Source: a virus
IMG/VR virus record: IMGVR_UViG_3300044712_000950
Location: 1 to 32,780 of that record
Length of the DNA: 32,780 nucleotides
Strand: one strand, 5' to 3'
Shown here: in pieces, positions 1 to 32,780 of the stretch
How positions within the stretch are numbered: position 1 is the first letter of the stretch
Layout of the letters: every line of letters begins with the position of its first letter
Translations under genes and position numbers: made by a program
Notes under the pieces: generated by a model
Database searches by the model: none
Seen by the model: only the letters and a program-made list of their open reading frames with translations
Told to the model about the DNA's origin: nothing

Positions 1-2
1 GT

Positions 3-392
3 CTATAGCGCTGACTCTGTAGAGATTTTGACCGCCCCGCCCCACCCGCTCGACTGCTTCGCGGTTTTTCTTGAGTGACAAGGATGGCAAAGCGCTTGCA
101 GATTATCATAACTGTCAGACCCGCCGGCGCGTCTGGGGATGATGTGGTCAACGTCGGTTGCCAGCTCTATCACCCCGCACCGTTGATGCATTCCATACGG
201 ATCACAGCAGATCGGATGCGTGGCCAGTAACATATCCCGCAGTCGTCGCCAGCGCGCATCATAGCCCCGCCTGGCTGCACTGCCCCGCTCCATGTCCGTG
301 GACATCGGCTGATGTTCCGGGCAGTAGCGACCCTTCGCGATCAGGGTTGGGCAGCCCGCATAGTTGCATCCCTTCATCGCTTTGTTCGGCAT
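3..392 (-). CDS. HNH endonuclease next to the terminase (phage packaging type)
   Basis: This is a 129-residue HNH nuclease. Phage proteins of this kind sit beside the small terminase gene and assist DNA packaging or cos cleavage. An N-terminal Cys cluster (C9, C14, C24, H27) is followed by an RGYDARWRRLR helix (about 42-52). The nuclease core has DH at 82-83, N97 and C102-x2-C105-H106, as in the HNH zinc fold. The open frame runs upstream to 557, but the ATG at 392 gives a typical start just before the first Cys cluster; its ribosome site is weak. It is the last minus-strand gene before the left window edge. On circular closure the next gene would be the small terminase at 32718, the usual pairing. 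Family call is firm, start is moderate. Confidence 0.85.
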   Translation of the reverse strand: MPNKAMKGCNYAGCPTLIAKGRYCPEHQPMSTDMERGSAARRGYDARWRRLRDMLLATHPICCDPYGMHQRCGVIELATDVDHIIPRRAGGSDSYDNLQALCHPCHSRKTAKQSSGWGGAVKISTESAL

Positions 393-591
393 GACCAACA
401 ACCCCGCTGGCAACGATTGGATCACATAGCATACTGTATACGCGAAGCGGAGATCCTCTTTTACTGCGGCCCATCGAGCGCGCCGCTCTGCGCCTCGATC
501 GTTTTGCATTTTTTGGGTAGCACTTCGGACAGCGCGCCGAGGTGTATGCCGTCCCACACTTGTGGCATCGATGCGGCCGCTGGCGTGGCAT
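259..591 (-). CDS. Zinc-ribbon small protein overlapping the HNH gene
   Basis: This 110-residue frame starts one base after the stop of the membrane gene at 593, an arrangement that suggests translational coupling. Residues 9-23 hold C-x2-C-x8-C-x2-C, a credible zinc ribbon, followed by a very basic stretch. The last 45 codons overlap the HNH gene in another frame and look like its shadow. So the true protein may be only the N-terminal part, or a frameshift may once have joined this ribbon to the HNH domain. Some phage HNH proteins do carry an N-terminal zinc ribbon. No function can be assigned beyond probable zinc and nucleic-acid binding. Confidence 0.4.
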   Translation of the reverse strand: MPRQRPHRCHKCGTAYTSARCPKCYPKNAKRSRRRAARSMGRSKRGSPLRVYSMLCDPIVASGVVGHAEQSDEGMQLCGLPNPDREGSLLPGTSADVHGHGAGQCSQAGL

Positions 592-592
592 G

Positions 593-874
593 CTAGGCCG
601 TCCGCGTGATGATCAGCGTCATCACAATCGCGCCGACGAAACCCGCCAGGGAAATCACCACCACGATCAAATCGGGATTAGCGCAGCCTTGTCGAATTGG
701 CATGGATACCATCTCGATCCCCATGAGCGCTAGCCATACGATCGCCCACTCGTCGAGCGCACCGTCGCGCACTTCCGGCGGTGCGAACACATACGGCAGA
801 TCGGGCGAGGATGTCAGGAGAGGCCCCATTTTGCCCTGGCGATCCACCCTCGCCCGCGATCCGCCGATCGCCAT
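593..874 (-). CDS. Small membrane protein, holin candidate
   Basis: This is a 93-residue protein with two hydrophobic segments, about residues 44-58 (WAIVWLALMGIEMV) and 69-90 (LIVVVISLAGFVGAIVMTLI). The N-terminal third is soluble. It starts three bases after the stop of the upstream gene at 878, so the two are probably translated together. An internal Met at residue 16 is an alternative start. It is one of three consecutive small membrane proteins in the lysis-like segment upstream of HNH and terminase. A holin or holin-regulator role is inferred from size, topology and location only; no family signature was recognised. Confidence 0.6.
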   Translation of the reverse strand: MAIGGSRARVDRQGKMGPLLTSSPDLPYVFAPPEVRDGALDEWAIVWLALMGIEMVSMPIRQGCANPDLIVVVISLAGFVGAIVMTLIITRTA

Positions 875-877
875 CTA

Positions 878-1183
878 TCAACTGCCCCGCATGGCAGCGG
901 CCGCACGGGCCGCCGCTTCGATGATGCCCAGTCGCCGCGTGTGATCTTCGAGTCGCGTGTCGATCCGCGTAATCAGACCGACTAAGGCATCGATCGCTTC
1001 ATTGCTGCGCTCAATCGTCTTGATGTAATCCTTGTGCCGGGCGTCTTGGGCCGCTGTACGCTCTGCCACATATTTCACGTACCACGGCCAGAAATCGCGC
1101 TTAACAAACCATAGCAAGCCCAGCACCAGCACAATCGGAAAGCCCAATGCTCCGACCAACGTCACCACATCTTGCGTCGCCAC
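878..1183 (-). CDS. Holin-like protein: one membrane segment plus coiled coil
   Basis: This is a 101-residue protein with an N-terminal hydrophobic helix (GALGFPIVLVLGLLWFV, about residues 9-25). A charged amphipathic helix follows, rich in Arg, Glu and Lys (about 40-90). This is the plan of BhlA/UviB-type holins, although I cannot confirm the family. The start is taken as GTG at 1183, because GAGGGAG lies about eight bases upstream on the minus strand. The longer frame to 1210 lacks such a site. It belongs to the run of small membrane proteins downstream of the LuxR-type gene and probably acts in the host membrane during lysis. Confidence 0.6.
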   Translation of the reverse strand: MATQDVVTLVGALGFPIVLVLGLLWFVKRDFWPWYVKYVAERTAAQDARHKDYIKTIERSNEAIDALVGLITRIDTRLEDHTRRLGIIEAAARAAAAMRGS

Positions 1184-1196
1184 TAATGAATCTCCC

Positions 1197-1430
1197 TCAA
1201 CATATCTCAATCAACTTCCGTTCGATCGCAATGCGCAGCGCCTGCATCGAGGTCTGCGCGCCCAGATTCCGGCGCACGCGCGCCATGTGATTCTTCACTG
1301 TCTGCGAATGGATGCCCAACTGAAGCGCGATCTGCTTATTGGCCAGCCCGCAGCCCAACATCTCAAGAATCTCGCGCTGCCGACGGGTCAAGCGATACGT
1401 TGGATCGCTGCCCGGATCATAGGCCGTCAT
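1197..1430 (-). CDS. LuxR/GerE-type helix-turn-helix regulator
   Basis: This is a 77-residue protein that is nearly all one DNA-binding domain. It shows the LuxR/GerE signature: LTRRQREILEMLGCGLANKQIA (split here as LTRRQREILE, then MLGCGLANKQIA), then the recognition helix SQTVKNHMARVRRNLGA. There is no receiver or ligand-binding domain, so it resembles a stand-alone GerE-like regulator. The ATG at 1430 is preferred; the frame could begin at an upstream TTG (1445). It lies between two holin candidates, an unusual place for a regulator, and is a candidate to act on the 18-bp dyads near 1753, 2438 and 30058. LuxR-type domains bind dyads of about this size, but the link is inference. Confidence 0.85.
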   Translation of the reverse strand: MTAYDPGSDPTYRLTRRQREILEMLGCGLANKQIALQLGIHSQTVKNHMARVRRNLGAQTSMQALRIAIERKLIEIC

Positions 1431-1444
1431 CGCTACCAACAGCA

Positions 1445-1470
1445 AAGGCTTAACCGCTGGGTTAAGCCTT
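1445..1470 (-). terminator. Perfect 11-bp hairpin over the end of the upstream gene
   Basis: AAGGCTTAACC, a GCTG loop, then GGTTAAGCCTT forms a perfect stem. It overlaps the stop codon of the membrane gene at 1462. On the minus strand it is followed only by TTTGCTGTT, so it is a weak intrinsic terminator or an mRNA-stabilising or translation-modulating hairpin ahead of the LuxR-type gene. Confidence 0.5.
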
Positions 1471-1734
1471 CTTAGGTTGAAACAGATCGGCGATCAAATT
1501 GCTGCCGCCGCCGGCGACCACGATGGTGAGCAGCTGCCCGGCCAGCGCATTCTCGATGTAGGCTCCGAAGATGTTGACGCCGCTCACTGCCACGATCGCG
1601 CCGGCCACCACCCACGCCACATACAGCAGCCAGAACTTGTCCCACTGCATTTTGTCGAAGATCGGCACGATCAACGCTTCCACCAGTCGATTCGCCACCA
1701 CGCTCAAAAACGCCGCGATTGCCAAAGGTTCCAT
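1462..1734 (-). CDS. Two-segment membrane protein, holin candidate
   Basis: This 90-residue protein has hydrophobic segments at about 2-25 (interrupted by N and R), 35-52 (WLLYVAWVVAGAIVAVSG) and 65-83. Its short charged tail ends PKKA. Its size and topology suit a holin. It is the first gene after the promoter-like motif at 1775-1794 and the dyad at 1753-1770, with GGAGGG about four bases before its ATG. It therefore probably heads the transcript running through the lysis-like genes, HNH and, after circular closure, the terminase. Function is inferred from context. Confidence 0.65.
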   Translation of the reverse strand: MEPLAIAAFLSVVANRLVEALIVPIFDKMQWDKFWLLYVAWVVAGAIVAVSGVNIFGAYIENALAGQLLTIVVAGGGSNLIADLFQPKKA

Positions 1735-1752
1735 GTGCCCTCCAAATTTGCT

Positions 1753-1770
1753 TTACACGCTACCGGATAA
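1753..1770. promoter_or_regulatory. 18-bp dyad operator, copy 1 (one half degenerate)
   Basis: TTACACGCTACCGGATAA matches the dyad TTACACG-N4-CGTGTAA at 2438 and 30058 except for two bases in one half. It lies between the promoter-like motif at 1775-1794 and the ribosome site of the 1462-1734 gene, about where transcription would begin. It is likely a binding site for a phage regulator. Confidence 0.6.
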
Positions 1771-1774
1771 ACCT

Positions 1775-1794
1775 ATTATAGCATTGCCGTCAAC
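1775..1794 (-). promoter_or_regulatory. Promoter-like motif, copy 1 (TTGAC-N6-TGCTATAAT class)
   Basis: Read on the minus strand it is GTTGAC, five bases, then TGCTATAAT. TGCTATAAT is a strong extended -10 element. The TTGAC is only seven to eight bases upstream of TATAAT, too close for a classic -35, so it may be an activator site or a lineage-specific element. The same arrangement occurs at 4173-4192 and 30083-30102. Confidence 0.65.
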
Positions 1795-1801
1795 CTCCCA
1801 A

Positions 1802-1834
1802 TAAAAAAGGCCCGGATTTCTCCGAGCCTTTTAC
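1802..1834 (-). terminator. Intrinsic terminator after the HIRAN gene
   Basis: On the minus strand AAGGCTCGGA, loop GAAA, then TCCGGGCCTT is followed by TTTTAT. This makes a ten-pair stem with one mismatch and a U tract. It lies just downstream of the stop of the gene at 1853 and separates it from the next minus-strand transcription unit. Confidence 0.8.
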
Positions 1835-1852
1835 CTTCCGCAATTCAGCCGA

Positions 1853-2434
1853 TCACGGCACCACAGTCACGATCGGATGCGTCTTCAAATAGTCCGACAG
1901 ATTGCCCTTCGTCGCCGTCGGCTGCACGCCCGATCGGCCCCCGCCCCCAAACCCGATCACCATCAGCGTGATGCCGATGACCGCCAGCGCGATTACCAGC
2001 CCGATAATCACGCGATCCCCGATCGGCTTAGCTGCACCCACCGGCTTTATGACCTTCGCCTTTGGCGCAAGCATCGCCCTGGCATCCGCCTCAGTCACGC
2101 TCAAATAGACCCCGCTGACATCGCGCTCACCCGTGGCGATCACCGCCGGCAGTTCGACGATCGCGCCGCCCTGCCCGGACTTCCGTAACAAAACCCGATG
2201 CGCCCGCGCATCTTCGCGTGACAGGTGACCGATCGTCTTACCCCCGATCTCAACGCGCACCGATTGAGCATCGAACTTATTATCAGACTCGCACACCAGC
2301 CGCGCCGTCGTGTATTTGCGACGTTCACCGCCTGCCAACTTGTGCAGCGATTCCTGATAGTGCGACTCTCCGACCACCTCTTGCTCGAACGTGTCATCGC
2401 CCTGCCAGCGGATAATGTTAGCCATAACGCTCAT
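1853..2434 (-). CDS. HIRAN-domain protein with C-terminal membrane anchor
   Basis: This is a 193-residue protein (189 if the second ATG at 2425 is used). Residues about 17-125 resemble a HIRAN domain: EVVGESHYQ, ARLVCESDNKFD and VRVEIGGKTIGHLS are its characteristic strands. HIRAN domains bind DNA ends or single-stranded 3' ends in repair and remodelling enzymes, and occur alone in some phage proteins. A hydrophobic helix (about 143-166, IIGLVIALAVIGITLMVIG) and a Gly-rich stretch follow, then a polar tail. That would tether the DNA-binding domain to the membrane, with 27 residues beyond. It is transcribed divergently from the small HTH gene, has the dyad operator directly before its start, and ends at a good terminator. 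The biological role is unknown. Confidence 0.75.
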   Translation of the reverse strand: MSVMANIIRWQGDDTFEQEVVGESHYQESLHKLAGGERRKYTTARLVCESDNKFDAQSVRVEIGGKTIGHLSREDARAHRVLLRKSGQGGAIVELPAVIATGERDVSGVYLSVTEADARAMLAPKAKVIKPVGAAKPIGDRVIIGLVIALAVIGITLMVIGFGGGGRSGVQPTATKGNLSDYLKTHPIVTVVP

Positions 2435-2437
2435 TTC

Positions 2438-2455
2438 TTACACGGTAGCGTGTAA
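2438..2455. promoter_or_regulatory. 18-bp dyad operator, copy 2 (perfect arms)
   Basis: TTACACGGTAGCGTGTAA has two perfect seven-base arms. It lies three bases before the HIRAN gene start, within the divergent region. A regulator bound here would block the HIRAN gene and could also influence the divergent promoter at 2480-2509. Confidence 0.7.
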
Positions 2456-2479
2456 ATGCTTAAAAGATCGCTTTCCCTA

Positions 2480-2509
2480 TTGACAGATTACCAGACTTAG
2501 TAATATACT
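2480..2509 (+). promoter_or_regulatory. Sigma-70-type promoter for the small HTH gene
   Basis: TTGACA at 2480-2485, an 18-base spacer, then TATACT at 2504-2509. The start codon of the HTH gene follows 26 bases later. This is the clearest canonical -35/-10 pair seen in the window. Confidence 0.7.
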
Positions 2510-2535
2510 GACGGCACGCTAATCAGGAACGACAC

Positions 2536-2733
2536 ATGACCGACGCGATCGAAGTGACAATCAAACAAGCCAGCGAACGACTTCATCGAACTCCGAAAAC
2601 TGTCTTGAATATGATCAAAGACGGCCGTTTGTCTGCCCGATTAGTGGATGCCCCGGTTGCTTACTACCTCATCACGCTCGAATCCATCGAACGCATTGAG
2701 ACTCAAGTAAAAGCAAAGCGCGACCGGTCCTAA
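2536..2733 (+). CDS. Small MerR/excisionase-like HTH protein
   Basis: This is a 65-residue DNA-binding protein. Residues 8-30 (IKQASERLHRTPKTVLNMIK) form a helix-turn-helix of the MerR/Xis class. The wing-like segment (ARLVDAPVAYYLITLESIERIE) fits the excisionase-type 'HTH_17' fold. It starts at ATG 2536 after AGGAA, is preceded by a good promoter, and is followed by a strong hairpin, so it is a single-gene unit. It lies between the divergent control region and the integrase. It could be the excisionase, the lysogeny switch regulator, or the protein that reads the 18-bp dyads; the sequence alone does not decide. Confidence 0.75.
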   Translation: MTDAIEVTIKQASERLHRTPKTVLNMIKDGRLSARLVDAPVAYYLITLESIERIETQVKAKRDRS

Positions 2734-2746
2734 AACCGATCGCGCT
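2717..2746. terminator. Hairpin after the small HTH gene
   Basis: AGCGCGACCGGT and ACCGATCGCGCT pair over twelve positions with one mismatch, with a six-base loop containing the stop codon region. The downstream T tract is poor on the plus strand (CTTAAC) and better on the minus strand (GCTTTGCTTTT), so it may stop transcription coming from the right as well. Confidence 0.55.
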
Positions 2747-2839
2747 TAACGGCATCCAGTCCTGACAAGGACTGATCTGCTCTTTGTGACTTGGCGGTTG
2801 TGAAGAGCGACCAGCACATTAAAAACTGAATACCGTACA

Positions 2840-2912
2840 TAGCCTTTAGGGAATCGAACCCCACCGGCGCGTAGTCCTCACGCGCTGCCCCCATGAGCCA
2901 GGCCCTAACCTC
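2840..2912 (-). other. tRNA-like sequence 1 (T arm and anticodon-like stem, no 5' acceptor)
   Basis: On the minus strand TGGGG-TTCGATT-CCCTA (2847-2863) is a standard T stem and loop, followed by a seven-base acceptor-like strand, AAGGCTA. Upstream a perfect stem, CGCGT and ACGCG (2868-2884), holds a seven-base loop, GAGGACT, which lacks the conserved U33. A 5' acceptor strand complementary to AAGGCTA is not found. It may be a decayed tRNA, or the tRNA 3' portion that many phages carry in attP to restore the host tRNA after integration. Confidence 0.35.
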
Positions 2913-2962
2913 TCCGCGATCACGCACGCATCCGCGCCATCGCGAAGAGGTTGTCACTGAGT

Positions 2963-3037
2963 GAGCCTGTTGGGACTTGAACCCAAAACCCATTGGTACA
3001 GCTGGCTGCAACCTTAACCAGTGCGTTTTTGAGTGCT
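2963..3037 (-). other. tRNA-like sequence 2 (T arm, D-loop-like motif)
   Basis: On the minus strand TTGGG-TTCAAGT-CCCAA (2970-2986) is a perfect T arm, followed by the acceptor-like CAGGCTC. A D-loop-like TGGTTAAGG lies upstream. The anticodon region does not fold normally; it makes a different hairpin, TGCAG-CCAG-CTGTA. No 5' strand pairs with CAGGCTC. As with the neighbour at 2840, it may be a tRNA relic or part of an attachment site. Confidence 0.3.
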
Positions 3038-3068
3038 TGAAGCTTAACCGTAATGTTTAAGCTTCAAG
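3036..3068. repeat. 12-bp perfect inverted repeat at the integrase 3' end
   Basis: CTTGAAGCTTAA (3036-3047) and TTAAGCTTCAAG (3057-3068) flank a nine-base spacer. The right arm overlaps the integrase stop codon. Inverted arms of this length around a short spacer suit a tyrosine-recombinase core site. A hairpin terminator is the alternative (GGTTTT follows on the plus strand). Confidence 0.5.
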
Positions 3069-3945
3069 GTTTTGGCTTCAGGGCATGACTGACTGGACTG
3101 TAGCGCGCAAAGTCATCCGCCTCCAGATTGCGGGTGTAATGGGCCACCATCTCGATGTTCTCCCAGCGGCCCGCCACCTGAAGCACCCGCGTCGGCGCGC
3201 CCAACTTACTGGACAGTGTCGCGAACGATCGACGCAGATCGTGCGGCGACAACTTCTCAAACCCGGCCGCCGCACCCAGCCGCCGAAAGATCACCCGCAA
3301 CCCGCTGGGCGTGATCGGCGTGCCGGGCTTAGTCCCGCCGATCGACACAAAGAAATTCGGCACACCCGGCGCAGCGTAATGCGGCCGCAGGGCTAGCCAC
3401 GCCGACAGCGCCGCTTGAGTATCGCGGCTGAAGATCCCGTCGCCGTCGTTGCCGCCCTTAATCTGCACCGTCAGCCGCCGCTCATCCATCGACACATCCG
3501 CCACCGTCAGGCGGCACACCTCGCTTTCGCGCAGCCCGCTGTCGAGTAGCAGGCACACGATCGCCAGGTCCCGCCGGCCGCGCGCCGTCGATGTATCGCA
3601 GGCCAGCATCAACGCCTCCACCTGCGACCAACTCAGGGACCGCTGTTTCTTACTCTTCGTTTTAGGCACCGGCAAATTCCTCGCCGGTGAGGTTCGACTC
3701 CCCAACGCAAACTTGTAAAACGCCTTCAACGCATTGACGGTCCGGCGAATCGTCGCATCACCGCACTTCTGTATCGCCCGCCGGTGCGCGATGTAGCGTG
3801 CCAGGTCCGCCGCTTTCAACTCCGTCACCGACCGATCGGCAAAGAACTTCTCGACGGCCCGAAGTTCCCACTCATAGGCAACCACCGTCGTCGCCGCGCT
3901 CGCAATGCGCAGCCAGTCTATCCACTCAGCAACACGATCCACCAT
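3064..3945 (-). CDS. int: Tyrosine recombinase (phage integrase)
   Basis: This 293-residue site-specific recombinase integrates or excises the phage. Residues 1-90 form a SAM-like, core-binding N-terminal domain (the YEWELRAVEKFF and NALKAFYKFAL helices). The catalytic domain follows, with R139 in SGLRESEVCRL, a beta-hairpin Lys near 163 (QIKGG), H235-x2-R238 in HDLRRS, Trp 261 at the place often held by His, and nucleophile Y270 in AHYTRN. Trp at that place is also seen in Cre. The length is ordinary for XerC/D-like and phage enzymes. GGAG lies seven bases before the ATG. The promoter-like motif at 4173-4192 lies upstream, and the tRNA-like and inverted-repeat sequences lie just downstream, fitting an int-attP module. 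Confidence 0.95.
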   Translation of the reverse strand: MVDRVAEWIDWLRIASAATTVVAYEWELRAVEKFFADRSVTELKAADLARYIAHRRAIQKCGDATIRRTVNALKAFYKFALGSRTSPARNLPVPKTKSKKQRSLSWSQVEALMLACDTSTARGRRDLAIVCLLLDSGLRESEVCRLTVADVSMDERRLTVQIKGGNDGDGIFSRDTQAALSAWLALRPHYAAPGVPNFFVSIGGTKPGTPITPSGLRVIFRRLGAAAGFEKLSPHDLRRSFATLSSKLGAPTRVLQVAGRWENIEMVAHYTRNLEADDFARYSPVSHALKPKP

Positions 3946-3970
3946 GATAGGCCTCCAGATAAGATGCCGA

Positions 3971-4162
3971 TCAGACGTAAGCCCGACCCAAAAAGTTAGG
4001 AGGTAAGCCGCGAAGCATATATAGATCGATCAATTTAATCCGCAAACCGAAAGCCGTACACCCGACCAATCGCCCGACTGGGCTTCCGCCGCCGTCGATC
4101 GGGCCGGTCACCAACGACAAAGCGGCCACGCGCATCACCGCACAGCCGCTCACACCAACCAT
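3971..4162 (-). CDS. Possible small leaderless ORF between promoter and integrase
   Basis: This is a 63-codon frame ending 26 bases before the integrase start. Its ATG lies about a dozen bases after the TATAAT of the motif at 4173-4192 and has no ribosome site, so it would be translated from a nearly leaderless message. The product (MVGVSGCAVMRVAALSL at its start) matches nothing I recognise. The frame may simply be open by chance in GC-rich DNA. Otherwise 3946-4192 contains no gene. Confidence 0.25.
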   Translation of the reverse strand: MVGVSGCAVMRVAALSLVTGPIDGGGSPVGRLVGCTAFGLRIKLIDLYMLRGLPPNFLGRAYV

Positions 4163-4172
4163 CAACAAACTG

Positions 4173-4192
4173 ATTATAGCACGGGAGTCAAC
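4173..4192 (-). promoter_or_regulatory. Promoter-like motif, copy 2, facing the integrase
   Basis: On the minus strand GTTGAC, five bases, TGCTATAAT. This copy has no dyad operator behind it. It points toward the integrase, with roughly 220 bases of leader. On the opposite strand its bases GGGAG also serve as the ribosome site of the gene starting at 4193, so the site is shared by two divergent units. Confidence 0.55.
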
Positions 4193-4435
4193 ATGCCACC
4201 CAGCATTCGCATCGTCACGCTCGATAAGCACGGAAACCCGGCCGTCATCGAACACGTCGAAACCTTAACACTGCCCAGCGACGTCATCATCATGAACCCC
4301 GGCGTGCCGGCCATCAACACCCCCGCCTTCGATGAATATCTGCGCGCTTTCTACACGCGCCCGACCATCGTCTCACTGAACAAGCCGGACGCCGCACACA
4401 AGCCGGTCATCTTCTGGCGGCCAAACTGCCAATAG
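4193..4435 (+). CDS. Hypothetical early protein, 80 residues
   Basis: This is the first gene of the plus-strand early block. Its start is supported by GGGAG spaced six bases from the ATG. The product is soluble (IRIVTLDKHGNPAVIEHVE near the start, DVIIMNPGVPAINTPAFDEYL in the middle), with no Cys cluster and no membrane segment. I do not recognise a family. The DEYLRAFYTRPTI segment looks helical. It is followed five bases after its stop by the next gene, so it likely belongs to one operon reaching 12550. Confidence 0.65.
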   Translation: MPPSIRIVTLDKHGNPAVIEHVETLTLPSDVIIMNPGVPAINTPAFDEYLRAFYTRPTIVSLNKPDAAHKPVIFWRPNCQ

Positions 4436-4440
4436 GCCCA

Positions 4441-4857
4441 ATGGACGCCTGCCGCATCTGCACCCTGATCTTCGATCGCGCCCCGCTCGAACTCGGGCGC
4501 TCCAAATCCGATCCAACCATCTGCTGCATCTGCGAGGAACACCACATGGAAACGAATACCAGAATCAAAACGATCAAAGTCCACACCCTCGTCATCGACG
4601 ATACGGAGATCGAAGCCTATCTCAACGATCCCGATCCGCTCATCGACACCTTGCGAGATCTGCTCATCAAGCCCGCGCCCAACGGCAACAGGCACGCTCC
4701 CTCGCCAACGGAAACGGGCAAGAAGCGCGGCCGTCGCGGCCCGGTGAAACAGCGCAAACTGCCAGAGCGCGAACCGTGCCAATCCTGCGGCGCATCGATC
4801 CCCGCTTACAAGCAGGGCAAACACAAGTGCAAGATCGCCGATCAGATCCGAGACTGA
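4441..4857 (+). CDS. Small protein with two Cys clusters (zinc-finger-like)
   Basis: This 138-residue reading starts at ATG 4441. An alternative ATG at 4546 has a much better ribosome site (GAGGA, seven bases) and would give 103 residues. The longer N-terminus carries C4-x2-C7 and C28-C29-x2-C32-x2-H, so it may be a real zinc ribbon. The C-terminus has C-x2-C-x10-H-x-C (CQSCGASIPAYKQGKHKC, about 115-132), another zinc knuckle, after a basic linker (GKKRGRRGPVKQRK). It is likely a nucleic-acid-binding protein of the early block. No family was recognised, and the start is unresolved. Confidence 0.6.
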   Translation: MDACRICTLIFDRAPLELGRSKSDPTICCICEEHHMETNTRIKTIKVHTLVIDDTEIEAYLNDPDPLIDTLRDLLIKPAPNGNRHAPSPTETGKKRGRRGPVKQRKLPEREPCQSCGASIPAYKQGKHKCKIADQIRD

Positions 4858-4858
4858 C

Positions 4859-5179
4859 ATGCCTACCATCACCGATGGCGCGCCGCTCGCGCCCTTCCCG
4901 TTCAATGCTTTACTGGCCATCCTCGATGAGCAAGCCCAGGACACCGGCTCGCGCTGCCGCTACGTCGGCCTATCCGCCGATCGCGACGGCCACCTCACCG
5001 GCGAAGCGCATGTCACCTTGTGCGATCGCAAGACCTTCGATCGCACCGGTGGCATCAACCTGCCCATCTATCGTCTCTGTCTCGTCTCGTCACTCCCGCG
5101 TCGCCCTCTCCCTTTGGGAGAGGGTCGGGGTGAGGGTCACATGTCCGCAGACATGCAATCGGAGAGGGTAACTCCATGA
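4859..5179 (+). CDS. Hypothetical early protein with repeat-derived C-terminus
   Basis: This is a 106-residue product starting one base after the previous stop. Residues 1-75 form a normal globular sequence (FNALLAILDEQAQ, GHLTGEAHVTLCDR). The last 30 residues are encoded by a dispersed palindromic repeat and read RPLPLGEGRGEGHMSADMQ. The original stop was therefore probably displaced when the repeat inserted. Its end overlaps the ParB-like gene start by four bases (ATGA). Function is unknown. Confidence 0.55.
   Translation: MPTITDGAPLAPFPFNALLAILDEQAQDTGSRCRYVGLSADRDGHLTGEAHVTLCDRKTFDRTGGINLPIYRLCLVSSLPRRPLPLGEGRGEGHMSADMQSERVTP
5098..5155. repeat. Dispersed repeat A with adjacent CATGTC palindrome
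   Basis: CCCTCTCCC, TTT, GGGAGAGGG and a GGGGTGAGGG tail form the first copy of family A. The palindrome CATGTCCGCAGACATG (5140-5155) follows it. Both lie within the coding end of the gene at 4859. Similar pairs occur near 25445. These resemble REP-like palindromes of bacterial chromosomes. Confidence 0.75.
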
Positions 5180-6750
5180 CCACCTACCTCGAGCAATCGC
5201 TCATCGAACCCAATCCCTACCAGCCGCGCCTCGACATGGACCCCGTCGCGCTCAATCGCCTGGCCGAAGACATCCAGACCAACGGGCTGCTGCAAGCCCC
5301 TGCGGTTCGGCCCATCATGGGCGGCCGTTATCAGATCATCTTCGGCCATCGCCGCGCCGCGGCCTGGAAGATCGCGCACGGCGACAGCCCCTTGCCCTGC
5401 GACATTCGCGAGATGGACGATCGGCAGATGTTCGCCGCCGCGATCGTCGAGAATGATGATCGCGAGAATCTCAATGCCATCGAGCGCGCCAAAGCCCTGC
5501 AACTCTACATGACCAAGTTCGACGCGACGCAGGCTGCAGCCGCCACGCTCTTCGGCCTGAAAGACCAGGCCAGCGTTAGCAATCTATTGCGCCTCTTGCG
5601 GCTGCCCGCCGGCGTGCAGGCCCACGTCGCCACCGGCGATCTGCCCGAGCGCTACGCCCGCGAGATGATCCCGCTGGCCACCCTCGTGCCCGAAAATAAA
5701 CTGATCGAACTGGCCAACCGGATCAGCACGGCTCAAACTCCCGGCGACGCCTCAGCCTATCTGGATTCTGGGCTGGTCGATCTGCTCAACAAATACGCGC
5801 CGCGCCTGAATGTGCATCCCCAGGTCTTTACGCTCGACTGGGATCCGGCAGTGTCCGTCGACGTGGGTGGCACTCCCATGCAGTTGCCCAAGTGCACGGG
5901 CTGCAAGTTCCTGCACAAACGTCGCTACACCGATTACTGTCTGCGGCCCGCTTGCTATAGCGCAAAGGCAGAACTGTTCAGCCAGCAACAAGCCCGCGAG
6001 GTGGCAGCAAAATTCAAAGCCACCATTGCTGAAACCGGCAAGCCCCTCGTCGGCGATCCGAAGACATCCTTCTCAGGTGATACAGCCGATCTATTGGCCA
6101 CCGCACTGAAACAGAAACATGCCGGCATTCTGCTCTTGTCCGTTGCGCCGCAAGGTGGCAATGGCGACTACTGGCGCAGGCAGATCACGGGCAGCGATTG
6201 CGTTGACATCACGCTGGCCGATGGTCACACGCTCGAATCCATCGCCAAAGACCTGGGCAAGAAGAAACCCGCCACCGCCAAATCGCAGCAGGCCACTGCC
6301 AAGAAAGTAGCCGAGAAAGAATCAGTTCTGCGTGACGGCTTCGATAAACTGATGAAGAACACTAAAGCCACCGTTCTGGAGATGCTGCCTTACTTCCGCT
6401 CGACGCTCACGCTGACACCCGCGATCGGTGCCCGCCTGATCGATCGTGACACTTACGCGATCGGCGAATTGTTTGGCAAGAAACATCGCGAGGATCTGGA
6501 GAAGAATCTCAAAGCCAACAAGGCCACCCAGCCGCAGATCGTTGATTCGCTGATTGGCACGCTGCTCTGGGACATCGCCGACAATGTTGGTCCATCCTGG
6601 TTCCGCGACTATAAACCGGAATGCAACCAACAAGTGCGTGATGCCCTGGCCGACTTCGCGCATCAATGCAAAGTCAAACTGCCCGCCGGTTGGGATGCGC
6701 GCCTGAACGGTTCCGTCGAAATTAAACAGGCTAAGCCGAAACGAAAATGA
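5176..6750 (+). CDS. ParB-like nuclease/partition protein with zinc cluster
   Basis: This 524-residue protein is of the ParB/RepB/Spo0J family. The N-terminal ParB domain shows NPYQPR (13-18), GHRRAAA (57-63) and an ENDDRENLN segment (92-100), the family's ENxxREdLn motif. A helix-turn-helix follows (about 112-140, AAAATLFGLKDQASVSNLLRL read across the turn). Around 240-262 is a Cys cluster, C-x2-C-x12-C-x4-C, not part of canonical ParB but seen in phage and plasmid relatives. The remaining 260 residues are Lys-rich and unassigned. ParB-type domains bind CTP in Spo0J/ParB or act as nucleases in others. Here it precedes the replication gene by a four-base overlap, so a role in replication or partition is likely. 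Confidence 0.85.
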   Translation: MTTYLEQSLIEPNPYQPRLDMDPVALNRLAEDIQTNGLLQAPAVRPIMGGRYQIIFGHRRAAAWKIAHGDSPLPCDIREMDDRQMFAAAIVENDDRENLNAIERAKALQLYMTKFDATQAAAATLFGLKDQASVSNLLRLLRLPAGVQAHVATGDLPERYAREMIPLATLVPENKLIELANRISTAQTPGDASAYLDSGLVDLLNKYAPRLNVHPQVFTLDWDPAVSVDVGGTPMQLPKCTGCKFLHKRRYTDYCLRPACYSAKAELFSQQQAREVAAKFKATIAETGKPLVGDPKTSFSGDTADLLATALKQKHAGILLLSVAPQGGNGDYWRRQITGSDCVDITLADGHTLESIAKDLGKKKPATAKSQQATAKKVAEKESVLRDGFDKLMKNTKATVLEMLPYFRSTLTLTPAIGARLIDRDTYAIGELFGKKHREDLEKNLKANKATQPQIVDSLIGTLLWDIADNVGPSWFRDYKPECNQQVRDALADFAHQCKVKLPAGWDARLNGSVEIKQAKPKRK

Positions 6751-7814
6751 CCGCGTTCATCGACCGCCACGATCCCGACGATGTTGCCTGCCGTGAACTC
6801 ACCAGCAAGATCACGCTGCTGGGCACGCTCTGCCTCATCGTCATGCACCAACTTTTTCCACAGCAGATCAGCGGCGAGCGCCTGGCCTATCGCTTCAAAG
6901 TCAGCGACAAACGCAAGACGCTCGATCCGGTTCTCGCCGATCTATGGACCTACGGTTACGCCAGTCACACCGGCACCGATCACTGGCGCATCACCGACAT
7001 CGGCCGCCAGGCCCTCACGTCGCTCATCGCTTCCACGGCCGCTTCCCCGGCGCTGCTTCTAACCAGCGCCTCACCGGCCCAACCGCTGACGACGACCATT
7101 GTGGATAACTCGCCCACATCTGTGGAGAAATCTGCCGGAGAAAATCTCCGCCCTGATCTATCTTCTAATCGATCGATGATCGATCATCAATCAATTGATC
7201 GATCATCGATCATCGAAGAAGAACAGCAGCAGAAAATCTCCTGGCTCGATTCGCACCAGGTCACCGGCGACAAACGTCGCGCCGCGCTGGCCAGCCCGCT
7301 CTGCACCGCCGCCCTGCTAGATGCCTGGCTTCAGCACTGGACGCTCGAAGGCAAGACGGCCAAAGGCGAACCGTTCCGCAGCAAATGGGGACCGCTAAAC
7401 TACGCGCTCACCTGTGCCATCAATGGTGACATTCCCCCTGCTCCCTCTCCAGTGGGAGAGGGCTGGGGTGAGGGCAACGACGACCCGGAGAATATCTCCG
7501 AACCGGAGAAAGTTGAACCGCCATCGAATCCGCTGCCGACGTTTGACGGTGTGCCTATTTTCCAGAACCCGATCAAAATCTGGCAAGCGGCGCAAGGTGA
7601 ACTGCAACTTCAAATGACCCGCGCCACCTTTGATACCTGGGTTAAGAACACCTGCGGCATCGACTACACCAATGACACCATCACTGTCGCCGTTCAAAAC
7701 GAGAATGCCCGTGAGTGGTGGGACACTCGTGTAAAAACCACCGCGCAGCGCATCGTCACCGGCATCATCGGCCAGCACACCGACGTGCGCTTCACCGTCT
7801 GGAGATCAGCATGA
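6747..7814 (+). CDS. Replication initiator: winged helix plus DnaA domain I-like C-terminus
   Basis: This 355-residue protein starts within the previous stop (ATGA). Residues about 20-95 look like a winged helix (GERLAYRFKVSDKRKTLDPVL, then LWTYGYASHTGTDHWRIT split at the wing). A polar linker (110-170) encodes the origin-like repeats. A central helical part follows, and the C-terminal 80 residues resemble DnaA domain I: IKIWQAAQGELQLQMTRATF, DTWVKNT, then ITVAVQNENAREWWDTR and VRFTVW. In DnaA that domain recruits the DnaB helicase. No other replication enzyme is encoded, so this protein probably opens the origin and calls in the host helicase. Repeat family A adds PPAPSPVGEGWGEG near residue 235. 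Confidence 0.8.
   Translation: MTAFIDRHDPDDVACRELTSKITLLGTLCLIVMHQLFPQQISGERLAYRFKVSDKRKTLDPVLADLWTYGYASHTGTDHWRITDIGRQALTSLIASTAASPALLLTSASPAQPLTTTIVDNSPTSVEKSAGENLRPDLSSNRSMIDHQSIDRSSIIEEEQQQKISWLDSHQVTGDKRRAALASPLCTAALLDAWLQHWTLEGKTAKGEPFRSKWGPLNYALTCAINGDIPPAPSPVGEGWGEGNDDPENISEPEKVEPPSNPLPTFDGVPIFQNPIKIWQAAQGELQLQMTRATFDTWVKNTCGIDYTNDTITVAVQNENAREWWDTRVKTTAQRIVTGIIGQHTDVRFTVWRSA
6854..7216. other. Probable replication origin inside the initiator gene
   Basis: TGTGGATAA at 7100-7108 is a perfect DnaA box (reverse complement of TTATCCACA). TGTGGAGAA at 7121-7129 and TTTTCCACA at 6854-6862 each differ by one base. At 7167-7216 lies an AT-richer block with repeated GATCGATCATC (7178-7188, 7197-7207) and overlapping inverted GATC/CGAT units. 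Lambda-type phages place the origin in the initiator gene in the same way. The repeats lie in the polar linker of the protein, where coding constraint is low. Confidence 0.65.
7438..7476. repeat. Dispersed repeat A inside the initiator gene
   Basis: CCCTCTCC, AGT, GGGAGAGGG then CTGGGGTGAGGG is a second family A copy. It is read in frame as APSPVGEGWGEG, so the reading frame is preserved. Confidence 0.75.
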
Positions 7815-8110
7815 GCGAACAAAACCTGACCACCATCCTGGTTCATCTCATCAGTGCCAGCGAAGCAGACGCCGCTCCTAAGATCATCACCCTGCCCCGC
7901 GGCCTCGTGGTGCTCATCAACTCCGCGCCGACTAAATTCACGCTGCGCACCTGGCGCGTCAATCGTGTTCCCGATGTGCAAGAATGGCTAACTTGTTTCA
8001 ACTATCTGCCCGACGGTTATAAACCATCCACCAAACCAGAACCAATTGAAGTCCAGGAGCATAAGCAGATCATGCTTTCTGCATCATGGACCGTGCTCAA
8101 ATTATTTTGA
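7811..8110 (+). CDS. Hypothetical early protein, 99 residues
   Basis: The ATG at 7811 overlaps the previous stop by four bases and has GGAG seven bases upstream. The frame is open further left, but that extension is only a shadow of the initiator gene. The product is soluble, with the segments TILVHLISASEADAAPKI and FTLRTWRVNRVPDVQEWL, and ends in a hydrophobic SASWTVLKLF. There is no Cys cluster or recognisable domain. Its position directly after the initiator suggests a replication accessory role, which is only inference. Confidence 0.65.
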   Translation: MSEQNLTTILVHLISASEADAAPKIITLPRGLVVLINSAPTKFTLRTWRVNRVPDVQEWLTCFNYLPDGYKPSTKPEPIEVQEHKQIMLSASWTVLKLF

Positions 8111-8111
8111 C

Positions 8112-8148
8112 CGTCATGCCCGAACGCGCGAAGCGTGTCGGGCATCCA
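8112..8148. repeat. Dispersed repeat B, copy 1
   Basis: CGTCATGCCCGA, a smaller inner palindrome (ACGCGCGAAGCGTG), then TCGGGCATCCA. The outer arms TGCCCGA and TCGGGCA pair. It sits in the short gap between two early genes, ending at the next ribosome site. Confidence 0.75.
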
Positions 8149-8161
8149 CCAGGAGAACACC

Positions 8162-8410
8162 ATGCCCATCTACCCAACCGCACCCGCCACCGTACACGAA
8201 ACCTTTCGCCTGTCCGATGATTGCACCGGCCTCATCTGGCGCGACAACCCGAAAGGCTGGTCCGGCTGCCTGCGCCAGCCCGCCGGTGACACCAACTTCG
8301 TCGGCCCGTTTCAGACCATCGTCGGCGCGCGCCTGGCCGTCCGCTCAGAATTTGTCACCGGCCTGGCCGCCGCCGTCATCATCGAACCCGCGCACGTGCG
8401 CGGACTGTAA
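8162..8410 (+). CDS. Hypothetical early protein, 82 residues
   Basis: The start at 8162 is fixed by AGGAGAA six bases upstream. The small soluble product (ETFRLSDDCTGLIWRD, WSGCLRQPAGDTNFVGPF, GARLAVRSEFVTGLAAAV) resembles a compact beta domain followed by one helix. I do not recognise its family. It is preceded by repeat B and followed by a 108-base gap with an imperfect hairpin, so it may end a translation cluster. Confidence 0.6.
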   Translation: MPIYPTAPATVHETFRLSDDCTGLIWRDNPKGWSGCLRQPAGDTNFVGPFQTIVGARLAVRSEFVTGLAAAVIIEPAHVRGL

Positions 8411-8417
8411 CAACGAC

Positions 8418-8452
8418 AGTGCGCCCGATCGGGTCGAGTCCGATCGAGCGCA
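8418..8452. terminator. Imperfect hairpin after the 82-residue gene
   Basis: GTGCGCCCGATCGG and CCGATCGAGCGCAC pair with one mismatch around a seven-base loop. There is no T tract, so it is a weak or rho-aided stop, or a message-stability element. Confidence 0.4.
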
Positions 8453-8518
8453 CCTAACCAATCGCCGACCTATCCGGCGCGTGGTCTCACCGCAGTATAC
8501 CACGCCGCTGGAGAGCCA

Positions 8519-9574
8519 ATGAAATCCCAATATAGTGAGGATCCAAAACATATGGCCGACTCCATCCCCGTCATCCGCGAACCATCCGTCAAGACCGTCG
8601 TCAAAGACAACGGCAACCGCACCGCCGTCGAACAATGGCTGCTGCTGACCATCATCCCGTCGGTTGTGCTCTGCCTGTTGTATCTGGCAATTCGCAGCCA
8701 GATGACGACCTCCGCCTGGTACGATCTATTCACCATCACCGGCATCTGTGGCGCGATCTATGGCCTGCTGCGCTTCAGTCGTTGGCATCCGGTCGAACTC
8801 GATCCGACCAAAACCCGCCGCCCGGACGCGGCCCGCATCGGCCTTAACCTGATCGTCAACTCATGGCCGATCTGGATCGCCCTGCTCTGGCAGATCGTCG
8901 TCGTCGAGAACATCTCATACACGCTCTCCGACAACTGGCCGATCGTGCTGGCCTTCATCACGCTGGGCTGCTCCATCTTTGCCACAGCCTTCATCGTGCT
9001 GCGCCTGATCCGCGAACTCAAAGACCCGCTCGCAGGCAACTCCATCGAGATCGGCGTGCGCGAACGCGAGTTAAAGCATGAATTGAAACTGGCCAAACTA
9101 GAAGCCGACAAGAATCGGGGCCGCGCCGAATACGCCCAGGAACTCGAAGAAGAACTCGCCCGCGTCAAAGATGAACTCGCCCGCGCCAAGCGCAGCAGCC
9201 GCGTCATCTATGCCAACCACGGCAGCGCGCGGGGCAACAGCAATCACATCATCGACGACAACGAACGGCTGAATGACTTCGTCTATCGCGCCTTCAGCGG
9301 CGAGCAGCACAAGCGCGATGAGTGGTGCCGCCTGCTCGATCCCGGTGCAAAGACGCTGACTGTCGGCCGCCAACGTTACGATTCGTTTCGCGCCATTCTC
9401 AGCAATGCCGGTCTCTGGGACATGAAACAAGGCCCGGTCAAGACGTTGGAAGAAGCGTGCGAAGCGCTCTCAATCCCCCTCCCCCAGTCTCGGGAGGGCC
9501 GGGCGGGCGGGTGGGCGGGCGAATCCCAGGCAATTTTAGACGCCCAGCCCGTCGATGAAGAGCCGGGGGAGTAG
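8519..9574 (+). CDS. Four-helix membrane protein with coiled coil and cytoplasmic tail
   Basis: This is a 351-residue protein. Four hydrophobic segments lie at about 39-56 (LLLTIIPSVVLCLLYLAI), 66-83, 104-125 and 138-158. A charged coiled coil follows (about 175-225, rich in Glu, Lys and Arg with heptads of Leu). The C-terminal domain (NDFVYRAFSGEQHKRDEWCR, LTVGRQRYDSFRAILSNAGL) looks like a winged-helix or RHH-like fold. A dispersed repeat encodes LPQSREGRAGGWAGE near the end. Start 8519 has GGAGA; an ATG at 8552 with GAGGA is an alternative. It resembles membrane proteins with cytoplasmic DNA-binding tails, so it could tether DNA or the partition system to the membrane, but this is inference. 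Confidence 0.65.
   Translation: MKSQYSEDPKHMADSIPVIREPSVKTVVKDNGNRTAVEQWLLLTIIPSVVLCLLYLAIRSQMTTSAWYDLFTITGICGAIYGLLRFSRWHPVELDPTKTRRPDAARIGLNLIVNSWPIWIALLWQIVVVENISYTLSDNWPIVLAFITLGCSIFATAFIVLRLIRELKDPLAGNSIEIGVRERELKHELKLAKLEADKNRGRAEYAQELEEELARVKDELARAKRSSRVIYANHGSARGNSNHIIDDNERLNDFVYRAFSGEQHKRDEWCRLLDPGAKTLTVGRQRYDSFRAILSNAGLWDMKQGPVKTLEEACEALSIPLPQSREGRAGGWAGESQAILDAQPVDEEPGE
9477..9518. repeat. Related GC-rich dispersed repeat in the membrane-protein gene
   Basis: CCCCCTCCCCC, AGTCT, CGGGAGGG then a CCGGGCGGGC tail. It is like the copy at 19803 and distantly like family A. It is read in frame as IPLPQSREGRAGG. Confidence 0.5.
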
Positions 9575-9583
9575 GGGGGTAGC

Positions 9584-9751
9584 ATGAACACCATCTATCA
9601 CGCTATCGCCCGCCTGCTCTGGCACATCTACCTGATGATCGAGCGACGCAACCATCTCATCACGCCCGATCTGTATCTCGATCGAAACGGTCTACTCTGC
9701 ACGGTCACCGCCGATCACAAAGTCATCCGCTTCGGAGTCCGCCATGAGTAA
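9584..9751 (+). CDS. Small protein of 55 residues
   Basis: This short gene begins MNTIYHAIARLLWHIYLMIE. It has a run of G (GGGGGG) about four bases before its ATG and overlaps the next start by eight bases. The N-terminal half is an amphipathic or membrane-associated helix. The C-terminal half (LYLDRNGLLCTVTADHKVI) looks like two beta strands. It lies between two membrane-protein genes. No family is recognised. Good spacing and overlap argue that it is translated. Confidence 0.55.
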   Translation: MNTIYHAIARLLWHIYLMIERRNHLITPDLYLDRNGLLCTVTADHKVIRFGVRHE

Positions 9752-10295
9752 CATCATGACCATCCTAGCCCTGATGTTTGGCTTCGCCCTGGCCTGCGTG
9801 ATTGGCGTCGTCTACCTGCTCAGCAAGCGGCAGATCAGCGTCGTGCAAAACAACAGCACCAGCGTCACCACCGAACGCACCGACAGCAGCACCGGTGGCA
9901 GCGGCCGCGTCGAGCGCTTCCTGATCAAGTGGACGTTCATCGCGATCGTCGCAGGCCTGGTCATCGCCACACTGGCCAACGCCATCTCTACCGCATCGAT
10001 GTCATTCCCGAATGCTTCTGTCGGGAATCCACAATCCGTCATCGTCGCCACGCCCGCCCCCATGCCCACCGTCGCCGCACCCTCGCTCCCTCTCCCGTTG
10101 GGAGAGGGCCGGGGTGAGGGTGTATCAACCAACCCGCTCACCATCATCATCCCGCTGCTCGCTGGCGCAGTCCTGACTATCTGGGGCTATGCCACCATAA
10201 ACATCATCAAGATCAAACGCGCCCGCCGTCGTGCCTCACCTGCCCAACGCGAAGCGCAACTCGAATCCATGCTCGATCAAATCGAAACACTTTAG
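9744..10295 (+). CDS. Membrane protein with three segments, upstream of the actin-like gene
   Basis: This is a 183-residue protein. Hydrophobic segments lie at about 4-26 (ILALMFGFALACVIGVVYLL), 64-83 (FIAIVAGLVIATLANAIS) and 132-155 (IIIPLLAGAVLTIWGYATI). Repeats B and A have both inserted in the loop between segments two and three (FPNASVGNPQ and LPLPLGEGRGEG). The basic tail (KIKRARRRASPAQREAQLES) is cytoplasmic by the positive-inside rule. It ends ten bases before the actin-like ATPase, so it may anchor that system to the membrane; the link is inference. Confidence 0.65.
   Translation: MSNIMTILALMFGFALACVIGVVYLLSKRQISVVQNNSTSVTTERTDSSTGGSGRVERFLIKWTFIAIVAGLVIATLANAISTASMSFPNASVGNPQSVIVATPAPMPTVAAPSLPLPLGEGRGEGVSTNPLTIIIPLLAGAVLTIWGYATINIIKIKRARRRASPAQREAQLESMLDQIETL
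10001..10031. repeat. Dispersed repeat B within the membrane-protein gene
   Basis: GTCATTCCCGAATGCTTCTG continues as TCGGGAATCCAC. The TTCCCGA and TCGGGAA arms have co-varied from the usual TGCCCGA and TCGGGCA, so base-pairing seems to be conserved. Confidence 0.7.
10087..10123. repeat. Dispersed repeat A within the same gene
   Basis: CCCTCTCCC, GTT, GGGAGAGGG then CCGGGGTGAGGG. It is read in frame as LPLPLGEGRGEG. Confidence 0.75.
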
Positions 10296-10305
10296 GAGAA
10301 CTCAC

Positions 10306-11292
10306 ATGACCGCCAAACGCACCAACCTCAAACTGTACGCCGGACTGCCCATCGGCACGCTCATGGGCGCGGAAGCCGCCGACACTGGCGCCGCCGTTCG
10401 CGCCTTCCTCACCGGGTCGCACACCTGGACCGCCGATGGTCTGGAGTATGCCGTGACGATCGACGACACCATCATCGCCTCGCAACCTGTCGGCGCGATG
10501 TTCGATCACTTGCTGACCATGTCCGGGGAAATGCCGCCCGACAAGCGCGCCCTGTTTCGCGGCGAGATCGGCATCGTCGGGCTGGGCATGAACACCGTCG
10601 ATCTGTTGGTGGTCGCAGCCGGTTCGCCGATCGAGCGCTTCACCGCTGGCGAGACGTTGGGCGTGCGTCGCCTGCTCGACCTGGCCAACCGTGACAACCT
10701 TTACACCCTGGCGGAACTCGACGACCGCCTGCGTGCCGGCACGCTCGACACCGCGCAGGCCTTGCCAATCTGGACCCGCGAAGTCATGGGCCTGATCGAA
10801 GCGCGCTGGTCAAACTTCTTCCGCCGCTTTGGCATCGTCGTCGTCGTTGGGGGTGGCGCGCTGCTGATGCAAGAGGCGATTCGCAAGCGCTTCAATGGCA
10901 AAGCCATCGTGCCGGAAGATCCCGTCATCAGCACGGCGCGCGGGTTGTATAAATACGCCGCCATGAAAGCCGCCAAGACGGGCGACAATCCCGCCAATCT
11001 GCTGGCCTTTGATGCGGGCTATGGCTCGATCAAGTTGTACGGCAAGCGCGGCCCGCTCGTTATGCAGTCGGCCGTGGCCACCAATGGCCAGAAAGCCATC
11101 GGCAAGCAGATCGGCCTCAAGGTCGGCAAGCGGCCGCTGCACATCGTCAACGATCGCGGCAGTTTCTACGTGGGCAACAGCGCGCACCAGTTCGGTCGGC
11201 CGGTCGGCTCGCTCGACTTCGATCGGTTGACCGGCAGCCCGGAGATGTTGGCGCTGCTGCACGGCTCACTCACCAAGTATCTGGCGGACTGA
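10306..11292 (+). CDS. Actin-like ATPase (ParM/StbA class) with circularly permuted motif order
   Basis: This is a 328-residue protein, started at ATG 10306 (AGGAGA eight bases upstream). Residues 8-230 match the second part of an actin-like ATPase: LYAGLPIG (11-17), phosphate-2-like GIVGLGMNTVDLLVV (89-103), adenosine motif VVVGGGALL (179-187) and connect-2-like STARGLYKY (209-217). Residues 232-328 match the first part: phosphate-1 LLAFDAGYGSIK (232-243), the YVGNSA turn (288-293) and LDFDRLTGSPEMLALLHGSL. In canonical ParM, MreB and actin the phosphate-1 part comes first. The usual Asp of phosphate 2 (D-x-G) is Gly here. It is coupled by one base to a ribbon-helix-helix-like gene, as in ParM-ParR cassettes. 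Filament-based DNA segregation or positioning is the likely job. Confidence 0.8.
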   Translation: MTAKRTNLKLYAGLPIGTLMGAEAADTGAAVRAFLTGSHTWTADGLEYAVTIDDTIIASQPVGAMFDHLLTMSGEMPPDKRALFRGEIGIVGLGMNTVDLLVVAAGSPIERFTAGETLGVRRLLDLANRDNLYTLAELDDRLRAGTLDTAQALPIWTREVMGLIEARWSNFFRRFGIVVVVGGGALLMQEAIRKRFNGKAIVPEDPVISTARGLYKYAAMKAAKTGDNPANLLAFDAGYGSIKLYGKRGPLVMQSAVATNGQKAIGKQIGLKVGKRPLHIVNDRGSFYVGNSAHQFGRPVGSLDFDRLTGSPEMLALLHGSLTKYLAD

Positions 11293-11513
11293 TGCCACGC
11301 CCACGTCGCAGCGGCCGCCACATCTGGCAGATCAAACTCACCCTCATTGAAGGTGAAGATGATGATCTGCTGGCGCTAAAAGCGCACACCGAGCGCGGCG
11401 ATGGCGCAGCCACCATCAAGCAAACACTGCGCGCGGGCGGCCTGGTCACGGCCTCCGGTCCCATCGACGACACCGCCGCCATCGAAGCCTCTCTGGATAA
11501 CCTGATGATCTAA
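11292..11513 (+). CDS. Small ribbon-helix-helix-like partner of the actin-like ATPase
   Basis: This 73-residue protein overlaps the actin-like gene by one base (TGATG), so the two are translated together. After a basic N-terminus (MPRPRRSGRHIWQ) it shows a strand IKLTLIEGEDDDLLAL and helices (TERGDGAATIKQTLRAG). This suits a ribbon-helix-helix fold of the ParR or CopG kind. An acidic tail follows (PIDDTAAIEASLDNLM). In plasmid type II systems ParR binds the centromere and caps ParM filaments through its C-terminus. The analogy rests on gene order, size and fold pattern, not on close similarity. Confidence 0.6.
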   Translation: MPRPRRSGRHIWQIKLTLIEGEDDDLLALKAHTERGDGAATIKQTLRAGGLVTASGPIDDTAAIEASLDNLMI

Positions 11514-11515
11514 GC

Positions 11516-11552
11516 GAATCGGGTAGCACGTTTCAAACATGCTACCCGATTC
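11516..11552. promoter_or_regulatory. 13-bp perfect hairpin between the segregation genes and the next gene
   Basis: GAATCGGGTAGCA and TGCTACCCGATTC pair perfectly around an 11-base loop, CGTTTCAAACA. It begins two bases after a stop codon and ends directly before the AGGAGA ribosome site of the gene at 11565, with no T tract. It could be a processing or stability hairpin, a protein-binding site, or a centromere-like site for the RHH protein. Confidence 0.5.
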
Positions 11553-11564
11553 AGGAGAACGACA

Positions 11565-11984
11565 ATGACCACTGCTACCATTCTCGAAACCAGTCCACGC
11601 GCCGCCGATTGGCAAAAAGTATTTGGCCGGCTGCGTGATATCCCGCTTAAGTCTCCGTTTCCGCTAGCGATCAATGTTCCAGGCAAGCCCGGTGTCATGG
11701 CCTACTTTCTTGACCTCGCCACGCTTACAGATGACGAACGTGCTCGCTTGATCGATCACATCGCAGAACGGTTCGCAATTCAACGCGACCAGGTCGCGAT
11801 CGATATCGGCGCGGCGGGCGTCCCGGTATTGGCCGAAGATGTTTTAATCTCTATCCCGCAGGACCTGGCCCTGTCCATGAGCGAGTGGGATTATGAGGAA
11901 GACGATGATGATGAATGCCCATGCGGCTGCGAAGGCGATGACTCGAAATGTGTGTACGTTCCTTCTTGGGGGAAACGACAATGA
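11565..11984 (+). CDS. Hypothetical protein with acidic Cys-rich tail
   Basis: This is a 139-residue protein with a good ribosome site (AGGAGA). The first 110 residues are a normal mixed fold (WQKVFGRLRDIPLKSPFPL, LATLTDDERARLIDHIAERF). The end is striking: YEEDDDDECPCGCEGDDSKC, an acidic run with C-x-C-x-C and a further Cys, which may bind metal. Codon use seems slightly more AT-rich than in neighbours. The family was not recognised. It is coupled to the next gene by a four-base overlap. Confidence 0.65.
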   Translation: MTTATILETSPRAADWQKVFGRLRDIPLKSPFPLAINVPGKPGVMAYFLDLATLTDDERARLIDHIAERFAIQRDQVAIDIGAAGVPVLAEDVLISIPQDLALSMSEWDYEEDDDDECPCGCEGDDSKCVYVPSWGKRQ

Positions 11985-12154
11985 GCGTTTTGTATTTCAT
12001 CACCGAAGAAGGAAACAACTGGGCAACTATGAAGCTTACCGTGAAGAAGGGCGGCGACGCCAATGCGGTGATCGAATGGGCAAAGAAAAACGGCTGGCAG
12101 AGCGTCACGAAAAAAGAGTGTGACGTGTTCAAAGAGAAGCACGCCAAGAAGTAA
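11981..12154 (+). CDS. Small basic protein of 57 residues
   Basis: The start ATG overlaps the previous stop (ATGA) and follows GGGGGAAACG. The product begins MSVLYFITEEGNNWATMKLT and continues with helices rich in Lys (AVIEWAKKNGWQSVTKKE, KEKHAKK). There is no cysteine cluster apart from one Cys. It may bind nucleic acid, judging only from charge. Family unknown. Confidence 0.6.
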   Translation: MSVLYFITEEGNNWATMKLTVKKGGDANAVIEWAKKNGWQSVTKKECDVFKEKHAKK

Positions 12155-12160
12155 ACGCCG

Positions 12161-12208
12161 CATGTCCGCAGACATCACATCGTAGGGGCAGACCCGTGTG
12201 TCTGCCCC
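12161..12208. repeat. CATGTC palindrome plus GGGGCAGAC hairpin
   Basis: CATGTCCGCAGACATC (12161-12176) is the palindrome also found at 5140 and 25445. It is followed by GGGGCAGAC, CCGTGT, GTCTGCCCC (12185-12208), a perfect nine-base stem typical of chromosomal dispersed repeats. Together they fill the gap 12155-12247. Confidence 0.65.
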
Positions 12209-12247
12209 ATTGAATCCATCACATACAATCACAGGAGATCGAACCCA

Positions 12248-12550
12248 ATGCGCAAATCGACCGAAGATCAACTCGTTACTCGTGGAGATCGTCGCACAAT
12301 CCTCTTGCTGGTTCACGGCGATGATGCCCAGGACTTAACCGACCTCATCAATTCGCAGGTCGGGTATTATCTGGGCGACCTCGACATGGACTTCAACGAC
12401 TGGCGATGTAATCAGATTCTGCAATTCGCGCCGCTGAATGCGTTCACGGGTTGGCTGCTCGTCTCGGCCACCTATGATCCGGCTGAAGATCAGGAACAAA
12501 ATCGAATCAAGCGCAAGCGTGCCACGGAAAAACCCATTAAGAAAACCTAA
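12248..12550 (+). CDS. Hypothetical protein, last gene of the early block
   Basis: This is a 100-residue soluble protein. A ribosome site, AGGAGA, precedes ATG 12248. Segments include RTILLLVHGDDAQDLTDLIN and LNAFTGWLLVSATYDP, suggesting an alternating alpha-beta fold, then a basic tail (RIKRKRATEKPIKKT). No domain is recognised. It is the final plus-strand gene before the convergent junction with the late block. Confidence 0.6.
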   Translation: MRKSTEDQLVTRGDRRTILLLVHGDDAQDLTDLINSQVGYYLGDLDMDFNDWRCNQILQFAPLNAFTGWLLVSATYDPAEDQEQNRIKRKRATEKPIKKT

Positions 12551-12573
12551 CCATTCCTGTCACAGGAAACACC

Positions 12574-12605
12574 CCGGCCCGATCGTCTCTCCCCGATCGG
12601 GCCGG
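12574..12605. terminator. Strong hairpin at the convergent early/late junction
   Basis: CCGGCCCGATCG and CGATCGGGCCGG form a perfect 12-bp stem with an eight-base loop. It is placed where the plus-strand early and minus-strand late transcripts meet. There is no real T tract on either side, so termination may need Rho or relies on the stable hairpin. Confidence 0.6.
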
Positions 12606-12607
12606 TT

Positions 12608-12643
12608 CCCTCTCCCATTGGGAGAGGGGTTAGGGGTGAGGGT
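12608..12643. repeat. Dispersed repeat A between convergent blocks
   Basis: CCCTCTCCC, ATT, GGGAGAGGGG then TTAGGGGTGAGGG. This copy lies in true intergenic DNA between the hairpin at 12574 and the end of the late block. Confidence 0.75.
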
Positions 12644-12650
12644 CAACCGC

Positions 12651-13091
12651 TCACGCAATCGCCAGCGTCACATCCGCCTCGATCACCACGTCCATCGCCG
12701 TGAGCGTCGTCACGCCGGACACCGTCAGCATCTGCACATCGGCGTGCAGACCGTTGGCCGGGTTGAGCTGCATCGTCGCCGCAGGCTTCAGGCTGATCGT
12801 GATGTTGCCCAGCACGGCATCATCGATGGTGATCGCGCCGTTGCCCGTCGTCGAGGCCGCGCCGTTGAGCGTGACCAGGCCGCCCGCCTCCGTCACCTGA
12901 ATGATCGCCGCGCTGTCGGTCTCCGCCGTGGACCGCTTCACGGTAAACCACAACTTAGTCCGCGCGCTAATGTTGCCCAGCTCCGTCAATTGAATCGTCG
13001 CCGTGTCGCCGCGGCGCAGCGTGATCGTCGTGCCCGCCACCTTCGCCGCATTGCTGATCGTCGCGCTCTTCATCTTCAAACATTTGGACAT
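12651..13091 (-). CDS. BppU-like baseplate/tail protein 1
   Basis: This is a 146-residue structural protein. After a leader shared with the gene at 23199 (MKSATISNAAK) comes a domain of about 125 residues with LRRGDTATIQLTEL, KLWFTVKRST, SAAIIQVTEAGGLVTLNG and ADVQMLTVSGVTTL. This is the pattern of the N-terminal domain of phage BppU-type baseplate proteins. The domain is clearly paralogous to residues 110-234 of the 20254 gene. GGAGG precedes the start. It is the last gene of the late block. It may sit on the tail tip or carry a receptor-binding protein; which one is not clear. Confidence 0.7.
   Translation of the reverse strand: MSKCLKMKSATISNAAKVAGTTITLRRGDTATIQLTELGNISARTKLWFTVKRSTAETDSAAIIQVTEAGGLVTLNGAASTTGNGAITIDDAVLGNITISLKPAATMQLNPANGLHADVQMLTVSGVTTLTAMDVVIEADVTLAIA
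13041..13076. repeat. 36-bp direct repeat, copy 1 (N-terminal coding module)
   Basis: These 36 bases are identical to 23445-23480. In both places they encode the start of a minus-strand gene (KMKSATISNAAK). Perfect DNA identity between distant genes points to a recent exchange or copying. Confidence 0.85.
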
Positions 13092-13101
13092 ACCGCCTCC
13101 A

Positions 13102-13287
13102 TCAATGCGCGCTGAACGCGCTAAGTTGAATCACCGTCGGCATCGGCGTGCCGATCGGGCTGTCAAACGGCTGCGCCGTCGGCGTGGCGATCGGGCTACT
13201 ATCGCTCTGCGCGCCTGCGCCGGTCGGAATGCTCAGGATCATCGCCAGCAGTAACGCCGCCATGAGAATGATCAGGACCGCTTTCAC
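13102..13287 (-). CDS. Small secreted or membrane-anchored protein
   Basis: This 61-residue product starts at GTG 13287, overlapping the previous stop (GTGA). The first 26 residues are a signal peptide or anchor (AVLIILMAALLLAMILSI, then AGA). The rest is rich in Ser, Thr and Pro (SSPIATPTAQPFDSPIGTP), like an exported linker. It has no Cys for lipid attachment. A role in lysis, superinfection exclusion or tail assembly is possible but unsupported. The translational coupling to the tail gene makes it a probable real gene. Confidence 0.5.
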   Translation of the reverse strand: MKAVLIILMAALLLAMILSIPTGAGAQSDSSPIATPTAQPFDSPIGTPMPTVIQLSAFSAH

Positions 13288-14816
13288 ACGCGCACCGCCA
13301 TCGCCCCGCTGCCGCTGGCCAGTTGCGCCAGCATTTCCGCATCGCTCTGCCGCTGTCGGTTCACCTCCGACACCTCGATGCTATTGCTGATCGTGCCGTC
13401 GCCGTTGTACGTTCTCACGATGTTCAACACGTAGAGCGCCGCATCCACGTTCACCCATTCCGAGGCCACCCCGTCGCGCGTCACGCGGCCGTGATAGATC
13501 ACGTGGATGGTCATGCCGGGCCGCAGCGTCGTCGGAATCTTGGCGGGTGTCACGCGATAGACCTTGCGGGAGGTTTTGTGATCGGCCAGATACGCCTTCG
13601 CCCGCTCATAGAGCAGATACGCCGTGGGGATGAATTGATTGATGTCCGGCCCGGCGGGTGTGCGATAGGGGATGTCGATGTCCGTGAATATGATGCAAGC
13701 CTCGCGCGGATTGGCCGCGTAGGCCGTGGAATCATACAGATAGTATTGCGGATTGGTGATGAACTTGTCGCCGTTGAACACCGTGATCGAGAAATCGACC
13801 ACCACATGCGTCGCGTCCGTGATGCTGGCGATCGATCGATTCCAGTTGTTATTGTTGTTCTGCGCGTTCGTCTTGTCACCGATGAAGACCTTGCTGCCCT
13901 GGACCATACCCGCCGTGCTGGCCACCTGCACCGTTGTGCTGGTGCTGCCCGCTGTGACCGTCGTCTCGACGCCATGCCGCATGCCCGCGCGCACCTGAAT
14001 GTCCGTCACCGCATATGCCGCCGGGCTGCCGCCCGATTCGGCCAGGTCTTTCAATCGCACCTTGCCGTAATCATTGGATGCCGTGATCAAATAACTGCCA
14101 TCCTGGCCGGCCCCAAACGGCACGATCAAATTGACGATGTCGCCGTCATCTTCCAACACTTCCAACGACTCGATCAGCCCGATCGTGATGTTGGCATCTT
14201 GCGCGCGGAGAACGCGCTCGACTTGGATCAACCGAAAGCCGCTGCTCGATCCGAACGCGCCAAAATCCAGCGTGCGCTCCGTCGCGCCCTGTCGGAAGTG
14301 CTTGCCCTTGCTCTTGCGCAGCAAATCGAGCGCAGCTAGGCGAGTTTTACCATCGAACGTGCCCACGTAGCGGCCCAGCCCCGCATCGATCGTGCCGCTG
14401 CTCCACCCCGTGTTTGCGATCAAATCGGGCAGCACGTAGGTATTCGCATCGTCGCCATAGATGCCGCCGCCCGCATTCGTCTTATAGTCCGCCAGCCAGC
14501 CGCACGTGAACTGACCTAACTCCGCCACCAGATCATAGCCGCCGATGGTGATCGTAGGCGGCGCCGCCACGCGCGTGGTGCGCGTCTTGATGATGGCCGT
14601 GCGCGTGTAGCCGTCCGATGCCACCAGCCGCGCATAAGATGCGCTGGCCAGCAGATCGATCACGCGCTGATCGGTGGCGGGGACCTCGATCGAGCATTCG
14701 GCGGCCCGATCGAGCGCTTCGCCGAATGAGGCTTTGATCACGTTGACCAACGGCCCCGCGCCAATCTTCGCGCCAGCGCTGTCGAGCAGGTCGATATAAA
14801 ACTCGTTTTCAGCCAT
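13284..14816 (-). CDS. Tail/baseplate protein (ReqiPepy6 Gp37-like, tail hub type)
   Basis: This 510-residue protein resembles the siphovirus Gp37-like tail family, which follows the distal tail protein. Characteristic features are the N-terminal half (SFGEALDRAAECSIEVPATD, ITIGGYDLVAELGQF) and the C-terminal beta-rich part (LRPGMTIHVIYHGRV, ALYVLNIVRTYNGDG). Such proteins form the tail hub or baseplate near the tip. A Gly/Asp-rich middle region (about 260-340) contains a coiled beta insert. It has no recognised peptidase motif. It lies after the two distal tail paralogues, as expected. Family assignment is fairly secure; precise function is inferred. Confidence 0.75.
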   Translation of the reverse strand: MAENEFYIDLLDSAGAKIGAGPLVNVIKASFGEALDRAAECSIEVPATDQRVIDLLASASYARLVASDGYTRTAIIKTRTTRVAAPPTITIGGYDLVAELGQFTCGWLADYKTNAGGGIYGDDANTYVLPDLIANTGWSSGTIDAGLGRYVGTFDGKTRLAALDLLRKSKGKHFRQGATERTLDFGAFGSSSGFRLIQVERVLRAQDANITIGLIESLEVLEDDGDIVNLIVPFGAGQDGSYLITASNDYGKVRLKDLAESGGSPAAYAVTDIQVRAGMRHGVETTVTAGSTSTTVQVASTAGMVQGSKVFIGDKTNAQNNNNNWNRSIASITDATHVVVDFSITVFNGDKFITNPQYYLYDSTAYAANPREACIIFTDIDIPYRTPAGPDINQFIPTAYLLYERAKAYLADHKTSRKVYRVTPAKIPTTLRPGMTIHVIYHGRVTRDGVASEWVNVDAALYVLNIVRTYNGDGTISNSIEVSEVNRQRQSDAEMLAQLASGSGAMAVRV

Positions 14817-14831
14817 TTGTCACCCTATCAA

Positions 14832-14865
14832 CGTCATGCCCGAGTGCTTTTGTCGGGCATCCATC
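14832..14865. repeat. Dispersed repeat B, copy 3
   Basis: CGTCATGCCCGAGTGCTTTT continues as GTCGGGCATCCA. It fills the gap between two tail genes and touches the stop codon of the gene at 14864. Confidence 0.75.
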
Positions 14866-15913
14866 ACATCACCCACGCATCATAATATTCATACGTCGCC
14901 GTCGGCGCGCCACCCGTGCTGCTCTGCCACTTGATACCGCTCACGCCCGCCGGAAGATACAACCACGGCCCCGTGCCCACCTTCGTGATGGTGCTATAAG
15001 CCGCCGCGCCGTCATTCGTTGCCGAGCGCTTTCCGCCATCGACGGTGAACACCTTTCCCGTGGCCACGCTGCCCGCAAACGTCACGCGATTCACGTCGTC
15101 GAGGTTGCGAAACTCGAAGGCCGTACACGGCGCTGTGACGGCCGTCAGGCGCACGATCACCGGCGTGATGCTGTTGCCTGCATTGGTCAGCGCATTCGTG
15201 CCCGCCGCCAGCGATCCGGTATGCGCATTCTCGCTGTACCAGATCGGATCATCCACGCGGAAAGACAGCGAGACCTCGCAATGGTGCAGCGCGCCCACCT
15301 TTTCAGGCGCTTTGAATTTGATGCACTTCGCCCATGTCCACCGATACGTGCCGCCGCGCTCCAACGCCCACAACTTGCTCTTGTCCTGCCCGATGGTGGC
15401 CAGCCGCAGGGCGTCCAACGCCGTGCCCAGCGTCACCCACGGATCGGTGAAGCCCGATCGGTAGGAGTAGGAGAACGAATTGATGTTGTTGAAAAAGTCC
15501 GCATACACGGTATAGGTGCCCGTGTTGTAGTCAATCGTGCCGCGCGGTGCAGCCGTCGAATCATACAGCAGGCCCGCGCCGTCGTCCGTTCCTAAACCAA
15601 ATGAGTCATGGATGATCAGCGTGCCCGGCGCGATGTTGCCATGCGAGAGCGTGTCCGTGTGCGTGCTTGATGAATAGTTCAGGTCGGTGCCCGCCGCGTA
15701 GATCGCCACGGGGTCTTGGGTCAGCACGAATGCCTTGCCGATGGTCTGCGCGGCGCGCCGATTGCGGTTTGTACCGCGCACATCCAACACTCCGCTGGTC
15801 AACGGCATGGCCTTCGTCGCAGACGGCAGCGCCACGCGATGATCATCGTCCATCATCGACGTGGGGAAGGTATACATGCCGCCAACGGTATCGCCGAAGC
15901 CCGCAATAATCAT
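14864..15913 (-). CDS. Distal tail-like protein, paralogue 2
   Basis: This is a 349-residue tail protein. It shares with the next gene upstream (15993) the start MIIAxFG, a middle LDALRxA segment, the TYRWTWAKCIKF/SHRWAYAKCVS strand, the PIWYSE/GVWYSE motif and the ending YDAWVM/YDTWVM. These features match siphovirus distal tail proteins, which form the ring joining tail tube and baseplate. It is about 90 residues longer than its neighbour, with an extra domain around 85-165 (TLIIHDSFGLGTDDGAGLLY). GAG precedes its start. Repeat B lies on both sides. Confidence 0.75.
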   Translation of the reverse strand: MIIAGFGDTVGGMYTFPTSMMDDDHRVALPSATKAMPLTSGVLDVRGTNRNRRAAQTIGKAFVLTQDPVAIYAAGTDLNYSSSTHTDTLSHGNIAPGTLIIHDSFGLGTDDGAGLLYDSTAAPRGTIDYNTGTYTVYADFFNNINSFSYSYRSGFTDPWVTLGTALDALRLATIGQDKSKLWALERGGTYRWTWAKCIKFKAPEKVGALHHCEVSLSFRVDDPIWYSENAHTGSLAAGTNALTNAGNSITPVIVRLTAVTAPCTAFEFRNLDDVNRVTFAGSVATGKVFTVDGGKRSATNDGAAAYSTITKVGTGPWLYLPAGVSGIKWQSSTGGAPTATYEYYDAWVM

Positions 15914-15921
15914 CGTTTATC

Positions 15922-15987
15922 TCGTCATGCCCCAATGCTTCTGTCGGGCATCCACTAGGCACCCGCCAGAAGCACTCGGGTGCGACA
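15922..15987. repeat. Dispersed repeat B, copy 4 (double palindrome)
   Basis: CGTCATGCCCCAATGCTTCTG continues into TCGGGCATCCA, then an opposite-facing unit GCACCCGCCAGAAGCACTCG and GGTGCGAC (the Gs are split here). Paired inverted units resemble BIME-type chromosomal elements. Confidence 0.7.
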
Positions 15988-15992
15988 CAAGA

Positions 15993-16775
15993 TCACATCA
16001 CCCACGTGTCATACCACCGAAATTCCCAGCCCGTTGACGTTCCTCCCGCGCTCGACGATGTCAGGCTGTTGTCGCCGGGATTCAACGTCAGCCACAACTT
16101 GCCCGGCTGGGCGGGTGTGATCAGATCAAAATAGTCGGTCGATCCGCCGTGGGCCACCGCCGCATAAGCCGCGGGATCGATGTCGATGCTATACACTCCG
16201 ATCGACGCCAGATTGATGGTCCATCCGCTTCCGTTGGTGGCATTGGCGATCGTCGTGCTCGACAGGGCCGCGCCGCCCGTGGTCCACACAAACAGCGTCG
16301 CGGGCACGTTCCCCGCATTGTTGATCGTATATGACCCTTCCGCGTTGTTGGTGACGTGCTGCGTCTCGCTGTACCACACGCCTTCCGGCAAAATAAACTC
16401 GATCTCGATCGGGCAGTCCAGAATCTGCCCGACCTTGTCGGCATCGCCGATGCTCACACACTTGGCGTAGGCCCAGCGGTGCGACCCGTCTCGGCATTCT
16501 CCCCACAGATACGACTCGCCGCCCACCAGCGCCACGCGCAGCGCGTCCAGGGCCGTCTCAACGCCCGCCCACGTCGTCGCCGTGATGATGGCCGTCTTCT
16601 TCACGCGCATTGGCGCGATCGGATTGGCATCATCGCCGCTGAAATCAAATTCGCCGTCCAGGCCCCCCACCCGAGCGGACAGCGGCGCGCGATCGGTGCC
16701 ATAGTCATCGATCATCATGCCGCGCGGCAGCACGTAAGCGCCCGCCCAGGTCGAACCGAACCGCGCGATGATCAT
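15993..16775 (-). CDS. Distal tail-like protein, paralogue 1
   Basis: This 260-residue protein starts inside the end of the tape measure gene (four-base overlap), the usual place of a distal tail protein. It has MIIARFGSTWAGAYVLPRGM, a VETALDALRVALVGG helix, the conserved HRWAYAKCVSI strand, PIEIEFILPEGVWYSE and a C-terminal galectin-like domain ending YDTWVM. It is the shorter of two tandem relatives and likely the canonical ring protein. Its neighbour at 14864 may be a second ring or a receptor-binding variant. Confidence 0.75.
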   Translation of the reverse strand: MIIARFGSTWAGAYVLPRGMMIDDYGTDRAPLSARVGGLDGEFDFSGDDANPIAPMRVKKTAIITATTWAGVETALDALRVALVGGESYLWGECRDGSHRWAYAKCVSIGDADKVGQILDCPIEIEFILPEGVWYSETQHVTNNAEGSYTINNAGNVPATLFVWTTGGAALSSTTIANATNGSGWTINLASIGVYSIDIDPAAYAAVAHGGSTDYFDLITPAQPGKLWLTLNPGDNSLTSSSAGGTSTGWEFRWYDTWVM

Positions 16776-17986
16776 GCGACAATCAGCCCTTGCGCCCGCG
16801 CCGCGCGGACAAAGGCATCCGCCGCTTGCGCGCCCTGCTCCGCCGTTTGCCCCGGCGCCAGGTTGATGACCAGGCCGCCCATCTGCACATTGTTACCCGT
16901 CGCCGCCGGCGTTACCTCGCCCGCGCCGCCCATGCCGTAGGCAAAACCGCCGTTCGTGCCCTGCTGAATCTGCCGTTCTTGAAGCAGCGGTATAAATAGA
17001 TCGTTAGTCGTGCCCGTAACGCGCGCCATCTCATTGGTGACGTTGTTGATGTCTGTGATGATGCCGTTGATCAATTTCACGAAGAAGCGCTCGATGTCCA
17101 GGATCACCGTTGTGATCACCGTGCGCGCATACTCAAACGGATTGGCCAGGATCACGCCCAACGTGTTGAACACCGGCACCAGATTAGTCTGCACCCAGGC
17201 CACCACATTCTCGATCGCCTTGCGAACTTCTGGCATGGCCTTCTGTGCGAACTCCGTGAACTTCTGCAAGAGCGGCACCAGAATGGGCAGCAGCTCATTG
17301 CCCAGCGTAATCATCAGCCCTTCGCCAGCCATTTGCAGATCGGCCATGCCCTTCTTAAACGCGATCGATTTATTCACGCCGTCTTCGCCGATCGCCAGGC
17401 CAAAGGCTTGCGCCTTCTCACCGGCTGCGGCCAGCCCGCCGTTGGCTAAAGCATTCATCGTGTCCGACAGGTCCTTGCCGCTCTTTCCGAATAGTTCGGT
17501 CATGATGCGGGTTTTTTCCAGACCATCTGGCATCGTCGAAAGTTTATCAGCAACGCTGGTCAGCAGCGTCGTGGCCGGGAGCAGTTGGCCGTTCGTGTCA
17601 CGGAAGGCGATGCCCAGATCGGTCAATGCCTTGCCGCTGGTGCTCAATTTGCCGTTGCCATCGTCGAGGCCGTTGACCAGTTTGGCCATCTGCCCGGTGA
17701 TCGCTCCCACATCTCCGCCAACGCCTCGAATCGCCACGGCCAGCGCTGCGGATTCATCGGCATTGGTGCCCAGCACGTCCCCCAGCGAATCGAGTGTGTC
17801 ACCCCATTCGACAGTCTTGGCGATGCTGGCCACCATCGCCGCGCCGATGGCCGCCACACCGGCCGCCGCGCCCGTGGCAATGGTGCCCGCGAAGTCTTTG
17901 GCCTTATTCGCCGCGCCTTCCATCGCCGTGACGAATGGCCCGGTCTCTGCCACAAGTTTGACCACCATCGTGCTAAGGGTGCCCAT
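16772..17986 (-). CDS. Tail tape measure protein (short)
   Basis: This is a 404-residue protein. Residues 1-60 contain VVKLVAETGPFVTAMEGAANK and a hydrophobic stretch (GAAAGVAAIGAAMVASI). Residues 60-215 show the tape-measure core (LGDVLGTNADESAALAVAIR, KLVNGLDDGNGKLSTSGKAL, ELFGKSGKDLSDTMNAL). Amphipathic helices follow (LLPILVPLLQKFTEFAQKA). Tape measure length sets tail length. At about 1.5 angstrom per residue it predicts a tail near 60 nm, short for a siphovirus. It lies after the G/GT chaperones and before the distal tail genes. GGAG precedes the start. Confidence 0.85.
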   Translation of the reverse strand: MGTLSTMVVKLVAETGPFVTAMEGAANKAKDFAGTIATGAAAGVAAIGAAMVASIAKTVEWGDTLDSLGDVLGTNADESAALAVAIRGVGGDVGAITGQMAKLVNGLDDGNGKLSTSGKALTDLGIAFRDTNGQLLPATTLLTSVADKLSTMPDGLEKTRIMTELFGKSGKDLSDTMNALANGGLAAAGEKAQAFGLAIGEDGVNKSIAFKKGMADLQMAGEGLMITLGNELLPILVPLLQKFTEFAQKAMPEVRKAIENVVAWVQTNLVPVFNTLGVILANPFEYARTVITTVILDIERFFVKLINGIITDINNVTNEMARVTGTTNDLFIPLLQERQIQQGTNGGFAYGMGGAGEVTPAATGNNVQMGGLVINLAPGQTAEQGAQAADAFVRAARAQGLIVA

Positions 17987-17996
17987 CGTTTACTCC

Positions 17997-18064
17997 GTCG
18001 CACCCGAATGCTTCTGTCGGGTGACTACTGGATGCCCGACACGCTTCGCGCGTTCGGGCATGAC
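17997..18064. repeat. Dispersed repeat B, copy 5 (double palindrome)
   Basis: Two units lie in opposite orientation: CACCCGAATGCTTCTG with TCGGGTG, then TGCCCGACACGCTTCGCGCG with TTCGGGCATGA. The unit fills the gap before the tape measure gene. Confidence 0.7.
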
Positions 18065-18559
18065 TTAATCATCCGTGCCTTCGGCTTCAATCCGCGCCGC
18101 TTCGATGGCGTCTTTCAGCGTGTCGCCTAACACCCGCGCCGCCTCGTCTGCTTTGGTATCGAAAGCCGGGCGCAGCCAGGGCCGCGCCGCCGTGCCCGGA
18201 TGGTTGATGATGCGCGTCACGATCTTTTTGTTGCCCGCATAAAACACAAACGGCCCGCCCTTGCGCGCCCATCGATAGCCCGCCGGCGTGCCGTATTCCA
18301 CCAGCCTCAACTCAGCATGGCCTTTGGCCGGAAAGATGCTTCCGACGACGAAGCCTTTACGCTTGCGCACTCGCAGGGACGTTTTTTTCCCGGGCTTCTG
18401 GCTGATGCCGTTCGCATTGGCTTCGGCCTGATTGCGGATCACGCGCCCGCCCTTGCGCACTGCCCCCACCACGGACTTATTGACGTTCAACCCGACGTTG
18501 AGCAGGTCTTTGACCAGCTGCTCCGCGCCTTCTACTTCCGCCGTGAATTTATCCGCCAT
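18065..18559 (-). CDS. HK97 gp10-like tail completion protein
   Basis: This is a 164-residue protein of the HK97 gp10 family. The signature is an N-terminal helix (VEGAEQLVKDLLNVG), a basic stretch (AVRKGGRVIRNQAEANA), VGSIFPAKGHAELRLVEYGT and the C-terminal ARPWLRPAFDTKADEAARVL. These proteins complete the head-tail interface or tail top. It normally sits between head closure and tail terminator. Here it lies between the tail chaperones and tape measure, so the cassette is rearranged. GAGGA precedes the start, and it overlaps the GT end by 11 bases. Confidence 0.85.
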   Translation of the reverse strand: MADKFTAEVEGAEQLVKDLLNVGLNVNKSVVGAVRKGGRVIRNQAEANANGISQKPGKKTSLRVRKRKGFVVGSIFPAKGHAELRLVEYGTPAGYRWARKGGPFVFYAGNKKIVTRIINHPGTAARPWLRPAFDTKADEAARVLGDTLKDAIEAARIEAEGTDD

Positions 18560-18915
18560 GTGTCAAATCCTCACCGCCGAATGCCGCTGTAATCATCCGC
18601 GCCTTGTCGAGCAGCACTTGCCAGGGCTGCATCTTCACCGGCTGCGCATCGAAGTTGGGCATGAAGTCCTGCGGTGTGAACGGTTCGATCTTGCGTTTGG
18701 CGTCGCGATGCGTATTAGCGATCACACTCGCCACGATGCCCGCCCGCAGATCTCCGCGCTCTGGCCCCCACGGCTCCAACTGATAATAGGCCGCCCACTC
18801 TGCAAACTGCGTCGATGACATCTGCTCCAGCAGCGCATCGACGTTAGGCCAACCCAGCGCCAGCGCCAGCCGGAAGGCAAAGCGCCGCTCTGGCGATCTG
18901 CTCAGGCTTTTTTTT
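18549..18915 (-). CDS. GT extension of the tail chaperone, reached by -1 frameshift
   Basis: Read in the -1 frame from the A8 run, this segment gives SLSRSPERRFAFRLALALGW, then PNVDALLEQMSSTQFAEWAA and YYQLEPWG, a classic gpT-like/DUF4035 domain. It ends at 18549. A lone start at Met 18821 would lose the conserved RFAFRLALALGWPN block, so the frameshift product is the natural one. The GT fusion assists tape measure folding and tail-tube assembly. Efficiency cannot be judged from sequence. Confidence 0.8.
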
Positions 18916-19270
18916 GAGCGTTGGCCGTGCCTTCGGTCAGTCCGTTTAAACGCTTTGCAACGTCCATCACACGCTGTAAGGCCGCCGTGCTCTTCGCGCC
19001 CAACCGTTCCACGTCGGCTTGATCCGTAAACAGCCGACGCCCCTGATCATCGACCATGCACATAAACGGCACAATGATGGTCAGATCGAGCGATAGCGCG
19101 CTGTCCACCTGTCCGTCTTCGCCCATGATGCTTTTGCTGATCTCGATGCGCTCTTTGGCATTCAAGCCTCGCACGCGCACGCAGGCCCCATCGCCCCATT
19201 CAGGCACGGGCACGTCTTCAAACTGCAAATCATTCGCCGCTAAAATCTGCTCACGTGAGAGTAAAAGCAT
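18902..19270 (-). CDS. Tail assembly chaperone G
   Basis: This 122-residue protein starts after GAGGATCAG. It has the shape of a tail assembly chaperone (LLSREQILAANDLQFEDVPV, GACVRVRGLNAKERIEI, IIVPFMCMVDDQGRRLF). It ends ANAQKKA at a C-AAA-AAA-AA slippery run. About 3-10% slippage to -1 is usual in this family and produces the GT fusion at 18549-18915. The position after the major tail protein and before the tape measure is the standard one. Confidence 0.8.
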   Translation of the reverse strand: MLLLSREQILAANDLQFEDVPVPEWGDGACVRVRGLNAKERIEISKSIMGEDGQVDSALSLDLTIIVPFMCMVDDQGRRLFTDQADVERLGAKSTAALQRVMDVAKRLNGLTEGTANAQKKA

Positions 19271-19278
19271 CTGATCCT

Positions 19279-19344
19279 CGTCATGCCCGAATGCTTCTGT
19301 CGGGCATCCAGTAGGTACCCGAAAAAAGCATTCGGGTGCGACGT
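19279..19344. repeat. Dispersed repeat B, copy 6 (double palindrome)
   Basis: CGTCATGCCCGAATGCTTCTG continues with TCGGGCATCCA, then an inverted unit ACCCGAAAAAAGCATTCGGG and TGCGACG. This is the most complete paired copy. Confidence 0.75.
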
Positions 19345-19349
19345 AAAAA

Positions 19350-19781
19350 TTATGCCAACGTCGGCTTGCCGGTGACTTGCAGCGTTACATCACCTTGAAG
19401 TTCTCCGTCAACGAGTGCACCCGGATTGAAACCCGTCACCAGCGCCGTGAAACTCCATGTAGTCGGCGACGCAGAAGGAAACACAATCTGAAAGTTCCTC
19501 TTCGTCCTCCCAACAAGGTCTTTCACCAGGCCCGCGCTATAGGAGTGCGTCGCATCGGCTGGCAGCCAATTTACCTGGAAGGTTACTTCTCCACCTTCCA
19601 GCAAGGTCCCGATGAACTCTTTCCATCCATCGGTTGACGAATGGCTGGTAACTTCTTTCGTGTTTAGTTTAAGATTAGGGCCTTTGATGTCGCGCACTTC
19701 CGCGATCGTCGCAAATGTCTCGCTGGTCCCGCCGTTCCCGATCTTCAACAATGTGCCAAACGAACTGGTTGCATTACTCAT
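19350..19781 (-). CDS. Major tail tube protein
   Basis: This is a 143-residue tail tube subunit. The N-terminus SFGTLLKIGNGGTSETFATI and EVRDIKGPNLKLNTKEVTS, then HSSTDGWKEFIGTLLEGGEV, and the end LQGDVTLQVTGKPTL are typical of the short lambda gpV/TP901-1-type tube proteins. GGAGG precedes the start. It lies between the tail terminator and chaperones. The length suits a minimal tube domain with no decoration domain. Assignment is firm. Confidence 0.9.
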   Translation of the reverse strand: MSNATSSFGTLLKIGNGGTSETFATIAEVRDIKGPNLKLNTKEVTSHSSTDGWKEFIGTLLEGGEVTFQVNWLPADATHSYSAGLVKDLVGRTKRNFQIVFPSASPTTWSFTALVTGFNPGALVDGELQGDVTLQVTGKPTLA

Positions 19782-19802
19782 GTTATCTATCCTCCGTGTT
19801 CC

Positions 19803-19845
19803 GCCCCCCTCCCCTGCATTAAGCGGGGGAGGCCGGGAGGGGGTT
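19803..19845. repeat. GC-rich palindromic repeat between tail genes
   Basis: CCCCCTCCCCT, GCATTAAG, CGGGGGAGG then CCGGGAGGGGG. It is the same type as at 9477. Mostly intergenic, it reaches the stop of the tail terminator gene. Confidence 0.6.
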
Positions 19846-20254
19846 ACTCGCTATGCCACAACACAATATCCAGCCGCACAAACGGCAGAACCTCATTCGA
19901 TTGAATCTCAATGTCGCCGTCGGTATCGTCTTCCACCAGACCGCCATCGATGCGCACTCCGCTGATCGTGCCACGATAGCCGATGAAGGCATTCCTCACC
20001 GCCGTGGCCAGCGCCTTGACGCTGGTATAGGTCTCTGCCTGGCAGGTGAATTGAAACCGGCTGCGCGACAGGTTACTGTCACCGCTATGGCTGATGGTCT
20101 TGGGACTGCTGATCTTCTGATACGAAATCGCCGGACGCTGCGCGTCTTGCGGGATCACCAGCGGATAGATACGGGCTGCCGTGCCGCTGCCCACCAGCGC
20201 CGTGACCGCACTCACCGCCAGCAGCCGCGTGTTGACCGCTTCTTCGATGGCCAT
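19844..20254 (-). CDS. Tail terminator protein (DUF3168-like)
   Basis: This 136-residue protein starts at ATG 20254 (TGATG overlap with the gene before it). It has the DUF3168 tail completion pattern: IEEAVNTRLLAVSAVTALVG, AARIYPLVIPQDAQRPAISY, RFQFTCQAETYTSVKALATA and the end PFVRLDIVLWHS. These proteins cap the tail tube and join it to the head. It immediately precedes the major tail protein, as expected. An extra TTG start three bases upstream is unlikely. Confidence 0.85.
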   Translation of the reverse strand: MAIEEAVNTRLLAVSAVTALVGSGTAARIYPLVIPQDAQRPAISYQKISSPKTISHSGDSNLSRSRFQFTCQAETYTSVKALATAVRNAFIGYRGTISGVRIDGGLVEDDTDGDIEIQSNEVLPFVRLDIVLWHSE

Positions 20255-20958
20255 CAACTCACCGCCAGCGTAATATCGGCCGCTATTTCCACGGACATTT
20301 CCGCCAGTGTCGTGACGCCGGATGCCGTGAGCATCTGCACGTCTGCCAGTAGGCCGATCGAGACTTTGAGCAGCGCCGTGGAGGACGCTTTGAGCGTGAT
20401 TGTGATGTTGCCCGTCGTCGCGTCGTCGATCGTGATCGCGCCATCGCCCGTTGTGCCCGCCGCGCCGTTTAGCGTAATCAGGCCGCCCGCTTCAGTCACC
20501 TGCACAATGGCCGCGCTGTCGGCTTCGGCCGCATTGCGCTTAACGGTAAACCACAACTTCGTGCGCGCGCTGATGTTTCCCAGGCCGGTGATGGCGATGC
20601 TGGTGGTGTCGCCGCGATGGATGGTGATGGCACTGCCCGCCACCGCCGCCGCGATGCTGGCCGCGCTCTGCGTGAGCGTGCGCGGGCTTTGCGTCCAGAC
20701 GCTTTCCGCTTCTTCAGGATTGATGGCCGCGAAGGCTAGCACGGTGGACGGCGCAGCCAACCGATAGAACTTCACGCCGCCCCGGAAACCATCCGCGAAT
20801 CCAGCATAATGCCACAGATAGCAGCCGCTGCCGATCTCCGCAAATCCCGTGCTGATGGCGCTGCCGCTGTTGGAACCTGCGGTATCCACCAGTTGAGCGC
20901 GCAAATCGCTTAGGCCGGTGACGCCGATATTAAGCGAATAATCCAGCGTGTAGGTCAT
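20254..20958 (-). CDS. BppU-like baseplate protein 2, two-domain
   Basis: This is a 234-residue protein. Residues 1-100 form a small beta domain (NIGVTGLSDLRAQLVDTAGS, GCYLWHYAGFADGFRGGVKF). Residues 110-234 resemble the BppU N-terminal domain (ITIHRGDTTSIAIT, KLWFTVKRNAA, VQVTEAGGLITLNGAAGTT) and are a clear paralogue of the 12651 protein. It overlaps the tailspike gene end by four bases. Lying beside the tailspike and lectin genes, it may attach them to the tail. It sits in the connector part of the cassette, not after the tape measure. Confidence 0.7.
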   Translation of the reverse strand: MTYTLDYSLNIGVTGLSDLRAQLVDTAGSNSGSAISTGFAEIGSGCYLWHYAGFADGFRGGVKFYRLAAPSTVLAFAAINPEEAESVWTQSPRTLTQSAASIAAAVAGSAITIHRGDTTSIAITGLGNISARTKLWFTVKRNAAEADSAAIVQVTEAGGLITLNGAAGTTGDGAITIDDATTGNITITLKASSTALLKVSIGLLADVQMLTASGVTTLAEMSVEIAADITLAVS

Positions 20959-22463
20959 ACTAGCCTCATCATGCTAAACTCTGACGAGTCGTTTCCCATG
21001 ATGTTCAAACCGCCGGCCTGTGTGTGATATACCTGCAATTCCACATAATCACCAACATCGAGGTATACCGGCGTTGAGCCGCTTTGAGTAAGTTGGCCAG
21101 AAGCATTTGGGCCTTGCTCATCGATAATGATATTAGTAGTATTGTTTTTAAGAATAATGACTTGCCGACGATCGGCGGTTGAGGTGTCCCACATGATGCG
21201 ATAGTTGATCAGATGATACCCGGCATGGCGGCAGGTCAAACGAGTATTATTAGTCGAGTTATCATGAATCTGATCGGTATCGAATCGCTCGATCGTATAG
21301 GCTACTTTCGTTAGGGTCGCATATGGAATTGAGTAGGTATTGAATGTGACATGCGCGCCCAGTGGAATCGACTCGACGATGCTGCCATTCAAAGCAATAT
21401 CATTTATAAATCGGCTTGTTTCTAGTGGCCCGCTTGTATCATTTTGGTGCAGCGAACCGGCATCTTCTGACACAGTGATGGTATTGGTACAAAAGTTGTC
21501 ATGAATATAGTTGTGGGTAGACAACTCCACCCGCACACCGGCCACAAACACCGCGCCCGTCTGCCCATCCTGAAAGCCGTTGCCGCGTACTGTGGTGTAA
21601 GCACATCGGATCAACTTGATGCCATACACATAGTTGATTACTTCGATATAGTTGTCTTCGATAAAGTTGAGCGGGTTGGGTGCTGGCTCTGTGTTGTAGT
21701 TGAAACTGCCGTCAAATTCAACGCACGCGCCATCGGCCAGATTAGACCCGCAGCCCTTATCGAAGAAGCAACCGCGCACGATGATCTGTGAACAATACGA
21801 TCGGCCATAAACCGCCCGCCGCAAGTTGTTAAAGTACGTGCCCTCGATCGTCGTGCCGTAACCCTGAAACGGCGCATCGGTGCTGGCAAAGTCGCCGCCC
21901 TTCAGTTTGCCACCCAGGACGATGCCATCTTGTTGGCAGGTCAGTCCGGCCGTCGTTCCCAAGATCGAGACCGTATCATCAATCTTGAGCGTGGTGTTAG
22001 TCGTGTAGAGAAACGGCGTTTCGCTAGGCCCCGCCGTGGTGTCTTGCAAAATGATCTGGCGCAGCGTAAATGAGGCAAGTCCATAGGTGCAAATTTTGGC
22101 GTCGTTGGTATCGCCACTGCCCTGATAGTTGAGCAGCAACCGGCTGCCGCCAGTCCCAAGTCCATCGCTTTGGCCGTTAATGTAATGCGTCGCGCCCGCA
22201 AACACGATTGGGCGCTGATGTGGCGCACGTAATGGCACAATGGTGTCATGCGGTATAACGATCTGGCTGTTGACCAGCGTCCGACCGACCGGAAAGAACA
22301 CCGTGCCGCCGCCGCCAGCCACGCAGGCCGCAATCGCCGCAATAACGGCCGCACTGTCATCGGTAACGCCGTCGATCACCGCGCCATAGTCGCGGATGTC
22401 GTAGATGCCTTTGCGCTGAAAGGTCCGGTCGATAAAATAGGGCGAAGCATAAATGTTAGGCAT
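20955..22463 (-). CDS. Tailspike-like right-handed beta-helix protein
   Basis: This is a 502-residue protein. Its N-terminal part (YDIRDYGAVIDGVTDDSAAV, AACVAGGGGTVFFPVGRT, IVIPHDTIV) matches the start of pectate-lyase/GH28-type beta-helix tailspikes. A long repetitive beta region follows (EDNYIEVINYVYGIKLIRC, TVRGNGFQDGQTGAVFVAGV, NYIHDNFCTN). Residues 370-502 form a beta-sandwich (HAGYHLINYRIMWDTS, GDYVELQVYHTQAGG) like a C1q/TNF-like tail head. The role would be host polysaccharide binding or cleavage. Catalytic residues cannot be named. It is more AT-rich than its neighbours in places, suggesting transfer. Confidence 0.75.
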   Translation of the reverse strand: MPNIYASPYFIDRTFQRKGIYDIRDYGAVIDGVTDDSAAVIAAIAACVAGGGGTVFFPVGRTLVNSQIVIPHDTIVPLRAPHQRPIVFAGATHYINGQSDGLGTGGSRLLLNYQGSGDTNDAKICTYGLASFTLRQIILQDTTAGPSETPFLYTTNTTLKIDDTVSILGTTAGLTCQQDGIVLGGKLKGGDFASTDAPFQGYGTTIEGTYFNNLRRAVYGRSYCSQIIVRGCFFDKGCGSNLADGACVEFDGSFNYNTEPAPNPLNFIEDNYIEVINYVYGIKLIRCAYTTVRGNGFQDGQTGAVFVAGVRVELSTHNYIHDNFCTNTITVSEDAGSLHQNDTSGPLETSRFINDIALNGSIVESIPLGAHVTFNTYSIPYATLTKVAYTIERFDTDQIHDNSTNNTRLTCRHAGYHLINYRIMWDTSTADRRQVIILKNNTTNIIIDEQGPNASGQLTQSGSTPVYLDVGDYVELQVYHTQAGGLNIMGNDSSEFSMMRLV

Positions 22464-23191
22464 CAGATCGCCGCCAGCGATGCAATTTGTGCCGAGCTTA
22501 AAACATAATTGAAACAGGCCACATGTGCTATCGTGCCTGCAAAGAAAAATGGCGTACCATTGAAATGGCTGCCTAGTTTTGCCAGGGTCAAAGCCGTTGA
22601 ACTTGACACCAATCCCGTGGTTGGCGCGACAGGCGTTCCATTTGCATAGCCAATTAACTGATCGGCTGCGACACTCCAGGTCATTGCAATTGGTGCAAGC
22701 GCGCTGAAGGTTGTCGTTACGGTAGAAACCAGCGTGCCGCCCCCCATCCGATAGAAATTTATTCCAGTGGTAGATCTCTCGATCAAAATTTGATTGCCGC
22801 TCGACTGTGCGAAGTTTAATATCCGCGCTGTTTGAGGATCGCCCTTAACCCAAGCAATGATCGATCCGGTATCAAGAGTGAAGGCACTCGCAAATAACGA
22901 CACAGAATACACATCAATTAGTGAACTAGACCCGTTGAAGGTGGCCGCCGTGTTGCCGTCGCCGATGCCCGTCGCGCCAAACGTGACCGATGTCGGCGTG
23001 GCATGGCGCGCATTGCCGCTATAATCCAGCACGCTGCCCGCTCCCGACGTGCCCGCCGGTTCATTCAGCGGCCAGTAAGCGATCGGCGACAACGCCTGCA
23101 CGCGCTGCAAATAGGTCAGCCCGGCACTAAAGACTTGCAAGCCCTGCCCAAGCCTAGCAACCGGATCAGGAATCAAGCGCAATCTGCCCAT
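22463..23191 (-). CDS. LamG/concanavalin-like lectin protein
   Basis: This is a 242-residue protein, start taken at ATG 23191 (AGAGGCGGT upstream); the longer frame to 23236 overlaps the preceding gene. Residues about 35-240 resemble a LamG/laminin-G-like jelly roll: YWPLNEPAGTSGAGSVLDYS, ATFNGSSSLIDVYSV, IIAWVKGDPQTARILNFAQS, IGYANGTPVA, GTIAHVACFNYVLSSAQI. Such modules in phages bind cell-surface carbohydrates. It lies one base from the tailspike gene (TGATG). It probably belongs to the adsorption apparatus. Confidence 0.75.
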   Translation of the reverse strand: MGRLRLIPDPVARLGQGLQVFSAGLTYLQRVQALSPIAYWPLNEPAGTSGAGSVLDYSGNARHATPTSVTFGATGIGDGNTAATFNGSSSLIDVYSVSLFASAFTLDTGSIIAWVKGDPQTARILNFAQSSGNQILIERSTTGINFYRMGGGTLVSTVTTTFSALAPIAMTWSVAADQLIGYANGTPVAPTTGLVSSSTALTLAKLGSHFNGTPFFFAGTIAHVACFNYVLSSAQIASLAAI

Positions 23192-23198
23192 ACCGCCT

Positions 23199-23495
23199 CT
23201 ACTCTGCCAACAATGAGACCGTGACCGCCGCGTCACTGCCGCCGGTGCGAATAAACTTAATCGCCCGGATTAAGCGCGCATCGGGAATGTAGATCGTGCC
23301 ATCAGACGCAATGGGATGCCCCAGCGTGGTGGTGGGGTCAGTGCCATCGAAGGTGTAGCGCACGCCCTGCGTGCTGCTGATCCAGGCCGCGCTGCACTTG
23401 TCCAGATCGCCCGTGGCCCAACCAAAATCGGCGTGACTGATGGCCTTCGCCGCATTGCTGATCGTCGCGCTCTTCATCTTGACGCTCTTCGCCAT
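23199..23495 (-). CDS. Small structural protein with shared N-terminal leader
   Basis: This is a 98-residue protein. GGAGGT precedes ATG 23495. Residues 1-17 (MAKSVKMKSATISNAAK) match the leader of the 12651 gene. The rest (GWATGDLDKCSAAWISSTQG, VRYTFDGTDPTTTLGHPIAS, FIRTGGSDAAVTVSLLAE) is a beta domain typical of small capsid-decoration or tail proteins. The same leader on two structural genes suggests a common assembly or attachment signal. The exact role is unknown. Confidence 0.65.
   Translation of the reverse strand: MAKSVKMKSATISNAAKAISHADFGWATGDLDKCSAAWISSTQGVRYTFDGTDPTTTLGHPIASDGTIYIPDARLIRAIKFIRTGGSDAAVTVSLLAE
23445..23480. repeat. 36-bp direct repeat, copy 2
   Basis: Identical to 13041-13076 and in the same relative position, coding the N-terminal leader of this gene. 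Confidence 0.85.
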
Positions 23496-23506
23496 CTCGA
23501 CCTCCG

Positions 23507-23839
23507 TTAAACCAACTCGCTGCAATTCAAGATCATCTGCCGCCGCGTGGCGTCTTCGATCGGCGGCGCAGTGATGACCAGCGTGCGCGCCGTGCCATCG
23601 CCCCGCAGCCAGTTCAGCCGCATTGTCGGTTCCAGTCCGCTGTAATACCGAATCGTGACCTGGTGCGTGAGCGTGGCCGCAGCCTGCTGCTGAGCGATCG
23701 TCTCTCCGCCGCCTACCACTTCCACATTTGCCCATAGCGTCGCCGTGACGGGATACGTCACGATCTCTTCGCCGTTGGTGCCGCGTGTCACGGTTTTGGT
23801 GGTGAGCTGCACCCGGTGGCGCAATTGTCCTGCTTGCAT
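23507..23839 (-). CDS. Head closure / head-tail joining protein
   Basis: This is a 110-residue protein of the phage head-tail joining family (SPP1 gp16/HK97 type). The signature is MQAGQLRHRVQLTTKTVTRG, LWANVEVVGGGETIAQQQA, LTHQVTIRYYSGLEPTMRL and ATRRQMILNCSELV. It closes the connector before tail attachment. A micro-ORF of 12 codons (23841-23879) lies between it and the glycosyltransferase. It lies downstream of the connector gene 24568, with only the glycosyltransferase between, an unusual interruption. Confidence 0.9.
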   Translation of the reverse strand: MQAGQLRHRVQLTTKTVTRGTNGEEIVTYPVTATLWANVEVVGGGETIAQQQAAATLTHQVTIRYYSGLEPTMRLNWLRGDGTARTLVITAPPIEDATRRQMILNCSELV

Positions 23840-23875
23840 GTTAATGCTCGTACCATTCCAAATAGGCGGCCAGTG

Positions 23876-24565
23876 TCATTGGAGAGCCTCGCGCCAATCG
23901 AGCGGGGCCATGTGCTCGAAGCGTGCCACGTCATCCTCAAACGGCATCAGCCACTCTTCGTTATCGCAGTGCGAGACCGGCACATCCAGCCGCGCCAGGC
24001 TGATGAAGCCCAGCCGCGCGCAGTCCTGCGCAAAGGCCAGATCGGGGCAGGGATCGCGCGGGCCGGTTTCACGAAAGGCGATCATTTCCAGAACGCGCCG
24101 ACGCATCAGCGTGCAGCCAAAGCCCACACCCGCCACGCGCCAGATGTTTTCCGATCGGGCCTGTGCCAACTCACGCGGATAGCCGCTTAGACTCGCGCCG
24201 ATCTTGCCATTCGGCAGCCATTGCCATAGGCTCAACGTGCGCGACGAGCGCAGCAAGTATGGCGCATAGACCACATCGCCGCCGGTGTCAATCAGCCGCT
24301 GCACTGCATCCGTATCGGGCAGCAGGTGATCGTGCTCAAAAGTCAGCAGCGCGTCCCAATCGCCCTGCAAAAACTCGCGCTGAATGATCTGGTATTGCGC
24401 CAGCACATTGCGGTGATCACCGATCGGGAAGGGGTTCACGCGGCCGATGTGATGATCCAGCGTGCCGTCGATGTCCTGCATAAAGACGGTATTCTCACAT
24501 TCGGGCCGCATGGCCAGCCCGCCCTCGATCTCCCATGTCGGCGTAAAGACCAGCACTTTCGTCAT
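23876..24565 (-). CDS. Glycosyltransferase family 2-like (GT-A) enzyme
   Basis: This is a 229-residue enzyme. The N-terminal strand (VLVFTPTWEIEGG), the LTFEHDHLLPD segment (74-84, with D79 as the DxD-like metal ligand), GGDVVYAPYLLR (95-106), GFGCTLMRRRVLE and the late LARLDVPVSHCD pattern fit a GT-A fold glycosyltransferase. It would transfer a sugar from a nucleotide donor. It is inserted between two essential connector genes, in the same direction. It may glycosylate phage structural proteins or the host surface to block rival phages. The sugar and target are unknown. Confidence 0.8.
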   Translation of the reverse strand: MTKVLVFTPTWEIEGGLAMRPECENTVFMQDIDGTLDHHIGRVNPFPIGDHRNVLAQYQIIQREFLQGDWDALLTFEHDHLLPDTDAVQRLIDTGGDVVYAPYLLRSSRTLSLWQWLPNGKIGASLSGYPRELAQARSENIWRVAGVGFGCTLMRRRVLEMIAFRETGPRDPCPDLAFAQDCARLGFISLARLDVPVSHCDNEEWLMPFEDDVARFEHMAPLDWREALQ

Positions 24566-24567
24566 GT

Positions 24568-25158
24568 CTAATACGTCTTCCGCTGCTCGATCTGAAGCAG
24601 CGACTGCACGCCCATCTCAATGGCCCGATTGACCGTGCCGCTTTGCGTGTCTTCGCGATTCTCGTAAAAGTGCCCCACCACTAAGCGCATCGCCTGTTGA
24701 ATCGTCTCGGGCACCAGTTCCGGCGTGGTCCACCCGGCCGTGAACGTCACACACACCGCGTTATAGTCGCGCAGCACGGTCGTCGGCCACATATTGTAGC
24801 CACGCAAATGCACTTCGCCCGGCTCGCTGATGGTGTTCACGTAATAGATCTCCGGGGAGAGCGTATACTCCACATCGTTGATGTCGTAATACTTCACGCT
24901 GGCCACGCTCTGCAAGGGTGGCCGTGGAATCTCGATCTCGTCATCGCACGGCCACTCATCCAGCCATAGTTCCAGCGTTTGCGTGCAGTAGGCGCGCCAA
25001 TCCAGCCCGGCGCAATACTCGCGCGCCGCTCTGATGTAGCCCGCAATGAGCAGATCTTCATCCGTGAAGCCGGGCGCGATGCGGCATTGCTGCTTCGCTT
25101 CGGCCAGGCTGATCGGCTCAAACAACGGGGGCGTGATAATCCGCACCTTGCCGTCCAT
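24568..25158 (-). CDS. Head-tail connector (HK97 gp6-like adaptor)
   Basis: This 196-residue protein belongs to the phage gp6-like connector family. Hallmarks are PISLAEAKQQCRIAPGFTDE, DLLIAGYIRAAREYCAGLDW, TLELWLDEWP, SVKYYDINDVEYTL, VTFTAGWTTPELVPETIQQA and VGHFYENRED. It forms the ring below the portal. It follows directly the small gene at 25159. Confidence 0.9.
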   Translation of the reverse strand: MDGKVRIITPPLFEPISLAEAKQQCRIAPGFTDEDLLIAGYIRAAREYCAGLDWRAYCTQTLELWLDEWPCDDEIEIPRPPLQSVASVKYYDINDVEYTLSPEIYYVNTISEPGEVHLRGYNMWPTTVLRDYNAVCVTFTAGWTTPELVPETIQQAMRLVVGHFYENREDTQSGTVNRAIEMGVQSLLQIEQRKTY

Positions 25159-25437
25159 CTACTTACCGCCCTTTGCCTTTTGGGTGCGTCGAGTCGGGGG
25201 TGGCGCAGCCATCTCGATCAGTTTCTCGACTGCCTGCTCAATATCGTCATCGGCTGGTAACTTGGCCACGATTGTGGTATCACCGCTTTGAGCGCCAACG
25301 TCAACCCCGGCAAAGACTTCTACCGCTTTGCCCATGAGCACCAGCAAACGGCCCGTGTCGTCGCCCGTCTCGACAATGTCACCCACGCCCATCATCTTCC
25401 CTGCGACCACGGTATTGCGCGTCAGTTGAATCTTCAT
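25159..25437 (-). CDS. Small protein in the head-connector segment
   Basis: This 92-residue protein starts at ATG 25437 (GAGG). The first 45 residues form a small beta domain (IQLTRNTVVAGKMMGVGDIV, RLLVLMGKAVEVF) like short head-associated proteins found before the gp6-like connector in many phages. An acidic helix follows (DDDIEQAVEKLIEMA), then a basic tail (TRRTQKAKGGK). No established family was identified. Confidence 0.7.
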   Translation of the reverse strand: MKIQLTRNTVVAGKMMGVGDIVETGDDTGRLLVLMGKAVEVFAGVDVGAQSGDTTIVAKLPADDDIEQAVEKLIEMAAPPPTRRTQKAKGGK

Positions 25438-25444
25438 GCTGCCT

Positions 25445-25499
25445 CATTTCTGCGGACATGCCCCTCTCCCATTGGGAGAGGCGTTAGGGGGAAGGGTGT
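25445..25499. repeat. Dispersed repeat A with CATGTC palindrome
   Basis: On the plus strand TTCTGCGGACATG (near palindrome) is followed by CCCTCTCCC, ATT, GGGAGAGG and CGTTAGGGGGAAGGG. This is the mirror-image arrangement of the pair at 5098-5155. Confidence 0.7.
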
Positions 25500-25501
25500 T
25501 C

Positions 25502-25942
25502 TTAATCCTTCAACACGCAGCGGATCGTCGGCGTGACGGCATTGGAACCGCCCAGCGTCACGCTGGCGCGGAAGTACAGGCCATAGGGCACGGTGGTCGT
25601 GAACGAGGTTCCGTCGGCGCTGACTGCTGCATATGTATTCCACGTCACCCAGTTGGTCGCATCCGCGCTATGACTGATGATGGCCGTCACGGTTTGCGCG
25701 CTGGTCACATCGACGATCGAATAACATTCAGCCGACGCATAGCCGCCGGTATACACCGCGCTGCCGGTTTTGGCTTCGGTGATGCCGTTGCCGCTGTAGA
25801 GCAGCACGGTCTTGGTGTTCTTCAGCGCGGCCTGTGGCGCGTCTGCCGGCGCAGCCGTCGCACTGCTCAACGGCAGGGCCGCCAGCACCGCCGTCAACAT
25901 CAACCCCGCCACGATCATGGTTACTAACAGTTTGGTCTTCAT
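25502..25942 (-). CDS. Exported protein with signal peptide in the head segment
   Basis: This is a 146-residue protein, start taken at ATG 25942 (AGAGGATAACACC). The frame continues left through a repeat and is not coding there. Residues 1-31 form a signal peptide (MKTKLLVTMIVAGLMLTAVL, then ALPLSSATAAPADA with an AxA-like cleavage site). The mature part is a beta-rich domain (VLLYSGNGITEAKTGSAVY, ATNWVTWNTYAAV, SFTTTVPYGLYFRASVTLGG). A secreted protein in the head cassette is unusual, as if a moron. It could be a surface or exclusion protein, or a capsid decoration. Function unknown. Confidence 0.6.
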   Translation of the reverse strand: MKTKLLVTMIVAGLMLTAVLAALPLSSATAAPADAPQAALKNTKTVLLYSGNGITEAKTGSAVYTGGYASAECYSIVDVTSAQTVTAIISHSADATNWVTWNTYAAVSADGTSFTTTVPYGLYFRASVTLGGSNAVTPTIRCVLKD

Positions 25943-25962
25943 GGTGTTATCCTCTGGTGAGA

Positions 25963-26013
25963 TGTCATTCTGAGCGAAGCGAAGAATCGAACCCTTCGCT
26001 TCGCTCACGCTGA
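25963..26013. repeat. GTCATTCTGAGCGAAGCGAAG-type dispersed repeat
   Basis: GAGCGAAGCGAAG and CTTCGCTTCGCTC form a perfect 13-bp stem (25972-26006). This sequence type is a common chromosomal repeat in diverse bacteria. It separates the capsid gene from the secreted-protein gene. Confidence 0.7.
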
Positions 26014-26018
26014 CAACA

Positions 26019-27395
26019 CTAGGCCGTGTTGAAGTCCACGCCGGCCGCAAACGATTCGGCATGCCGTACGGCGATGTCCACGTCTTGCAGCGCAATGACG
26101 CGCACGCGCCCGGCCACGTCGCCGGTATACGGGTCCGCCAGAATATCCAGCGTGCCCCACATGCCCATCAACAGATCTGCCCAGTTCGCAAAGATCAACG
26201 CGCTCAGGCCGGTGCCCGCGCCCTTGGTCAACGCGCTGCTGACCTGATTGGTCACATGCGCCATGTAACCATTCAACGGCTCCGTTCCCGGCTGCCAGAT
26301 CGTCTGGCTGTCCGTGCCCGCATACTTCGCCGTCTGCTTGAGCTTGCCCCGCATGCGCGCGTTGGTCATATAGGCCAGCGTGCCAATGTCGGCGTTGTCG
26401 ATGGCGACTTCGGTTTCCGCGTTGATGATGTCCGCCCACACCGGCGCCGCGCCGTTGGGGTTGTCGCCGATGGCCGCCGCGCCGCCCGCGAAGACCGCGC
26501 CGATGCCGCTGGTGGCCAGGATGCCCGTCGGCTCCGTGCCGCCGCCCGCGCCGTGGATGGCCGCCAGATCGATCGCGCGCGCGAGTACCGCGCTCAAATC
26601 AGCGCGCACGAAGTTTTCAACGTCGATGCTGGACTGCTTCAGCAACTTGCGGCTGATGTCGGTATACGCGCCCACCGTCTTGGGCGTCAGGCTGACTTGC
26701 CCGACCGTCGGCGTGCTTTCAGCCGTGATGTCGATGTTATCCGCCACCCAATAGGCCGTCGCTCCGCCGGTCTGCCGCGGGATCGCCACATCGCCCACCA
26801 GATCGCCCAGGATCGTCGCGCCCGCAGCCTGCACCATCATGCGGTTGCGCAGCAACTCGATGAACGAAGCCGCCAGCAGATCAGTGGCGATCAGGTTGCC
26901 GCCCGCGGTGGCCGGGGTCTTGGTCATGTCCGCGCGCAAAGGCTGATATTGCCAGCCGCGCGGCGTCTGAACGCGCGCCAGGTTGCGACTGACCAGCACA
27001 TCCGCCGGCACAAAGAAACCTTGTGCCGTCAGGCCCAGGGCCTTCGCGGTGGCTTCGCTGGCTTCGCGCTCCAACTCCGCGCCGCGCCAATTGCGAGAGG
27101 CTTGCGCCAGCAGCGCGCGCGTGAATGAATAGCGCTCCACGTCGCGCTGGCCCATGCCCAGCATTGGATCGGGCCGGTTGGTTTCCGGCTGCGGCTGCCC
27201 GCCGTCCATCGCCGACAATTGCTGCTGGCGCTCGATGCGCTTGGACAGGGTATCGGCCTGGCTGGTGAGATCGGCATACTGCTTCTCTTCATCGGCCGTC
27301 AAATTACGATTCGCCGTTTCAGCCACATCCACGATCGCGCGGGCCTGGCTGACAAGCGCCGCGCGTTGGTGCATCAACTCACGCACGTTGTCCAT
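26019..27395 (-). CDS. Major capsid protein (HK97 fold)
   Basis: This is a 458-residue protein. The N-terminal 95 residues form a charged, mostly helical delta/scaffold domain (LMHQRAALVSQARAIVDV, SKRIERQQQLSAMD) removed on maturation. The shell domain follows: RALLAQASRNWRGAE, TAGGNLIATDLLAASFIELL, VQAAGATILGDLVGDVAIPR, ATAYWVADNIDITAESTPTV, KTVGAYTDISRKLLKQSSID, VRADLSAVLARAIDLAAIHG. It ends RVIALQDVDIAVRHAESF. AGGAG precedes the start. The genes around it and the fold leave no doubt. Confidence 0.95.
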   Translation of the reverse strand: MDNVRELMHQRAALVSQARAIVDVAETANRNLTADEEKQYADLTSQADTLSKRIERQQQLSAMDGGQPQPETNRPDPMLGMGQRDVERYSFTRALLAQASRNWRGAELEREASEATAKALGLTAQGFFVPADVLVSRNLARVQTPRGWQYQPLRADMTKTPATAGGNLIATDLLAASFIELLRNRMMVQAAGATILGDLVGDVAIPRQTGGATAYWVADNIDITAESTPTVGQVSLTPKTVGAYTDISRKLLKQSSIDVENFVRADLSAVLARAIDLAAIHGAGGGTEPTGILATSGIGAVFAGGAAAIGDNPNGAAPVWADIINAETEVAIDNADIGTLAYMTNARMRGKLKQTAKYAGTDSQTIWQPGTEPLNGYMAHVTNQVSSALTKGAGTGLSALIFANWADLLMGMWGTLDILADPYTGDVAGRVRVIALQDVDIAVRHAESFAAGVDFNTA

Positions 27396-27407
27396 TGCAA
27401 ACTCCTT

Positions 27408-28352
27408 CTAGAATTTTTCCAGCAATTCAAGCCGGAGGCGCTTCGCCGCCAGGCTGTTGCCTACTGTTTCGCCCTCGCCTATGGGAGAGGGTTGGGGTGA
27501 GGGTGTCTCTGCCTCAATTTCAGGCGTTTCGTCGTCTGCCTTTAGACCCGTCAACCGCGCGATTGTTTCCTGATAGCCCGCAATGCGATCGATCAGGCCC
27601 GCGGCCTTCGCGTCTTTAGCAGTGAGCACGCGCCCCTGGCCGTAATCCGATCGGACTTGCGCGGCCGTAACGCCCCGGCCTTTCGCCACGTCGGCGACAA
27701 ATAGGCCGTAAGCCTCATCGACCAAACTTTGCAGATGCTGCTGCGCCTCTTCGGTCAAAGGCTGATAGGGATTCGCTTCGGTCTTGTACTTGCCCGCCTG
27801 AATAAACGTCGCCTTGACGCCGTCCTGCTCCATCATCGCGGAGTAGTCCAGGTGCACCGTGAAAACGCCGATCGAACCGACCATCGCTTCGGGGGTCGCC
27901 ACGATCTCATCGGCCTGTGACGCCACCCAATAGGCCGCACTGGCGGCCAGGCTGTTGGCAATCGCGACGACGTGCTTACTGTCGCGCAACTTGCGCACTT
28001 CGGAGGCCAGTTCCGGCAAACCGTCTACCGTGCCCCCAGGCGAATCAATATTCAATAAGACGGTGCTGATACCGTCATCGGCGGCCACGTTGCGCAGCGC
28101 GCTGATTAGGCCGTCCACAGTAGCCCCGCCAAAGAAGTCCGACCACAACGATCCGCGCCGAGTGATGCTGCCCATGAGCGAGATCATCGCCACGCGCCCG
28201 CTCTTGGGGCCGGGCTTAGTGACGGCATATAAACCAACGTCGCCGCTCTTGCCCGGATGTGTTACATTTGCAGACCCGTTGAAATACAACTTCAATCTAG
28301 CCTGCATCGCTTCAAAGACTTCTGGCAGAATGGCCCACGTTTCGTTTATCAT
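27408..28352 (-). CDS. Capsid maturation protease (SppA/S49 family)
   Basis: This is a 314-residue protease. Signature segments include LLNIDSPGGTVDGLPELASE (99-118), ANSLAASAAYWVASQADEI (132-150, with S138 as probable nucleophile), ATPEAMVGSIGVFTVH and AGKYKTEANPYQPLT (186-200, with a Lys near 188-190 as base). It cleaves the delta domain of the capsid precursor. Its start overlaps the portal stop. The C-terminal 30 residues contain repeat A (SPQPSPIGEGE). GGGGAG precedes the start. Confidence 0.9.
   Translation of the reverse strand: MINETWAILPEVFEAMQARLKLYFNGSANVTHPGKSGDVGLYAVTKPGPKSGRVAMISLMGSITRRGSLWSDFFGGATVDGLISALRNVAADDGISTVLLNIDSPGGTVDGLPELASEVRKLRDSKHVVAIANSLAASAAYWVASQADEIVATPEAMVGSIGVFTVHLDYSAMMEQDGVKATFIQAGKYKTEANPYQPLTEEAQQHLQSLVDEAYGLFVADVAKGRGVTAAQVRSDYGQGRVLTAKDAKAAGLIDRIAGYQETIARLTGLKADDETPEIEAETPSPQPSPIGEGETVGNSLAAKRLRLELLEKF
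27469..27508. repeat. Dispersed repeat A inside the protease gene
   Basis: A family A copy in the region coding the variable C-terminal tail (GCCCTCGCCTATGGGAGAGG then TTGGGGTGAGGG). Its frame is preserved, and it is read from the other strand compared with the early-gene copies. Confidence 0.7.
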
Positions 28353-29551
28353 GCTGCACTCCCCGCCGTGGTCATGTTCAACGGCTGCAAATACTCATCA
28401 AGCGCGGCGTCGCTGGCGTTCATGTTTTCAGCCACGCGCGCTTCGTTGCGTGTCAGCCAGCCCGCGCTGATGCCGCTGGCATAGGCCGCATACCGCGCCG
28501 TGGTATCGCCGCGTAGTAACGCCGATGTCAGAAATTCTGCGAAGTAGGTCGAGCGTTCATCGGCGAAGAGCAGATCCAACGATACGCGCTTGCCGATGCG
28601 ATTGAGCCACGGCCCCAGCGAGTAGGTGACAAACTCTTGACCTTGATGCTCGATATTCGTGAACGTCGCGTGATCCATGATGCCGACGATGTGCGGCTGC
28701 ACCCGGAAGGCCCGCGCGATCTCTTCGCCCTGAAACTTCTTCGACTGCAAAAACTGCGCATCTTCCATCGGCATGCCAAAGGTGTTGACCTTCATGCCCT
28801 CTTCCAGCACGGCCGGTTTGTTGACGTTGTTTGCCCCGCCGTAGCGCTCTTCCCACGAATCGCGCAGCAGCTTGGCAGAATCCGCGCCCAACTTGCCGGG
28901 ATGCTCCAACACCACGCCGGGCCGTGCGCCATTCTCATAGAACTTTTCGCCAAACGTCTCCAGCACCAGGCCCATGCCGATGGCGCGCCGCATGTAGCCC
29001 AGAACACTCAAGCCGGTCAGGCCGTTCAAGGTGAGGCCCGGCACATGGAAGACTTCATGCCGTTGAAAGGTCTGCCGCAGATCGGGCGCGCTGTACTTGT
29101 AGATCAATTGGCCGTTGCTGCGCTCGATGGTGAGATAACGCGACAAGAGCGGCCACATCTCGCGGACTTGCCCGGTGTTGTCGATGACCAAGCGGGCGCA
29201 GCCGTTGCCCCATAAAACGACATTCGCCATGATCGCTTCGATCAACTGCGCGCTGGTCATCTCATCATTGGGGGCGTCGTGCAGCAGGGTATACAGCGGG
29301 TGATCGGTGGCGCGCTGCTTATTGCGGCCCACGCGCTGATATAGGATCAGCGGCAGCATCGCGGAGGATTCGGCCAGAGCGCGCACACACGCGAAGACGG
29401 TGGCCACGCTCATGGCGCTGTCGGCCGTCACCGGCACGCCCGCCACCGAACCGCCGTTACCGTTGCGCATGGCCTCGATCAAGCCGCGCGCCGTGGATTC
29501 GTTTAGCTCAGCGCGGCGCATGGGGTTGAAGGCGCTGGTCAAGATGCCCAT
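28349..29551 (-). CDS. Portal protein (HK97 family)
   Basis: This is a 400-residue portal protein. Typical segments are VATVFACVRALAESSAMLPL (split as VATVFACVRA and LAESSAMLPL), LYQRVGRNKQRATDHPLYTL, MTSAQLIEAIMANVVLWGNG, HEVFHVPGLTLNGLTGLSVL, KFYENGARPGVVLEHPG, FLQSKKFQGEEIARAFRVQP, TFTNIEHQGQEFV and NRIGKRVSLDLL. It forms the dodecameric ring for DNA packaging and exit. Its start overlaps the end of the small membrane gene by one base (TAATG). Confidence 0.95.
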   Translation of the reverse strand: MGILTSAFNPMRRAELNESTARGLIEAMRNGNGGSVAGVPVTADSAMSVATVFACVRALAESSAMLPLILYQRVGRNKQRATDHPLYTLLHDAPNDEMTSAQLIEAIMANVVLWGNGCARLVIDNTGQVREMWPLLSRYLTIERSNGQLIYKYSAPDLRQTFQRHEVFHVPGLTLNGLTGLSVLGYMRRAIGMGLVLETFGEKFYENGARPGVVLEHPGKLGADSAKLLRDSWEERYGGANNVNKPAVLEEGMKVNTFGMPMEDAQFLQSKKFQGEEIARAFRVQPHIVGIMDHATFTNIEHQGQEFVTYSLGPWLNRIGKRVSLDLLFADERSTYFAEFLTSALLRGDTTARYAAYASGISAGWLTRNEARVAENMNASDAALDEYLQPLNMTTAGSAA

Positions 29552-29754
29552 TAGCGATCAATGTCCTTGCGAGTGGCTTGCGGCCCAGTCTGCGGCGCGC
29601 TACGTTGGCCGCTGGCGTAGGACGCACCCAGGGCGGCCAGCACCATGATGCCGATGCCCGCCACGATCAAGCCCAGCGGCGCATAAATCAGCGCGCAGCC
29701 GATGGACAGGAAGAGCAGCCCGATGATGGCCAGCAAGTCATAGCGATCCATCAT
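29551..29754 (-). CDS. Small membrane protein beside the portal gene
   Basis: This is a 67-residue protein with two hydrophobic stretches (LLAIIGLLFLSIGCALIY and GLIVAGIGIMVLAALGASY), then a polar tail. AGGGCG precedes the start. It overlaps its neighbours on both sides, so it is translated as part of the head operon. Short membrane proteins beside portal genes are common, with unknown role. Confidence 0.65.
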   Translation of the reverse strand: MMDRYDLLAIIGLLFLSIGCALIYAPLGLIVAGIGIMVLAALGASYASGQRSAPQTGPQATRKDIDR

Positions 29755-29941
29755 CGCCCTGCTCTTTCGACGGACGAGGCAAGAAGGCCAGGCAGCGCCC
29801 GTCGGCTGAGATGTCTATATGCTTCAGGTTGCAAGCCATCTCGCCCAGCATCCACAAGTTATGCACGCAGTTCGATGCGATGCAATGAACTTTGCAGATC
29901 GGTTCGATATTAAATATGATCTCAAAGTTGGGCTTTGCCAT
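29738..29941 (-). CDS. Small Cys-containing protein, first gene of the head unit
   Basis: This is a 67-residue protein. GGAG lies before the ATG at 29941. It reads FEIIFNIEPICKVHCIASNC and VHNLWMLGEMACNLKHIDIS, then ADGRCLAF, with six Cys and no exact CxxC pairs. The end is acidic (SKEQGDDGSL). It follows a leader containing a strong terminator and a dyad operator, and is the first gene of the downstream unit including portal and capsid. No family. Confidence 0.6.
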   Translation of the reverse strand: MAKPNFEIIFNIEPICKVHCIASNCVHNLWMLGEMACNLKHIDISADGRCLAFLPRPSKEQGDDGSL

Positions 29942-29966
29942 TGTGCTCCCGTAACGGGAAATAAAA

Positions 29967-29998
29967 CGGCGCGACGCCCTGAAGAGGGAATCGCGCCG
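29967..29998 (-). terminator. Intrinsic terminator in the leader of the head unit
   Basis: On the minus strand CGGCGCGA, inner CCCT-CTTC-AGGG, then TCGCGCCG is followed by TTTTATTT. This is a strong terminator positioned between the promoter motif at 30083 and the first gene at 29941, so it may act as an attenuator. Confidence 0.8.
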
Positions 29999-30057
29999 AG
30001 TGTCCAGGCGTCCTACGTGACGCCCCAGCCGTTTCTCATTGCGTCGCGCCGAAGCGC
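29999..30057 (-). promoter_or_regulatory. Leader with possible antiterminator segment
   Basis: The 11 bases at 30041-30051 (CGGCGCGACGC on the minus strand) are perfectly complementary to the 3' arm of the terminator (29967-29977). Between them is a hairpin GGCGTC-ACGTAG-GACGCC (minus strand, around 30007-30024). The alternative pairing would prevent the terminator from forming, the classical attenuator design. Confidence 0.5.
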
Positions 30058-30075
30058 TTACACGTTACCGTGTAA
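30058..30075. promoter_or_regulatory. 18-bp dyad operator, copy 3 (perfect arms)
   Basis: TTACACGTTACCGTGTAA has perfect seven-base arms. It lies seven bases downstream of the TATAAT of the promoter motif (minus strand), thus over the expected transcription start, as at 1753. Confidence 0.75.
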
Positions 30076-30279
30076 CACACTCATTATAGCACGACTGTCA
30101 ACTGTTTCAACTTTCAAATCGGGGAGCGCCACCCGCGCCTCGACGACGTGGGCATTGGCCAACTGGCGCAGGCGCAGCAGCATCTGCGCTTCGTCGGTTG
30201 TGACGAGCATCGTCTGATTGGCAGCGGCGCGATCGTGCCGCGCCTTGATCGCTCGTTTGCTACTGCGTGTCAGGCTCAT
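30058..30279 (-). CDS. Small hypothetical protein, 73 residues
   Basis: GGGAG lies eight bases before ATG 30279. The product starts basic (MSLTRSSKRAIKARHDRAAA), followed by TTDEAQMLLRLRQLANAHVV and VALPDLKVETVD. Its 3' end contains the promoter motif and its stop codon is in the operator, so the regulatory site overlaps the gene. No family recognised. It is the last gene of the terminase unit. Confidence 0.6.
   Translation of the reverse strand: MSLTRSSKRAIKARHDRAAANQTMLVTTDEAQMLLRLRQLANAHVVEARVALPDLKVETVDSRAIMSVLHGNV
30083..30102 (-). promoter_or_regulatory. Promoter-like motif, copy 3, for the portal/capsid unit
   Basis: GTTGAC, five bases, TGCTATAAT on the minus strand, with the dyad operator seven bases downstream. 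It starts an internal transcript for the portal, protease and capsid genes. Confidence 0.65.
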
Positions 30280-30463
30280 AGGTTCCGCTCCCGCTGGTCT
30301 CTCCGTGGCGAAAAACGTGCTGCACGTCGCCGGGATAGGCCAGCGTTTGATCGCGCGTGAGCGCGTGGCCCTTCGGAATGCGCAGCAATTCCCCCAAGAC
30401 TTCGATGTCCATCACCACTAAAGCGATCATGTGTCCGCCCGAATCATAACGGCGCGCCACCAC
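30260..30463 (-). CDS. Small protein after the large terminase, N-terminus interrupted by TAG
   Basis: The open part begins at GTG 30463 or ATG 30430 and gives up to 67 residues (IALVVMDIEVLGELLRIPKG, HALTRDQTLAYPGDVQHVFR). In the same frame upstream, an ATG at 30496 lies one base after the terminase stop with GGAG, and reads MTNYLRDV before an amber codon at 30470-30472. It looks as if the original start was 30496 and a TAG arose at codon 9, translation now starting later. It overlaps the next gene by 20 bases. No family. Confidence 0.5.
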   Translation of the reverse strand: MVARRYDSGGHMIALVVMDIEVLGELLRIPKGHALTRDQTLAYPGDVQHVFRHGETSGSGTYEPDTQ

Positions 30464-30497
30464 ACCGGGCTATACATCGCGCAAATAGTTGGTCATC

Positions 30498-32192
30498 TCA
30501 CACTCCAATCAAGCCGCGTTTAGCATACACGCTCTGGCCGCCGCCTTGATGACGCATCGCCCGATCGAGCGCCATGATGAGCGCGACCATGCCGTCGATC
30601 TTTTCGCGGCTCGCGTCCTTATCGGGCTTGATGTTGCCCGCCGGGTCCTGGCGCGCTACCAGATTATCAGCCATCCACGTCAGCACCGGATTATTTCCAT
30701 GCTCTAATTCGTGCGTGCGGATCAGCCGCTCCAACTCTTTCATTGGTGGACTCATCGACGCAAATCCCTGACCGAATTCCACCATCGTCAGACCCTTCTC
30801 TTGCAGGACCGTGACCACGCGCGAAGCGCCCCAACGGTCAAAGGCCACCTCTTGCAGATCATAGTCGTGGGCGTCGTCGTCGATGTCGGCGAAAATCCAT
30901 TCATAATCGACCACGTTGCCGGGCGTCGCCATGATCCAGCCCGCGCGCAGCCACGCATCATACGGCACACGATCATCATGCACCCGCTGGCGCAGATTGT
31001 CTTCCGGGATCCAGAAGCGCGGCAGCACGATGTACTTATCGCCTTCGGCCTCGGGCGGAAAGACCAACACGTGCGCGGTGATGTCCAATGTGCTCGACAG
31101 GTCCAATCCGCTGTAACATCTACGCCCGATCAGCTTGTCCCACTCGACCGCGTGACCGCATTGCTGCCAATCGTCCCACGGTATCCATTTGACGCTGCTC
31201 TGCGTCCAGATGTTCAACTCCAGCCGCAGAAAGGCATTCAAGCGGCTGGGCATCTGCTTGGCGCGTTCGGACTTTTCGCGCAGATCCTCGATCTTCTTAG
31301 AGACGCCTAGATTCGGATTGGCCTTAATCCAGACCGTTTCATCTTGCCAATCGTCGTCTTTGTCGAGCGTAAAGATGATGCCAAAGAAAGCATCATCCAC
31401 ATCCGCGCCGTCGAGAATCTTCTGGGTATGCTCGTTTAACTCAAAGCACAGCGTCGCGCGATCAAACCCGGCCGTTGTCACCCCGAAGATCAGCGGCTGC
31501 TCGCGCGCACCGGTGGCCGTTTCCAGCACGTCCCACAGTTCGCCATTTCTATGGGCGTGAATCTCATCGACGATCGCGGCATGAACGTTGAGGCCGTCTG
31601 TCGTGTTGGCATCGCTGCCCAGCGGCTCAAACTTGCTGGCCGTGCCGGGCAGGCTGATGGAGCAAGCCGACGCCTTTGGATTCTTATCGCCGAAGATGGT
31701 CACGCGCTTCGATAGCATCGGCGACTTGCGCGCCATCCGGGCCGCTTCGATCCACGTGATCTTCGCCTGGTCTAACTTGGTTGCCGCGCTAAAGACTTCA
31801 GCGCCTTTCTCACCATCGGCCATTAGCAGATATAAGCCCACGCCGGCGGCCAGCGTGCTCTTGCCATTCTTGCGCGCGATCTCAAGGTAGGCCGTCTTGA
31901 AGCGCCGGGTGCCGTTCGACTTCTTCCAGCCGAAAACCACCCACAAAATAAACTGCTCCCACGGCTCCAGGACAATCGGCGTGCCGGCCCATTTACCTTT
32001 GCTATGTTGGAGCAGTGAGAAGAACTCTAAAACGCGGTGGCCAGCCGCCTCATCGAAGTACAGGCCGCGCTCATGACCGTTGCGCAGATCGGACACGTGC
32101 CGCTCGACGGCCGCTTTAACCCAATGACACGCGACGATCTTACCCGAGCGCACACCACGCACGTAATCGTGCACGTGGAAGTCATCAATCAT
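30498..32192 (-). CDS. terL: Large terminase subunit
   Basis: This is a 564-residue packaging motor. ATG 32192 with GGAGAAGT is chosen; it overlaps the small subunit stop. The ATPase has a Walker A variant ARKNGKST (106-113), Walker B AIVDEIH (206-212) and motif III GVTTAG (237-242). The nuclease half follows (YSGLDLSSTLDITAHVLVFP, then the FDRWGASRVV region). It cuts and pumps DNA through the portal. The family is the phage T5/HK97-like, P27-associated type. The order small-large-portal is normal except for the three small genes before the portal. Confidence 0.95.
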   Translation of the reverse strand: MIDDFHVHDYVRGVRSGKIVACHWVKAAVERHVSDLRNGHERGLYFDEAAGHRVLEFFSLLQHSKGKWAGTPIVLEPWEQFILWVVFGWKKSNGTRRFKTAYLEIARKNGKSTLAAGVGLYLLMADGEKGAEVFSAATKLDQAKITWIEAARMARKSPMLSKRVTIFGDKNPKASACSISLPGTASKFEPLGSDANTTDGLNVHAAIVDEIHAHRNGELWDVLETATGAREQPLIFGVTTAGFDRATLCFELNEHTQKILDGADVDDAFFGIIFTLDKDDDWQDETVWIKANPNLGVSKKIEDLREKSERAKQMPSRLNAFLRLELNIWTQSSVKWIPWDDWQQCGHAVEWDKLIGRRCYSGLDLSSTLDITAHVLVFPPEAEGDKYIVLPRFWIPEDNLRQRVHDDRVPYDAWLRAGWIMATPGNVVDYEWIFADIDDDAHDYDLQEVAFDRWGASRVVTVLQEKGLTMVEFGQGFASMSPPMKELERLIRTHELEHGNNPVLTWMADNLVARQDPAGNIKPDKDASREKIDGMVALIMALDRAMRHQGGGQSVYAKRGLIGV

Positions 32193-32718
32193 ACTTCTCC
32201 GGTTCGGAGACCTCGACCACACGGGCCTTGTCTCCGAACAATTTCTCTTCTAAGGACCGCTCGTAGATCGATAACTGATCGGCCTCGTCGATAGCCAATC
32301 GCGCACGGGAAGAGGGCGTCATGCCAAACTCAGTGATCCAACCTTTGAACGCTTGCGAATTATCGCGAAACACTTGGAGCAGTGGATGCTTGCGCTCTTG
32401 CGCGTGATCGTCCATCACGGTCAGACCATCGTGCTCCACTTCCTCATAGGCTTTGATCGCGAGACTGTAGTGGCGCGCGGCCATCTCAATGGCCGGATCA
32501 TCGACATCAGTCAACAGCCCCAATGCCTGCAATGTCGGTCGATATTTGGCAACGAAGTCCGCTGCCAGGTTATTATCTTTCGACAGATCCACCGCTTCAA
32601 CCGTGCGCTTAGTGGTCGGGGGCTTCGGTTCCGACTTGGTCTTCAGCTTTCGCTTGCCGGGATTGCCCTGCAATTTCTTCAACGCAGTCGGCTTGGGTTT
32701 TCGTCCACGTGGGGCCAT
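32185..32718 (-). CDS. terS: Small terminase subunit (P27 family)
   Basis: This is a 177-residue protein. It begins MAPRGRKPKPTALKKLQGNP, the hallmark of P27-type small terminases, then has helices (ADFVAKYRPTLQALGLLTDV, DPAIEMAARHYSLAIKAYEE) and FGMTPSSRARLAI. It recognises the packaging site and recruits the large subunit. Its upstream 62 bases (32719-32780) contain no strong ribosome site and continue, on circular closure, into the HNH gene region. Confidence 0.9.
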   Translation of the reverse strand: MAPRGRKPKPTALKKLQGNPGKRKLKTKSEPKPPTTKRTVEAVDLSKDNNLAADFVAKYRPTLQALGLLTDVDDPAIEMAARHYSLAIKAYEEVEHDGLTVMDDHAQERKHPLLQVFRDNSQAFKGWITEFGMTPSSRARLAIDEADQLSIYERSLEEKLFGDKARVVEVSEPEKYD

Positions 32719-32780
32719 AGTTGTGATATATCGTGTTTTTTAGGCTAATTCGCGGGTAGATGAAAAAGACTGGCGCAACG

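Follow-up and report, generated by a model that had tools for sequence, protein, structure and literature searches.

A gene in the virus record IMGVR_UViG_3300044712_000950 encodes a circularly permuted actin-like ATPase, in which the C-terminal half of the chain (C-half) precedes the N-terminal half (N-half). It lies at positions 10306–11292 (+ strand) of the window, the whole 32,780-nucleotide stretch of DNA that we analyzed, and specifies 328 amino acids. The permuted order is real; it emerges from profile matches and a structural model and is common to two other intact genes, L005 and L122. The explanation we favor, with considerable confidence, is that the protein is a ParM/Alp-type ATPase that has been circularly permuted in nature, folds as actin, polymerizes, and positions or segregates DNA together with an adaptor. 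We also think it reasonably likely that, among actin-family ATPases, this is the first natural example of a circular permutation, and that it is a functional, polymerizing partition actin of phages that was re-cut in subdomain IA and spread among Anaerolineae phages and mobile elements.

An earlier sequence-only reading had described a single unbroken reading frame with a good start and stop, and this was borne out. The gene starts with the ATG at 10306, 8 bases past the ribosome-binding site AGGAG (10294–10298, + strand), and ends with the TGA at 11290–11292. All motifs cited in that reading sit where it placed them, and their order is permuted. The canonical order in actin-like proteins is phosphate-1, connect-1, phosphate-2, adenosine, and connect-2; the window protein departs from it, with phosphate-2 followed by adenosine, the C-terminal helix, and phosphate-1. 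The C-half (aa 1–221; 10306–10968, + strand, as for the following segments) aligns with the C-halves of normal-order relatives and comprises the remainder of subdomain IA and subdomain II, with the C-terminal helix DPVISTARGLYKYAAMK last. It contains the phosphate-2 motif GIVGLGMNTVDLLVV (aa 89–103; 10570–10614), with glycine at the canonical aspartate position, and the adenosine motif VVVGGGALL (aa 179–187; 10840–10866). A linker, AAKTGDNPAN (aa 222–231; 10969–10998), leads from the old C terminus to the old N terminus and differs among the other permuted genes. The N-half (aa 232–328; 10999–11289) carries the phosphate-1 motif FDAGYGSIK, the subdomain IB region, and a closing helix that runs to LTKYLAD.

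Homology to ParM/Alp actin-like ATPases is present over both halves. With phrog_691, a phage partition-actin family, residues 9–224 of the window protein matched profile positions 104–328 of 329 (E = 3e-27). Residues 234–324 matched positions 1–88 of Pfam ALP_N, an N-terminal domain, with an E value (3.3e-10) better than the Pfam cut-off. When the protein was rotated at residue 232, phrog_691 became collinear in one stretch (residues 2–321 versus positions 6–328 of 329), and the score rose from 96.6 bits as two matches to 108.3 bits; a normal-order relative scored 109.7 bits. The nearest annotated phage protein, gp03 of virus Rctr41k (KX853513.1), has the normal order and is 44% identical to the rotated window protein from end to end. 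Judged from these comparisons, chance cannot explain the swapped matches and the rotated collinearity, which support the original assignment, an actin-like ATPase of ParM/Alp type that is circularly permuted.

Among 84,980 scanned genomes of bacteria and archaea there were 14 relatives, all in Chloroflexota. Thirteen have the normal order and one, L005 (PMCF01000331.1, from a fen Anaerolineae MAG), is permuted, in one frame and intact; it is 63% identical to the window protein (61% and 70% over the two halves). A profile search of Anaerolineae gave matches in 50 of 396 genomes. In viruses, we obtained about 40 IMG/VR phage loci, and all those spanning both halves place the N-half before the C-half; the related-locus search of viral contigs found no permuted member. 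A DNA pattern scan provided a second permuted phage, L122 (IMGVR_UViG_3300007072_000133, 36,305 bp), whose intact ORF is 60% identical to the window protein and whose contig encodes terminase, head morphogenesis, tape-measure, and DnaB-like genes. L122 answers a question raised from the sequence alone, whether another phage shares this order. A partial third permuted copy, L113, is present in L005's genome, on a contig (C429) that begins inside the gene and contains the N-half, then a stop, then an adaptor-like gene. In genome G022, a decayed N-half (L114:2986–3432) directly 5′ of an adaptor-like gene is a relic of a permuted copy. The permuted order, with one breakpoint common to all five genes, therefore occurs in independent genomes, intact in the window, L005, and L122, partial in L113, and decayed in L114. 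A further locus (L115:537–1205, − strand) holds a C-half-only actin ORF that starts near the permuted breakpoint; the adaptor gene follows this ORF, and no N-half lies upstream.

As all of these sequences are metagenomic and the window record, a linear contig, may be incomplete, the swapped order could in principle be an artefact of assembly or binning, with tandem or rearranged copies misjoined and no permuted gene. However, the three intact in-frame ORFs come from independent assemblies, are 60–63% identical, and have the same ends and downstream gene, and each half yields the same clade in trees. Searched with HMMs for each half, the window shows a single actin locus, which also excludes a split or duplicated gene within it. 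The sequence-only reading had held that homologues in the normal order would reveal a local assembly error; about 80 other relatives do have that order, but L005 and L122 share the swapped order and breakpoint, and the point did not hold. Because these two other intact genes derive from independent assemblies, we exclude assembly error and consider an artefact of any of these kinds extremely improbable.

The three intact permuted proteins align nearly without gaps except at the linker and the ends. Their C termini read LTKYLAD (window), VSKYLEE, and MTKYFEG and their N termini, in the same gene order, MTAKRTNLKLYAGLP, MTKPRAVNLWIALP, and MIKRTLNVWVGLP; normal-order relatives read through the breakpoint as LTRYQMAYGPLRIPIVMMVGLP. 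In the window, AAKTGDNPAN joins what were the old ends, ARGLYKLLLMKKK and MNNNQFFYLGEDLGMGANK. The corresponding stretch is similar in L005 and longer in L122, and across permutants the linker (∼8–20 residues) varies in both length and sequence. In the rearrangement that we propose, the ancestral termini (the helix ...ARGLYKYAAMK and the first subdomain IA strand ...LAFDAGYG) would have been joined by this short variable linker, while new termini would have opened in a subdomain IA loop that has the helix ending in LTKY on one side and the strand preceding GLP on the other. The window protein shows the features that define a natural circular permutation: homologous halves swapped within one ORF, joined old termini, and new termini in a loop.

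We modeled the proteins with AlphaFold2; for the permuted protein, the input alignment combined natural full sequences with half-fragments that were likewise natural. The permuted protein was predicted to be a confident single domain (pLDDT 91.4, pTM 0.89), and the model of a normal-order relative had a pLDDT of 91.9. The C-terminal part of the permuted model consists of strands at residues 232–237, 241–246, and 249–254 and a helix at 312–327, and the normal-order relative begins with a matching series (strands 7–12, 17–22, and 25–30; helix 88–105). Thus, as anticipated before any model was available, the C-terminal 97 residues are predicted to form the actin IA/IB half. The normal-order relative aligned with Dh-cParM1 (8x1i) with a Z score of 30.0 over 316 residues, and with Ta0583 and CorM with Z scores of 27.4 and 26.6. 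Alignment of the permuted model in sequence order was confined to residues 1–230 (Z = 14.5 and 14.2), the outcome to be expected when a sequential aligner meets a permuted chain. From the model confidence and the order of structural elements, we infer that the permutant keeps the ordinary actin fold. In such a fold the phosphate-1, phosphate-2, and adenosine loops would meet around ATP, and the protein would be expected to polymerize.

The same linker could permit a domain-swapped polymer, in which the N-half of one molecule completes the C-half of the next, changing filament formation such that the permutation is not neutral. The tether between the halves has the length and variability described above, and nucleotide-binding loops reside on both halves. 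Nonetheless, the confident AlphaFold2 model is a monomer that contains both halves, and just a few residues of loop separate its C-terminal helix (209–225) from the first strand (232–237). Because the old termini adjoin each other in actin folds, packing within a single monomer is simplest. We consider the swapped polymer very unlikely and favor an ordinary actin monomer.

The window protein retains the phosphate-1 motif, the GGG of the adenosine motif, and, close to the position of actin Q137, an SQPVGA region. The phosphate-1 aspartate and the GGG motif are invariant in the permuted trio, and that aspartate is also invariant in 32 normal-order rows of the alignment. The phosphate-2 aspartate, which ParM and actin require for hydrolysis, is glycine in all three intact permutants. 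In 86 non-permuted relatives, this position is serine in 65 and aspartate in 17, mostly distant ones. Since serine prevails among normal-order relatives, loss of the aspartate predates the permutation, and we exclude that it resulted from it. The aspartate-to-glycine replacement pointed out in the sequence-only reading is thus present, but as part of a trait of the subfamily that preceded the permutation and not as a peculiarity of the permutant. With this aspartate missing, ATPase activity is uncertain, and it is possible that hydrolysis is weak or slow across the subfamily.

An alternative is that the protein is an inactive or regulatory pseudo-actin that no longer polymerizes; it might simply be tolerated, or it might serve as a scaffold or join the small downstream protein in repression. 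The shared glycine would fit such a role, as would the decayed relic L114 and the C-half-only gene L115. However, the phosphate-1 aspartate, the glutamine near actin Q137, and the adenosine GGG are kept, and because aspartate-to-serine changes are common in normal-order phage actins, this reading would imply that the entire subfamily is dead. Moreover, the intact permuted genes, which are 60–63% identical, are by their dN/dS values (∼0.28, 0.22, and 0.14; synonymous change is almost saturated) under purifying selection. We therefore regard a pseudo-actin as unlikely and a polymerizing ATPase as the better explanation.

In FastTree phylogenies of the aligned halves, the permuted sequences formed one clade, with local support of 0.96 for the whole sequence, 0.96 for complete sequences only, 0.92 for the N-half, and 0.98 for the C-half. 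The sister of this clade, drawn from the Anaerolineae order to which L005 belongs, comprises normal-order genes plus a single C-half-only gene; the C-half-only L115 is sister to normal-order genes. The permuted clade and its sister are nested among normal-order genes, and the permutation is therefore derived and most likely arose once, in a single event. We envisage an origin in an Anaerolineae-associated element, either through a tandem duplication whose two outer halves were trimmed away or through gene fission and renewed fusion, with later spread among phages and mobile elements.

Directly upstream of the permuted actin in L005 are three 205-bp tandem copies that are 91% alike (L005:5917–6579). 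Each consists of the gene's own start region and a phosphate-2 fragment and contains a 70-aa mini-ORF. We rejected the mini-ORFs as functional peptides; dN is close to dS, with no sign of coding constraint, and they probably do not code. The copies are candidate partition repeats or a candidate duplication relic. The duplication-trimming route usually starts with a tandem duplication, and the repeats show that this locus duplicates in tandem, but their bearing on that route is suggestive only.

The actin stop codon shares one base (TGATG) with the ATG of a small gene encoding 73 amino acids (11292–11513, + strand). In nearly all relatives, a 70–100-aa gene of the form MARPR...L.L..GEDDDLIAF...P...R...K.ALR.GG...acidic tail lies directly 3′ of the actin gene. 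The 73-aa protein has no Pfam or PDB match and no detectable similarity to ParR or ribbon-helix-helix families. It aligned weakly, over 48 columns and with 17.5% probability, to a gene that lies downstream of parM on a plasmid; ParR homology found no support in these comparisons. From its place and size, the small protein is the probable adaptor of a ParMR/AlpAC-like pair. By analogy with ParM and AlpC, we infer filament-based DNA positioning, in which filaments and this predicted DNA-binding adaptor would position or segregate phage or mobile-element DNA.

An inverted repeat with 18-nt arms (11516–11552) begins 3 nt past the adaptor stop codon. Inverted repeats with arms of approximately 10 or more bases occur 3′ of the adaptor gene in 24 of 59 related loci, versus 0 of 59 control windows, and could represent a partition site or a terminator. 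Repeats of unrelated sequence occupy the same place at L005:7799–7835, L113:525–589, and L115:224–270.

ParM/Alp proteins (phrog_691; pCBH ParM, Dh-cParM1 8x1i, Alp12, Ta0583, CorM) are homologous to the window protein over both halves and have the same nucleotide-binding motifs; the normal-order relative shares their fold, and a small gene follows the actin gene. The window protein differs in its swapped halves, its replaced phosphate-2 aspartate, and a downstream protein that is not detectably ParR. Rctr41k gp03 and the IMG/VR phage actins belong to the same subfamily and have a phage context, but in all those that cover both halves the N-half precedes the C-half. FtsA is an actin-superfamily protein of altered topology, with one subdomain elsewhere in the chain; whereas FtsA relocates a single subdomain, the window protein moves the whole N-half to the C terminus, with the fold predicted to be kept. 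In corynephage CGP3, the phage actin AlpC is co-transcribed with an adaptor, AlpA, that ties phage DNA to the filaments and aids replication (PMC4446434). Unlike the window protein, AlpC has the normal motif order, and the AlpA DNA site is upstream of the operon (PMC4446434). The AlpC/AlpA pair is the experimental analogue, and by position the 73-aa protein would correspond to AlpA.

The literature we searched contains no description of a permuted actin or ParM, in keeping with the sequence-only reading, which knew of no described permuted ParM, and a permutation-search preprint does not mention actin. Foldseek, which could miss one, found no permuted chain in PDB or BFVD (best TMq 0.56). Two BFVD entries with neighboring accessions, A0A1I9S6C7 (255 aa) and A0A1I9S6C6 (108 aa), matched the permuted model over 250 columns and weakly over 95 columns, respectively; they are possibly a phage actin split in two genes. 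Actin, MreB, ParM, FtsA, and Hsp70 share one ancient fold, and its motif order serves to define the superfamily. A second phage and a mobile element of bacteria keep the same swap, which suggests that an actin-type chain can be re-cut at another point and evolutionarily retained. A natural permutant with close normal-order relatives offers a test of whether the order of the chain affects folding, nucleotide gating, and the assembly of filaments. Permuted proteins would be undercounted by motif-order rules and by structure searches that proceed sequentially: against ParM 8x1i, the Foldseek TMq is 0.78 with the normal-order relative but drops to 0.53 with the permutant.

The window phage also encodes an integrase and a ParB-domain protein (5176–6750) that overlaps a DnaA N-terminal-domain protein (6747–7814). 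DNA-handling genes of the ParB-like and the actin-like kind thus seem to be combined in this phage, and the integrase, ParB-type, and DnaA-type genes would be fitting for a temperate phage that requires DNA segregation or replication placement. A dispersed palindrome, CTCTCCCnnnGGGAGAGGG, is found at 5104–5124, 10088–10108, 12608–12628, and 25462–25482 (8 strand matches versus 0.24 expected). Several occurrences lie inside genes, including one in frame (PLPLGEGRGEG) in the membrane gene just 5′ of the actin gene.
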